A DNA stretch of 64,000 nucleotides. Origin: Apostichopus japonicus (Eukaryota; Echinodermata; Holothuroidea; Aspidochirotida; Stichopodidae). The translations under genes were made by a program, and so were the position numbers. Below the pieces are notes generated by a model. That model saw only the letters and a list, made by a program, of their open reading frames with translations. It searched no databases and was not told the DNA's origin. The DNA is taken from contig NC_092570.1 in assembly GCF_037975245.1 (NCBI RefSeq), positions 16,005,918 through 16,069,917 on the forward strand, read 5' to 3'. Shown piece by piece: positions 1 to 64,000 of this stretch. How positions within the stretch are numbered: the stretch's first letter is position 1; every line of letters starts with the position of its first letter.

Positions 1-800
1 GCCCATACTTGAATGCACCGCCAAGCTGTATTTTCATACATTCCTGTTAACATATACCTCGCCCATACTTGAATACACCGCCAAGCTGTATTCATTCCTG
101 TTCACATATACCTCGCCCATACTTGAATGCACCGCCAAGCTGTATTTTCATACAATCCTGTTAACATATACCTCGCCATACTTGAATGCACCGCCAAGCT
201 GTATTTTCATACATTCTTGTTAACATATACCTCGCCATAATTGAATACACCGCCAAGCTGTATTTTCATACAATCCTGTTAACATATACCTCGCCCATAC
301 TTGAATACACCGCCAAGCTGTATTTTCATACATTCCTGTTCACATATACCTCGCCCATACTTGAATGCACCGCCAAGCTGTATTTTCATACATTCCTGTT
401 CACATATACCTCGCCCATACTTGAATGCACCGCCAAGCTGTATTTTCATACATTCCTGTTCACATATACCTCGCCCATACTTGAATGCACCGCCAAGCTG
501 TATTTTCATACATTCCTGTTAACATATACCTCGCCCATACTTGAATACACCGCCAAGCTGTATACATTCCTGTTAACATATACCTCGCCATACTTGAATG
601 CACCGCCAAGCTGTATTTTCATACATTCTTGTTATCATATACCTCGCCCATACTTGAATACACCGCCAAGCTGTATTCATTCCTGTTCACATATACCTCG
701 CCCATACTTGAATGCACCGCCAAGCTGTATTTTCATACATTCCTGTTAACATATACCTCGCCATACTGGAATACACCGCCAAGCAGTATTTTCATACAAT
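1..800. repeat. 60-bp tandem satellite array, left-truncated by the window
   Basis: About 13 head-to-tail copies of a unit of roughly 60 bp, recognisable by CACCGCCAAGCTGTATTTTC and ACATATACCTCGCC. Copies differ by point changes (GAATGCACC or GAATACACC, TTAACAT or TTCACAT) and by small deletions near 100, 570 and 680. The array begins before base 1 and decays after about 800. Because the common unit is a multiple of three, it keeps long open frames on both strands with a repetitive peptide. These are by-products of the repeat and not genes. Confidence 0.95.
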
Positions 801-1112
801 CTTTCCCATCCTTAACGACAGTCCATTCCCCGAACTTCTTAGCATCGGTCGTCATCGGCATGGTGAAAGTTGTAGTCGCTATCACGTCCGTTACAAAACT
901 TGTCGTCATATCAGTTTGAAGATTAGTGGTAAGTTCACCTTAAGTTTGATCGAAAAGAAAAGTGGAAAATATAGAGAGCATTCTGTAAACGAAAGCAAAA
1001 ATGGTATATATTCTATCGGTCGGTCATCTGCGATTTGTCGCGTGACTCGAGGTCAAATGTCGGCACAGCTGTAATCCTATGCGAACGGACTGAAGACAAG
1101 TTGAATGTTTTA
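801..1112. other. unassigned single-copy stretch
   Basis: Sequence between the satellite and the first hAT-like MITE. I see no protein domain, RNA gene or repeat in it. Confidence 0.5.
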
Positions 1113-1120
1113 ACCATACA

Positions 1121-1864
1121 CAAAGGCGTAGGAGGGGGCTGGGGGGACTGCAGCCCCCCAACCAAAGTTTTTTGGTGAAAATTCGGGCAATATGCTGAGA
1201 ATTTTTCGGGCACCTACTGAAAGAATAGTAATTTGCAATGTGTTTTTCAATGGTTAAACTTATATTATTATTATGATCAGTATTGTTGTAACGACTTCCC
1301 CCAATAATTGTAACCAATATGGTAGGGTAATAACACGGAAAATGATTGTATGTTATTGGCATGTGATGTAATAACCTATGAATGCCTATATGAAAGGCAT
1401 TCAAAGTAGAATCATCTTATTTGCTAAGGGCATCTATGGTCAGGCTCAGATCCCTATTGACTGCCTAAGAAAGCCTCTGCGTAGGAGTCGGAACATGCAT
1501 GATATGCATTTCTGCCAACTGTATGCCAGTACCAATTGCTATAAGTATAGTTTTTTTCCCAAATACAATTAGGGATTGGAATAGTCTGCCTTCAGACCTC
1601 ATTAGTAGTTCCAGTGGTTCTGTGAATCCTGTCACTTATATCAGTACTCGGGTCAGATTTAACTAGTTATTCTCTTGACGTGTGTGTGGTGAGATATTGT
1701 CCCTTTTTGCGGATGTGTCACCGTATCGAAGACGAAGACGAAGATGATATGCAGATTAACATGTTGAACGCGCGCGGAGCGCGCGAAAAATTTTGGTTAT
1801 ATTTTTCGGGCAAGTCGTTACAGCCCCCCCCCCCCCCCAATCAAATTAGGCTCCTACGCCTATG
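1121..1864. mobile_element. hAT-like non-autonomous element (MITE), 744 bp
   Basis: The left end CAAAGGCGTAGGAG is the inverted complement of the right end CTCCTACGCCTATG (13 of 14). It is flanked by a perfect 8-bp duplication ACCATACA at 1113-1120 and 1865-1872. An 8-bp duplication with CA-start GGCGTAG termini is the hAT pattern. Subterminal G/C runs (near 1135-1160 and 1820-1838) are typical of these MITEs. The interior has no transposase frame. A block around 1340-1395 and another around 1760-1815 reappear near 10555-10650, showing a second, damaged copy. Confidence 0.9.
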
Positions 1865-2286
1865 ACCATACAGAATTAAGGAAATAGTTTCCAGGGAACA
1901 TACGAACCGAGCCAAGTGTTATTTTATACGTACAGACCGCTAGGCTTATGAATATGTTGAAACAGGTAGGCCTATACTTCGTTTTACATTAAGTATATAT
2001 AGTTTAGTTGTTAAAACGCCAACGTTATGTTTTGTATTCCAACCTGTTGTTGGGCATACCTATTCCCGTATAATATTTGCATGACGTGCGGATCTTCTCC
2101 CGAAAATGATTTTGTTCGCGTGCACCAACTTTCATTACACTGCAGAAATAGACCGAATTACTAACCGACTTAACAGGAAACGACCATCAATTGTATATAG
2201 CCTATACATTCGCATATATATAATATAACATATATAACACCGTGTAGAAAGAAAAGATCCATATAACAGTTGATGGTAGGCTATAT
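1865..2286. other. AT-rich unassigned stretch
   Basis: AT-rich sequence with a TATATA-rich segment near 2210-2235. No coding or RNA feature is recognised. It ends at the target duplication of the next element. Confidence 0.5.
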
Positions 2287-2744
2287 CAGGGATGAGACTG
2301 AGCCGGGGAAAAAAAATCTGAAATTTATCTATCGCCGCCCTGGAGGAGGGGTTTAAGGGGAGGGGGTGTCCCCCTCCCCTTTAGAATTTTTTTTGTCAGG
2401 TAAGGAGGGCTTAGATGCAAAATGGTGGACTCTAGATGGAATCTATCACATCACGTAACTCGCCAATAAAAGTGTGGAATTTCTGCTTGTATAATTTATC
2501 CATTAGCTTTTTTGAACCAAAAAAAGGCTTTTTTGCTTGCTACTTGTGCTACTTGATTCCACCACTGGTCAAATTCGGTGTTCCTTCCCTTCACAGTCCA
2601 GCATGTTCGGCAAAAAAAAATAAAAAAATAAAATTAAATAAAAAAAAAAATAAAAAATAATAAAAAACGCGAATTACGAGAAAAAACGCGAAAATGAAAA
2701 AAAAAATCGGAAATCCGCGTTTCCGCGGAAGAGTCTCATGCCTG
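2287..2744. mobile_element. MITE with CAGGGATGAGACT terminus and 6-bp target duplication
   Basis: The left end CAGGGATGAGACTGAGCCGG pairs with the right end, whose complement reads CAGGCATGAGACTCTTCCGC. The shared core is CAGG-ATGAGACT-CC. It is flanked by CTATAT at 2281-2286 and again at 2745-2750. The interior contains a G-rich/C-rich inverted segment (about 2340-2385) and long A-runs (2610-2705). A similar G/C block occurs in the opposite sense near 63540-63580. No protein is encoded. The 6-bp duplication separates it from the 8-bp hAT copies in this window. Confidence 0.85.
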
Positions 2745-2752
2745 CTATATAC

Positions 2753-3212
2753 GTATATTTTTGTCTACCTAAATTTAATGATTACAATCGTTCACATCAA
2801 TAACAAAACTGTCCACGTACAAGATATAGCAAATCATGTGAAAGAAAAATTTCGTCAAGCAAAATCAAAGAAATGTTTCTTAATTTCTTTGAAACATATA
2901 CTACTATATTGAAACAGAAAATTGAATACTCATGCATGTAAGTACCGGTACCTGTTATGGGTGAAGTAGGTGCGTTTGTTGTTGCCGTGGTTTTTGCCAT
3001 GGTTGTTGCCTTTGTTGTTGCCATTGTTGTTACCACTGATGTTGGTTGGGCGACTGTAGTGGTTGCATTTTCATCCAGTCTCCATGCGGCTTGAGCTTCG
3101 GCTGATAAAGTTCCAGTTGTCAGGATAAAAACTGTTATGTCAGGTTATAAAACAGTCGTTATTAGATTTAAAAAAAGAACGGCATACTTTAATAAAATAC
3201 ATTTTTTGTGTA
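2753..3212. other. unassigned stretch upstream of the U2-like sequence
   Basis: Contains a GTTGTTGCC-type trinucleotide-rich patch (about 2975-3040) and AT-rich DNA. No gene is recognised. Confidence 0.4.
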
Positions 3213-3410
3213 ATAGCTTCTCAGCCTTTTGGCTAAGATAATGTGTCGGATATGTTCCCTTTTGAGGGGAATGGTGATACACACCCGACGATGATCACAC
3301 AGTCACAGTCTCTATGCAATTGGGACTGGGGTGAGAGCGGATCAGTCGTTCGGTTGTTTCAAGTTGGTTTTCGTGCCCAGGTTTTTTTCCTGGGTGACTT
3401 CTCTTTAAAA
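3213..3410 (+). ncRNA. U2-snRNA-like structured RNA or U2-headed SINE/pseudogene
   Basis: The first 27 bases (ATAGCTTCTCAGCCTTTTGG then CTAAGAT) match the 5' stem-loop I of U2 snRNA at all but about two or three positions, including the GGCC/GGCC-type hairpin. After that the sequence no longer follows U2. The branch-point recognition sequence and the Sm site are not seen where U2 has them. The rest is rich in potential hairpins: TTCCCCTTTTGAGGGGAA-like at about 3258-3276, AGTC...GACT at about 3305-3330, and CCCAGG-T7-CCTGGG at about 3376-3394. A T-rich tract follows at 3413-3427. It could be a diverged U2 pseudogene, the head of a U2-derived SINE, or a different small RNA sharing the U2 5' hairpin. 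The right boundary is arbitrary. Confidence 0.45.
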
Positions 3411-3645
3411 GTGTTTTTGTTTTTGTTTTATATAGCTTGATTAATCGGTGCAGATATATATAGACAGGACTAAAATCCCACACAAACCGCAGTTCAAAAT
3501 GTGGTAATTTCCATACATTTGTTAGCATATAGGCCTAAATTAATGTACTTTTTGTTATTTAAAAATGTCCTTTTGGTGTGAACGTAAAAGCTTATTAATT
3601 ACAAAGTGTTGTTTTGCTGAACATTTCAACGGTGACATTTTATAC

Positions 3646-3647
3646 AT

Positions 3648-3698
<51 letters not shown>
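3646..3698. repeat. (TA)n microsatellite
   Basis: Uninterrupted TA dinucleotides, about 24 repeats, within AT-rich DNA. Confidence 0.95.
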
Positions 3699-3700
<2 letters not shown>

Positions 3701-4030
3701 TATATATGTATTAACACTTTATGTAATCAGAATTGTTTCAACGTACCGTTATTACGTTAGCGTATAGGTGTAGGAACCGAAGAGCAAGGGGCGAGAGCCA
3801 CCCCTCTCCACCTCCACCGCACCCCCCCCCCCCAAGGTCTAAAGCTGTGGGCGAAGCCATCTCCCAGATTAGAAGGTAATAAATATTGTAATATGTCAAT
3901 AGGCGAAAGGTTGTTCCAGTTATGCAAGTATAGTTGTGTACTATTTTGCGAGCTTTCATGTGCTCGGAACTCGAATCAAAAATATTTAATTTAAACATTT
4001 CTGGCCAGCGTACACCCAAACCCCCCGCAC

Positions 4031-4701
4031 GCAATTTCCCCCCAAACTGAACTGACCCTGAAATCATTTCCTCGATTATGATTGGCTCTCAGCGAGCACG
4101 TGATATACTTTAGAATTCAACATGGATCCCTCCAAGTATGATCAACACGAACAAATTCAAGATATTCACAGTAGCAACTTTCCAGAAATTTTAGTAGGTA
4201 TATATATGAACGAAAGTATATCGTGTTCTGAACACAATGAAACAACTATGGCCAACTACTGCGCCTATTATAGGCAGTCCTCGATCGTTTGTTTACTCGC
4301 TTGACTCCGCTCTACACAACACAAATAATGTAGCCTATTGTACTGTGTATAGTATATAACACAATAAAACACAGTGCATTTGAAATCGTATACGTGGAGC
4401 CGATGCACATAATACGAGGTGTTTGTGTACATTTGGACTTGCGATACTTTTAGTTTTATAATCATAAATTCAAAATGTATTCAGTCAATGAATCATGATA
4501 GGCCTAGTCGAATATGCATTGGTAATTAAGACGGCGAGCGACTGTGTGCTAGCCAGTGAGTGTACAGTGAGGTACAGTGAGTGTAACAGCCAGTGAATCA
4601 CTTCGGATTCATTGATAAACGCAGACTACCATTCCGGTTTTGATCAGCCAATCAGAATCAAGGAAATAATTTCAATGTCAGTTCAGTTTGGGGGAAATCG
4701 C
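4031..4701. mobile_element. foldback-type element with 57-bp inverted arms
   Basis: The arm at 4031-4087 and the arm at 4646-4701 are inverted complements at roughly 88 percent, sharing CCCCAAACTGAACTGA and CTGATTGGCT-like ends. C-rich/G-rich tracts sit just outside both arms (4018-4030 and 4701-4715), as in the other MITEs here. No clean target duplication was found. A TATAGGTGTAGGAAC word at 3763 resembles a hAT left end and may mean that the element begins further left. The interior holds a short open frame (4122-4304, MDPSKYDQHE...) with a donor-like TAGGTATA. I do not recognise it and do not call it a gene. Confidence 0.6.
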
Positions 4702-4715
4702 CCGCCCCCCCCCCT

Positions 4716-6423
4716 CCGCACGGGGTATTCGCGCCTTCAGCGCTCGCATGTTCTGGCAAGTCCAGAGTTGTGTTAAAAAACTTTATCACAAGGAGTATAT
4801 CAAAATGCGATGAGAATAGGTTCTTATGTGCATTAGTTTTGCTTGTTAGGTGCCATGAAATCGCATCTAAAAGTATTTAATACTAACAATTTCTTAGGGA
4901 GCCCCAATGCGGGATAACGAGCAATAATTTATTCTCGTTTTCATAATATATTTAATGAGAATGAAAACTACCAAAAGGGGCCCTATATGGATATTAATTT
5001 CCCCACTAGGATCGACCTGGCTTCCGATGACCCTGTGTGTGGCACTGGGGTTTTGCACTTTAGTTCTCTAAAAACTCATGTTGGCCTACTGAAAATTCGA
5101 AAGTGCTACAATGCAAAGTTATTAAACAAGTATAGACCAACATAGCACTGTAAATAACGTCATAATCGTTAAAGAACGACTACACCAAAGAAAATGACAT
5201 TTCATTTTGAACACTAGCTGTGTTAAAACTTGGAAGGAAAATTCAAAATTTTAGCAAATAAGATGACACCCACAGTATCCTTCGAATAGACTTTATTCAA
5301 GACAGTCAAAATGCGCTACTATATATAGCCTATAGTACACAATTTTTATTATAGTATCATAAGACTTCAGAGAAAAACACCAATACATAATGAAATGAAT
5401 ACGTTTAAACTTTACTGTAGATACCAAGAGGAATCATTTTAGCACAACTCTGTCTGAACTTAGCGACAGTTCTGAACAGACTATTTTAAAGGCTTCTGTG
5501 AAACCGTAAACTATAGTGGGAGGTTAAACTTTGTGGATTGATATCGCCACAGAACGGTACGTCCTAATGGCAGCCGTATGTGGTTCCTACGTTTTCAACG
5601 TGTCTGCCCGCTACAAGAATATAGGCTCATAGTTATAGAAACAGGTATTAACAGGTAGTATTTTCTATATACAGGCCTCTTCAAATGAAAGAAATCATAT
5701 ATTACACTATAAGCGATACTTTACCGTAACATATCGTTTTCCACAACAGTGACGCCATTGTTAAATCGAACTCTGGAACTCGTAGCTGTATATAGTAGTC
5801 TGCATGCAGCGAAATGTAAACCAATCGTAAAGACAGTCTATATATATAGGCCCATGTAGTACTTGTATAGGCTATATACTGGTAAGGAAATACTATGCTG
5901 TACGGGTATCAAAGCAGAACGAATCACATGACAGAGATTGTGTGTGGACTTTTGACCTTATATGCTGTTCATTTGTTACTACACAAAGGCTTGTCAGCTG
6001 ACCTGCAGGTCTGCTTACATTCGCGTGTATGTTATATAGTAAACAGAACTGTGTCTACTCGAACTTAAAAAATCGGTTATTTTGAGATATCATGTCTTAG
6101 GATTTTGAACTTTCAATAAATTCAGTAATGGATTATGGGTCGCCGTTTGCAATCAACATAATTAGAGAACTGTTGGTTGGGGGAAATCATTGAAATTTCA
6201 AATGTCAATTTTTGATTACTTTGTTTTCATCATATGATGATTATTATATATAATAATCAATAACACAACTCTAGCTCGATACATAGGCCTACATTAATAC
6301 CCAAATGAGCCCATGATCATGATGTCCGTATTCCGTATCACTGGGAATTATGTATATTGTCTTATTCAGCCTAGCATGAGTTTTTTCTTACCCAGTAAAA
6401 ACGGGCCCTCCCTATCCGAAGAG
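4716..6423. other. unassigned AT-rich region
   Basis: No coding exon, RNA gene or element with defined ends was recognised in these 1.7 kb. Short TATATA patches occur near 5320 and 5840. Confidence 0.5.
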
Positions 6424-6428
6424 GTAGG

Positions 6429-6610
6429 TGTAACGTGTGCCTGTTTATTATCTATGTACCTTAAGTTAACACTAAGTTAAGACACTGGAAGAATTTATAG
6501 TTCAGTGCACCCACCATACTTATCTGTATTTAAAAAGCCTGAATAGATACTGAAACTGGAAATCGCTGTGTTTGCATTCATTTAGCAATTAGTGAGTACA
6601 AATTGTAACA
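6429..6610 (+). repeat. 5' LTR (182 bp)
   Basis: Begins TGTAACGTGTGCC and ends AATTGTAACA, so it has the TG...CA ends of an LTR. The copy at 8574-8755 has the same length, and I saw no difference between them. The 5-bp target duplication GTAGG lies at 6424-6428 and again at 8756-8760. Confidence 0.97.
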
Positions 6611-6628
6611 TGGTGTCAGAAGTGGGAT
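6611..6628 (+). promoter_or_regulatory. tRNA primer-binding site
   Basis: TGGTGTCAGAAGTGGGAT abuts the 5' LTR. TGG is the complement of the tRNA CCA end. Assignment to leucine tRNA comes from memory of related sea-urchin elements and is not proven here. Confidence 0.8.
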
Positions 6629-6631
6629 TGG

Positions 6632-8454
6632 GGTCATGCTCAAGAGGCCGCATTTGAGGCTATCAAAAAGAGTCTCAGCAGCGCGCCTGTTCTCAAGTAC
6701 TTTGACCCTAAGGAAGAAACAGAAGGGCAAGGAGATGCCTCCGACAAAGGATTAGGATTTTCTCTCATGCAGAAGGGTCAACCAGTAACGTTCGCAAGTA
6801 GGGCTCTAACTCCAGCTGAAACAAGGTATTCTCAGATCGAGAAAGAACTCTTAGCTCTGATATTCGGTCTCGAGAGAAACCATCAATATACTTTTGGACG
6901 GAAAATCACACTGTGGACAGATCACAAACCCCTTGTGTCCATATCAAAGAAGCCTATCACTGTAGCTCCAAGACGACTACAGCGACTACTCCTAAGACTA
7001 TCACATTATGATGTGGACATAGTGTATAAGCCAGGACGAGAAATGTACCTGGCAGATACGCTTTCACGTGCATACCTTCAAACCAGTGACCGATCCAAGA
7101 TAGAAACAGAGACAGAGTGTATCAACATGATAGACTTTCTTCCTGTATCAAAAGCTACTTTGAAAGAGATACAAACTGCCACGACAAAAGACCACACAGG
7201 TCAAGCTCTTAGAGAACTTATCACTAATGGGTGGCCTGAAGCCAAGTCAAACCTGACACCTGGAACAGGTCCATATTTCCAAGTTCGCGATGAACTATCC
7301 TATCAAAATGGAGTGATCTTTAAAGGCCTTCGGTGTGTAATTCCAACCAGTATCAGAGGCAGTATCAAGCAGAAACTTCACCAAGCACACACAGGCATAG
7401 AAAGTACACTTAGACGTGCCCGGGATACTGTCTACTGGCCAGGGATGAACAAAGAAATAAAGGACTACATAGAGCAATGTAGTATTTGCAACTCGTACTG
7501 CATGAAACAAATCAAACAGCCTCTCATCAGTCATGACATTCCAGAACAGCCAGGATTGAAAATAGGTGTTGACATATTCACCTTGGACAATACTGATTAT
7601 CTGTGCATTGTGGATTACTTTTCAGATCTGTTTGAAGTGGAAAAGCTTACACACAAAAAGGATGCTCCTTCGGTTATCAACGTTCTCAAGAAGTACTTCG
7701 CCAGTCACGGAATTCCAGTCAAACTACAATCCGACAATGGACCACCATTCTCGTCACATGCATTTGAACAATTTGCTGCACTTTACCAATTTGATCATGT
7801 AACAAGTTCACCGTACCATGCTCAGAGCAATGGTAAAGTTGAGAATGCCATAAAAACAGCAAAAAACCTCATCAAGAAATCAAAGGCACAAAAGAAAGAC
7901 TACTATCTCAGTCTTCTTAGTTGGCGCAACACCCCAACTGAAGGACTTGATAGTTCACCGGCTCAGAGACACTACAGCAGGAGAACTAGAACATTGTTAC
8001 CAACTGCAAGCAAGCTCCTCAGACCAAAAGTAGTGAGAAACACATTGCAACGAAAAAGAAAAGAAAGGAGAAACAGCAATACTATTATAACAAAGGAGCG
8101 CAAACGCTTCCGACGCTTCAGGAAGGACAAACAGTTCGCATCCAACCTACAAACACAAAGGAGAAATGGGAAAAAGCGAAAGTCATCAGCAAAGTACGCG
8201 AACGCTCATACAAAGTCCAAACAGAAGACGGTCATGAATTTCACAGGAACAGAAAATACCTTCGCTTGTCAAAAGAACCACTCATCGAACGAAGCGAGCT
8301 GTGTTTCGAACAACTACAAACAGCAGCTACAGATGACGCGAGCCAACCCGATTCTTCAAGACAAAACACCCCATATGAAACTCCAGATCCACCAGTTCTG
8401 AGACGTAGCCAGCGTATTGTAAAACATAAAACCGGATGTCACTGTTGTGATTAG
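6632..8454 (+). pseudogene. pol: Gypsy pol remnant: RT connection, RNase H, integrase (frameshifted)
   Basis: The reading frame is open from about 6626 without a start codon at the junction; the first ATG is at 6767. In order it contains the end of reverse transcriptase (HAQEAAFEAIKKSL...APVLKYFDP), an RNase H domain (catalytic D in DASDKGLG, E in SQIEKELLAL, D in TDHKPL), a HHCC zinc finger of integrase (H and H in KLHQAHTG, C and C in EQCSICNSYC, about 7376-7502) and the integrase core with D (VDIF), D (QSDNGPPF) and E (GKVENAIK). Near 8050-8070, in a purine-rich run, homology leaves the first frame. The C-terminal integrase part continues in another frame to the stop at 8454. The first frame runs on as unrelated basic peptide to 8401. 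Gag, protease and the RT palm are missing, so the product cannot be autonomous. Whether a ribosomal shift or a simple indel is involved is not known. Confidence 0.93.
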
Positions 8455-8560
8455 TTAAGCCTAAAAGTATTGTTAAGTATTATTGTTTTATTAATGGTGT
8501 AAGTAGACCATATCTAAGTTAAAGTCATTTATCAACTTTAAGCGTGTTTTAGTTTTCTTT

Positions 8561-8573
8561 AAAGAAGGAAAGA
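8561..8573 (+). promoter_or_regulatory. polypurine tract
   Basis: The run AAAGAAGGAAAGA ends at the first base of the 3' LTR, as expected for the plus-strand primer of an LTR element. Confidence 0.85.
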
Positions 8574-8755
8574 TGTAACGTGTGCCTGTTTATTATCTAT
8601 GTACCTTAAGTTAACACTAAGTTAAGACACTGGAAGAATTTATAGTTCAGTGCACCCACCATACTTATCTGTATTTAAAAAGCCTGAATAGATACTGAAA
8701 CTGGAAATCGCTGTGTTTGCATTCATTTAGCAATTAGTGAGTACAAATTGTAACA
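8574..8755 (+). repeat. 3' LTR (182 bp)
   Basis: Same 182-bp sequence as 6429-6610, from TGTAACG to TAACA, followed by the GTAGG target duplication at 8756-8760. Confidence 0.97.
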
Positions 8756-8760
8756 GTAGG

Positions 8761-9333
8761 CTACCCTTTTTCTTTGCATCAGTATAGCGGGTGGCCACCT
8801 TTTGGTCGGGGCCCCCGGCTCAGCACGGTCCGAGCCCATAGGAGTCACGAGTCACGAGTGAATGAGACAAAAGTTAACAACAAAGTTCATCCTCGTGATC
8901 ATTTACTACTACACAATAGAACTGCAAATCAGATATCTTAGATCGTCGAGACTGAATGCATAATCGGTAGCTGGCAGGAATTTTATTCTGAACTTGTCGT
9001 TCAAAGCAAAGTTTGAGTGCTATAGTAACGCGTTGTTTACAGCCATTTCGGTTTTCAAGATATTCAGCATATAAACCTCTTAAATGCTCCTTATAAGGCT
9101 TAATTCACGATGTCGTTGCATGTTTTGAAAATAATATAATCAAAAATTCTTCAGATGTTTAATCTACTTCCTTTGGACAAATATGAGATCTCCTGATATA
9201 TATTTTGGTTGAAAGTCATGAAGTCTCACAAAATATTTAAAGGAAAAGAACAAAGACTTTTCAGGAATGTGAGGATGTGACATCACAGCTAGTCAGATTT
9301 CAGCAGTTTCTACACAATCTGATAAAACTTTAC
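8761..9333. other. unassigned stretch
   Basis: Holds a GC-richer patch near 8790-8850, then AT-rich DNA. No feature is recognised. Confidence 0.4.
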
Positions 9334-9995
9334 CAGGCGCGTATCCAGGATTTTCAAACCCGGGGGGCGCGAATTACTATCTAAGCGGAGCGCCACCATC
9401 GGTTGGCGCGCAGCGTACAAGAAAATTTCTTATTTTGATACCCCCCAGATCACCGGAAACGGCACTTCTCGGGCTTGAAATGACCAACCAGATGTACACT
9501 TTTTGCCTGAGAACCAAGTATTTCCTAATAGTTTTTTTTCCATCCATAACCTTTTTGAAGATTGTCAACCCGGCACACATCATGTTCGACCTGATCGCAT
9601 CTCCTGTGGGTCTTTGCTTTTGTAGGTGATTCTACGTCGCGGCCCACAATACCCGTCAGCCCCACTTTTCAAGGTTTTTAGCCCCATATTTGTTCAGAAT
9701 TGAAAATTCACATTTCTCGTGAATAAACTCACTTCAAAACATACCCATAATGTTGTACAAAATTTCATCTATGGACAACCAATATAGAAAAACTTCCTTC
9801 AACCCCTAACAGACCGGTCAAAATTGCACGAGTAGAGGGAAGTGTGATGCAGAATGTTGGTCAGAAATTTTCGAAACTTCAGACACAGTTAATTTATTGG
9901 TGTACAAATATTAAAACCTCTTATAACGGCTATTATGAAACTTGGTTGAAGGAAATGAAAAAATAGCAGATATTTCCGAAACCGAACACTACACA

Positions 9996-10660
9996 CATAG
10001 GCGTAGGAGGCGCGGCGGCAGTGGCGGAGCTAAGGGTATTGGTCAGGAGGGGCGAGAATGGTCTGTAGGGGCGCTTTCGACACTATCTAAGCGGAGCGCC
10101 ACCACTGGTTGGCGCGTAGCGTACAGAAAATTTTTGAGTAAAGATACTCCCTAGATCGCCGGAAATAACCCTTTCCGGGCCTGGCTAATTTGCAGATAAA
10201 CGAAGAATAAGGTGTCATCGCCAAATTACACCAACAAAATGTGACAAATGTCAATAAGTAGATGAGAGCGCAATAAAAAAGTCAATAATCTAGAATAAGG
10301 AAAAAGTGGTAAAGAGCTGAAAAAGGCGCCAGCAGTCCATTTGAGTCCGTCAGGGGGGCATCCGCCCCCATGACCGTATGGACGCTCCGCCACTGCGCGG
10401 CGGGGGTGCAGCCCCTAATTCGCCATTACTAATGTAAAAGAGAGTTTTGACATAATTGGACCTCCATGCTTTTTATACATCTACATGAGACATGTCGTTG
10501 TTTACATTAGCATCCCGCGGTATACTGCGCAATTTTAACGGAACGTACGGTACATGATGGCATGCGATGTAATAACCGAGGCTTGCTTATATGATATTGA
10601 CATTAACATGTTGAGCGCGCGCGAAAATTTCTGGTTATTTTTTCAGGCAAGTCGGACAGT
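9996..10660. mobile_element. damaged second copy of the 1121-1864 hAT-like element
   Basis: The left end CATAGGCGTAGGAGG at 9996 matches the termini of the element at 1121-1864. Blocks GATGTAATAACC (about 10570) and GTTGAGCGCGCGCGAAAA (about 10610) match its interior in the same order. The right terminus is absent after about 10660. It is interrupted by the MITE at 10019-10395. Confidence 0.7.
10019..10395. mobile_element. hAT-like MITE, 377 bp, perfect 8-bp target duplication
   Basis: Starts CAGTGGCGGAGCTAAGGG and ends TGGACGCTCCGCCACTG. The terminal CAGTGGCGGAGC is inverted exactly. CGCGGCGG occurs at 10011-10018 and again at 10396-10403, so this is an insertion into the hAT-like copy that starts at 9996. 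A longer relative is at 41947-42384. It contains the shared CTAAGCGGAGCGCCACCAC block also seen in the 9334, 10742, 44656 and 60670 elements. Confidence 0.95.
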
Positions 10661-10741
10661 TTTGAGGCTTTTCATCCTGGAACGCCATTTTCATGCTCAC
10701 TGATATGATGTGATATCTGCTGTTTGCGTTACAAATTCAAA

Positions 10742-11060
10742 CAGGCGCGTAGCGAGGAATTTGTCAAATGAGGGGCGAAGCCTGTAGGCAAATTATCTAA
10801 GCGTAGCGCCACCATAGGTTGGCGCGAAGCGTACAAGAAAATTTTGGCCGAAAATGCCTCCCAGATCGTTGGAAATGGCACTACCCAGGACCATTTGTTA
10901 GCGCGAAGCGTACAAGCAAATTTTGGCCAAAAATGTCTCCCAGATCGCTGGAAATGACACTTCCCAGGCCTTGTAAGTTGCATCTAAGCACTTTCTATTT
11001 TGAAATTACTTAGCGGTATCATTTAAAAAAATGCTGAATGGGGGGGGGGGGGCGGGCGGT
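10742..11060. mobile_element. CAGGCGCGTAGC-type element, right end not resolved
   Basis: The left end CAGGCGCGTAGCGAGGAATT and the following 240 bp are close to the element at 44656-44950, including CTAAGCGTAGCGCCACCAT and CTCCCAGATCGCTGGAAATG. One internal segment (GTTAGCGCGAAGCGTACAAG... and CCCAGATCG) is present twice, at about 10820-10880 and 10890-10950. The expected right end near the G-run at 11040 is missing. Confidence 0.65.
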
Positions 11061-11526
11061 CGCCCCCATCCCAAAAATCGTCATGTTCCCCGACGACGCT
11101 GTCGAGTTCGAGACCAGCCACAGTTGGTTTCATAGCACAATTCTACACACGCGTTATGATAGACCATATATAGTATATGATCATTAGTGAGAGAGGAAAA
11201 TGGAAACGTCAAAAAATGGAGCTGTCGGTGTAAGGGGTAGGGTGAGTCACACATTTACGAAATCATTGATCCGTCACTGGCTACCCTTCAGCGCTGTAAT
11301 GATGTCACTGTTCCTCTTTCTCTTCCCGATGTCTTCGCGTTTTTCTTTTACTCCCTCCTTTTCTCCCTTTTCTCTCTTTCTTCATTTTCTTTGCCCTTCC
11401 TTCCTCTCCTCCTCCTCTTTTTCCCCCTTTTTTCCTTTTTCCTTCTCTTTTTTTTTCTCTCCTCTTTTTCCTACCCGGGGGGCGCGCGCCCCCAACGCCC
11501 CCCCCTGGATACGCACCTGTTTACAC

Positions 11527-14500
11527 TTGAATATCTCTTTAACCGAAAAAGATATTTGAACAGTTCTTTCACCATTGTGTTTCTTTTATTGTCCTCTTTC
11601 ATATAACATAAACATGTATGACAACTGAACCAATCCTTTAACCGCTTTCTGTTAGACTGAATACGCTCGCTTTGAAAATTGGCTCCTATGGCCTAACCAC
11701 AATGCACAGTAAGCCGCCATTGTTTATAAAATACGTCTGAAATTCTATCTTGATGACGTCAGGAAGTCTTTTACCGTGTGGTAGACTCACCGTGGAAAAT
11801 ATTCAGCCGTTGTTGCTGAGGCTAGAACTTAACAAGGGCTTGCAATTTCCTATAAGAACAACGCTGAATGGCATATGTTATTATACTGAGTTTTGAGTTG
11901 CATGTGTAAAGAAACTGGTCTATGTATTTGTGGTCCAGCTACTTTCATCAATGAGCCGATGTTTCAAGGGGGCCCTCCTGAAACTTTTTAAGTGTTTTAT
12001 AGAAGTTCATCCTGGACACATAGCAGTGTTTTTTGTAACAGTTCTCCAACAGATCAAAATTTAATTTTGCACCTTATATCATCCGTTTTGGAGAGGATAG
12101 GTGGATGGGAATCATAGAAGAACCAGAGATTCAACTGGCTATGGGAGTCCTTTCATGAACATGCATGCACACTGAAAAACATGTCATCACCATGGCATAG
12201 ATTCCTTTTCCCAAGACATCAAAAGTTCAAAACATTAACCGTCTTCTTGTAAACAGCAATTGAAAGCCACCACGATGGTATATAAAACACACTGAATGAA
12301 GACAAATATGGAAACATTTCATTTGTTTTTTCGTCAACTGTTTTCTTTGGATAATGTTTTCCTCATTTAAAGATATGAATCGTGATGGGATTTATAAAGA
12401 CTACATATTTGTAACGTTAAAGTATGAAGCATACATTCAGTTAACCAATGGGAAGTATCATGCTGCTGTCTCTTTTTAGATGTCCCCCCCCCCCCCCAAC
12501 AATGGAAACATTGCAATAATACAAATCAGTCCACCCAGTTGGGAGAATTCTCTCTATACGATACTATACTGTACTGTCGTGTCCCGCTTTCAGAGCACTC
12601 GTAGTGTCAGTATGAGCAGTATGAATAGTATGTTTCTATCAGATGAAAGGTTAGGAACTGTTCGTACTGTCAATACGAGTGCTTTAAAGCATGAAAAGGG
12701 AGGACAGTTTTGAGTGGTATTAGCATTAAAAAAAAAGCTGTCCCAACTGGCTGAATCGGTCAGGCAACATTATAGATATTTGTAATGCCCTCTTTGGTAA
12801 TTTGCATATGAAAGCCATGCAACATTTATAAGAGCCACTTAAAACAGGAAAAACTGTGAAAAGACACTGCAGACTAAAGCTCTCACTGATACAAAACATA
12901 TCGCTGTCTTAAAGAGATAAAATTAGTAACTTTATTCCTCTCCTTCTTCCTCCCCCATGCTCTCCCCCTCCCTCCTCTCCCCTCCACCCAATCTGAGAGA
13001 CAAATGTCAAAAAGGCATTGGAACAGCAAGGAAAATGATTCAAGTGATCCTTGAAAGAAAAAAATGATACCTGGAAGAGAGTTTTCTATACTGTCATGCT
13101 CTGTGGGAGTTTTTATTTTCTTTAGTGTTTCAGGTTTATGCATATTTTAATGAGGTCTATGACCTGTCTTTCTTAAGACCTTCACAATATAAGTCTGCCA
13201 ACCCCCTTCCCCCCCCCCCCAAAAAAAAGCAACTATGACTGTTGTCAATTCCTCTCTTCATAAACAGTTTCTTAAACTTTTAAACAATGAATATTTGTCA
13301 ATCTTGAAAAATTCTGAGAAAACACTATAATGATGTTCTCAAATTAATCTCTAACGATTCGTACAGGTTTGGCACTTCTTTGCAAGGTACATCCAACCTT
13401 GCAACCATTGAGTTTTAGGATAATTTAAAAAGTTTTAAAACACTTTGATTTTATCAAAATAACTCTTTAACACATGTTCCATCTTTTACTTCCACCAACT
13501 ATGGAAGTATGACCAGTTATGACGCTGAAAAAAAAAGAATGCTATGATTTGTGAAGCCATGCTATAGCACTTGAAACAATGTCCTTCATTCATTTAAGGT
13601 ATTATATAATATTGATTTTCCAGAAGAAAACAAATTATGTGAGATTTTTCTCTGAAGACAATTAAACAGAAAACAAAATTGACCAACATATTTTATTATG
13701 AAAGTATTAAGATAAATTCTAAGTTAAGGGTCGAACTTTTCTCCCATTTTTCTGTTTTTAGTTTTGAAGCCAAATTATTTAGATATAAAAAACTATTATT
13801 CTACAATTTTCACTAAATTAGATCTTTAATAGAGAATTACATTGTTAGAAAATTCTACAAGTGTGAGTAATGAAATATAGGAAGAGAAAAATAAAAATAA
13901 AAAGAAAAGAAAAAGAAATTAAATTTCACAGAAGAATAATTTTAGATGAATATGTTTAAAAGGTTCATCAGAATTCAAAATTATAAATAATAATAACTTC
14001 AATGGAAAAAAAAATAGAATACACAGGATGGTTTCAATGATTGTGTACAACAAAAAGAGACTGATTATAAGTGTAACATTGTTAGCATATATTACTAATT
14101 TCTCAGACTCCCAAACAAGCAATGACTTGATTATAAGCTTGGCAAACAGCAATACATGCACTATAACTTGTACTTTCAAAGGTGTGTGGGGAGAGGGGAA
14201 GGGGGGGGGGTAAATTCTATAATTTCTCAATTGATTTAGGTAAAGGCTGAACCTATATGGAAGGGGCCAAATAAAGGATTTAAACAAGGAGGGGGTATTA
14301 CCCTGGGTTCTTTGAATCCGACCCCCATGTAGAAACAAGAACAATAATTGGGGGCTGTCACCACCCAATCATCACCCACCCTGTCTCTCTGGTGAATACG
14401 AATCTATGTATACCGTTTGCCGTGAATCTCTTCCAAAACTGATCAAGACTTTTAGACCGTGCGATCTATCACACAGGTACGGGGGTTTACGCATCAGGAA

Positions 14501-15299
14501 ACTTTAACCACATACCAATTAACTTATACTAATTAATCAAATTAGATTAATACACACACGTAAGTCATATTTCATATAATTATCACCTGATCTTTTCTCA
14601 TGACTGTTTTTTGTTCTGATGTTTACGAATGTTTGTCTTTTGATTGCAAAATGGTGACCGTAGAAAACCGAATTGTTGTCACTTGTTATACATGAACCGA
14701 ATCACGGTGGAATACAGAGCAAAAGACTGCCAGCTATTTATTTACTTATTGATTCATATCTGGTGCAAACAAGTCATTGCTCACAAGGGAGAGGACCGAG
14801 TTACTTACTGAAGGGTGTTAATAATCCGATTCCATCCAAATTTTCAAGGGCTACAACAAAAACCAAAACGTTTTGAGTTGGTTTCACATTTGAGATGTGA
14901 ATATGCATTCTTCAAAAAAAAACAAAAAAACACTTTAACTAAAAGCTGTATTAGTAAATAATAATAATGATAAAAATAATAACAATAATAATAATAATAA
15001 TATAATACTAAGTTATTCAAAACTAAATTCATGATTTTCAACTTTTTGTTTTTGACTAGAGTTCACTACATGTTTTAATCATTATTTTTTTTGGGGGTGG
15101 GGGGGGGGGAACAGATATGAGAGTGATATTTTAATACCTTTAATTCGTAATTCTTTCATAAAGCTATCACGTTTAAACAACCTTTCCCAATATAAAAGGG
15201 ACAGTTAGTTGTCTGATCTTGAAACATGCAGATCAAAGAAGGCCAGTAGGTTTTTGTAAAAATTATATGACGTTTCCATGGCGATAACGTTTCGTTTTT
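11527..15299. other. region downstream of the PINCH gene, no further gene seen
   Basis: AT-rich DNA with homopolymer runs (C-run 12483-12496, C/A run 13207-13228, G-run 14202-14211, G-run 15095-15108), AAT-type repeats (about 14957-15003) and CCCTCC low complexity (12950-12990). The PINCH 3' UTR should fall in the right part, since it is transcribed leftwards. Complementary TTTATT words (for example 14737-14742) are possible poly(A) signals, but none is compelling. No exon-like open frame with conserved protein sequence was seen. Confidence 0.45.
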
Positions 15300-15420
15300 T
15301 TACTTGGTTTTGCCAAATTTCGACTGCTCGTTCTTCTTGATTCTTCTCTTCATTTCGACCGGAAACTTGTCAAAGCACCTTTTACAAGCTGGTTTCAGGT
15401 CAAACTCAACAAATTTACTC
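15300..15420 (-). CDS. LIMS1: PINCH coding exon 12 (end of LIM5, C-tail, stop)
   Basis: Encodes [20 protein letters not shown] and then a basic tail ending KFGKTK before TAA (15300-15302). CAG acceptor at 15423-15421; enters in phase 2. Confidence 0.97.
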
Positions 15421-18400
15421 CTGAAAAGAAATGGAAAGGAAATGAGATCATATTTCTAGAGGGGGTGTGGGGGCGTGGGGGTGTAGGGAGATGTAGGGTG
15501 TAGTGGGGGTGAAGGGTGTAGGGGGCGGGGGAACTGCGGTGGGTTGTGAGGACTCCCAGTCTCAAAACATTGCAGCCGACCCACTCTGCCTAACTACTTT
15601 CTTAGACTAACACCCATTGCCACAAATCCTTTCTGGGAATTTATTAATTAATTTTTTTCTATGAATGTTAAAAGTGAATCGCTTTGCAGAAAAGTTCTGG
15701 GGATGTTTTTCATGCTCCTCCTCCTAACTAAATATGATCTCTTTGGAAATCGATTAAGTTTGAACATGTCTAAACTTTTTCAGCTTCATATGCAATAGCT
15801 ATCCTTCCTTTAATCTAACCTGCAATGTAACAAATCCATTTTGGTGGTTTATCAAATTTTGATTACACTTTGCATTTTTTCCTGCTTTCTATGCAACAAA
15901 AACTGGGCTATTTTTCTGCCTGATGAAACTGCAACACCAAAATGTCTGCAGACCTAAGCTAAGGTGTCCTTCTTCGTGAAGAAGAATACAGGATAACAAG
16001 GTTGGTGTTTGCCCTGACATTGACAGTGTATAGAAACTTACATATCTGGCACAGCATAGCCAGCTGTTACACAAACTAACCAAAACCGCTATGCAATTGT
16101 AACGGATATATAATAGGTTTTGGTTATACAGAGAAAGTTAAAGGGTGTGAAGACTTGCGCAAAAAGAAACGGTTCATGCCGGTACTCTGACCTAGTTTCG
16201 AGTTGTAACAGAAATTTTAGACACCACCATCGATTCCAGAAAATATACACACAGCTTGCTACCTTCGGTAATTAGACACTAGTGTTCATGTCAGGTCCAG
16301 CTAAAGATAACAAGGTATCACATTTCATTACTGTCTGCATTTTGTAGCGACAAGCAGAAAACTTCACTTGCAAGCAACGAAAAGTTAAGTTCATGATAAC
16401 CAACCCAAAAAAGAGGGGGGGGGGGAATGCCATAAAGCCCACAAATATGATAATTGAACGATTAACCATTAATTTAATCCCCATATTAATGTTGCAACCG
16501 TACAAATGATCTTCGTGTTCGGGCAATTTTGAGGTGAGGTTTCAAATAGAAACGGTACCCTGATCTTGAAAATAAAAGTGATCAGCTACACTGGCTCCGG
16601 AACGTGAAACAGAGAGGAAAAGTGCTTACTTTGTGTTGAGTAGAGTGTCACAGATGGAACAATAAAAATGTTCTTCACACCAAGTTTTGTTCATGGTACA
16701 CATCACTGGAACGAAGAGATGGAGATATGATGAATTAAACATAAGGGTGACTTCTGGGGCAACATGATCATGTTTGCTATAGTTGGCTGGTGAGATTGCA
16801 ACCAACATTTCAATATAATTTACAGGTTTTCAGAAATTAACTTCTTTTAATAATTGGAAGACCTATCCCTTTTGCTTTTTCAGTTGTTTTTTTGTGATTT
16901 AATTCTCCTTTTTTACCACCAAACTACTCTTTCTTTTCTCTCTTTCTTTCTTCCGAGATTCATTGAAATCTCCTTCGTAGGATAAAATCCAAATCCAAAT
17001 GAAACAAATACACCTGGAGTTTTGTCTTATATTTTCCTATCCTTAAATCATGGTAGCATTTGCAGGAAGAATTCAGTACTTCCATAGATCATTGAAGTTG
17101 CCAGGTAACATTTCATAAACTTTTAAATTACTTTATTCCACAAAAAGCGACAGGACAAAACGTGGACAAAGATAAAGATTGAAAAACAAATGGTAAAATT
17201 GTATTACTTACTTTCAGATATTATAGCCTTGCTGCAGTAGTAGCACATATTACCAAATAACTGCAAAATGCAAGAAAAGAAATGAAAATGTTTAAAAAGT
17301 CAGAAAACATTCAGGTGAATTTTCTATATTTGTGGAAATTAAAATTTGTGATGGTCATTTGAACAGAGCTAACATGGAAACTATCTTACTGAAGGAATAT
17401 ATATGTCACATGAAAACTATGAATTAATAAATTCCACAATTACACCCCCTCCTCCACCCCAACTTTATTTTCAAAAGCAATCAACTTGTTTTACAAATGA
17501 AGACTTCCTTCACAATATCTCATCGTAGTTTTTAAGTATTTGTAATATGCTTACCACTGGGAATGATTGATGACAATCCATGAAATTTGTGATTTTTTTT
17601 CTATTTTAGCCTACTTTTTAAATATTTATAAAAATGGCATATACCTGATTGTAATGGGTTTCGCAGTAAGCCTTCCCATTCTTCTCATAATGCCTATGGC
17701 CCAAAAATGGCTTCTCGCATCTAGCACAGACAAAATGCTGGAAGAACAACAAAATTCAAACTCAGAGAGACCAGAATACTATTAAAAACTGTTACCAGTT
17801 ATGTAGCTTCTGAGATGGTTAGGTAATTACAGCATTTCGTTGGAGACGGGCATGAAGTGAGTAGCAATGTTGATAGTGATGTACATTCATGATCATCACA
17901 TACACAGATTTTAACTCCTGTACAAATAGCTTGACACTAACCCTTGGGTGCCAGACTGAACATGGAAAGCCAAACATGCAAATAAAGAAAGTGCGATATA
18001 ACCCTCCTGACAGACTTGTAATCATTTCTTTACCATGCTGCCATATTATGGATCCACTTCCTCAATTTAAATCCCTAAATCTCAACATCTGTAAGAAACT
18101 GGGAGATCATTCTAGTAATTCTGTATGAATTTTTTCGGACCAAAATTTTGGCAGAGAAGATACCATGTACACACCTCTACGTGCCACTGCTTGCCTAAGG
18201 CCGTCACGATTCGTTCCTCAATGGGGCGATGGCAAGCGCTGCATATGGGTATACCCATCTTGTCGTGGCAGGGCAAGCAGTAAAGCTCGCCTCGTAGTTC
18301 CCGAGCAGTCGACGTCAACTCTTCTCTATATATCGTGAGAGAAAATATCAAATGAAAGGGGGGGGGGGGAAGTTGCTGAGAATGATCTATAAGGAAAATG

Positions 18401-21400
18401 AGCTGGAAGCAAACATTCAAGATGACAGAGACTGTCATTCATGTGTAAGGTTTAGCACCCCTGAATAAAAAATTTCAATACCACCCCACTCCCCTGCTGC
18501 CCCCCCTCCACCCATTCCTCATCAACCACATATGTGGATTTTGTAACGATTGAATTGTAAGTGTTTTTACCCAAGACCAGAGAAATCGACGTCAGTTAAC
18601 TAAAGACGACAGATGGTAAGACATCTATGAAGTTTTTCTAGCAAAACACATAATTAAAAGTCTTCTACCAAAGAAAAACCGAAATGAGAATTCACAGATT
18701 CTCATTCTCGCAGAGAAGTATTATTCTTCCAACGAGGAGCACTGGCCAAATTCCATGACAGCTGTAGTCAAAATATATCAGCTAATGGTTGTACCTTATT
18801 GACTAATTTACCTAAGAAGGTACAATAATATCGAGACCGTATCTCTGGATAAATTACTGATGCATGCATCGTTTTCGGTATATTTTTTTTGTTCCATTGG
18901 TGTTGTTGTTGCCGTGGTTGCTCATTCTATGAGCTTAGCAGATTCACAAATGGCTACAGCCTAGTATATCACTTTCTCCACGTTCGATAGCTAGCGTTGA
19001 GTATGAAAAGTTCAAACTGTTCCACTGCTCTGCAAGAGATAGACCAACTTGAAACTTACCCACAGCTGCCACAGTTAAAGTGATACGGGTGGTACGTCTC
19101 CATCTTAAACTTAATGTGACCATCTTCGATGATACCACTGTGATAATAACGAGAGAGAGAGGGGGGGGGGGGAAAGAGAGGAAGAAAACAGAAAAAAAAC
19201 ATGAGATATTATGCTTAGTCCTTCAGAAAGTTCTTGATACATTTTCATCACTCCTGATGCATAAGTAACCTATTATGTCTGAAACATTTAAGGAGAAACC
19301 AGTCATGATACATTTCATGATCTGTGAAATGATTTTTTGTTCGGTTAACAAAAATTTTGCGGATCAAGGTAAGGGGTTGGATCTCACCGGAGGCGGGGCA
19401 ATGTAACAATCATATGGAGAGAAAAAAATTCTCCTCCACTGCTAGTTGAAAACACCCATCTCAATAACTTGTCTCTGAATCAAGATATTGTTGATAAAAT
19501 GAATGCTAGTTTGACTGGCTAAACCTACAATGGATCTCAGTAGGTCGTCTTGTGATGTCATGACAGCAGTAAATGTCCTTTGAACAAATGCTTTACTTTC
19601 CTATTATTATATTCTTATTGTTGTTTGTTTGTTTGTTTGACTGGCAAAGGTTCTCTGTATGTCGTTAGAATTTCATCAAAATTTTCAAATTTCTGTTTTT
19701 GTAGAATCATTATTTTCCTCTGTGCAGAAGTGAGCTAAAACATTTATAGCTGCACTGCTGTGATGAATTCTTCCACTCACGAGATACCACCAAAAATTGG
19801 AAATTAAATTTGTATCTTTGTTATCGAATAAAACGTTACGACCATTTCGTTACGACCTTTTTCTTACGATGCAGAACACTTTCCGCAACTTTATCAACCG
19901 ATCAAACTCACCCATTAGAGAAATATCCCTATTAAAGAATACATACAGAAACATACAGTACATGCTGGTAACTCATTTGACAGATCACATGATTGGGTTC
20001 ATACTGTGTATATAAGCTGTTTAATATAAAACGAACGACTCTGTATGGTATATACATTATTACAACATCTGGGAAATTCGATCCAGACGTATGTATTAAC
20101 TAATAATGAGGCTAACAGATTAACATTTTGCAAATTTGAACTGTCGGCATCAATCTTTTTCATTTAGAAAATTATTCATATCCATTTAAAATATGAAAAC
20201 TCAAGATGGTTCCATATTTAGGCAATGGACACCAAGCACGTAAAGCAATGTTGCACTTACTGGCATTTGTAGCAGATATGCTTTCCGCTACCTATGGGTG
20301 GAGAAAAAAGGAAGAAAAAAAAAAAAAACAGATTTTATATCACTTCAAATCAAATCTTTTCGATCTTTACAGATATGAAATGATATTGCCGAAGACGAAT
20401 GTGGTACTCGCATTCTATTCACTGGCCCGTCTATTCAACGATTTCTCGCGGCAGCTACAGTTATTATTTTAAACCAGAACTATGTTCTTGATGGAAACTA
20501 GTACACCCCATATTTACCAAACATTCTACAAAATTTAACAGCAGTGCTCAACCTACAGTACTACCGGCAACGTTGATTAGTTAACAACCGATGCATCGTC
20601 ACGGTTTCAAATTATTGGTGTCAGAATATAAGGTGAGGGTACTTGGTATTTTGGACTTAATCCAGCAAAGAATGAAAAATAAGTTCCGCTTCATCGAAGG
20701 TAACTAACTAACTATAAGCAAGTTCATTGTGTATTTGTAACCTGCTTTTAATAACTACTTTATATTCGTCTGTGGTGTTATTCACTTCTTCTCCTTCGAG
20801 GAATACTAATATAGAATGATGCCAGGTAGAATATTGTCCATCCAGATATTTTGACTGTTGTAATATTTGGTGTACATTAATTCCATCTCAGTAATGACAG
20901 TCTCTAGCTGGGATGACTTTTGATTTGAGAATACCGTAGTAAATGACACTCCTTCTCCAAAGTAGTTCCACTTGAGTGAGCCGTCTTATTGCAAACCCGT
21001 CAATCATTGGAGCAAATCAAGTTTATCAACAACCGTGTGCTACCAAACAATATTCCTGAAGTTTGAAGGTTAATTTTTACAAACTCAAACTGTGTCCTGC
21101 AGTTATCAATATCTGTAATGGAGTCTTTGTTTCTCTAGGCCAGTGGTAAGGCATTAAACATTGGCCTATTAAATGGACTGCAGCAAAATTCTGGGACCAT
21201 ATCTAAAACCCTGCAGCAGGTATATGTATATCTGTTAAACTCCACATATAAACATCTAAATGATCATGCCTTCCCCTGATATCGTCTTAGGCTTCCATGC
21301 GCCATATCAATCATCTTTCTTTAAAAGGCCTGCCTGCTATGACAGAAACTTTGCCCACCGGTATCCTGGGGCCTTGCTACAGTAGTCTGTTGCGGCTACT

Positions 21401-24400
21401 CCTCCTGGAAATGGTTCAATTAACGAACAGGTCCTACACAGTTTATTTGCAAATGAATGAAACCAGTGGCTATAAAATTAGTAGATAATGAAGAATAATG
21501 TACTTACTAGCTGCTTTCTCCTTCAAGTGACAAGGATGGCAGAGGGCTCTTGAAAACAAAGAAAGGGGGAGAAACCTTGAGTATAAATTTCTGATCTAGT
21601 TCAGTAGACACATTGCACGATTACATGATATAAATTACTATAAATGACACGTGTATGATTATTATAGGTGCAAACATGTCAAAATGTTGCACAGAAGCTA
21701 GTGGGGTAGTTTGGTGGGGGTTTGGGTGGGGGAGGGGTAGGGGAAACTGTTTAAATGTGGCAAATACAGTATGTGTAAACTACATAGTTACTTGAGAGAG
21801 CTTGGGTGGAGTAAATAAGAACCTGACATGGAAATCAATGGTTCCATTCATTTTCAAGCCCACACAATCACTAATGCAAAGTTATTCCAAATTTGAGACA
21901 AACCTCCAAAAACTTAGCATACAGTAAACTTGCTAATTTAAGCTCAATGGATACATAATGTACAAATGAAAAGAAATATTTGCAGGAAACCATATTTCTT
22001 TTGTTGTTTGTTCTTGATAAATTATTTAGATACAGAACCTACTTGGAACCTCAAATAGACTCTCCATTTCTATCTCTAACTTCCAATTTCCCAAAATGAT
22101 ACCTCCAAGTCCTCCGTTCCTTACCTTCCCCTGTTCTTCACGAAGCCTGTATCCGCAAGTTGCGTCCCACAGAGTTGACATAGGAAACATGCCGGATGCC
22201 AATTGTTATTCATAGCCTTGATGACTCGACCAATCACAAATTCCTCTTTAAAAGTCAGAGAGCGGGGGAGAGAGAGAAAACAGAAATATAGTCAGAAATA
22301 TATTTGTGAGCACGACGTGCAGGTGAAATAATTTAGTGTGTGTGAAGAGGCCTGCGACGTGATGAACGATACATACAGGACAAGTTTATCAAGCATAGAA
22401 AGAACGTGGCAGTTTGTTGAACTCGACAAATTGGTACCGCATTTAGATTCTGGGAAAAGGGGCACAATGACTGCGGATGGGATACTGTAAAAGGGGTGTT
22501 ATGTAATCCAAGCTGACAAACAAAAACCAAGATGCTCTTCTATTTCCAAGGCTAAACTTAAAATCAGGAGGCACCTTCACTTGCTCAGTATCTACTCCTA
22601 TATATATATTATTAATTTAACAAATTAAGAAAAAGGCTACTAAGCCAATTGCCACCTACGTATAGCACACACATTACCAATTATAAACCCCCCCCCCCCA
22701 AAAAAAAAAAAACCTTCCTTAAATCCAATTTTCTGATATCCTAATTTCCTGCATTTTTTTTCTTTCTCTTCTTTGAGACAGAAAGGTGCCAAGATACAAG
22801 TCATTTTCTCCTTCTTCACACTTCAGATTAATTTTACAGTTTGGCAAATCACACCATACCTTAAAGGCCTTCCATCCCTCCATTATATTTTTCACACATC
22901 TCATACGTTGAAGGTGTCTTACGTCCTTATTTATAAGATGAATAATTTACGAATGGCGAGCCCCCCCCCAGGGCAGTTTACGATATTTTTGTATTGAGCG
23001 ACTTATAGGCTAGAAGGCCAGAACCAGTTGGGAATTTGCTCTTTGGAATTCAGTGTGGTTCACTAAATGATGAATCTACTGTACTGTAGTTCTGACAATA
23101 ACTAATTTTGCACTTATTACTGTAACTCTCTTTCACTGTGTACGATACTGTATCATGTCAAATTACAAGCATGGCGAGAGAATTATGCGAACCTCGACGA
23201 AGAGGACAGTAAATGTCCTGATATTAAACTTAAGAGAGGACACAAACCCCAAGCATCACCTTAATATATATGATGAGAATAGAGAAGAACAACAATTCCC
23301 CCAAAACAGAGCTCTAAGAAAAACCTTGCTTCATTTGGGAGATATCCTGGTTTAAAAGTCTTGCCTCAGACTGTATTTTTTAATCTTTATTTTATTAAAA
23401 ATTTGTGATGTTGTACAGTGCCCACTGGGATCTGAAATCCTTTCCTTTCTCTTGCACTGTAGTATACATGGCATTTCAATATCTACTGTACATTAAATAC
23501 CAAAATCATCGAGGTAACGTTGTGCAGGCCTCCTAACCCTAGATTGCTACAGTTAGAGTCGAGAGGTCAACTTTGTGTCACTTCTGAATAATTTACTTCT
23601 GGAAAGTCTTTAACAGAATCTTTTAGATTTCAGAAACAATGATCTACAAATTATGCTGTACAGGTATCATGATACCTCTCAAATTGTGCGAAATGAACAA
23701 ACCTTCCTTGGGAAAATTCAATCATGACCAATCTGAGTTTTAATTTGATGCAAATAGGCTATCATCTCGGAGAAAGTTCTCGGACTATTAAAAGTGATAG
23801 ATTCGGAAGGGAGGGAGTGGGTCATCGACCCTGGTTGTAGGAATCATTGGAGGGCAATGTTAAAACTTATCAATATCTTTGGGCCGGGTAGGGTGAATAG
23901 TTCAACCGAGGGGGTTTGTTGACGTATTGAGAAGTGACGAAGGGAGATGACCTTTTCACGAGACAGGTCAAACATCTCAATTATTTTGATGACTCTGTTG
24001 CAATCCACTGTGTCAGTTAATCACTTTTGCAGTTGCTGTTTCCAATTTACTAAAACAATAGGAAACACAGTACTTTCATAACTAGTGTACAGTATTAATA
24101 ATATGAGGCCTACCAATGGGACCTCGGCTGATCCTTGCAGAACCAGCCACATTAATTCAAATGCAAATTGATGTACCTGTAGTACATGACTAGTCGGTAT
24201 GTCATTAAAGCTGAAAGCTTTGTAATTTACAAAATAAAATTCTCCCTGTGTCTGTCTGTCTCTGACAGTGAACAGACCCATAAATAACCAACGGTAGTGT
24301 TGTTGTGGCTGAATGACGTTTAATGTGTTAAGCCAAAGCAATTCATTGGACAGGTTTACACCGGGTTGCTGTTTTACAGTAGTGTGTCTGATCAATGGCG

Positions 24401-27400
24401 GACCATACGGTACACGGTAATAGGGTTTACCGATCTTAAATTTAGTTATGATTAGTAATGTAGGCACTATATTAATAATGTGTGTCTGATCAATGGCAGC
24501 CCGTACAGTGCACGGTAAAAGGGTTTACCAATCTTAAATTTAATTATGATTATTAATGTAGGCACTACACACGTATAAATTAATATCAATAAATTACAAA
24601 TGTGTAGAAACTTAGCAGTTGAATAAAACTCAATACTGTCAACTCCTTTAATAGACTGTGTATAGCAGGCTGTCTATTGCTACAGATCATATAGCATTGG
24701 GGAATTTGAAGCTAATAACTTATGGTCCCAAAATTTAATTGGTGATAAAGCTTCTTAAAACTGTTTCAATAGAACACTGTATCTGAAAGTTCTCACTTTC
24801 AATATATTATTTTGCAGAAATACAGAGTCGGAGAACTGTCCAACCGGAGAACGATTAAACCTGAGAACAGTTCAACCGAGGAACAGTACAACCAGAGAGC
24901 TGTTCAACCGGATAACTATTCAACCTGGGAATGGTATCAACCTGAGAACAGTCCAACCGGAGGACGGTCCAACCGGATAACGGTTCAACCAGAGAACAGT
25001 TCCACCTGAGAACGGTTCAACTGGATAACGGTTCAACCAGAGAACGGTTCCACCTGAGAATGGTTCAACCGGAGAACAGCTCAACCTGAGAACGGTTCAA
25101 CCGGAGAATGGTTCAAATGGAGACCGGATATTCTGTTCTTTTTGATGATAACTCGTTAGGAACAGATACTCTGAAGGTGGCAGTAACATGCTTGTTGAAA
25201 TTTGGAGGAAAGTGTAACCATTATTCTACTCTCTAGCATATTTGGAAGGAAAAGAAATTGATGACAGATTTTCGATCCCGACTGTTGATTCGGTCGTCTT
25301 AAGAATTGATTTTCCCTGGATACTGTGTATATATATATATATACTCACTGCATTTGCCACAGCACGGTGCGAAGAGCATATTGAAGTCATGTTCGCAGTA
25401 TTTCCTCCCCTCAAACTGTAAAAAATGAAAAGAAAGAAAAAAAACAGGATGGGATTAATATCACCAATAGAGGATATAAGGGCATGCTGAGAGCTGTACT
25501 CTCATTGCAAACCATGACATTAAATTACGTCTGTTTCCTGTTGTTACGTGTTGCACTGAGTTGTGTACTGGCATACATACTGTACAGTACATATACTGTA
25601 CAGTAGTGTAACTGTTTCCAGAATCTTTCCACAGTACAGGTACAGTTGTTGACATTCAGGGTTTGAGGATTTTGAACTAACTTGGGTAAAAATAATTTGT
25701 GAAAGCAGTTTGGAACAGATAACAATATTTTTTATCATCTAGACATTGAGTTTGGTCAAACACATGTTACAATTGGAATAATACATGGATGCTATGCCTA
25801 CAGTATAAAGGCACTGTACCGTATGCCATGAAAAAGGCTATCAACAATACAGCTAGATACAAATATGGTCACATTTTTCTAGCTCTCTACAATATTACTA
25901 CAGTGCACATAAAGACTTGCACATACACCATATACTGTACAGTAATAATGTGTGGCCATGCTCAGACTAAAACTAAATACACAATGTTTCAATATTAAGA
26001 TCTACTTCCAATACCCAATGGGCCCGGTCCACCCCAACCAACTATTCTTCACGTAAGTTTCTGATGAAGGGCAAAATGTGCTCTACTCGGATTGTAGTAT
26101 CTCATATATATGGCCGTCGACCATTCTCTGTTGCATGAGGACCATGGTGAGAGTTTGGAATCAATCCTCAACACTGCAACGATTGAGAATGTATGCTGAT
26201 GTACCTACAGTAGGGGTACTCCCATGACCGAAATGGGTTTGTGACATTGCATGGGAAGTAAAAGAACTGAAGGTTTTACTACATGACATTGTTCACTTGG
26301 AACGAACTGTTACATCCCACTGACAAATTAAAACTGAGCTTTTAAAAGGAAACTTACAAAAAGACTTTTCTTTTCTACAAGAACATTTTTTGATGCTAAA
26401 CGACACTGAGCATTGATGGACTTTGGATATTAGGCGCTGACATAACTTTTTTTCATTGAATGATTGAACGATCGATCGATTTATTTATTGTAGCAAATTC
26501 AGCAGGCTCAGATATTATGAAGTATATACTGTACATACTGTTTGAATAAATTAACTTACCTTTTAAAATCATGTTTAGAAAAATTAAGTGATAGCAAATA
26601 GTAAAGTACTGTATATATGCAATTAAGTTCACACACATCTATGTGTCTGCCAAAATTGTCTAAAAGTTACAAAACTACATTACTAGTGTCCATGATGCGA
26701 AGATTAAATCATATTATTGAATAGAAGGGTACCATCACATTTGAGGTAAATGCTCAATTTCATATTTGTATTGCATACAGTACATGTACTGTACTAACTA
26801 GTCTACAGTATGTGTAAAACTTGGTGAAGTTCCCAAGCTACAATGTGTGGTGTGCAACAAAGGTATGCAGCCACTCCTTGCACAGTATGTGAACATGTTG
26901 TATACCATGTAGCCCTACGGTACATACAGTATATGTATTTTATAAACAATTTATCATGTACTGTGAAATTTGACAAGGTTTTTATGTAAGGACCTTACAG
27001 TTACATTCTAGTACAGTACTTAGCAACAGTACAGTAATTTCAGACATTTTTTACTGTACGCCAGGATGGACCATTTATATTACAGACTATGTACAGATGA
27101 TATATCATTATAATACCACATTTTACCCAGATCTTTTTAATTGAATATAGATAGGAAATTGGTCTATTCATCAAGGAATAAACACAGACAGGTTATTAGT
27201 TTCTCAGCCAGTTATGAATATTTCTTACTTGATGTACCTGTATTTGATAAGGACCGGTAAATCTACACCAAATGTTTAAACTGCACTGCCATGTATAACT
27301 TACTGTAGTGAATGTTATGTATGTCAGTGTTATCTAGTGTTAAGCAACAGTTCAAGAACTTGCAGCTCATTGTACAGTACCTATGACTCACAAAGACCTT

Positions 27401-30400
27401 ATTATCCTCCCTATTGAGTCATTGAAATATTACAATCAGAGGAATGCATACTGCAATATGTACCTGTATTAAACCAGAAGAAGTTATTTCTTAACATTAT
27501 AATGTATCCTACTTAAACATTAATGTTACATAATGACATACTATGAGTAAGTACTACTGTACAATGAATGTACAGTACACTAGTACAGAGTAACATACTG
27601 TAAACAAATTACTTAGTTCAAATGTTAACACTGTACTTGACTTACGAATGTTTTGACAAAATTATCATGTTTCAGACACCAATCTTGGAGGTTTTTCTTT
27701 GAAAAACTCCAGGTTTGAATTTTTTTTGGGTCTTCTGGGGGTGGGCCAGGGACCAGGGTGGGGGACCTGGAAGTTCTGCTGCATTATATTGCATTGCATT
27801 GAATCGTTGTACGCTGCCTGCACAATGTACAGGACACCATACTATACAGTGTAACGATAGCTGTATGGTGCAATATGGACATACTTGAACACTTTACAAT
27901 CCATAGCTCATCACTAATGCAAATCCTGAACTGCAGTTTGCATTTATCCCAATACCCAGAACAGCACAATGAGACTTTTTCATCATGCAATGTTTATTCT
28001 CAAAGCAGAGGTCAAAGGTTAATCTCCATATCAAACATATCCTGACTTACTGAACTATAATACTGTCTATATGTGATGTTTTTTATCATTGATCCTTGTG
28101 TGGAATAATTTACTTATATACAGTTTGGAATAGTGAGACTAGTTTTCATATAATAACAATAAAAATCTACTAAAATGCCCTTAGGTTGGATATCAATTTC
28201 AGGCGTCTTGGAAAACTAACTGTAAAGAGAAAAAGTTTTTTAAGGAGAGCAAAGAGTTGCTTTTAAGGAAAGCACAACTCTTTTGAAATGGAAATTATGT
28301 TAAGCTTCATATTTTGATCTTGAATAACAGAACCAAATGTTTGTTAAACTTTTCCTTGTAGATACACCAGTGTATGGTTAGAGGAGGGATTTATGGGATA
28401 TGATTAAAAAGGGGAAATGTTATGAAAGTTATCATACTGTTGTCAGTAAATACAAGCAAACTGATGTGTATGTTAAAGATATAGATTGCTTTCAGGTCTT
28501 GAATTAATATTATAAAATTTGGTGGGTTGGGGGAGTGTGGATAATTATTATAATGTGCAATGATGTCTTCAAACAGATTATGTAAGTGTCTTTTTTTGTA
28601 CTGTACTTCTAGGAAGGACCAAGTATATGAAGTATTTTATTTAAGAGAGAAATATTCAGAATCTATACAATTGCAGATACAAAGTATCAACATTAAGATT
28701 AATCCCAGGACAAGACTTATACTGTACATCTCCGTAAACCTTATCAATTTGCTCGCAATACACGGTGGTTTGACTATACCTGAAAGCAACCTTCACTGAA
28801 GTGTCAAAAGGCCAATTTCTCCTTCTGAATAATTTAAGGACAAAATCTGAGTACTTATCACCTATTTTCATGGAATGTAACAGTTCATCTACCCCCCCCC
28901 CCACCCCCTAAAAATAGGCTCTTGAATAAATAATCCAGCAGAGTAAAATGTTATAGCTCAGTGACCAATTCTCTCGAAGGAGCCTGAAACAGTAAATTAA
29001 AACATTGATGACAGTGAGGGTTAACGGTGTTGTAGACAGCAGGGGAAACAACAGAGTTAGAAGAAGTTGAACCTGGCATCCCGGACATGTTGGTTAGTCT
29101 CGGACTCTACAATATAACCCTTCATAAACACACACACACACATGTATGTAAATTCATAAGGGTATGGAAAGACTTTTCACAGGGGGGAAGGGGGGGCAGG
29201 TATTTTGCCCTGAAAATTTCTTTGACCGACAAACAATCATGACATGAATTTTTGGTTAAATTTGCCCCTAAAAATAAACCATTTTTTTTGCTGCCACCAA
29301 AAACCGCCACCCTGAGCCCTTGCCTTGTATGTCTACTAGTACTGTATCCTGTACAGTACATCACACTGTAACAGCCTGCTATAGTACATACAGTACAATA
29401 CAAGATATGATTATTACAGTGTGTGATCTCCTTCCATAGTTAAACCTGTACTTGTATATGTTTGTTGTTCAGGTACTGTACCTACATAGGCCTACCTTCG
29501 GCACTTTTGAAACTATTGAATGTTTACTTTCCTGTGATGAATGAATCAAAACGTTTCAAACCTTGAACTACAATTGTCTTCAAATGTGTGCTTAATTACT
29601 AAGCATACTGTTCATACAGTATTGCACATGCACTATACTATAAGCCACACACTGCAAATAGCTCAATGCCAATAACTTATTCAGTTTTGGGCTCCAGACA
29701 GTACTTTTTAGTACCTCCTTTTTACCCTGAAAACAATCACTAAACCCCAAGCACTGTATTCTATGGTACCACAGTAGGGCACAGTCCACTATACAACAAA
29801 CACTGTAATACTGGGGGAAGTAATCGATTATAACAGGACTCCATACTCCATAAAATACTGTCATAAAAATATGTTGCCATGGAAACTGCAGTGGGCGTAT
29901 TTATAGTCCTGCAGTACTCACTGCGGCACACTTTGTTGATTAAATGTCATGGCAAGGCAATAACACTGTACAATAGATATTCTTGCCTCAATGGGCAACA
30001 AATATAAAACAGCCGGATCTTGCTGCTTATATATACAGTAACTTCACTTGCAGAGTTATTTACAATCATAAAATTCCACAAGTAGAAAACAGAGGTTTTT
30101 ATTATTGAAGTGGTAACTGACTTGTGCAATTTGTCCTAGTAACATTATTTCTGTCAGGGGAAATTTCGGTCAGCAAATTGATACAGACTGTAGACTTTGC
30201 GAATGGTAGATTCGCTCAAAGGTGGTGGACGTTGACCCTGAAATGGTGGTCTGCAGGGGTGCAGTGCTAACATATACAAGTTTATAGACTTTAATGGAAA
30301 TGGTGCAATGTAGTAGGGTCAAGACTGGTGATATGACGTATTACATCTTCTTACCAACCTATGGGTTTAATCAGCTACTGAAATATTAACTGGAGTATAT

Positions 30401-31923
30401 CAATTTTAAAGGAACCTTTCTTCATCTTGTGTTGAGCTTGCTACAAGGTTCTTTAAAGCGATCCCATAAACAGCAAGCAGTTCTTTATATAGTACTTAGT
30501 AGCTTATTAACAGCCAAGTTTCAAGTCGAAAAAGAAAAGTCTCAAAACATGAATATGAGGACACTTATAATGATTGATGATATTTGAATGGCAAAAGAAT
30601 ATAATAAGCCATAAAAAGTTAATGACATTACATTATGCTCTTCATTGAATGTGTTGCAAACTATTATCGAAACAAAAACAAAAAATCCAGATGTGTTGCT
30701 TACTGAGATATTTAAGTAAGAAAAGATGAACATGGGGAGCAGTCTCATAAATATTATGAATGGGTACATATTACCAGGGACACACTGCATACAGACTGTA
30801 CAATATGTAGGCTACATTACTTAGCTTTGTATGTTAACCAATTTAATAACTTTCAAGACTGTTTTCATAGTGTGGTATGTACTCTGCTTCAATGTTTAAC
30901 ATGTAATTAGGTAAACACAGAGCACATTGCTGAACATACAAAATGGAACATTAGAAAAGGAATGCTATCTTAAGGCAGTTTTCTATTATTTTTAAAATTT
31001 TTAAAACAAATTTTTTTTAACATAAACTTTAGGATTAACAACTGTTAAGGGCAAACAAACTTTGTTAACCTCAAAACTGTTTTAAACCTTCAAGACAGTA
31101 ATGCCCATAAACAAATTGCAGAAGCTTACTGGCATGAATATTTATGAACCATAATACTTACCTGTCCAACCTACATGTATGCACTCCAAGGTCTTCCTTA
31201 CAGGTCTACTAAAACTTGATAAACATTTTAGGACTGAATCCCCCGTCAAGAGTTAAGGGAATTATGCAAAGTCATTTATTCCATGAATAGTTGTACTGAT
31301 ATATCCAGCAAGCAAAATTAAATGTCAGTTGTAGTTGCACACAATGTAATCGTATGCTTTTCCAGACCGTGCAAAACCATAGTTTGGGAAAGCAAGATGG
31401 AATCTTGAACAAAATGGTATCCGATTGAACTTTACAGTGTATATTTCAAAGTTAGCTCTGGTAACATGTAACAAACGATAAAATTTAGCAAATTTTTATT
31501 CAGTACAAGTACAGGAGAAAGAAATTGAGCTCACCTCAAAAAAGGTTCCTTCAGGAAATGGTTGAAAACATTGGGCACATCTTTAATAAAGAGAAAAGGA
31601 TTTTAGTTATTAATGTACCATATACCGATAAAGGGAATTATTGAAAATTTAGTTTCAATTTTGTAAAAACTATTTAAATCAAGTTTTGGAACATTGATGG
31701 GAGGAACAATGAGGGAGAAGATAGAGGGGTGAGGGGGTTGTTGGTACATTTAGAGGGGAAAAGACAGTTAAAACAATTTAGTGGTTAATTTACTGCCTAC
31801 TTTTTAATTTATATATACTTACACAAAACAATCTTCGTGCCAGCATTCTCCACCAGAATTGACTATTCTCTCGTCTAACTTGAATCCGTCATGACATCGA
31901 GTACAGAGGGCTGTGGATGCCAT
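15300..31923 (-). CDS. LIMS1: PINCH (LIMS1/LIMS2-type) five-LIM focal-adhesion adaptor, complete, 12 coding exons
   Basis: PINCH is a LIM-only adaptor of focal adhesions. It binds integrin-linked kinase through its first LIM domain and forms the ILK-PINCH-parvin complex. Coding exons in transcript order: 31923-31823, 31580-31535, 25415-25349, 22245-22125, 21548-21508, 20291-20261, 19137-19060, 18325-18175, 17737-17645, 17260-17212, 16705-16630, 15420-15300. Every intron has GT and AG ends and the phases close, giving 975 bases, 324 residues plus stop (human LIMS1 is 325). Zinc ligands are present in all five LIM domains: LIM1 C7, C10, H29, C32, C35, C38, C56, D59; LIM2 C68 to C118; LIM3 C132 to C181; LIM4 C190 to H240; LIM5 C249 to C300. 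LIM5 has H272 where the vertebrate protein has Cys, still a legal ligand. The C-tail is basic (KRRIKKN...) and short. A single-copy PINCH is expected in invertebrates, so the vertebrate symbol marks family only. Introns carry MITEs and minisatellites. Confidence 0.97.
16138..16400 (+). mobile_element. copy 1 of a TIR MITE family (right-truncated)
   Basis: GTTAAAGGGTGTGAAGACTT at about 16137 starts a 260-bp segment that also occurs, with the same order of blocks (CACCACCATCGAT..CCAGAAAATA, ACACAGCTTGCTACC, GATAACAAGGTATCACATTT), at 34494-34866 and in opposite orientation at 53819-54200. The copy stops after AAAGTTAA without the second terminus. It lies in the last intron of PINCH. Confidence 0.8.
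16630..16705 (-). CDS. LIMS1: PINCH coding exon 11 (LIM5 core)
   Basis: Encodes [20 protein letters not shown] plus LLNT. CAG acceptor at 16708-16706, donor GTAAGC at 16629-16624. Split codons at both ends (enters phase 1, leaves phase 2). Confidence 0.95.
17212..17260 (-). CDS. LIMS1: PINCH coding exon 10 (LIM5 first zinc knuckle half)
   Basis: 49-bp exon encoding [20 protein letters not shown] acceptor at 17264-17261, donor GTAAGT at 17211-17206. Its first zinc ligands are C249 and C252. Confidence 0.95.
17645..17737 (-). CDS. LIMS1: PINCH coding exon 9 (LIM4 second half)
   Basis: Exactly 31 codons beginning [18 protein letters not shown] and ending CETHYNQ, almost identical to the vertebrate segment. 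Phase 0 at both ends, donor GTATAT. Confidence 0.97.
18175..18325 (-). CDS. LIMS1: PINCH coding exon 8 (end of LIM3, first half of LIM4)
   Basis: 151 bp encoding [20 protein letters not shown] and then [15 protein letters not shown]...QWHVE. Acceptor ATAG at 18329-18326, donor GTGTGT. This is the largest internal exon. Confidence 0.97.
19060..19137 (-). CDS. LIMS1: PINCH coding exon 7 (LIM3 core)
   Basis: Encodes [12 protein letters not shown] and then [14 protein letters not shown] acceptor at 19140-19138, donor GTAAGT. Split codons complete H136 and G162. Confidence 0.95.
20261..20291 (-). CDS. LIMS1: PINCH coding exon 6 (31-bp micro-exon, start of LIM3)
   Basis: Only 31 bp. It encodes SGKHICYKC with split codons on both sides (S126 and H136). 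Acceptor ATAG, donor GTAAGT. It is needed to keep the frame and supplies zinc ligands C132 and C135. Confidence 0.93.
21508..21548 (-). CDS. LIMS1: PINCH coding exon 5 (41-bp micro-exon, end of LIM2)
   Basis: Encodes [13 protein letters not shown], containing the final LIM2 ligands C115 and C118. Acceptor CAAG, donor GTAAGT. Confidence 0.93.
22125..22245 (-). CDS. LIMS1: PINCH coding exon 4 (LIM2)
   Basis: Encodes [20 protein letters not shown] and then [19 protein letters not shown]. Acceptor AAAG at 22249-22246, donor GTAAGG. Phase fits exons 3 and 5. Confidence 0.96.
24383..24568. repeat. tandem duplication, 98-bp period
   Basis: TGTGTCTGATCAATGGC... is repeated head to tail (24383-24480 and 24481-24568) with about 90 percent identity. 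It lies in PINCH intron 3. Confidence 0.9.
24827..25125. repeat. 16-bp minisatellite (GAGAACGGTTCAACCG-type)
   Basis: About 19 tandem copies of a 16-bp unit, with variants such as GATAACGGTTCAACCA and GAGAACAGTTCCACCT. The unit length is not a multiple of three. It lies in PINCH intron 3. Confidence 0.93.
25349..25415 (-). CDS. LIMS1: PINCH coding exon 3 (LIM1-LIM2 junction)
   Basis: Encodes [20 protein letters not shown] and then KC. ACAG acceptor at 25419-25416, donor GTGAGT at 25348-25343. It contributes the last LIM1 ligands and the first LIM2 ligands. Confidence 0.97.
25420..31534. other. PINCH intron 2, 6.1 kb, GTAC-palindrome rich
   Basis: No second gene is seen in this intron. It is unusually rich in the word TACTGTACAGTA and close variants (for example 25577-25606, 25933-25943, 26777-26797, 27558-27582, 29339-29362), and has a C-run at 28892-28902 and a G-rich patch at 29180-29200. 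Short open frames here show no conserved protein. Confidence 0.6.
31535..31580 (-). CDS. LIMS1: PINCH coding exon 2 (LIM1 second half)
   Basis: 46 bp encoding [15 protein letters not shown], close to the vertebrate sequence. Acceptor AAAG, donor GTGAGC. Confidence 0.97.
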
Positions 31924-31930
31924 GTCTGAC
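31823..31930 (-). CDS. LIMS1: PINCH coding exon 1 with start codon
   Basis: The exon starts after CACAG at 31935-31931. Translation begins at ATG 31923-31921, 7 bases into the exon, and gives [20 protein letters not shown]... to DCFV. Donor GTAAGT at 31822-31817. The acceptor just upstream means that at least one 5' UTR exon lies further right. A longer open frame through the acceptor is intronic. Confidence 0.95.
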
Positions 31931-31935
31931 CTGTG

Positions 31936-34490
31936 ACGAAAATTATCACATTTATGTAGCAAAAATATGGTAATAATTATTTGGAGATTCTTCTTAAAAC
32001 AATTACACAATTAGTGCTGTAGAATTGTCTGACTACAATAAAGTCAAAAAATATGAAATTTGTCTTGAGAACTTGGTGAACTACACTATGGACAGAAAGA
32101 ACACTTCCCCCTTCCCTTCCCTACCATCCCCCTAGTGTGCGAGAACTTCCCACAAAAACCGACACACTTTTCTGATAAATTATGATGAAATAATATCTGA
32201 CAGGATAATAACATAAATCAGCATGACCGGTGAAAGTTATGTACTCATTGTTTAGAAGCTTTACAGACGTAACTTAGCAGAGCTGGTCAGGCATCACGTA
32301 AATCCTATTTCAAATGTATTGAATGACACTGTATGTGCACAACTTTTACAACATACAGCTTTTTATAGATATATCCACTTGTAAGTGGCCTCTGACAGGT
32401 CCACCTCTGAAATGTATCCACTTTGGATATATATCCCTACCAGCAGTTCAAAAGCTTTCGACAGTAAAGGTCTCAGCAGGTCTAGTATTTACAGTAAGCG
32501 ATAAATGACTACATAGGCATTATTACTTTGCGAAATATATCACCATGGATAACTACTACTTGATGGAATCCAGTTGGATACTGTAGGACTAGCCTAGATT
32601 AAAAAGTTTATTAGGGTCTCAGTTAGGCCTAGGCCTACCAAGTAACACAGAAATTGGCACAGTAAGCCTGCTTGTACTGTACTAACATCAAACCTTGAAT
32701 GAAAACTGCCATCAGAAATGCTACTTGTCATCAAAACTTGATACATATCTGGCGAAATCTTTATAAAACTGAGCAAGTTGGGGCTAACTGTTGGAAGGAA
32801 ATTTCAGCACCGTAACAGCTTAACGTGTTCCCAAATTTGGCGACCCCCAGAATCGAATGAATTCATAACTTATGAAAACAAGTTGCAAGTCCCCATCTGA
32901 TACACTAGTGGTTATGCTAGAGTGTTGCCATTGTGACATGGACTATTTGTGGAAGTGCAGTTTGTTCGTTTACTTGTTTAGGGGGTGGGAGGGGAGAAAA
33001 TATAGTTAGAAACACTTTCAGGCGAATGATAATTTTTAAATTGTAAGTCTGGCAAGCATTAGACTCTGACTCTGAGTAATACTTCATAGGCCTAAATTAG
33101 GCTTTGAAATTACTCTTGCTTATGCCTAACTTTTACTTTTGTTAGGCTGGTACTATTTTAGTGGCCTCCACTAGGTCTACATAATACATTAACTTGATAC
33201 GCCGTTCCACTAGGCCTAACGTTAGTAATGTAATCATCAATATACTTAATACGAGATGCCTAAATTAATTATGTTTAGTTGTAACCTTAGGGCCTATGAT
33301 GAATGCCAGTAAGGTGAAAAATATGTGTGGAATTCCATCCTAGCCTGCGGGAATACCTTACACAGCAGTGAACAAGTGCTGAATGACTAGCAACTTACGT
33401 TGTGCGTGAAATATTAAAACAGAAACTGACGATACGGATGAAAGGAAGGATAAAGAAACGTTTGAAAATTTGAAGATAGTCCTCGCACAACCAGCTTCCG
33501 TATGACTGTCAACTTGAACTTACGCTTTTGTCATGGGCGGCATGAATACTTCAATTGATTGCTAGGCAAATAGCGGAAAGGTGGGTCAATGAAATCTTGT
33601 CAGGATATCGGAAGCTGACAGACTTGTGTATATTCTGATATAGCGTCCTCTCTTTTCAAGTCTTACAGCCTGTGCATATGTGATCGTGAAGAAAGATATG
33701 TTTGCGCCCTCTATTACAGAAACATGTAACGATAGAAAAGAGCAAAGGAATTTATGGCAAGAAATTGATTCGAACCAGTGACCTGTTGATTACAAGGGAG
33801 AAAATGTCATTTGACCATGCAAAAGTCCCTTTGACTTGCACACTGAAATATCACAGCAATGTCGTTTCTTTCTAGATGTTCTCACTCTATCAAAGTTACC
33901 CCTCACAGGACAGCTGGCGTGTTGTCCACTCAAATTTCCTTATCACGACCATGTAAATCTTTAGCAACGAAGCCAAACTTTTTCGACACCTGTAAACAAT
34001 CCTCTTTACTTACCACTTAACAAATTCATTACACATGCGGCCCGAGAGTCAATTAGGGAATCCTGAAATATCATGGAGGATGATTGAAACATATGGGATA
34101 AAGGGATAGCATAAATTTCACTTTCATAATGAAAATTAAAAATGACGGTTGTTCGTTGGTATAATCCAAGCGCGCTCAATAAATGGTTGCTTGAATCACG
34201 TCATCACATTCTTTTCTACACTTGTGTTCTTACCCATCGGTTAATTAACTGAACTGTCAGAACATGGGACGCCATTCCCAACATTTTTCTCGGATTTCCC
34301 TGGGTTGACATATATTGGTGTTGTACCACAATTAATTGCAGGAGGTTCATAATGAGCATTTCTTGCGACAATGGTTAGCCTTCCAGGCGGATGTACCCAG
34401 CGGATGTACATTTTATGGAATGGTGATTTATTTAGAGATGGTCTTCAATTACATATCAATATCATTAGCAGATTCATAAATCTGAAAAAT
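31936..34490. promoter_or_regulatory. presumed 5' region of PINCH, part of a head-to-head intergenic region
   Basis: No further coding exon is seen between the PINCH start exon and the MITE at 34494. Promoter elements are not identified by motif. The location follows only from gene orientation. Confidence 0.3.
33399..33530 (-). other. possible PINCH 5' UTR exon
   Basis: Two strong minus-strand donors (GTAAGT at 33398-33393 and at 33523-33518) lie upstream of the start exon, each with no upstream ATG frame needed. Either could end the non-coding first exon. This rests on splice motifs only. Confidence 0.25.
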
Positions 34491-34493
34491 TAT

Positions 34494-34866
34494 GTTAAAG
34501 TGTTTGAAGACTCGCGCAAAAAGAAACGTCTAATGCCGGTAATCTGACCTATTTTCGAATGAGGTGTAACAGAAGTGTTAGACACCACCATCGATCCCAG
34601 AAAATACACACACAGCTTGCTACCGTCGGTAATTAGACACTACTGTACAGTCAGTACATACAACTGCGGTCAATACCCACACCACAGTGTACAAACGATA
34701 CAGCGATGGGCATCTCAGGTCCAGCTAAAGATAACAAGGTATCACATTTCATTACTGTCTGCATTTTGTAGCGACAAGAGAAAAAACTTCACTTGCAAGC
34801 AACGGAAAGTTAACTTTTAAAAGATGGCGGCACACTGTTTGGGCGAGTCTTCAATGCCTTTAAAAC
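34494..34866. mobile_element. copy 2 of the TIR MITE family (complete)
   Basis: Left end GTTAAAGTGTTTGAAGACTC and right end GAGTCTTCAATGCCTTTAAA are inverted complements over about 25 bp. Relative to copy 1 it has an extra segment (about 34643-34705) that is also present in copy 3, so copy 1 is the deleted form. The target duplication could not be decided. Confidence 0.85.
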
Positions 34867-34869
34867 CTC

Positions 34870-35998
34870 AACTTTAGCGAAAGAATCTAACAATGTAGTT
34901 TTATTTTCGATGAAATGACCTCTCACTTACTCTATTTCAACTGTCCACACTGAATATAGTATATTTATTTGCGTTATACTACCTTTATGGGAAATTCCCC
35001 ACGATGAATTTAAAGATAGGCTATTAGCGCGTATTTCAGATTAAGTTGCAAAGCTGAACTTGAGATTAGCAGATCAATAACATTCTAATTGAATTCGTTA
35101 TATCACTATATAAACCTGGCATGTGATTGAACAGAGAAAATGTATATATCAGTACTTAATTATGAGATGATATAGTCGCCTTCATAAAGCTATTTCTATG
35201 TGATCTACCAATAGCCTTAACATATTGAGTAACCTACAAATACATTGTATATTATGACAGTCGACTATCCTTGGCATGCCGTAGCCAATCCGTGACTTTC
35301 ACGCCACCTTCAAAATGAAGTCAGTAAGGCTATACCAAATCCGAGCATGCTTCGAAATGTAAACACCAATTACTAGGTTACGTCACATTGCAAATATTAC
35401 AACTGCCCCCGCAAATGCACACCATTAAGTTTGTGCATCATAACACAGAGTGATAACACTTAATGAGCAGATCCGAAGCTGGTATGAGGACGATGGTGGG
35501 ATACTGAAATTGTGATCTTCCATAGGCCTAGGCTAGAGTTTAGTGTTACTTCGGCATACAGTCCTTACGCTAAGTAAGCTGCTGTATTATAAATACTGGT
35601 ACTGACCACTAAATTAGACATAGGCCTAATAAATGCCTTAACTGAGGCGCTAACGTCTTTGGTATTTACTTCTGCTCGTATGTTGTTACTGAGCAAGTTC
35701 TGTCTTGCATACGTGACATTATGAACGAAGGATGTAGGCAAGGGGATGGATAGTGAATTACTGTTGATCATGAAAGTATGGCGGAGATATTGTGTTAGAT
35801 CTGATATTTCAATGCTAATAATGCCAAAGTTTAATATTTATGTACTTATATGCTAGTTTAATGGAATACTGGATACTTATGATGTGGTATGTGGAATATC
35901 GTGGCATGTTGTAACTTTTTTTTTTTAATGCAGCAATTCGAAAAAGTTGTCGTAATTACTTCTTTTTTTTTATATGGTTAATGTTTTTCTTTTCTACA
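34870..35998. promoter_or_regulatory. presumed 5' region of the TMLHE-like gene
   Basis: The first coding exon is preceded by an acceptor at 35996-35999, so a non-coding first exon and promoter should lie in this stretch or just left of it. No specific motif is claimed. Confidence 0.3.
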
Positions 35999-35999
35999 G

Positions 36000-36213
36000 G
36001 ATCATTGATCTTCACATCACATTGACAGCTGTTAAATCTGAGGGTTCAAAATGACCCATTGCCTACGGCTATTACAAAGGCCGTATCAAACTCTTGGATG
36101 TTTGCCTGCCAGATTCTCGTGCTATTCAAATGTCGCTAGAGGAAAAATACAGACTTCAAGCTCTTCATCATGTGACCTTAACTCGGTATATTTGAAGAAA
36201 TGTTCAGGTTTTG
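36000..36213 (+). CDS. TMLHE: TMLHE-like coding exon 1: start codon and mitochondrial presequence
   Basis: Acceptor TTTCTACAG ends at 35999, ATG at 36051, donor GTGAGT at 36214. The 54 codons begin MTHCLRLLQRPYQTLGCLPA and are rich in R, L, S and C, with no acidic residue before about residue 42, as in mitochondrial targeting peptides. It leaves in phase 1 with G, which fits the GT at the start of the exon at 43475 and makes a glycine. Membership in the gene is inferred from phase and expected localisation, not from conserved sequence. Confidence 0.75.
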
Positions 36214-39200
36214 GTGAGTGTTCAGGCCAATACCATTTGTCAAGAGTATATGTATAGCATGCCATGAGTTTTTGAAGCACTTGGTATAAGTTTTTCATCT
36301 AATGGCAAATTGCTAAATTTGTTAAGACAGGTTCTCTTCAAGATGTTGGTTTGTTGTTCAAGGCAACCTGATTAACAGAAAACATTCATTGATTGATGTC
36401 GTAATTTATTGATATTATTATCAAATTTAGTTCTATTATTTGAGGATAGATTGGGTTACGAAATGAAAGTGGTTAGATTTTTGACATGTCACTAATTTTT
36501 GACTCATTGTCAAGCTTTATCTAAAGATAACACAAAACCCAAACATCAGCTTTATGGAAAAGCAAAACTTGTCATAACTTGTGTGATTATTTCACTTAAC
36601 AAAATGGTACTGTACCGACAAGAGAAAGAAGATTCTTTAAGCCATCCAGACCAGTGCATAATGGAGGAGAGATTGGGTGACTCAGGGGGTATTACTTTAA
36701 GAATGAGTACTTCAGTTGTATTGGAAACTTAGTGTATAGATAGTACTTTAAGAATGGGTACTTAAGTCATATTGGAAATCTAGTATAGATAGTATATACT
36801 TTAAGAATGAGTACTTAAATCATATTGGAAATCTAGTATCTATAGATACTGTAGTACATGAAGAATGAGTACTTAAGTCATATTGGAAATCCAGTATAGG
36901 AATGAGTACTTAAGTCATATTGGAAATGTAGTATAGATAGTACTTTAAGAATGAGTACTTAAGTCATATTGGAAATGTAGTATAGATAGTACTTTAAGAA
37001 TGGGTACTTAAGTCGATATTGGAAATCTAGTATAGATAGTACTTTAAGAATGAGTACTTAAATCATATTGGAAATCTAGTATCTATAGATACTGTAGTAC
37101 ATGAAGAATGAGTACTTAAGTCATATTGGAAATGTAGTATAGATAGTACCTTAAGAATGAGTACTTAAGTCATATTGGAAATCTAGTATAGGAATGAGTA
37201 CTTAAGTCATATTGGAAATCTAGTATAGATAGTACTTTAAGAATGAGTACTTAAGTCATATTGGAAATGTAGTAGTACTTTAAGAATGAGTTGCTTAAGT
37301 CATATTGGAAATTAGATAGTATATACTTTAAGAATGAGTACTTAAGTCATATTGGATATCTAGTATATATAGTACATTAAGAATGAGTACTTAAGTCATA
37401 TTGGAAATCTAGTATTGAAAGTACTTCAAGAATGAGTACTTGAGTCATATCAGAAATGGGCAGGTCCAAGCTATTTGCACTGTGACGTACGGGACATTTC
37501 AGAGACTTAAATGTGTCTAAAAGTTATAAAAAATCTATTTTCCAGAAACTTTTTCAGGTTTTCACATTTGTTATTGCTGCTTCTTTATTACAAACTCTTG
37601 AAGATTTCTTACACTTGCTTTAATTAGGTCCCATCTTAATTAATGTACAGTGTGACGTACGGGACCAGAGAATTTTGTGTTTTTTTTTGCTAAAGAGCAA
37701 AGCTGAAATCGCTCTGAAATTAGGAGGGCAGTGATCAAGCTGTTATAACTAGTGAATAGCCTTACCTTCCAAGGGCTAAGCTGTAACATATTAGAAAAAA
37801 ATATGAAGCCATTCCAGTTCAGTGATTACACAAATGAAAATTGTCCTGTGACGTACGGGACATGTGACGTACGGGACAATTTGTCCAAATAAAAATTGAC
37901 TATGAAAACTCATATTTTTTTTCCTGAATATACCATAACAAGCTGATTTCTACATAAAAACATTAATTTGGATATGCCAGAACAATGTCATTGGTAATGT
38001 CATGCCATATTTCCTTCTTTCGGGGATCGAAAAGAGCAGTGACTGTACTTGTGAGATCATTCCACTACATAAAACATGGAATGCATAAAGTATAAATCTA
38101 CTCTACACATTCATCAAATACTCATAACATCAATTTTAGCTTTGTTAGACCACAAATGATCCAAGATGCAAGTTTTGGTGCAAAACTGTCTTGATATATA
38201 CTGTACAACACTGTATCATACTCCCCACTATTGACCCTGAAGTTGAAATATGATCCATCATATTCATTACATACCAAAATGTCCACAGTAACGTCCACAT
38301 AATGTCCATTACTATGAAACTAGTACAACAAAGTAAACTCTATAGACCTAATACTGGTTACCAGACCAAATACCCGTAACATCAATTCTAGCTTTGTTAG
38401 ACCACAAATGATTCAAGATGCAAGTTTTGGTGCAAAACTGTTTCGGTATATACAGTACAACACTGTATCATACTCCCCACTATTGACCCTGAAGTTGAAA
38501 TATGATCCATCCCATTCAAAACATACCATAATGTCCACAGTAACGTCCATGTAATGTCCATCTATGAAACTAGTACAACAAAGAAAACTCTATAGACCTA
38601 ATACTGGTTCCCAGACCAAATACTCATAACATCAATTCTAGCTTTGTTAGACCACAAATGATTCAAGATGCAAAGTTTTGGTGCAAAACTGTTTTGGTAT
38701 ATATACTGTACAACACTGTATCATACTCCCCACTACTGACCCTGAAGTTGAAATATGATCCATCCCATTCAAAACATATCAAAATGTCCACAGTAACGTC
38801 CATGTAATGTCCATCTATGAAACTAGTACAACAAAGAAAACTCTATAGACCTAATACTGGTTACCAGACCAAATAGTCATAACATCAATTCTAGCTTTGT
38901 TAGACCACAAATGATTCAAGATGAAAAGTTTTGGTTCAAAACTGTTTTGGTATATTGTATACTGTACAACACTGTGTCATACTCCCCACTATTAACCCTC
39001 AAGTTGAAATATGATCCATCCCATTCAAAACATATCAAAATGTCCACAGTAATGGCAATGTAATGTCCATCTATGAAATTAGTACAACAAAGAAAACTCT
39101 ATAGACCTAATACTGATTATTGAACAAACTCATGAGTGATTGTCCTCTGCAAAAATTGGGCGAGCAAAACTCTACACTTGTAACTAAAAATCTCAATGTT

Positions 39201-42200
39201 TACTATCTAAGTTAAGGACACAAGAACATTGTTGCACAGTCATGATAGTCACACTTCACAATAGGCCTATGAAATGTTGAAAAGCAAACTCAACATTCTT
39301 GAAGTTGTCCTCATTCAATGTCAATGTTGAATAGCATTGTAGATGATTCTGTATCCCACACACACACACAATTTACTTCCCGATAATATATTGGACAACA
39401 CCTGGGCTGTTGGTGGTCATCAGTCAATGGTTTATTTGAAGCCATGTTGTGCTCTTCAGGAATGCAGGGATTATAAGTTGCAACTACCATCTTTCAACAA
39501 AATAAATTTGTAAGCATTGGAAGGTTTCCAGTAGAGGTCCCCATTGGAGCCCATGCATGTTTATCATGTATAAATACAGGGTTTCCCCCACACTATGTCC
39601 CGTACGTCACATTTTGTCCTGTACGTCACATTTTTAATTTTGAGAATTAGATTTGCTGTGAATATTTTTTCAATTTTTTTGGGATGGATTTTGTTGAACA
39701 ATGTTCTTAATTAGAACTTTACAGAATATCACCAAAAAAATATTGTTCGTCAATATCAAAACTTGAAAAAAAGTGCTGAAAATTGTGACGTACGGGACAT
39801 CAGTATTTGGACACTAGCTAATTAGCATATTTAATTGATGAACCCCCAAACGTAATATGTCAAAATTATTGGAAGGAAGGGTGTACAGTATCATGTCCCA
39901 CATAACTTATATTCAATAAGTTCATATTGCTGGCAGGGAAATAGGATTCCAAATGTCCCGTACGTAAACCTGCAATTTGAATTTATGCAAATTAGCCAGC
40001 TGTAATTGTTCGAATAGGCAAAACAATTAAAAAAAATTATGAAAATCTTAAACTTCAATAATTCAGCTTTAACATGACACCACATTTAGGGTGCTTCAGT
40101 AAAGTTTGAAATTTGGCTTCTAGGGATACAATAGGGATCTTCCCTAGGGATCTTCCCTAGGCTTCTAGGGATCTTCCACATTGTTAAGCTTTTAAGCTTT
40201 ATGGAAGACTTCCTCCACTTTGTACTTTTGTGGCAAACAAATAAATAAATAGCTTGGACCTGCCCAAATCTAGTATAGATAGTACTTAAAAACTTAAGTC
40301 AAATTGGAAATCTAGACTATAGATAGTACTTTACGATTGCATACTTAAAGGTGGACATTAAAGAGACATGCACAGTTACTCTAGTATTACTGTACTTGTT
40401 CCCACACCTTAGGGCATTACTTGTTCCCACACCTTAGGGCATTGTACTTAATGTATTCATAGTCTCATTTTGTAATACTTGTACTATAAATGGAAATGGT
40501 AGGTTGTTTATGATTTAGGTATATTTACAAAGGAAGAAAGAAAGTTTGAAAAAAGTTGTGACCAAACCCAAGACAAAAAGGAAGTAAAACTGATTGTTTA
40601 AAAATGTGTTGCCAGGAGTTGAAACATAATGACTACTTAATAGTCATGTGTGTGTAACATGAATGTCAGGAATAAAGATCACTGATTGTAGTATCAAACA
40701 GTTAAAACAGTTAAAGTAAAAAAAGTATACAACATTGCAGGGCTCTACTACACAGCTATACTGTTTACAATGGATGGTTTACTCAGGGGTGGTCTCATGA
40801 GAAGGGAGGTCAGTGACTGGCGGGGTCCAGTCACAGAGGGTGCTCAGTGTTAAAAAAGTTACCCGTGTTCACTCTAGATGTGGTAGAGCGAAAGTGCAGA
40901 GGTTGCGAGCAGACAGGTAAGCGAGGTCACTTATAAATATCCAAGGCTGGTTATTTTTGTGATCGAGAGATTTAGATAAGGTATACTTTATATAAGGCCT
41001 ATATACCCTCTCCTTTAGGTGTGTACATCATAACAACTACTGTAGATGCATACAGTGTTGTGAGGTTTGTACAATGGTGTGTTAACTGTCCCATGAAGGG
41101 TTGTCTGTGGTTATATAAACCACACATATTCAATTTGTACCATGTCAGACTTTGATACCAGCAAACTGAATAACTGATATTGATATTCTATGGTTTAATA
41201 ACTGCAAGTTTAGTGATGTGGATTGACTGAATCAGGGCTGTATATTAATTCTCTGATGTTAATGATGGTGGGTTATCTGTTTGTAAGATTGCACTACAAA
41301 CAAATCAAGGTTATTTGTGTAATATTGTGTTCTAGTGTCACGTGAAATCATACTGTATGCAGAAACTTATAGTACTCTCTGCAGAAGACGAACACTGTCA
41401 CAAGTTTCTGTCTTGTTCTGAGAACTTATAATAATAAACTAAAGATCTGCAAACAGTGTGCACCTATAGAAATGATTAAACTTGAAAATTAATTAAAATG
41501 TTATATAAAAATGTGATTCTAATTCTAATGTGATAAGAATCTGCAAATACCATTCAAAATTTGAAGTTGGGGAAAAATTGAAGCATATTACACCACTTCT
41601 TTTAACTTATTTAAAGCAGAAATCTGTATATTGATGCCACACATAAATCTTGATTTTAAGTGAAAGTTTTTGGGGAAAAAATGAATGCCTTTGTCCAACA
41701 TTCTAACAACCTTGATAGATTATTCCCATGGCATTGAGAATGATATGAATAAAGTAGAGGATAAAAATACATTACTTATTTATTGAAGACTTCAAAAATT
41801 GTCACTAAACCAAGAAGAAAAGGAAGAAAAAACTGATTGTTAAGGAGTTGCCAGGTGTTGAAACTAATTTTAAAGACCATTTAAACATTAATGTGTTGTT
41901 AGTTAGATTTATAACACTTTGTGTATAATATCTCCAATGGTTTAGTTAGAGGCGATGCTAAGGGTATTGGTCAGGGGGCGAGAACGGTCTGTATGGGCGC
42001 TTTCGACACTATCTAAGCGGAGCGCCACCACAGGTTGGCGCGGAGCGTACAGAAATTTTTTGAGTAAGATACTCCATAGATCGCCGAAAATGACCCTTTT
42101 CGGGCCTTGCTAATTTGCAGATAAACGAAGAATAAATAGGTGTTATCACCATTTGTGACAAGTCGAAAGTTTATATGGGTGTTCCGCCGTCAAAGCATTT

Positions 42201-45200
42201 TGTCAGAAAATGACACTGGTCAACAAAATGTGACAAATGTCAATAGGTAGATGAGAGCGCAATAGAAAAGTCAATAATCGCAAATATATAAGTAAAAAGT
42301 GGTAAAAAGCTGAAATGGGTGCCAGCAGTCCATTTGAGTCCATCGGGGGCATCCCCCCCTGACTGTATGGATGCTCCCCCACTGGGTTTAGTCCATCAGC
42401 TACCTTTCAGAAGTACATACATTCAAACCAAATCAGTAAACAATGCACTACTGTACTTGTCACCATTTGCTATGTGATATCATCTCCCACATGTTGACGA
42501 TGTGTTGATTAACGTGCAGCATGCATATGAAGTGTATTAAACAGTCATATATACTATAGTATGCGAAGTAGGAATGATTGTGTCCAAATTAAATTCTTTG
42601 TTTAAAGTGTAAAAAAAATGCAAAAATGCACAGCATTGACGACAAACTTTTAACTCATTTCATTATCTGCTCAATATGTGCTTGCATGGTGGTATCAAAA
42701 AGCATTGCCAAGCAACAATCTCAGGTCCCTACTTCCCCCCCCCCCCTGCACCTTCCTCTCTTTCCCTTTAAACTGAATCAACATTTGAAATGACTACCAA
42801 AGTTACCCGGTTGAATGGTTTTATCACTTATAAAGATTCACAAGCTAATTAAGCTTGCAATGGAGACCTAGGAAAATATAAATGTACAGGTACAGTATGT
42901 GCACAGTTGCCTAATTTGCATATTAAACAGATTATTGTCGTTAAAAGATAAGAACGTGTTGAAGAGCGTTAAAATTGCAGAGTTTCTCATTGTACAAGAT
43001 CTACTGTATTTAAACTTCAATACCAAATTCACAATAGTTAGCCAAACTGAAGTAAATTCAGTTCAATCCACTATTGTGGAAGTATTTACTATTTACCCCT
43101 TTGCTATAGTAGGCCAAACCATACGTTAAGAGTTGTAGGCAATAGTTTCATTACTTATTAAACGAAGCAATTTAACAGTTAAATACTTTGAAAACTATAG
43201 CGCTGGTGATTACTCGTTTGGTATAAGTTTTGCTACATCCGTGATGTCATATTGCATGATTGAATTTCACTACCTGTACAGTCATTAATGAATCAAATTA
43301 TCAACCCTGCTGCACTTTCTCCCCCTCACTCATCTTCTCATCCTCCAGGCCTCAACCACCCTCCCCCCCCACCTCCCCTCTCCCTATCAGCCATATTCCT
43401 TTGCAATCCCTCTCTGCTTTTAATTTCCTCATCAACCACCTCTCAGGGCAGTATATTCTGATTTTACCTCACAGGTGCTACAACAATTCCTTCTCATCCT
43501 CACACGAGAACCGTCTCCCACAAAGCTGCTACTTTCGATAGCACCACCGTAGAAGTAAAGGACGACCATCTTCTGATGAGGGAGGAAGGAGGGGGTAGTG
43601 TGAGGATACCTTTCTACTGGCTGCGAGACAATTGCAGGTATATATCCAGAGATGCCAACCAGTACGATTTTATCGTATTTAGTACTATAAAACAAGTGAA
43701 ATACGATAATACGTTATTGCCTCTTGAAATACGATTTTTCATCTTTCAAAAAAAAAAAAATTAAAGGAAGGGGAATCTCATAGAAACATGTACAAGTAAC
43801 CCCCCAAACCCCAACAAACACGTTGAACAACGAGCCTACATGGGCGGGAAATACGTGGAATCGGCAGCTTTACAATTTTCTCATTAAATGTTAATGAAAA
43901 AGCAAACATTTTACTTGCCAGTCTTACCAGTAAAACATTTTTCTGACATTTTACTGGCCCGGGGCCAACGGGCCAGTGGTAGTGTTGAGTTTTAGTGAAA
44001 ATCTGATTTTTCTCTACAAAATCTGATTTTTTAGGATATTCAGTCTGTTATTTCGTGTCAAGAGGTTGGCATCTCTGTATATCCCCCGAGTCACCCAATC
44101 TCTCCTCCATTATACACTCTGTCTGGATGGCTTAAAGAATCTTCTTTCTCTTGTCGGTACAGGTACCATTTTGTTTAGTAAAATAATCACACAAGTTATG
44201 ACAACGGTTTTGCTTTTCTGTGATATTTTGCTCATAAATTTGCTCAATCTGTACGAAGAGGTCAAAGTTTTGGCAGTAAAAAGATATGTCGTCATGATTG
44301 TGTGATTTTTTTACTGGTACTCAGACAATGATCCCATAAGCAATCGTAGCGTTAGGAAACTGTTTCATAATTTGTATGCGTTAAAGGAATGCATCATGAA
44401 GTTTCAAAACTGGTCAGTGCACACTGCCATAAAATACCTGTTGAAATTAGATTGTGCAAATGATTGCTGGTGTTCCTACGATCAACCTTGAAATGTCTAT
44501 TGTAATTCATATACTTCGGAAACAGTAAAACTTTGACTGGATGCTTGTATGGTTATACGACCGTTTATAAATCCCCCACTAGAGTTTTTATTGCTTTGGG
44601 CCGATGAGGTGCTTAACATTTAGTGTACAGGGTTTAATTGTAAATATCACAGCATCAGGCGCGTAGCCAGGAATTTGCCAAGGGAGGGGCGAAACTGTAG
44701 ATTCGGCATTGCAAACTACTGTATCTAAGCGTAGCGCCACCATGGTTGGTGCGAAGCGTACAAGAAAATTTTGGCTGAAAATGCCTCCCAGATCGCTGGA
44801 AATGTCACTTCCCAGGCCTTGTAAGCTGCATCTTAGCATTTTCTCTTTTGAAAATACTAGCGATATCATAAAAACATTAAAAAATTTTTTTTTAAATATG
44901 CTCAAGGGGGGGCCTGCCCCCTTCGCCCCCCCCCCTTGGCTACGTGCCTGCACAGCAATTTTCTTTCATCTTTTTCCTTCTGATTATTTGGCAGTCTTTC
45001 ATAGTTTTGACAGGACCAGGGACCATGTGAGGGACATCCCACTTGAAAATTTGAAAGTGGAAGACCACAGAACGACTGTATATAATCTTGAAAATTGGTC
45101 ACTTGAATTAGTTGTGAAGAGTGTGCCCTTGATCATTTTGAAGATATTTGAGTTTTTGTACGATACATAACATGTCAAGTCAACCCTGGAAATATTTTAC

Positions 45201-48200
45201 TGTGCAAATCTAGGACGTAGTAAGATTAATACTCATGTACTTTGTGTTTCACTGTGGCTGGCCTGAGCGGAACTAATAAAGGCACAGAGCCTTTGCAAAA
45301 AGGAAGTGGACATATATGTATATATAGCAAGCTGGTTTGGAGAGTGTTTTACAGTTTTGAGTAGTATAGTCACAGCTAGTGGAGTAACAGTCACGGTTTC
45401 GATTAGCAGTCACATATTACAGTAACAGTCACAGTTTTGAGTAATAATCACGGTGTAGAGTTAAAGTCACGTTTTCAAGTAACAGTCACGGTTTCGGGTA
45501 ACAGACATGGTTTCAAGTAACAGACATGGTTTCGAGTAACTGTCACAGTTTTGAGTAATAGTCACGGTTTAGAGTAACAGTCACTGTTTCAAGTAACCGT
45601 CACATTTTTCGAGTAACAGTCACAGTTCGAGTAACAGACATTGTTTCGAGTAACTGTAACAGTTTTGAGTAATAGTCACGGTGTAGAGAAGCAGTCGAGG
45701 CTTCAAGTAACAGTCACGGTTTCGAGTAACAGACACGTTTTCGAGTAACTGTCACAGTTTTGAGTAATAGTCATGGTGTAGAGTAGCAGTCACGGCTTCA
45801 AGTAACAGTAACGTTTTCGAGTAACAGTCATGGTTTCTAGTAACAGTCACGGTTTCGAGTAACAGACACGGTTTCTAGTAACAGTCACGGTTTCGAGTAA
45901 CAGACACGGTTACGAGTAAAAGTCACTGTTCTGAGTAATAGTCACATGGTTTAGAGAGTCAGAATCTACCTGTCCACAGAAATTGATGGTTTAGAGAATC
46001 CGAAGAGTAGACTGGCATCTAAAAAGGAAACGTAATCATCACAACTAGCCACCTTAACTAACTCAACATGAACTTGTTCAGTGATCATACAAACAACCGT
46101 CACCTAACATATTACAAGAAGTGTCAGTAGTCCTATATCTGAAAGTTGAGTCCTGTACAGATTGAGATACTAAAGAAAACTGTTCAGTTAAGTTACCAGG
46201 AAAAGTATAATTGTTAATTTAGCCCATGGATATTGCACCATAATGATGAACTAAGGCCCAAAAGTTTGAAAGATTTGCCAATTAATTGGATAGATAAAAA
46301 AAGAAAAAATTAATAAAGTAAGAAAGAGGGCTTGGATATATAGCTAGTGGCTATACAGAGCTGAACTTGTTCTCTTTATCAATCTTGTCTCTTTATTACT
46401 ATTTTCATCTCTCCTCAGATGTTCCTCCTGCTTCCATCATGACACCAATCAAATCCTCCACAACATTGTAGATTTAAATCTGGATATTAAACCAACTGAT
46501 GTTCAATCTGACCACTGTGAGGTAACCATCACTTGTAAGTAACAAATAATTTAAACAACACCCGTAATCTCTAACATTTTCATTTATACTTTGGAAACAA
46601 TGTTGAAGAATGTTTTAAATTTTACTGCATATATATACAATACAGGTTTAAATATTAATAAAGTGCTCAAATTGTTGGTAATATTCTGTCTGCCATCAGA
46701 GGGAGGAGGGAAGAGGCAGTTCCCCTTGCATTTTTTTTTTCTAGGGGAACTAAAGCCCCTCAGTAGTATATACTTTATTTTATAAAGCGTAAAATCCACA
46801 AAAGTGCTCTAAAACGCTATGTAACAGTATATAAAAAAATATATGACACAAAATATGTAGTAAAGCTGCAGACTAAAATACAATATAAATGAGTATGAAA
46901 AATAAAAAGCATGCACCTTTGAGTGTGTTGGAGTACTGCACATGAATAGAATTGAATACCCAGTTTATATATTGCAGTAATGCTGTCTAAATAGGTAGGT
47001 TTTCAGCTTTGACTTGAATGTTGTAAGACTAGAAACAGTTCTGAGTTCAGAACACATGGTTGTGGCTATGGTGTTTTATATGCAATGGTTGCTTGTGAGA
47101 ATGAGAATAGTGAAAGAAACATATAGAGAGAGAGAGAGGGGAAATCTGCAACTCTGCTGTTGAGTTTGGAAAAGTGATAAGTTGATAACCTTGAAAAGGA
47201 TCATATACCCTGCAAAATAGATGATTATTTTGGTACCTAGGACATTCCAAGTTACAGTTTTTAATATTCCGACCAGGAAGTTTGTTTGAAATTTTTGGTT
47301 CCCTGGATATCATTGATAAACTTTGTTGTAGGAATGGAAAGTTTCAGTTTAAAGAGGTCATGGTCTTGTTTTGCTGGCAAGGGCAAATCAAAGTAAGGAC
47401 TAAAAAAAAGCAAAATGTGAGAGTTTTTGGATGAAACTCTTCCAACTTTAGAGCTGTTAAATAGTTAACTACTGTAACTATGAAATAACTATAAAAAATA
47501 AAATAAATTCAGAGTTCATTTTTTGGGGCTAAAAAATGTTATCCGCTCCTCAATGTATTCAAGTAGAATATATATGGGGTTTCCCTGGTTATAATTACTC
47601 ATTTTCTTCTTATGTGAGCATGCAGCTAGGTGGATCTACAAAGTTTCAAATAATGCCCTGGTATTAAGGTAGTTAATACTGTCAAAGAAATGTGGTGGAA
47701 ATACTGTAGTCATTCAAAAGAACTCTATTATGCCCTCTAGGCGCTCCAATCTGAGGACAGAATCAACTTCGCCTTTCCGTTCAATACTTGGAGATTATAA
47801 TTTCAAATCTGGTATGATTTACATGTAGGTACCCTTCAAAATAATTTCTTCTCGCAAGGACGGTTCGGGCAAAGTGGGGGGGGGGGAAGGGACCGGGGGG
47901 AGAGGGAAACTCCCAGGCGGCAACAACTTGTTCTCCCCATTTTCCGGTAACACTTTATAAGCATCTATGTCGTTGATAAGACTCATTCGTACCGTACTTT
48001 CTACGCTTTACAATTCAGGGGATGATTGTCACAAGACGGTGTTCTCCAACTCATGGCTGAGAGAGTATTTTCCCGGTGCAGCTGACAACGCCATGACTGG
48101 TGAACAGGATATTTATCGAACCCTTTGGCAGGGAAATTACTTTAATATGCCTTCCTTTGAACTAGTCGACCTTCAAAATGACAGACCAACGCTGAAGAAA

Positions 48201-51200
48201 TTCCTGCAGACGCTGCATGAGTATGGGGTGGCCCTGATAGGTGGAGTTGACACTTCATCAGAAGCTCACGCTGTAAGTATGTGACAAGTCTTGTATGTAT
48301 GTGTGTGTGCGTTTGTTTTGTATTCTGACCGAGGACTTGAACAAAAGAATTCCAGGTCCTCGGTTGTGATTTCTAAAGAATCACCACGTCCTCGGAAGAA
48401 TTCTATTGTATGGGGTATTGTTAAGGTTAGGGTACGTGGATTTGAACAATGGAAAATACAATGGGGTCCTCGGTTGGAATGAAACACAAACATGTGTGTA
48501 CGTGTGTATGTGTGTGTGCGTGTATGTGTCTGTTTGTGTATACTGAGCTCCATGTTCATTAAAACTGGTGTAAAGTTTGTATCACAGGCGATTACCCATC
48601 ATACTTTGGGGCATGAGAGAGGGAGCCAGAAGAACAGAAGCTGACTAAAGAGAAGCCATCTTTAATGCCAATTGTATAGGATAGCCATTCACAAGAAAGA
48701 GAAAAAAAACTCACCCATATCTATTCACATATTTAGTAGGATAAATTATAGCGCTTCTTTATTTTGTGTCTCATACTGAATTCTAAGTACCGTATTGGCG
48801 ATAATCTACTATGAAAAATCACTGACTGTCCTATAGATGTGTTGTTTCATGCAAAATTCATGAAGAACATTTAAAGCAACCTGTTCTGGGACTGTCACAT
48901 TCTTATTTCCTCTCTCTTTTTTGTGGGAGGATTTCTTCAAAGAATTAAAAGAATTAAGCACACTAAGTTGCTTGATTGATTCAGTTTACTTCATTATTAC
49001 ATGACAATCCAAACGATGATAAGCTAAAGATTGGATGTGGCAAAAATACCTGCGTCTATATGTTAAATGATCTGATAAGTATAATCTTCCCGGTATTTAG
49101 CTAAACGTGACATTTGATAATTGAGGAAATTTGCTTTTGCGTGTGGTTTGAAATGTATTTGATTAGAAATATTAGGTAAACTTGTTGTCAGGTAAATAGG
49201 CTATCCTTTTGGTTTAGAAGGTCATCAGTTTTGAGGCAAATCTTTCCAGCTGCATGTTGCCTAGTAACTGATTTGCCTTACTGTTTGCAACATTTGTGAT
49301 CTAAAGGCTGGCTTTGGTAATGCCGTCTCCTTTTCTACAACCTCTTCATAGTATCGGTAGTGGTTGGGCTGGATTGGGAGGATGCTTGGGACTGAAGGAC
49401 ACTATGAATGTGTGACTGTAGGTCCATTTCAATAACACCTTTACTTAGGTAGAAAAAATTCATCGATAAGCCCCGTTATATGATCACTAAAAAGCAACAA
49501 CATACTGTACTCTTAACAGAATTATTAATTTTTTCTTCAGAATGTTGCAAAGCTGGTGGCCGGAGGGATCCAGTCTACATTTTACCATCCCGAGGTCTGT
49601 GTGGCTAGCCCTGGATTAGATATAGCCGATACAGCCTACACAAATCTGGCCATCCCTCTACATACTGATACCAGCTACTTTAGTCCACCTTGTCGGTAAG
49701 CTTATTCGTCTGAGTTTTTCCAGCTGCCAAAAGTGTTAGGAACTTTCTCAGAACGGGATTCGAGCCTTCGGTCTCAGAAATTACGAGTTCTCCGCTCTAA
49801 CGGCAGTCAGAGACCCCGATGACCCTCAACAAAGAAATGTCTGAACATGGGGTCAAGGGTCAAATGTCATGTCATGAACTGCTAATATTTTGGGATATAG
49901 TACCTAGTGTGCGAGTCACCGGTTTAAATCCAACCTATTTTTATTTTTCATATTTTTTTACATTCAAAGTTTGTTAACAGTTTCCAAATTCAATTTCTGT
50001 TGTTAATTTTTATAATTGCATGGTTTTTTTTTTTAAGTGGGACATGTATCCAAGATTCAGCTTGGTTCTGCTCCTGTGTGTAGGTTACTGTCAGTGTTGC
50101 ACAAACGTTTAAACATTAGTTAAAACATGAATGTATCAAACTTCAAACATATAAATTGCTGTAGCTGAAACATATTTCACTAAGAGCACCAGAAGTTACC
50201 GTGGAAACATTATTTCAACTCTTCTCAATTTCCATTACCTTCCATAAAGATTCCATTTGGTTTTTTTTTGGGGGGGGGGTGTAGGGGGGGGATAATCTGC
50301 ATTCTACTCATCAAAATGGTCTCTCTAGTGTTGTATGTGCTTATTTTGCAGTGGCATGACACTTCAAATAACAGAAAGGTCTGGGAATGGAGGTAGAACG
50401 GTCATTTCAGATGGCTTCTACGCCCTGGAGAGGCTGAGATTTAGCCAACCAGAATATTTTCAACTTCTCTGTGACACATCGATAACGGCTCATTACTTGG
50501 ACGATGAAAGGGACATGAGAAACTGCGAACCTGTCGTGAAAATGAACTCGAATACCAAACAGGTTGAACGACTAAGGTAAAAGCTGCACTTTTTCAATTT
50601 GTTGTAAATGTCCTAGCAACGTACCTTGATGGCGGCAAATTGTATTCTTAAAGGTTTCAAGTACCATGAGAAGGAGGTTCATAACTTTGCTAGTGTCAAG
50701 ACTCAAATTCAAGTGCTGAAAGAGAGGAAAATTTTAAGTTTTGAATGTGAATTAAAAGTTGTTATTATTTAATTTATTAGATTCTACAGAACTTTTGTTG
50801 ACACGATTTTAGTATGATAAATTCTAACAGCAGTCTAATGGGCAGAGGTTTGATGCTATTCCGTAGTAACATCCTACTATATTAGCTGCAATTATACAAC
50901 ACCTAATTATATTCCGGCCATTTGATTGGTCAATTGCTCGTCGATTGCATGCAAAATCCGCTCTATTGCACTCTATGAAATAGAACCATGTGTTATACTT
51001 TTTTGATAGCACTTTTTTCAATGGTAAGAGAGCAGAGAAACCTGTCTGTACAAAACAATCTGTTGCATGAGTGCATTTTACATCCAATTATATCCAAATT
51101 TGAAGGTGTTGTATAAAACAAATAATGAATGGTTTCCATTCGTGCAATAGTGCAAATATTTCATTCGTTGAAAGATGTCATTTGTTCCATTCAACTCGGC

Positions 51201-51949
51201 TGCGCCTCGTTGAATGGAACAAATGACATCTTTCAACGAATGAAATATTTGCACTATTGCACTCATAGCCATTCATTATTTGTATGCTAGTCAACATTCA
51301 TTTCAGTTGATAAATTATTTTTTTTTAGAGATTTTCCATTTTTTAAATATTTTTTGATATGGTGACATTTGAAATAGTCATAACATGTCCTATTTAAGGT
51401 CTTGACAGATGTTTTGACAATATTTAGATATTTGAAGTGTTTCAACTTTTAATACACCAGAGCATATATTCACATTTCCCTTTTCTGTAGACTAATAAAC
51501 ACACTTCTATTCCTACTAACCTAATGTCACCATGGATACGATGTCATTTCTCCTTGTTGCATGATTTTACAGCTTGACGACAGAGTACTTATCTATGTTT
51601 GAAATGGCCGCATGCTATATTAAAGAAACACACTACAGAAAGAATTGAATTGACTGTCGTTGCATTTTCGTCCAGGTTCAACCCGTTTGACAGGGCTACA
51701 ATTACAAATTTGCCGTACGAAGATATGTTGGAATTTTACAAGGCTTACCAGGCTCTGGCGAAAGAGATCTACGACGATGAAAAAGCCTTCAAGATTCTTT
51801 TGAAACCGGACCAGATGGTGGTATACGACAACTGGCGTATCCTTCATGCTCGAGAATCCTTCACGGGCCACCGTGTCCTTAAGTGCACATACCTCAGACA
51901 TGACGACTGGATGAGCCAAATGAGAAAGATTGGTGGACTCAGAGTTTAG
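36051..51949 (+). CDS. TMLHE: trimethyllysine dioxygenase (Fe(II)/2-oxoglutarate oxygenase), complete, 7 coding exons
   Basis: Catalyses hydroxylation of N6-trimethyllysine, the first step of carnitine synthesis, in mitochondria. Coding exons: 36051-36213, 43475-43637, 46419-46534, 48019-48272, 49541-49695, 50352-50576, 51676-51949. All introns are GT-AG and phases close to 1350 bases, 449 residues plus stop (human TMLHE 421). Residues 1-54 look like a targeting peptide. The N-terminal zinc fold keeps C108, C110, C113 and H152 (WLRDNCRCSSC and WDDCH). The double-stranded beta-helix domain keeps the iron ligands H273 and D275 (HTDTSYF), distal H416 (NWRILHAR) and the co-substrate Arg R425 (FTGHR). 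The C-terminus and GNGGRT-V-DGFYA segment match trimethyllysine dioxygenase better than gamma-butyrobetaine dioxygenase, the close alternative. Introns hold several transposons. Confidence 0.93.
36561..36689. repeat. left arm of a 130-bp inverted repeat in TMLHE intron 1
   Basis: This segment (AGCAAAACTTGTCATAACTT ... GGGTGACTCAGGGGG) is the inverted complement of 44083-44217, at about 90 percent by eye. Similarity starts after the first coding exon and stops at the minisatellite. Confidence 0.85.
36690..37457. repeat. 49-bp minisatellite interrupted by a transposon
   Basis: About 15 copies of ACTTTAAGAATGAGTACTTA / AGTCATATTGGAAATCTAGT / ATAGATAGT, with some units lacking the ACTTTA part. 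Two decayed units continue at 40266-40350, so the 2.8-kb element A was inserted into this array. Confidence 0.95.
37458..40265. mobile_element. element A: 2.8-kb non-autonomous DNA transposon with GGGCA termini
   Basis: The 19-bp termini GGGCAGGTCCAAGCTATTT (37458-37476) and its exact inverted complement (40247-40265) are flanked by AAAT on both sides (37454-37457 and 40266-40269) and split a minisatellite. The motif TGTGACGTACGGGACA recurs near the ends: plus at 37481, 37651, 37847 and 37863; minus at 39596, 39615 and 39954 (partial); plus at 39784. The centre is a four-copy tandem repeat. No open frame above about 65 codons exists, so it depends on a transposase elsewhere. The 4-bp duplication and GGG ends match element B. 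Class by analogy: Sola-like. Confidence 0.93.
38123..39120. repeat. four-copy tandem repeat inside element A, about 250-bp period
   Basis: AGCTTTGTTAGACCACAAAT starts at 38138, 38390, 38640 and 38893. Each unit also has ATACTCCCCACTA, CTGAAGTTGAAATATGATCC and GTCCACAGTAACGTCC. Copies 2 and 3 are most alike. Confidence 0.93.
40266..40350. repeat. continuation of the 49-bp minisatellite right of element A
   Basis: AAATCTAGTATAGATAGTAC and a second diverged unit follow directly after the transposon end and its AAAT duplication. Confidence 0.85.
40351..41938. other. TMLHE intron 1, unassigned
   Basis: Contains a 26-bp direct doublet (TTGTTCCCACACCTTAGGGC at about 40398 and 40424). Otherwise AT-rich intronic DNA without recognisable features. 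Confidence 0.5.
41947..42384. mobile_element. hAT-like MITE, 438 bp, perfect 8-bp target duplication
   Basis: GGTTTAGT at 41939-41946 and 42385-42392. The interior is homologous end to end with the MITE at 10019-10395 (CTAAGGGTATTGGTCAGG ... GATGCTCCCCCACTG) but about 60 bp longer, chiefly because of an extra segment near 42155-42225. The left terminus has drifted to TAGAGGCGATGC from CAGTGGCGGAGC. Confidence 0.95.
43475..43637 (+). CDS. TMLHE: TMLHE-like coding exon 2 (start of the zinc fold)
   Basis: Acceptor TTTTACCTCACAG ends at 43474, donor GTATAT at 43638. Encodes GATTIPSHPH... then VEVKDDHLLMREEGGGSVRI and PFYWLRDNC. The DDHLLM segment upstream of the in-frame ATG at 43576 is conserved in the family, so translation does not start there. 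Confidence 0.92.
43647..44077. mobile_element. MITE with CAGAGATGCCAACC termini and 6-bp duplication, at the exon 2 donor
   Basis: CAGAGATGCCAACC (43647-43660) and its exact inverted complement (44064-44077) are flanked by TATATC at 43641-43646 and 44078-44083. The interior includes an ACGATTTTATCGTATTT-rich segment and an A-run. It shares CAGRGATG ends and 6-bp duplication length with the element at 2287-2744. It sits nine bases after the splice donor. Confidence 0.9.
44083..44217. repeat. right arm of the intronic inverted repeat
   Basis: Inverted complement of 36561-36689 (CCCCCGAGTCACCCAATCTC ... AAAACC...GCTTTTC). With intron 2 starting at 43638, the two arms lie in adjacent introns of the TMLHE-like gene on either side of exon 2. 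Confidence 0.85.
44656..44950. mobile_element. short CAGGCGCGTAGCC-type MITE, 295 bp
   Basis: Left end CAGGCGCGTAGCCAGG, right end CTTGGCTACGTGCCTG (inverted, 14 of 16). CACAGCAT at 44648-44655 and CACAGCAA at 44951-44958 form an 8-bp duplication with one difference. This is a compact complete relative of the elements at 9334, 10742 and 60670, carrying the CTAAGCGTAGCGCCACCAT block. Confidence 0.9.
45355..45965. repeat. 19-20-bp minisatellite (GAGTAACAGTCACGGTTTC)
   Basis: About 30 irregular tandem units of GAGTAACAGTCACGGTTTC and variants (GAGTAATAGTCACGGTG, GAGTAACAGACACGG). A higher-order pattern of four to five units recurs. It lies in TMLHE intron 2. Confidence 0.94.
46419..46534 (+). 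CDS. TMLHE: TMLHE-like coding exon 3
   Basis: Acceptor CTCCTCAG ends at 46418, donor GTAAGT at 46535. Encodes CSSCFHHDTNQILHNIVDLN and then LDIKPTDVQSDHCEVTIT. A GTAACC at 46532-region is an unused internal GT. Supplies zinc ligands C110 and C113. Confidence 0.93.
48019..48272 (+). CDS. TMLHE: TMLHE-like coding exon 4
   Basis: Acceptor ACAATTCAG ends at 48018, donor GTAAGT at 48273. Begins by completing W148 and then DDCHKTVFSNSWLREYFPGA, later NMPSFELVDL...LKKFLQTLHEYGVALIGGVD. An in-frame ATG at 47967 in the intron makes a longer open frame that is not supported by homology. Confidence 0.95.
48299..48505. mobile_element. small inverted-repeat element with ACCGAGGAC boxes
   Basis: Left arm GTGTGCGTTTGTTTTGTATT then CTGACCGAGGAC (48303-48335) pairs imperfectly with the right arm 48466-48499. 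Two more GTCCTCGG boxes lie inside (about 48356 and 48387), so the box occurs four times in 165 bp. TG-rich DNA flanks it. Starts about 27 bases after the exon 4 donor. Confidence 0.6.
49541..49695 (+). CDS. TMLHE: TMLHE-like coding exon 5 (iron-binding HxD)
   Basis: Acceptor TTTTCTTCAG, donor GTAAGC at 49696. Encodes NVAKLVAGGIQSTFYHPEVC and later DTAYTNLAIPLHTDTSYFSP. H273 and D275 are the first two iron ligands. Confidence 0.97.
50352..50576 (+). CDS. TMLHE: TMLHE-like coding exon 6
   Basis: Acceptor TTTTGCAG ends at 50351, donor GTAAAA at 50577. Encodes GMTLQITERSGNGGRTVISD, then GFYALERLRF...HYLDDERDMRNCEPVV. The GGRT..SDGFYA motif is typical of the family. Confidence 0.96.
50893..51117. 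mobile_element. TTATACAACACC inverted-repeat element
   Basis: TTATACAACACC at 50893-50904 is inverted exactly as GGTGTTGTATAA at 51106-51117. The interior includes TATTCCGGCCATTTGATTGG. It directly abuts the long palindrome at 51119. The two may be parts of one larger snapback element. Confidence 0.6.
51119..51282. repeat. near-perfect 75-bp-arm palindrome (hairpin-forming)
   Basis: The arms 51119-51195 and 51209-51282 are inverted complements with only a small imperfect patch near their outer ends. The loop is 13 bases (51196-51208, TCGGCTGCGCCTC). It lies in the last intron of the TMLHE-like gene, so the transcript would fold into a long hairpin. Confidence 0.93.
51676..51949 (+). CDS. TMLHE: TMLHE-like coding exon 7 (C-terminal half of the oxygenase fold, stop)
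   Basis: Acceptor TTTCGTCCAG ends at 51675. Encodes FNPFDRATITNLPYEDMLEF through DNWRILHARESFTGHRVLKC to GGLRV and TAG. Carries H416 and R425. The ATG at 51599 upstream is intronic. Confidence 0.97.
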
Positions 51950-52257
51950 ACAAACCCCGCGTGCCAGATGCAGTGGAGGGAGGAGGGGGGGGGGGAACCA
52001 CAGAGGGTCCATGCATCAGATTTTTGGTGAAAAAACTCAGTAGTGCCCCCATTCATAAAAATTAGTAGTGATACCTCTCTAATATTTTGTAATTAGGAAG
52101 TGCCATTTTTTTGACAACATTCAAATATTGGAATCAGTTTGATACCCTCTTCCACTGTGTCTGCTGGTAATGGTGCTGTATGTAAGGAAACCTGTTTAGG
52201 CCAACATATGCAAAATTGTATATGAATGTTATTTGTTGAACTATTCCCATAGTCATT

Positions 52258-52263
52258 AATAAA
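52258..52263 (+). terminator. candidate poly(A) signal AATAAA of the TMLHE-like gene
   Basis: First AATAAA after the stop, about 310 bases downstream, giving a plausible 3' UTR length. Confidence 0.5.
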
Positions 52264-52673
52264 ATGATGTAGCAGGCTCTGTATAGTCTCTGTATGCATG
52301 GTTTCCTACATGATTTTTATCTGCCGAGACCACTATCGCATGTTTACGTCGGTATTCCTGTGTCGATACATCCTAATCAAGTTATAAGCTAAACTATGCA
52401 TTGAGAAAGTCAATTTTGTGAAAATTAATAATGTACTATATATGACAGCTTTTTGTGACACCAAGTTACGGCTAGTTTGTCAAACTCAAAATGCATCCAG
52501 AACTCAAGCCAAATCCAATATTAGTATTAAAGTAGTTTTTACTTGAAAACTATACCAATACTGCTACGAAAGTGGCATCATCATTTAACTATATTAGTGT
52601 GTCTAATGACTAAGCTAATTAGCATAACATGCTTAGCTAAATTACAGTAATTTGGGAACAGTTTCCACAATGT

Positions 52674-52979
52674 TTGTCTATGCCTGAGACAAAGAGTTTT
52701 CCTTTGGCAAGTAGTAAGGCATCTGTGAGTCATTTGTATGCTAGAGGTATCACTGTCACTCATATTAGAACTGTCTTTTGTATTATTTTGAAACCAATTG
52801 TGGAAAACGCTCATTGGTCAGTGCGGCCAGCAACACAGAACCATTGTCCTGTGGAGGTTATGCTGCAAAGATGTGCCACAGATCTAAAAGTGGGTCGTGA
52901 TTTATTCGAGTCAATCACTTCATTGAGTACAAGAGACACTGGCATGTTGTCAATTGAACTTGTAGGAGTAAGTATCTAG
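52674..52979 (+). other. unrecognised open frame ending in a splice donor
   Basis: 101 codons beginning MSMPETKSFPLASSKASVSH, with a mixed composition unlike the repeat frames nearby. Just before its stop there is GGA then GTAAGT (about 52967-52972), so it could be an exon. A second such frame, MTKFVIALQDVHNCKIAMYQ, is at 53218-53436 with a CSVCG pair. I do not recognise either. They may be remnants of a mobile-element protein or chance frames. Confidence 0.25.
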
Positions 52980-53818
52980 ACTAATAATTTATAGCTGTTA
53001 ATGATGGACAGAAAATGCTGTGCAAAAGTTGCCAAATTTGCTAGAAGGCAATATGCCAAGAAGTTCTATTAACAGACTTTCTTTCCCAGAATCTTAGTAA
53101 GTATTAGTATTTGATATTTGAAGATAAAATCAACTTTTAGATCTAGTCAAAGATTGCTATTCAAAATAACCATAAAATTGTCATGTGTTCAATCCCTTTA
53201 GTCAAACATGTAACTAAATGACTAAGTTTGTTATTGCATTGCAAGATGTACATAACTGCAAAATTGCAATGTATCAGGACCACCGATACGTCATGAGGCA
53301 TGTACAGCTTTGCAGTGTGTGTGGTCTGCGAGGTTTTAATCCCCTTGACCTGACAGGATCTTCCATGAGGGCTGAACCAGGACCTACCAGACTCCAACCC
53401 CTCAGAATCATTGTTCAGAATGCGTGGAAGTTATAGCTTGGATTCCTGGACTTGTTGATCAGAAAAGAAACAAAATAACTTTAATAATTGATATCCGTCG
53501 GCGAACACCGCAGACTGGATAACTTTTAGGGAGACGTCTGGCAAACAAACAAAAAATAATTTAACCCACCGAAAATGTTCTTGTAGCAACCGATTTTTGG
53601 GATTGTGATCCCATAGTTTGAGGCATGTCAGCTGTGTACAGAGTATTACATAACATTGTTGGTTTCTACGGCAGCACATAGACTTGTTCGCCCGAAAGCA
53701 ATGTTCTCTTTTTGTTTCTTCTTTTTTACAATCGATCCTCTCTACTTTGTGATAAGGAGAATATCTCTTCCATTTTGTAGGTGCTGTCATAGTCTCTGTA
53801 CCGTTCCCTATAACTCTC

Positions 53819-54200
53819 TTAAAGGCATTGAAGAGCTCGCCCAAAAACCGTGTGCCGCGCTCTGAATAAGTTAACTTTCCGTTGCTTGCAATTAAGTGAA
53901 GTAATCTTCTTGTCGATACAAAATGCAGACAGTAATGAAAACGTGATACCTTGTTATCTTTTTTCTAGACCTGGGATGTCCATCGCTGTTATGTACACTG
54001 TGTTGTGGGTATGGACCGTAGCTGCATGTATTGACTGTGCACTAGTGTCTAATTACTGACGGTAGCAAGCTGATTTGTGTATTTTCTGGGATCGATGGTG
54101 GAGTGTAACACTTCTGTAACACCTCATTCGAAACTAGGTCAGATTACCGGCATGAGACGTTTGTTTGTGCGCGAGCCTTCACACCCTCTAAAGCAGCTAT
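53819..54200 (-). mobile_element. copy 3 of the TIR MITE family (inverted)
   Basis: From CTTAAAGGCATTGAAGAGCT to GAGCCTTCACACCCTCTAAA, this is the reverse complement of the family at 34494-34866 over its full length, including the segment missing from copy 1. Both termini are present. Confidence 0.87.
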
Positions 54201-55539
54201 CGGGATGAAACTTGGCATGAAATATTTGGCGTCAATTTAACAGGAGATAATTCACAAATTTGCACTCCCATATTACTTTGTAGACATTGTCATATTATAT
54301 GTATATAGATAGCTGGAAAAAAAAATATTGAACTGGGATACAGTGTTTGCTGTTGTATACTTTGTCAGTTATAACTGGACAGTCAACCTTTTTGTCTTAA
54401 ATTTGGCAGTCAATAGCAATGCAGCAACATACAAGAGAGGTAAGGCCTGGGTGAGATCAGGTATAGCTGGATGGGGGGGGGGGGCTTGTTTCAATTTGAA
54501 TGTATGAATGTCAACATTTAACTCACATAACTTTTTAATTTAGAACTCGTTGGAATTTCATCTTTAGGTTTGTGTTTCAGCTTAAGTTTGCAATCAAACT
54601 GCCTTAAACTTTGTACATCATTAGATTCATTGTCAATGTGTGTGACATGAAATTTTTTCTGTTTCTTTTTTTCAAAGTCAGTTTTTGAACTGTTCCTGGG
54701 TAAAATAGGGACTACACTTACAGGCATAATTACCAGTGTTTGTGACATAAATTGCTTTCTTAATCAAATTCAAATTGTGCAATAAATATATTATAACTTC
54801 ACCTATATAGCATTCAGTTCTCTTTTTCTCAACCTTCATCAGGTATTTAGGTTATGCTGAAAGGGCTTGCCTCCACCCCATTCCCCCTGCTTCCACCCCA
54901 TCCCACCCCTCCCCCCCCCCCCCCCCCTCGTCAAGCTTAATCCAGCCCTGAACAGGTAAAGGGTGAAAACAATCTGTTCCATTAATCCATCAAATATGAC
55001 TTCACCAGGACCGATAAAATGAAATTAGGGATAATTAATTTCAGAGGTATGCAAAATGCAACAACGAGATATGACTTAACAAAATTGTAGGTTACATATT
55101 CTCTTTTATTTCTTGGATTAAATGGTCATAGGAAGATTTATGCAGTTATTAATAAGCGGTATTTATAAGGGGAAGGGTAGTCTGGGGGTCTTACCCTTCC
55201 TCTCCCCTCCCCTCACCTGGAAAAAAAAATTAAATGTTACATGTTGCATTTTGAGGCATATTTTATTTAGGCCATTAATTATGTTTATAATTAAGGCTAT
55301 AGTCGGTTAGCTGTGCTTAATATTAGAACCGTTTACTAGTTTGTGGAAAAATTGGATCAATTATGATTGGTTTTATAGTTCCAGGATTTATCCATATATT
55401 AAACCTACCAAGCTTCACCAGTATTTATGATAATTAATTAGACACGAAATTCTAGGCTGGTAATGGCTAAACCAACTGTAGCACTGGATGAATAATTATT
55501 GTAAAGATAGAAACTTAACTCTTAAAGTTGTCGAGAAGT
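54201..55539. other. unassigned intergenic stretch
   Basis: Contains a G-run (54472-54484), a C-run (54909-54928) and CCCCT low complexity (54870-54910, 55195-55215). No coding feature is recognised. Confidence 0.5.
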
Positions 55540-56432
55540 ATTTGGGCAATTCCGTAAAGTCGGACGTACATTTCGGACAGTTTGTTGATCCATATCTCAA
55601 TGGCTATATATAGGAGATTACTTTTTATTTGGGTTTTGTCTAACATCTGCCTTGTACTATTCTTGTATGGAGTTACAGTTCTTGTCCATCCAAACAAACC
55701 ACAAAAATATTGAAAAAACCTCCCTGTGACGGACGTACCCAGAGAAAGTGACTTTTTCAGATCGTAATTTTGTTTAGAAAATTTCTGTGAATTTGAATGG
55801 GATGCAATTAAAAACTACTCTACATGTCATAAAGAAGACTCTTAACTACACATATCAGTACACATGCAGTTGAAACCTTTTTCACTTCCCTGCAATATTT
55901 TCAAAAATACCCCTGTGACGGACGTACAATTTTTTGTGACGGACGTACATTTGTGAAATTATATAGTAAATGTACGTCCGTCACAAACAAAGCCACTACT
56001 TGGTTTGCCTAAAAATTAAACTTGTGACAGCTCTCCTCCCAGAGTTTCCTTTCTGAACAGCTGTAAATAATACTGCAGCATTCAACTGTGTCTAATGTGA
56101 ACAATTTAGGTAAAAGTAATAGTGGAAGGTAGGTAAAAATTCTCACAAAATGTCTGTTGCATTGAAAGTATATATTTCGCTTTAAGTTGTATGAGTGAAA
56201 CGTCACTTGAAATAATACATAAACATGAGATGCAAATTCATTTAATTCCTCAAACTGTGTTTGAAATAAACACATAGAAACACTCTTATTTAGTCCATTA
56301 AGAAAAAAAGATATTAATTAACCTGAGATATTTCAGTAACAATGCAAAGTGAAACAAAACATGAATACATCTTGAATGTAAAAGTTAGCATGAAAACTCT
56401 TGGTCCATAAAACTAATGCTAGTATCAAAGTA

Positions 56433-58604
56433 CTAAATGTTGAATGTGAATTGCCCTCTATTGCCAATTGGGACAGGATGTCCAATCCTCTTTAAAATCT
56501 GTTCTCCATAATAATAAATTTCATCAGGTTTGCCTGCAGGCCATTTCCAATTACTCCCTGACCTGTGCATTACTTTAACTTTATTCCGAGGCTCATCATC
56601 AGTGAATCCTGATATTTCACCAGGGAAGGTGTTCTGCATGTATTGGACAAGTACCCAGTCTCCTATTTGTAGGTCTGTTTTAATATTCGGATGATCTGCT
56701 GGATCCACTTGATCATTCTCTAGCTCGCTGTCACTGCTATCAGTCTCCTCATGCTTCCTTATTGGTACCTCAGTTTTGGTTAGTGAGGCAGAGGTTTCAG
56801 CAATCAGAATGTTATTTTGTCCTTTGGGCTCAACACAGTGCATTTTGTGTGTGTATGGAACTGTGACTGTGTCCTTCCAGTAACCCTCCAAACGTATCTT
56901 CTCTTCCTGGATTACACTGGCCGGAATAAAAGCTACTTTGATGTTAGGATTTCGAAGTTGGGCCACTTGATGAAATTCACTTGGGCTGGCAGCTTGTCCC
57001 TTCCCACTTCGCACATAGCGCCAAACAGATCTTTTCACTGTACCTCCCAAGCCATCCACTGCCCCCTTCCCGTGAGAAGTGGCAAAGAAATGCCACCGTA
57101 GATTAACCCCAAACTCTTCCTTCCATCGATTAAGATTGGAAAAAAGGAAGCGCTGCTTAAATTGAGAGCTGGCACCATCTGAAAAAACATCAATATGGCT
57201 GACATTTGTAAACTTGTTTTTCAAATTTGTAAATATATAAGACATGAAGGCATTCACACTCAGCTTATCATGTTGCAGCTCGTCTGATACAATGATGATG
57301 CTCTGGCTATCTTCAGCATCAATCCATGCATGGGCTGTAAATAGTGTAGCCTGCTTATGGGACCAGTGACCAGACTGTATTTCATCTTGAAAGGCCAGGG
57401 TAGCATTTTCAGAAAAATCAACCTGCAAAAGGATGTTTACACCGTTAACAGCAGCTTTGAGTTGGTCGAAATGTGTTGCCTGCTTTCTCTTTACAAATAC
57501 ATGGACAAGAAAGGCCTTCAACTGACATTTTAGTTCTTCAAATATCTCACCAGCAGTTGAAGTTATTTCCACTTTCTCTGCCCCAGTGTTGTTCTGCCAT
57601 TGGTAGTACTTGACGACGATACTGGCAATATCTGCAGATGGTGCAAATGGGTCAATTTTACCTTTGCAATCAGAGCAATCTTGGGACATACATTCTTTAG
57701 ATCCAGTGTCACAAACCATCATCTCTGTAAAAGCTGTAGTGTTGCCAGGTAGATTAATGTGGTGTGATAGAACATCTAACAAGAGCCTGATGTTCTCATG
57801 GTAGGAACATACACAAACATTGTGTGGGATTTGATCAAACGTCTTCACAAACTTTGGACGAAGCTCACAAAATTTGCTGAGGCTTACAGATGCTTTGTTT
57901 GTTTCGCAGAACAACTGATATGCTTCAGAAAGGGACATAAGCAGGTACTTGGCTTGGTGTATTGTTTTTGTTTTCTTTCCATTTTCGTCCTTCCCTCTAA
58001 CTATGACACGGTCCTTCCTACCTGGAGCCTGCCATGAAATGTCATCCTTCAAGTAGAATTCAATCACTTTTTCCTTAGTAGCATTATCGAGTGGAGGCCT
58101 TCCATTAACCACTGGTTGCTGTATGATGGCCAAACCAGCCTGTTTAGCAACCATTGCAGCCACTGCCTTTATTTTTCTTGGAGATCTCGGTAAGGAATCA
58201 CGAACCCTCTTTACTGCCTTTCCCAGTGCTTGCGCAGAGCGATACGGTGATGGTCTTTCTTGAGGTTGGTTAGAAGTATCATCATTATTAGTAGTAACAT
58301 TCCCTTTCTTTTTAGCTCTCAACCTACGGATCCGTACATTTTCCTCAACTCTGTAATATGTCCACTTTGCCTTGTTTTTCTTCATTACCTCCCTCTTCTT
58401 CTTCTTCCTTATCCTATCTTTCTCTAGGAGTGCTTTCCATTTAGCACTGTCTTTTTTCAATAGTTCCCGACGTTGCCTCTGTCTCTCTTTTGCTGCAGGC
58501 ATTTTGTTCTGTTGAAAATATTTGGAAATTGTAGTCATTTTACATATGGCACTTTCTAAATCTTTATATCTGATCTTAAACACCTGGTAAATTGCTATTT
58601 CCAT
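56433..58604 (-). CDS. putative DDD transposase of element B (Sola-like), 723 aa, intact
   Basis: No frameshift or internal stop. Methionine 35 (MPAAKERQRQRRELLK) is a likelier start than methionine 1, because the basic, K/R-rich coiled segment (35-105) begins there. Then follow a linker, a conserved helical region (about 165-260), a Cys/His cluster (C264, C266, H269, C298, C305, C310, C313) that could bind zinc, and a core with three aspartates in RNase-H-like contexts: D396 (LLQVDFSENATL), D472 or D476 (IDVFSDGASSQFKQ) and D517 (SHGKGAVDGLGG). The C-terminus (645-708) has a small beta-rich module (GDWVLVQYMQNTFPGEISG... WKWP), resembling a tudor/SH3-type chromatin reader. Recognition as a transposase rests on the DDD motifs plus its position inside a bounded element. 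Superfamily is an inference. Confidence 0.82.
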   Translation of the reverse strand: MEIAIYQVFKIRYKDLESAICKMTTISKYFQQNKMPAAKERQRQRRELLKKDSAKWKALLEKDRIRKKKKREVMKKNKAKWTYYRVEENVRIRRLRAKKKGNVTTNNDDTSNQPQERPSPYRSAQALGKAVKRVRDSLPRSPRKIKAVAAMVAKQAGLAIIQQPVVNGRPPLDNATKEKVIEFYLKDDISWQAPGRKDRVIVRGKDENGKKTKTIHQAKYLLMSLSEAYQLFCETNKASVSLSKFCELRPKFVKTFDQIPHNVCVCSYHENIRLLLDVLSHHINLPGNTTAFTEMMVCDTGSKECMSQDCSDCKGKIDPFAPSADIASIVVKYYQWQNNTGAEKVEITSTAGEIFEELKCQLKAFLVHVFVKRKQATHFDQLKAAVNGVNILLQVDFSENATLAFQDEIQSGHWSHKQATLFTAHAWIDAEDSQSIIIVSDELQHDKLSVNAFMSYIFTNLKNKFTNVSHIDVFSDGASSQFKQRFLFSNLNRWKEEFGVNLRWHFFATSHGKGAVDGLGGTVKRSVWRYVRSGKGQAASPSEFHQVAQLRNPNIKVAFIPASVIQEEKIRLEGYWKDTVTVPYTHKMHCVEPKGQNNILIAETSASLTKTEVPIRKHEETDSSDSELENDQVDPADHPNIKTDLQIGDWVLVQYMQNTFPGEISGFTDDEPRNKVKVMHRSGSNWKWPAGKPDEIYYYGEQILKRIGHPVPIGNRGQFTFNI

Positions 58605-59208
58605 TGAAAGAATAAAACAAGAGAAGAAGTAAAGTCCAAAGTAGGGTTAAAGCACAATGCAATAACCCTACATCAGAGTGGTATATATATCTGTGAAGGA
58701 AAAGACACAATTTACCTATATTTGATGTTGTTTTCATTTCACAACACTCACTATCCAGTGGTTGACCTGTACTACAATCCCCACCCCCTCACCACACAAG
58801 GAATTGTTTACATTTTCCTACAGTGATTATAGCAGATACTTCTATATTGTGTACATATAATGAAAGTGGCCTACAGTGTTATGAGAGTATATTAGGCCTA
58901 GTCGGACCTAAATTAAAGGCCATTCTCTCACCACAAATCTGCCAGGCCTCTGTGATAATGGTGAGCTCATTTTAAGGTTTTGTGCATCACTTCAAACAAT
59001 ACAGAATTTAGTTGGCCAGAAAGATATGTCTTTATTAACAGGATATGAGCACCAAACCAACTTTCTCCTCTTTCCTTCACACCCAAGTTTAATTCATTAA
59101 ATTTAATTATTTACTTACATGTACTGCAGGCTTCTTTATGGATGATAATTAGCACTTCTCAGCAAACAAGAATTGTTTTCAGTTCAGTTGTGTGATGCAG
59201 TTGACTTG

Positions 59209-59350
59209 CATTGCTTCAGGAGCTCTTACATGAAAGTTTCATATTGTAGCCAATAACATACTGTACAGAACATGTGCATTGCATTGCTTCAGGAGCTCTT
59301 AGATGAAAGTTTCACATTGTAGCCAATAACATACTGTACTGTACAGTACA
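59209..59350. repeat. 73-bp tandem duplication inside element B
   Basis: CATTGCTTCAGGAGCTCTTA starts at 59209 and 59282. The second copy is extended by an extra CTGTACAGTA-type palindrome. It lies between the transposase start and the right subterminal motif array, where the promoter should be. Confidence 0.9.
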
Positions 59351-60164
59351 TGTGGTTAAACACCATACATGTGGTTTCTTTGATATGCAAATCTTGTCAA
59401 GTGCCAACCAATGACAGAAGTTATGGTAGTTGGTAGTTGACACTTACATGCACACCATACACTTCTACCTTTATACTAATGGAACAACCACGAAACTACC
59501 TAATGTCTATGCAAATGGAACATTCCATTACAATCAGAGGTAATGTAGTGCTTAGTATTGTGTAACAAAAAAAAAGTTATGTGACGGACGTACGCGTGAC
59601 GGACGTACGTGACGGACGTACAAAAATATGTACGTCTGTCACAGCAATTTCTGCAAAAATAAAATCCTAGGGATTAAAGGCACATTATGTAGTTATTGAG
59701 TGTTCAAAATGTGCATTGAATTGTAGATGTCTTGAAATCTGGGTACTTCCTTCTGTAGGAAATTTTTAAAAATGTGATTTTTCTGTGACGGACGTACACA
59801 TGACAATTTACATTTGTAAAAAAAGTTATTCTCAGAAAACTGAAAATCCCTGCAACTTTATCTGTTTGTAAATTGAATCTATATATTATATCACTTTAGG
59901 AAATCCAAGAATATTTATTCCTCTGGAGTTACACTGGCAAAAATAGGCATTTTGTTTTGGGGTGATTTTTTTTAAGCAAATTTGAGATTTTTTCGGTTGA
60001 CTAATACATACCTTAATCTGCCTGAAAACAATGTGTTCTATGAAAATTAGCTACATATTATGAAACTCCATAGTTTTAGCTTTCATCTGATACCCTACAT
60101 GTAATGATTCAACGTTTTTTAATTTTTGGTGAAAAGGTTTACTAGTTTACGGAACTGCCCATTT

Positions 60165-60669
60165 ACGAATAATACCACAGGAAATCATCACCGCTTGAAA
60201 TAAATCTGTATACTAAAAAGCTATCTCTTTAAGCTATAATGAACGGTTCGCTCAAATGCAGATCTTTCTGAGTGTTGGTTAACTTGTGCAAGCTAGATGT
60301 AAACGGTGGTGGTAGCACCAACAAGGGAAGAGGAGGGGGAGGGGCCGTGCACCTAAGTACAGTAGCCTATGTAGCCTAGCTATATACGGGCCCGCATAAC
60401 GACTTGAACGCGTTGAATTCGGAAAAGTTAACTTGGCATCATATACGGTTTATAACAGTATATAGTAAAAACGATTAAAATCTGCAGAGAAATAGAAGGA
60501 AAGGCCTCGAACACATATATACGGATATAGATTAAAAATGCTAAATACTTATGTTTTCCTTTCCTTAATTCTATCGTCTTTGCCCTTTATGGAGTTCGAT
60601 TCTGTCTATCGATCATTTAATTTAATATGTTTACAGGAGTCATCTTCTTCTTGCTTGTAACGTCCTGTC
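60165..60669. other. unassigned stretch
   Basis: No feature is recognised. There is a G-rich purine patch near 60325-60345. Confidence 0.45.
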
Positions 60670-61089
60670 CTGGCGCGTATCCAAGGTTTTCTAACCCAGG
60701 GGTGCATTACTATTCAAACGGAGCGCCACCATCAGTTGGCGCGCAGCGTACAAGAAAATTTCTGGTTTTGATACCCCCCCCCCCCCATATTCACAGGAGA
60801 TGTGCTCAATTCTACAGTCACATGCGGAATTTATTTTTAGATTCATTGTACGAGTTACGGTACCAGGGGTAACAATTAGCACATTCACGTCGGGGTGTAG
60901 AACACTTTATCTCTGGATGGCAGTGTTGCATCGAAAAACACATGTCTAGTGCAGTTCGCATATAGATCCTGGTCTAATACCGAAATGCGGCATATTCCCC
61001 GACGACTCGGTCGAGTTTGAGGCCAGCCATAGTTGGTTTCATAGCACAATTGTACATACACACCCACGCGTTATGATAGACCATATATA

Positions 61090-61091
<2 letters not shown>

Positions 61092-61183
<92 letters not shown>
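61092..61183. repeat. (TA)n microsatellite
   Basis: About 45 uninterrupted TA repeats. Confidence 0.97.
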
Positions 61184-61186
<3 letters not shown>

Positions 61187-61276
61187 AGCATATATTTTGT
61201 GATGATGATATATGTGATATTATTGCTCTACTACGGTATTGAGCACTTTCTGCTACTACTGATTATACTTATACGT

Positions 61277-61278
<2 letters not shown>

Positions 61279-61353
<75 letters not shown>
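61279..61353. repeat. (TA)n microsatellite
   Basis: About 37 uninterrupted TA repeats in the same element. Confidence 0.97.
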
Positions 61354-61359
<6 letters not shown>

Positions 61360-61686
61360 CACACAAGAGAGGAAAAATGGAAACGTCAAGAAAGTGGAGT
61401 TTTCGGTGTAAGGGTAGGCTGAGGCGTACGCCCCTTCCGAAATCCTCGGTCCGTCACTGGCTACCCTGTGTATATAATAGGGATCAGCGCTGTAATCATG
61501 TCACTGTTCCTCTTTCTCTTCCCGGTGTCTTGGCATTTATCTTCTACTCCCTCCTTTTCTCCCTTTTCTCTCTTTCTTCTTTTTTTTATCTCCCCCTTCT
61601 TCCTCTCCTGTACCTCTTTTTTTTTCTCCCGTCTTTTCTTCCCCTTTTTCTTCTCTCTTTTCCATCTCCCCCTGGTTACGCGCCTG

Positions 61687-62221
61687 CATATTTGGAGGTG
61701 GGCCGTCAATTTCAAACAGAGATCCTGTCTCGGTCAATACGGCTCGATTTTCTCTTTTCGTAATATACAAATCTGCGAAAAACATGAGAAACGATCATTT
61801 AGCAAGCTGATTTTTATATAGCAACAAAAAACTGATCTGGCATAACTATTGGTAATGACGCCTCAACACGAAGAAAATACATATAGCCACTTGATTAACG
61901 AACACACTTTCAATACATCTTAACATCATATTTAATACAATTACATTGGGGGGGGGGGGGGAGAACTTTTTCCCAAAAGGACCTAAACCAGCAGTACCAA
62001 ACAACAACAACAACACTGAGTTTTCCATGGACCTTCCGTCTCATCTCAGTAACGTTTAACCTATGTACGAAAGTGAATTTTTCATAAGACACCGTTCACG
62101 AATCGAAGTGATAATGTTCGATCGTGGCAACTTTGTATGGATTTTACCAGAAAAACTTCAGAAAAACTTCCGGTTTCTAAGTGTGTGTTTAAATAACTTG
62201 CTCGGCCAGATTGGGTATGAA
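61687..62221. other. unassigned stretch
   Basis: Includes a G-run at 61948-61961. No feature is recognised. Confidence 0.45.
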
Positions 62222-62422
62222 AGACTAGCCATAGCTAGTCTTTAGCTAGTCTAGCTATAGCTAGTCTTTAGCTAGACTAGCTATAGCTAGTCTTTAGCTA
62301 GTCTAGCTATAGCTAGTCTTTAGCTAGACTAGCTATAGCTAGTCTTTAGCTAGTCTAGCTATAGCTAGTCTTTAGCTAGACTAGCTATAGCTAGTCTTTA
62401 GCTAGTCTAGCTATAGCTAGTC
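62222..62422. repeat. tandem repeat of self-complementary CTAGCTATAGCTAG units
   Basis: About eight units of 25 to 26 bp (AGCTATAGCTAGTCTTTAGC) alternate between CTAGTCTAG and CTAGACTAG junctions, giving a higher-order period near 51. AGCTATAGCT and CTAG words make each unit palindromic, so the whole array could fold into cruciform or hairpin structures. Confidence 0.95.
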
Positions 62423-63247
62423 TTTCACATATATCTTATACTCATGTTTATATCTGTTTTATATTGTTCTGTCGTGTTGGTTTTTAGGTTCTAACTTCAA
62501 TTGGAATTATCACTCTATAGCATTCAAATTGTAGATTTTGAAGTCAATCAGTTTAATCGCTTTACGCTTCACCAGTACTTCTAATAGTTTTTTGATCTCA
62601 TATTCCTGTATATTTCTGTAGATGGTACATGTATTTACTGTTTTTCTAATTACTGTTTTTTGGCATTGTATTTTCTAGATTGTTTGTAAAGCGCACAGAT
62701 GCATCGCGCGTAGTGCGCTATATATATAAGATTTTATTTACATTATACGGTAGCTGTGAAATAGCATATAGACTTTTTTAACTATCATGTAACGGCGACT
62801 TGTTCTTAAATCTCTTAACGCCTAGGTTCTAAGTCATATTGTCAGCCTCCATATTTTAGGGACATAATTCAAATGGAACAATTCATGGAACAATTCATTC
62901 CTAGCGGAAGTAAAGGAAATACCAAGCGAATTTACATGACCATATGTAACGTTGATATGAAAATGTTTGCACAAAATTTGAAATTCTTGATGCAAATGGC
63001 CCTGATGAAACCATATTAGAATTTTGTTCTAAAAAAAATTGCGAGGCCACAAGCTTGCTTTAAAATGGTAAAAGGTAACCTTACTATTAAGTAAAAGAAT
63101 AACGGGATCATCGGCCGGCATATTTTATAATCTTAATATGTTGATATTTAATCGAGATATATACATTTAATATCCATGTTGTTCAATACTCCTAGTGCTA
63201 ATAATCGAGCTGTCACAATAGAAAACAAATATAGACTTTAGTGGACA
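62423..63247. other. unassigned AT-rich stretch
   Basis: No coding or RNA feature is recognised. A short GCGCGTAGTGCGC inverted word is at about 62706-62718. Confidence 0.45.
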
Positions 63248-63255
63248 GCCAATTG

Positions 63256-63635
63256 CAAGGGCGTAGGAACCGGGGGGCTGGGGGGCGCCAGCCCCCCCCC
63301 AGTGAAAAATGTGGAGGGGCGGAAGTATCATTCCGCCCCCCCCCCCCCGCTTCGCAAGTCAGAAAACCCCTTTTTCATTTCCAAATGCGAAAAAAAATCT
63401 CATTTGGAGCACCAAATTGCATCTAAGGCCTGGTGAAAAAAACAAAATTAAGTTTACAAAATGGAGTGGGTGTTGAAGTGTGCTATATTGCACCAAATTG
63501 CATCCAAGGCTACCTGGAAATGCAAAAAATTCCAAAGGGGAGGGGGACACCCCCTCCTCTTAGACCCCTCCCCCAGGCCGGCCATCAGTCTTCAGCCCCC
63601 CCCCCCCCACTCAAAAGTACCTTCCTACGCCACTG
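63256..63635. mobile_element. hAT-like MITE, 380 bp, perfect 8-bp target duplication
   Basis: CAAGGGCGTAGGAA at the left and TTCCTACGCCACTG at the right are inverted complements (12 of 14), flanked by GCCAATTG at 63248-63255 and 63636-63643. Subterminal G/C runs lie at 63270-63300, 63334-63350 and 63595-63609. The open frames crossing it are not genes. Confidence 0.94.
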
Positions 63636-63643
63636 GCCAATTG

Positions 63644-64000
63644 TCTTACTGCATGTTGCAGCGGATGACTATGGTTACAAATACAAGTTTTGATAACATC
63701 ATTGTGTTGTATAAAAAAAAAGCAACGTGACCCATTGTTTTAGACTGACCATAAAATAGAAATAAGACAAGTCCATGTGTACAAAATAATCAATTAAATC
63801 TAAAACATGCCTAATATTTTCCCCAACAAATCTAGTTGTGAGAAAACCAGTTTGCTGGGACCCAAATCATACATAAGAAAGCACACCTTTTAATCTATAG
63901 AAGTCAATCGCAATAACTGTTGGGCAACAATTTTATCATCCGTATTGAGCATCGTGATGGGCCTATAATAAATAAGAGTCCTTATTCGGTTTTAAAATTA
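63644..64000. other. unassigned stretch to the end of the window
   Basis: AT-rich, with no recognisable feature. Confidence 0.45.

What the first reader, a model, noticed from the sequence alone, without database searches (positions are those of the whole stretch)
55544..60160. Intact, bounded DNA transposon with an unplaced DDD protein and subterminal TGTGACGGACGTACA arrays
Both inverted ends (GGGCARTTCCGTAAA), a 4-bp ATTT duplication, and an uninterrupted 723-aa protein with three aspartates in conserved-looking contexts (D396, D476, D517), a Cys/His cluster and a tudor-like C-terminus are all present. Ten copies of a 14-15-bp motif cluster within about 440 bp of the left end and 580 bp of the right end. 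That layout suggests an array of transposase-binding sites. It resembles Sola by duplication length and terminal G bases, but I could not confirm membership. It looks recently active.
Basis: partly seen in the sequence, partly recalled or inferred. Interest (0 to 1): 0.85.

Follow-up and report, generated by a model that had tools for sequence, protein, structure and literature searches.

The report
Transposon with a conserved end-site ruler

Summary
Observation confirmed. Window 55544-60160 is a bounded 4617-bp DNA transposon with short imperfect TIRs, an ATTT duplication and an intact ORF. Its own genome holds at least 39 more left ends and 39 more right ends. Of 21 elements read at both junctions (window included), 19 have exact 4-bp duplications of varied sequence; one copy sits in a tandem repeat whose intact units show the empty site. 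D396, D476 and D517 are invariant in 8 of 8 aligned own-genome proteins and in a relative (49-52% identity) from another record. The array is more than a cluster: in eight elements of five subfamilies, each with its own 14-bp motif, sites fall at near-fixed distances from the ends (one end about 13, 182-193, 370-390, 389-404 bp; the other about 360-372 and 518-580 bp), while the DNA between them is largely unalignable between subfamilies. A left end predicted from this ruler lay 2 bp from the prediction. Most likely these are transposase sites of an asymmetric, ordered transpososome; binding is inferred. General features fit Sola, but homology to Sola transposases could not be tested and no fold could be predicted. 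Recent activity is supported for the copy family, not for this copy.

The parts
55540..55543 (.). 4-bp target site duplication ATTT, left
55544..60160 (.). whole element, 4617 bp
   Evidence: ends shared with copies
55544..55558 (+). left terminal inverted repeat GGGCAATTCCGTAAA
55557..55570 (+). site A1, 13 bp from left end (degenerate, 3 mismatches)
55726..55739 (+). site A2, 182 bp from left end
55915..55928 (+). site A3, 371 bp from left end
55936..55949 (+). site A4, 392 bp from left end
55971..55984 (-). extra inverted site, 427 bp from left end; no counterpart in the other subfamilies
56433..58604 (-). ORF of the putative DDD transposase, 723 codons; probable start M35 (58500-58502)
59581..59594 (+). 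type B site, 566 bp from right end
59596..59609 (+). type B site, 551 bp from right end
59609..59622 (+). type B site, 538 bp from right end
59629..59642 (-). type B site, 518 bp from right end, inverted
59785..59798 (+). site B1, 362 bp from right end
60146..60160 (-). right terminal inverted repeat GGGCAGTTCCGTAAA (read on the minus strand)
60161..60164 (.). 4-bp target site duplication ATTT, right

Best explanation
An autonomous-type cut-and-paste DNA transposon with a putative DDD transposase and 4-bp target duplication. Shown: exact ends, 4-bp duplications, one clean empty site, ends shared with many gene-less copies, invariant D396/D476/D517, and subfamily-specific 14-bp sites at near-fixed distances from two differently built ends (A: about 13, 182-193, 370-390, 389-404 bp; B: about 360-372 and 518-580 bp). 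Inferred: the sites are bound by the transposase itself; several protomers on each end contact each other across spacers of roughly 170-197 bp and bring one A end and one B end together; an RNase H-type core then cuts at the GGGYNNTTCC tips and joins them to target DNA with a 4-bp stagger. The different A and B layouts would serve as a check that a proper pair of ends has been joined.
For: 4-bp duplications in 19 of 21 elements against 4.2% for shuffled partners; empty site at C2:963252, three tandem units matching 160 of 160 joined bases at 98.1-98.8% without gaps; left and right ends shared with 39 further places each. Candidate catalytic residues invariant in 8 of 8 proteins and in L069. 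Site offsets agree among eight elements of five subfamilies; with one element per subfamily no placement in 20000 random trials and no rigid shift in 20000 reaches the observed agreement. Left end of the L008 element predicted and found 2 bp away with the predicted AGTT duplication and a site at 13 bp. The motif changes with the subfamily, and site A1 lies 12-13 bp from the tip in each element. Between window and copies the sites differ less than the filler: 2 of 139 against 89 of 1050, Fisher p 0.0011.
Against: L022, a relative with about 730-bp TIRs, has no such array, so the array is not needed by every member. L020 lacks some sites (A2, and all but one B site). L075 has its B sites 8 bp further in than its close relative L008. 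Window and L069 keep some in-register similarity between sites, so part of their agreement is plain descent. In L021 the A end is at the gene's 5' side, in the others at the 3' side.
Confidence: 0.75

Rival explanations
1. The sites bind a host factor or regulate transcription of the transposase gene, and are not transposase sites.
For: No binding data exist; L022 does without an array; half-sites resembling GTNAC could suit many regulators.
Against: Sites stand at both ends, the first 12-13 bp from the tip; the motif differs between transposase subfamilies; gene-less copies keep them with fewer changes than the filler.
Confidence: 0.15
2. The shared offsets are only left from common descent and carry no function.
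For: Window and L069 show weak in-register similarity between sites; L008/L075 and L023/L076/L020 are close pairs or trios and count once each.
Against: Between subfamilies the best ungapped identity of the end regions is 0.32-0.36, mostly at scattered offsets, so the filler has turned over while the spacing stayed; site sequence changed too; sites vary less than filler within the window's family.
Confidence: 0.1
3. The transposase belongs to a superfamily not yet named rather than to Sola.
For: No meaningful match in Pfam, NCBIfam or PDB sequences; in PHROGs one unnamed family at E 0.0029 for 1 of 8 proteins. Only 3 of 19 duplications fit the AWWT pattern of the amoebozoan Sola2 elements in PMC3627910. 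Pfam was not checked for holding a Sola model, so its silence is weak evidence.
Against: DDD, 4-bp duplication, size, and TIRs from 15 bp to about 730 bp within one family fit the description of Sola in PMC10741241.
Confidence: 0.3
4. A host gene in repeated DNA that is not mobile.
For: Only one intact copy of this gene was found.
Against: Duplications, shared exact ends and an empty site.
Confidence: 0.02

Closest known systems
Sola superfamily (Sola1/2/3)
   Same: DDD transposase, 4-bp duplication, mostly 2-9 kb, very variable termini and TIRs of 11-1124 bp (PMC10741241, passage)
   Different: Protein homology not tested; only 3 of 19 duplications are AWWT as in the Sola2 elements of PMC3627910; no spaced array is mentioned in the Sola passages seen
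Sleeping Beauty IR/DR ends (Tc1/mariner)
   Same: Several transposase sites per end, inner and outer, needed for ordered assembly (PMC7827188, passages)
   Different: Two sites in TIRs of about 220 bp; target TA instead of a 4-bp duplication
Hermes (hAT)
   Same: Short TIR and asymmetric subterminal repeats within ends of about 450 bp; phasing of the repeats near the tip matters (PMC10368747, passages)
   Different: 8-bp target sites; 4-base AAGT repeats concentrated near the tips, without steps of about 180 bp
P element
   Same: Spacing between TIR and transposase site differs between the two ends (PMC7776569, passages)
   Different: 8-bp duplication; 10-bp site 9 or 21 bp from a 31-bp TIR
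Type I-F CAST (Tn7-like) ends
   Same: Differently built ends with several transposase sites whose spacing matters with about 10-bp periodicity, bridged by a DNA-bending host protein (PMC10201428, passages)
   Different: Bacterial, several genes; no relation by sequence claimed

Membership tests
Sola | 4-bp target duplication | tested here: met
   19 of 21 elements; also L021 AAAT, L023 ATAT, L008 AGTT, L075 AAAG, L076 ATAT, L022 ATCT; not in L069
Sola | DDD transposase | tested here: inconclusive
   Three aspartates invariant in 8 of 8 proteins and L069; catalytic role not shown
Sola | TIR 11-1124 bp, mostly 2-9 kb | tested here: met
   15-bp TIR and 4617 bp in the window; TIR about 730 bp in L022
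Sola | AWWT duplication as in the Sola2 elements of PMC3627910 | tested here: not met
   3 of 19 duplications fit; whether this defines Sola2 at large was not seen
Sola | Sequence homology to Sola transposases | not testable with these tools
   No Sola sequences or profiles held; the two key papers are not held
Kolobok | TTAA duplication (KolobokP: 3-5 bp) | tested here: not met
   0 of 19 duplications are TTAA; definition from PMC9587614 passages
hAT, P, MuDR, Kolobok, Dada | C/DxxH between second and last catalytic residue | tested here: not met
   The residue three before the invariant H511 is A or G in 8 of 8; definition from PMC9587614
piggyBac | TTAA target | tested here: not met
   Varied duplications
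Tc1/mariner | TA duplication | tested here: not met
   4-bp duplications
Ginger | Gypsy-type integrase domain (recalled to be covered by Pfam) | tested here: not met
   No Pfam integrase match at E up to 10 for the window and up to 1 for 8 proteins
Any RNase H-fold transposase | RNase H fold | not testable with these tools

The most novel reading that the evidence does not exclude
A conserved end code of a eukaryotic transposon: transposase sites set in nucleosome-repeat-like steps of about 170-197 bp, in two different layouts at the two ends, kept while site sequence and filler changed, with spacing possibly changing by whole helical turns. It would mean that the transpososome is built over nucleosomes or long loops, in a transposase family that may lie outside the named superfamilies.
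Probability: 0.3. Interest if true: 0.82.

Novelty: new variant of a known kind. Interest (0 to 1): 0.62.

Why it matters
If site positions are kept while both the site sequence and the DNA between sites change, the sequence alone reveals the geometry of the enzyme-DNA complex. It turns 'subterminal repeats' into testable distances and a rule for finding ends (one end was predicted before its sequence was read). If the steps reflect nucleosomes, end recognition would be tied to chromatin. An intact gene with mapped ends and many gene-less copies is also a practical starting point for an excision assay.

Tried and rejected
Searches that found no relative: viral contigs twice (26 and 7 pattern matches, none confirmed), phages, plasmids, PDB sequences, Pfam, NCBIfam. 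PHROGs gave one unnamed family at E 0.0029 for 1 of 8 proteins. The prokaryote genome collection gave one locus, L069, from a record titled 'MAG: bacterium isolate Cli_8', and one match in that 2.2-Mb MAG. I take it for eukaryotic contamination because the 4028-bp contig is nearly all element; this was not tested.

Helical phasing: vector strength 0.74 at 10.5 bp over 10 spacings but 0.84 at 10.0 bp, and the values are not independent; kept as a hint. A strict half-site form GTNAC-N4-GTNAC fits L021, L020 and L023 but has no hit in window, L069 or L022. The target preference around the duplication comes from 19 sites without a background control. A text search for the terminal sequences held 142 papers; the 25 listed have titles on other subjects and were not opened. 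No pair of ends with a matching duplication was found in L007, L009, L010, L011, L013, L015, L016, L017, L019, L024 or L074; L019 and L024 hold single terminus-like sequences.

Rows left out before counts: of 39 further left-end and 39 further right-end places, 20 copies were read at both junctions, chosen because one or both ends were already held or both were in the lists, before their duplications were seen. The two without a 4-bp match are C16:41988045 and C3:24794944. One search tested 19 joined sites (18 copies with a matching duplication and the window) against held loci only: 9 spanning hits, of which 3 are the clean empty sites of C2:963252 and 4 are partial hits of the same copy; L031 gave one at 86.6% and L055 one at 74.2%, each with 6 gaps; the other 16 sites, the window among them, gave none. 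The permutation used 5 of the 8 elements, one per subfamily.
Full report
What is there. At 55544-60160 lies a 4617-bp element ending in GGGCAATTCCGTAAA and, inverted, GGGCAGTTCCGTAAA, with ATTT on both sides. An uninterrupted frame of 723 codons runs on the minus strand at 56433-58604. The ORF of a relative starts at the residue matching M35, so the protein is probably 689 aa.

It is a mobile element. The left 597 bp found 40 places in the own genome, itself included; 33 start at base 1, six at bases 2-9 and one at base 30 of the query. The right 621 bp found 40 main places, itself included; 37 reach the last base. Both lists are lower bounds. Many pairs lie about 3 kb apart. Two longer copies fetched (C12:34234752 and C22:19695563) have no match to the protein at E 1e-3. 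The 11 left and 11 right ends compared are 98.2% and 96.7% alike by the median, and 89.0-89.9% and 93.0-96.4% like the window. Twenty copies were read at both junctions; with the window, 19 of 21 have an exact duplication of at least 4 bp (18 of exactly 4, one of 6 in an AT run), while partners shuffled among elements match at 4 bp in 4.2%. The duplicated bases vary (AGAT, TGTT, CTTT, TGGT, AAAT, TATG and others). One copy (C2:963252, ACTG) sits in a tandem repeat: three intact units in its right flank match the joined flanks over 160 of 160 bases without gaps at 98.1-98.8%, which is the empty site. For the window insertion itself no empty site was found in the loci held. The other long copy found with the coding region, on C14, is 89.5% like the window over 2085 bp of DNA and has many stops.

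The protein. No Pfam, NCBIfam or PDB sequence match is meaningful; PHROGs gave one unnamed family for 1 of 8 proteins. The genome encodes a large, divergent family: 64 matches with the window protein, 66 with the L021 protein. In an alignment of 8 members, the seven others 21-29% identical to the window, D396, D476, D517, H511-G-K-G, G518, C264, C266, C298, C305, C310 and H589 are among the invariant columns. By eye the blocks follow the strand-and-helix order of an RNase H-type core (inference). No structure could be predicted. [quoted passage not shown]

Relatives with complete ends. L021 (C11, 31% protein identity): AAAT|GGGCTATTCC ... GGAATGGCCC|AAAT. L023 (C13) has GGGCAATTCC ends and ATAT; L020 (C6), about 91% like it where they align, lies in an AT repeat. 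L076 (C2): ATAT, and 91-97% like L023 over the aligned stretches. L008 with L073 (C13): AGTT. L075 (C11): AAAG, 93-96% like L008 over the main aligned stretches. L022 (C2): ATCT|GGGTCATTCC with TIRs of about 730 bp and no motif array. L069, from a record titled bacterial MAG, is a 3536-bp element with 49-52% protein identity whose flanking bases differ (AAAT and TTCT). The common tip is GGGYNNTTCC, save for one end of L020 (GGTCAATTCC).

The ruler. Each subfamily has its own 14-bp motif: window GTGACGGACGTACA, L069 GTGTTGGACGTACA, L021 GTGACTTACGTGAC, L020/L023/L076 GTAACGTGAGTAAC, L008/L075 GTTACAGTGTGACA. Counted from the nearest end with up to 3 mismatches, end A has: window 13, 182, 371, 392, 427; L069 13, 182, 370, 391; L021 12, 192, 380, 402; L023 and L076 13, 191, 379, 394; L008 and L075 13, 193, 390, 404; L020 13, 374, 389. 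End B has: window 362, 518, 538, 551, 566; L069 363, 519, 540, 554; L021 361, 528, 542, 566; L023 and L076 360, 525, 542, 562; L008 364, 530, 550, 572; L075 372, 538, 558, 580; L020 363 only. In the six elements scanned for it, 0 hits lie more than 800 bp from both ends. With one element per subfamily (window, L069, L021, L023, L008), the best of 20000 random placements is 13.35 for A and 13.33 for B against observed 5.77 and 4.87 (mean capped distance to the nearest site of another element), and 0 of 20000 rigid shifts of whole arrays reach the observed value. An earlier run with 4 elements had 2 of 20000 rigid shifts for A and 0 for B. Between these five the best ungapped identity of the end regions is 0.32-0.36. 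Weak in-register similarity remains between window and L069, so for that pair descent explains part of the agreement.

A prediction. L008 was not used in making the grid. It showed a right end with a B-type array and three inner A-type sites. From these I wrote down a left end at about C13:19909823, a GGGYNNTTCC tip, the duplication AGTT and a site at about 13 (written in the same turn as the fetch and before the sequence was read). The end is at 19909821 with GGGCAATTCC, AGTT and a site at 13. The sites at 193, 390 and 404 had been seen already; 390 is 10 bp further in than I had expected from L021.

Selection on the sites. Between the window and the consensus of the 11 copies at each end, site positions differ at 2 of 139 and filler positions at 89 of 1050 (Fisher p 0.0011); within copies 10 of 1529 against 226 of 11525. 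The copies are related, so the p values are a guide only.

How it most likely works. Shown: ends, duplications, the copies, conserved candidate catalytic residues and the ruler. Inferred: the transposase binds the motif, several protomers line each end, one A and one B end pair, and the core cuts at the tips and joins with a 4-bp stagger. Spacings of 169-180 bp (A1 to A2) and 188-197 bp (A2 to A3) resemble a nucleosome repeat; differences near 10 bp between subfamilies hint at whole helical turns, but the statistic is weak. Designs that work in a comparable way: Sleeping Beauty with inner and outer repeats (PMC7827188), Hermes with asymmetric subterminal repeats (PMC10368747), the P element with unequal end spacing (PMC7776569), and CAST ends with 10-bp periodic spacing and a bending protein between sites (PMC10201428). 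Of these papers I saw passages.

Where it belongs. Sola is described as DDD, with 4-bp duplications, mostly 2-9 kb, with very variable termini and TIRs of 11-1124 bp (PMC10741241, passage). The element and its relatives fit that. The Sola2 elements of PMC3627910 have AWWT duplications; 3 of 19 here do. The defining test, similarity to Sola transposases, could not be run. I call it Sola-like, membership open. In the Sola passages seen and the listings I saw no two-layout spaced array described for Sola; most subscription papers are not in that library.

Verdict. The new part is the conserved, asymmetric placement of the sites.

Noticed in passing
window 6767-8401 (+): A 544-aa ORF that looks (by recalled motifs, no search made) like the RNase H and integrase part of a Gypsy-type retrotransposon.
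   Followed up: no
window 1-798, 36689-37458, 38115-39119, 45382-45945, 62225-62425: Several long tandem repeats, periods 60, about 49, 253, 19 and 26 bp.
   Followed up: no
window 59206-59345: Inside the element, a 67-bp direct repeat at 94% identity, 73 bp apart, of unknown role.
   Followed up: no
L022 1951-6563 (G000:C2): A relative with TIRs of about 730 bp, ATCT duplication and no motif array: a different solution of the ends in the same protein family.
   Followed up: partly
L021 (G000:C11): The gene lies the other way round relative to end types A and B than in the other seven elements.
   Followed up: no
L011/L012, L013/L014, L015/L018 (G000): Near-identical pairs carrying family proteins (frames of 818-866 aa; in L018 split by a stop), alike over most or all of the 7 kb fetched (99.5%, 96-99%, 97.3%); their ends were not found.
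   Followed up: partly
L069 (JAAEPJ010000558.1): A full-length relative of 49-52% protein identity in a contig of a record titled bacterial MAG; probable eukaryotic contamination, not tested.
   Followed up: partly
G000 junctions: Targets seem to share a partly palindromic setting outside the duplication, T-rich before and GTNAAA-like after; 19 sites, no background control.
   Followed up: partly
G000:C17 about 6.0-9.5 Mb and C12:28954341-28981254: Fragments of the C-terminal region of an L021-like protein cluster: 14 on C17 and 6 in one array on C12.
   Followed up: no
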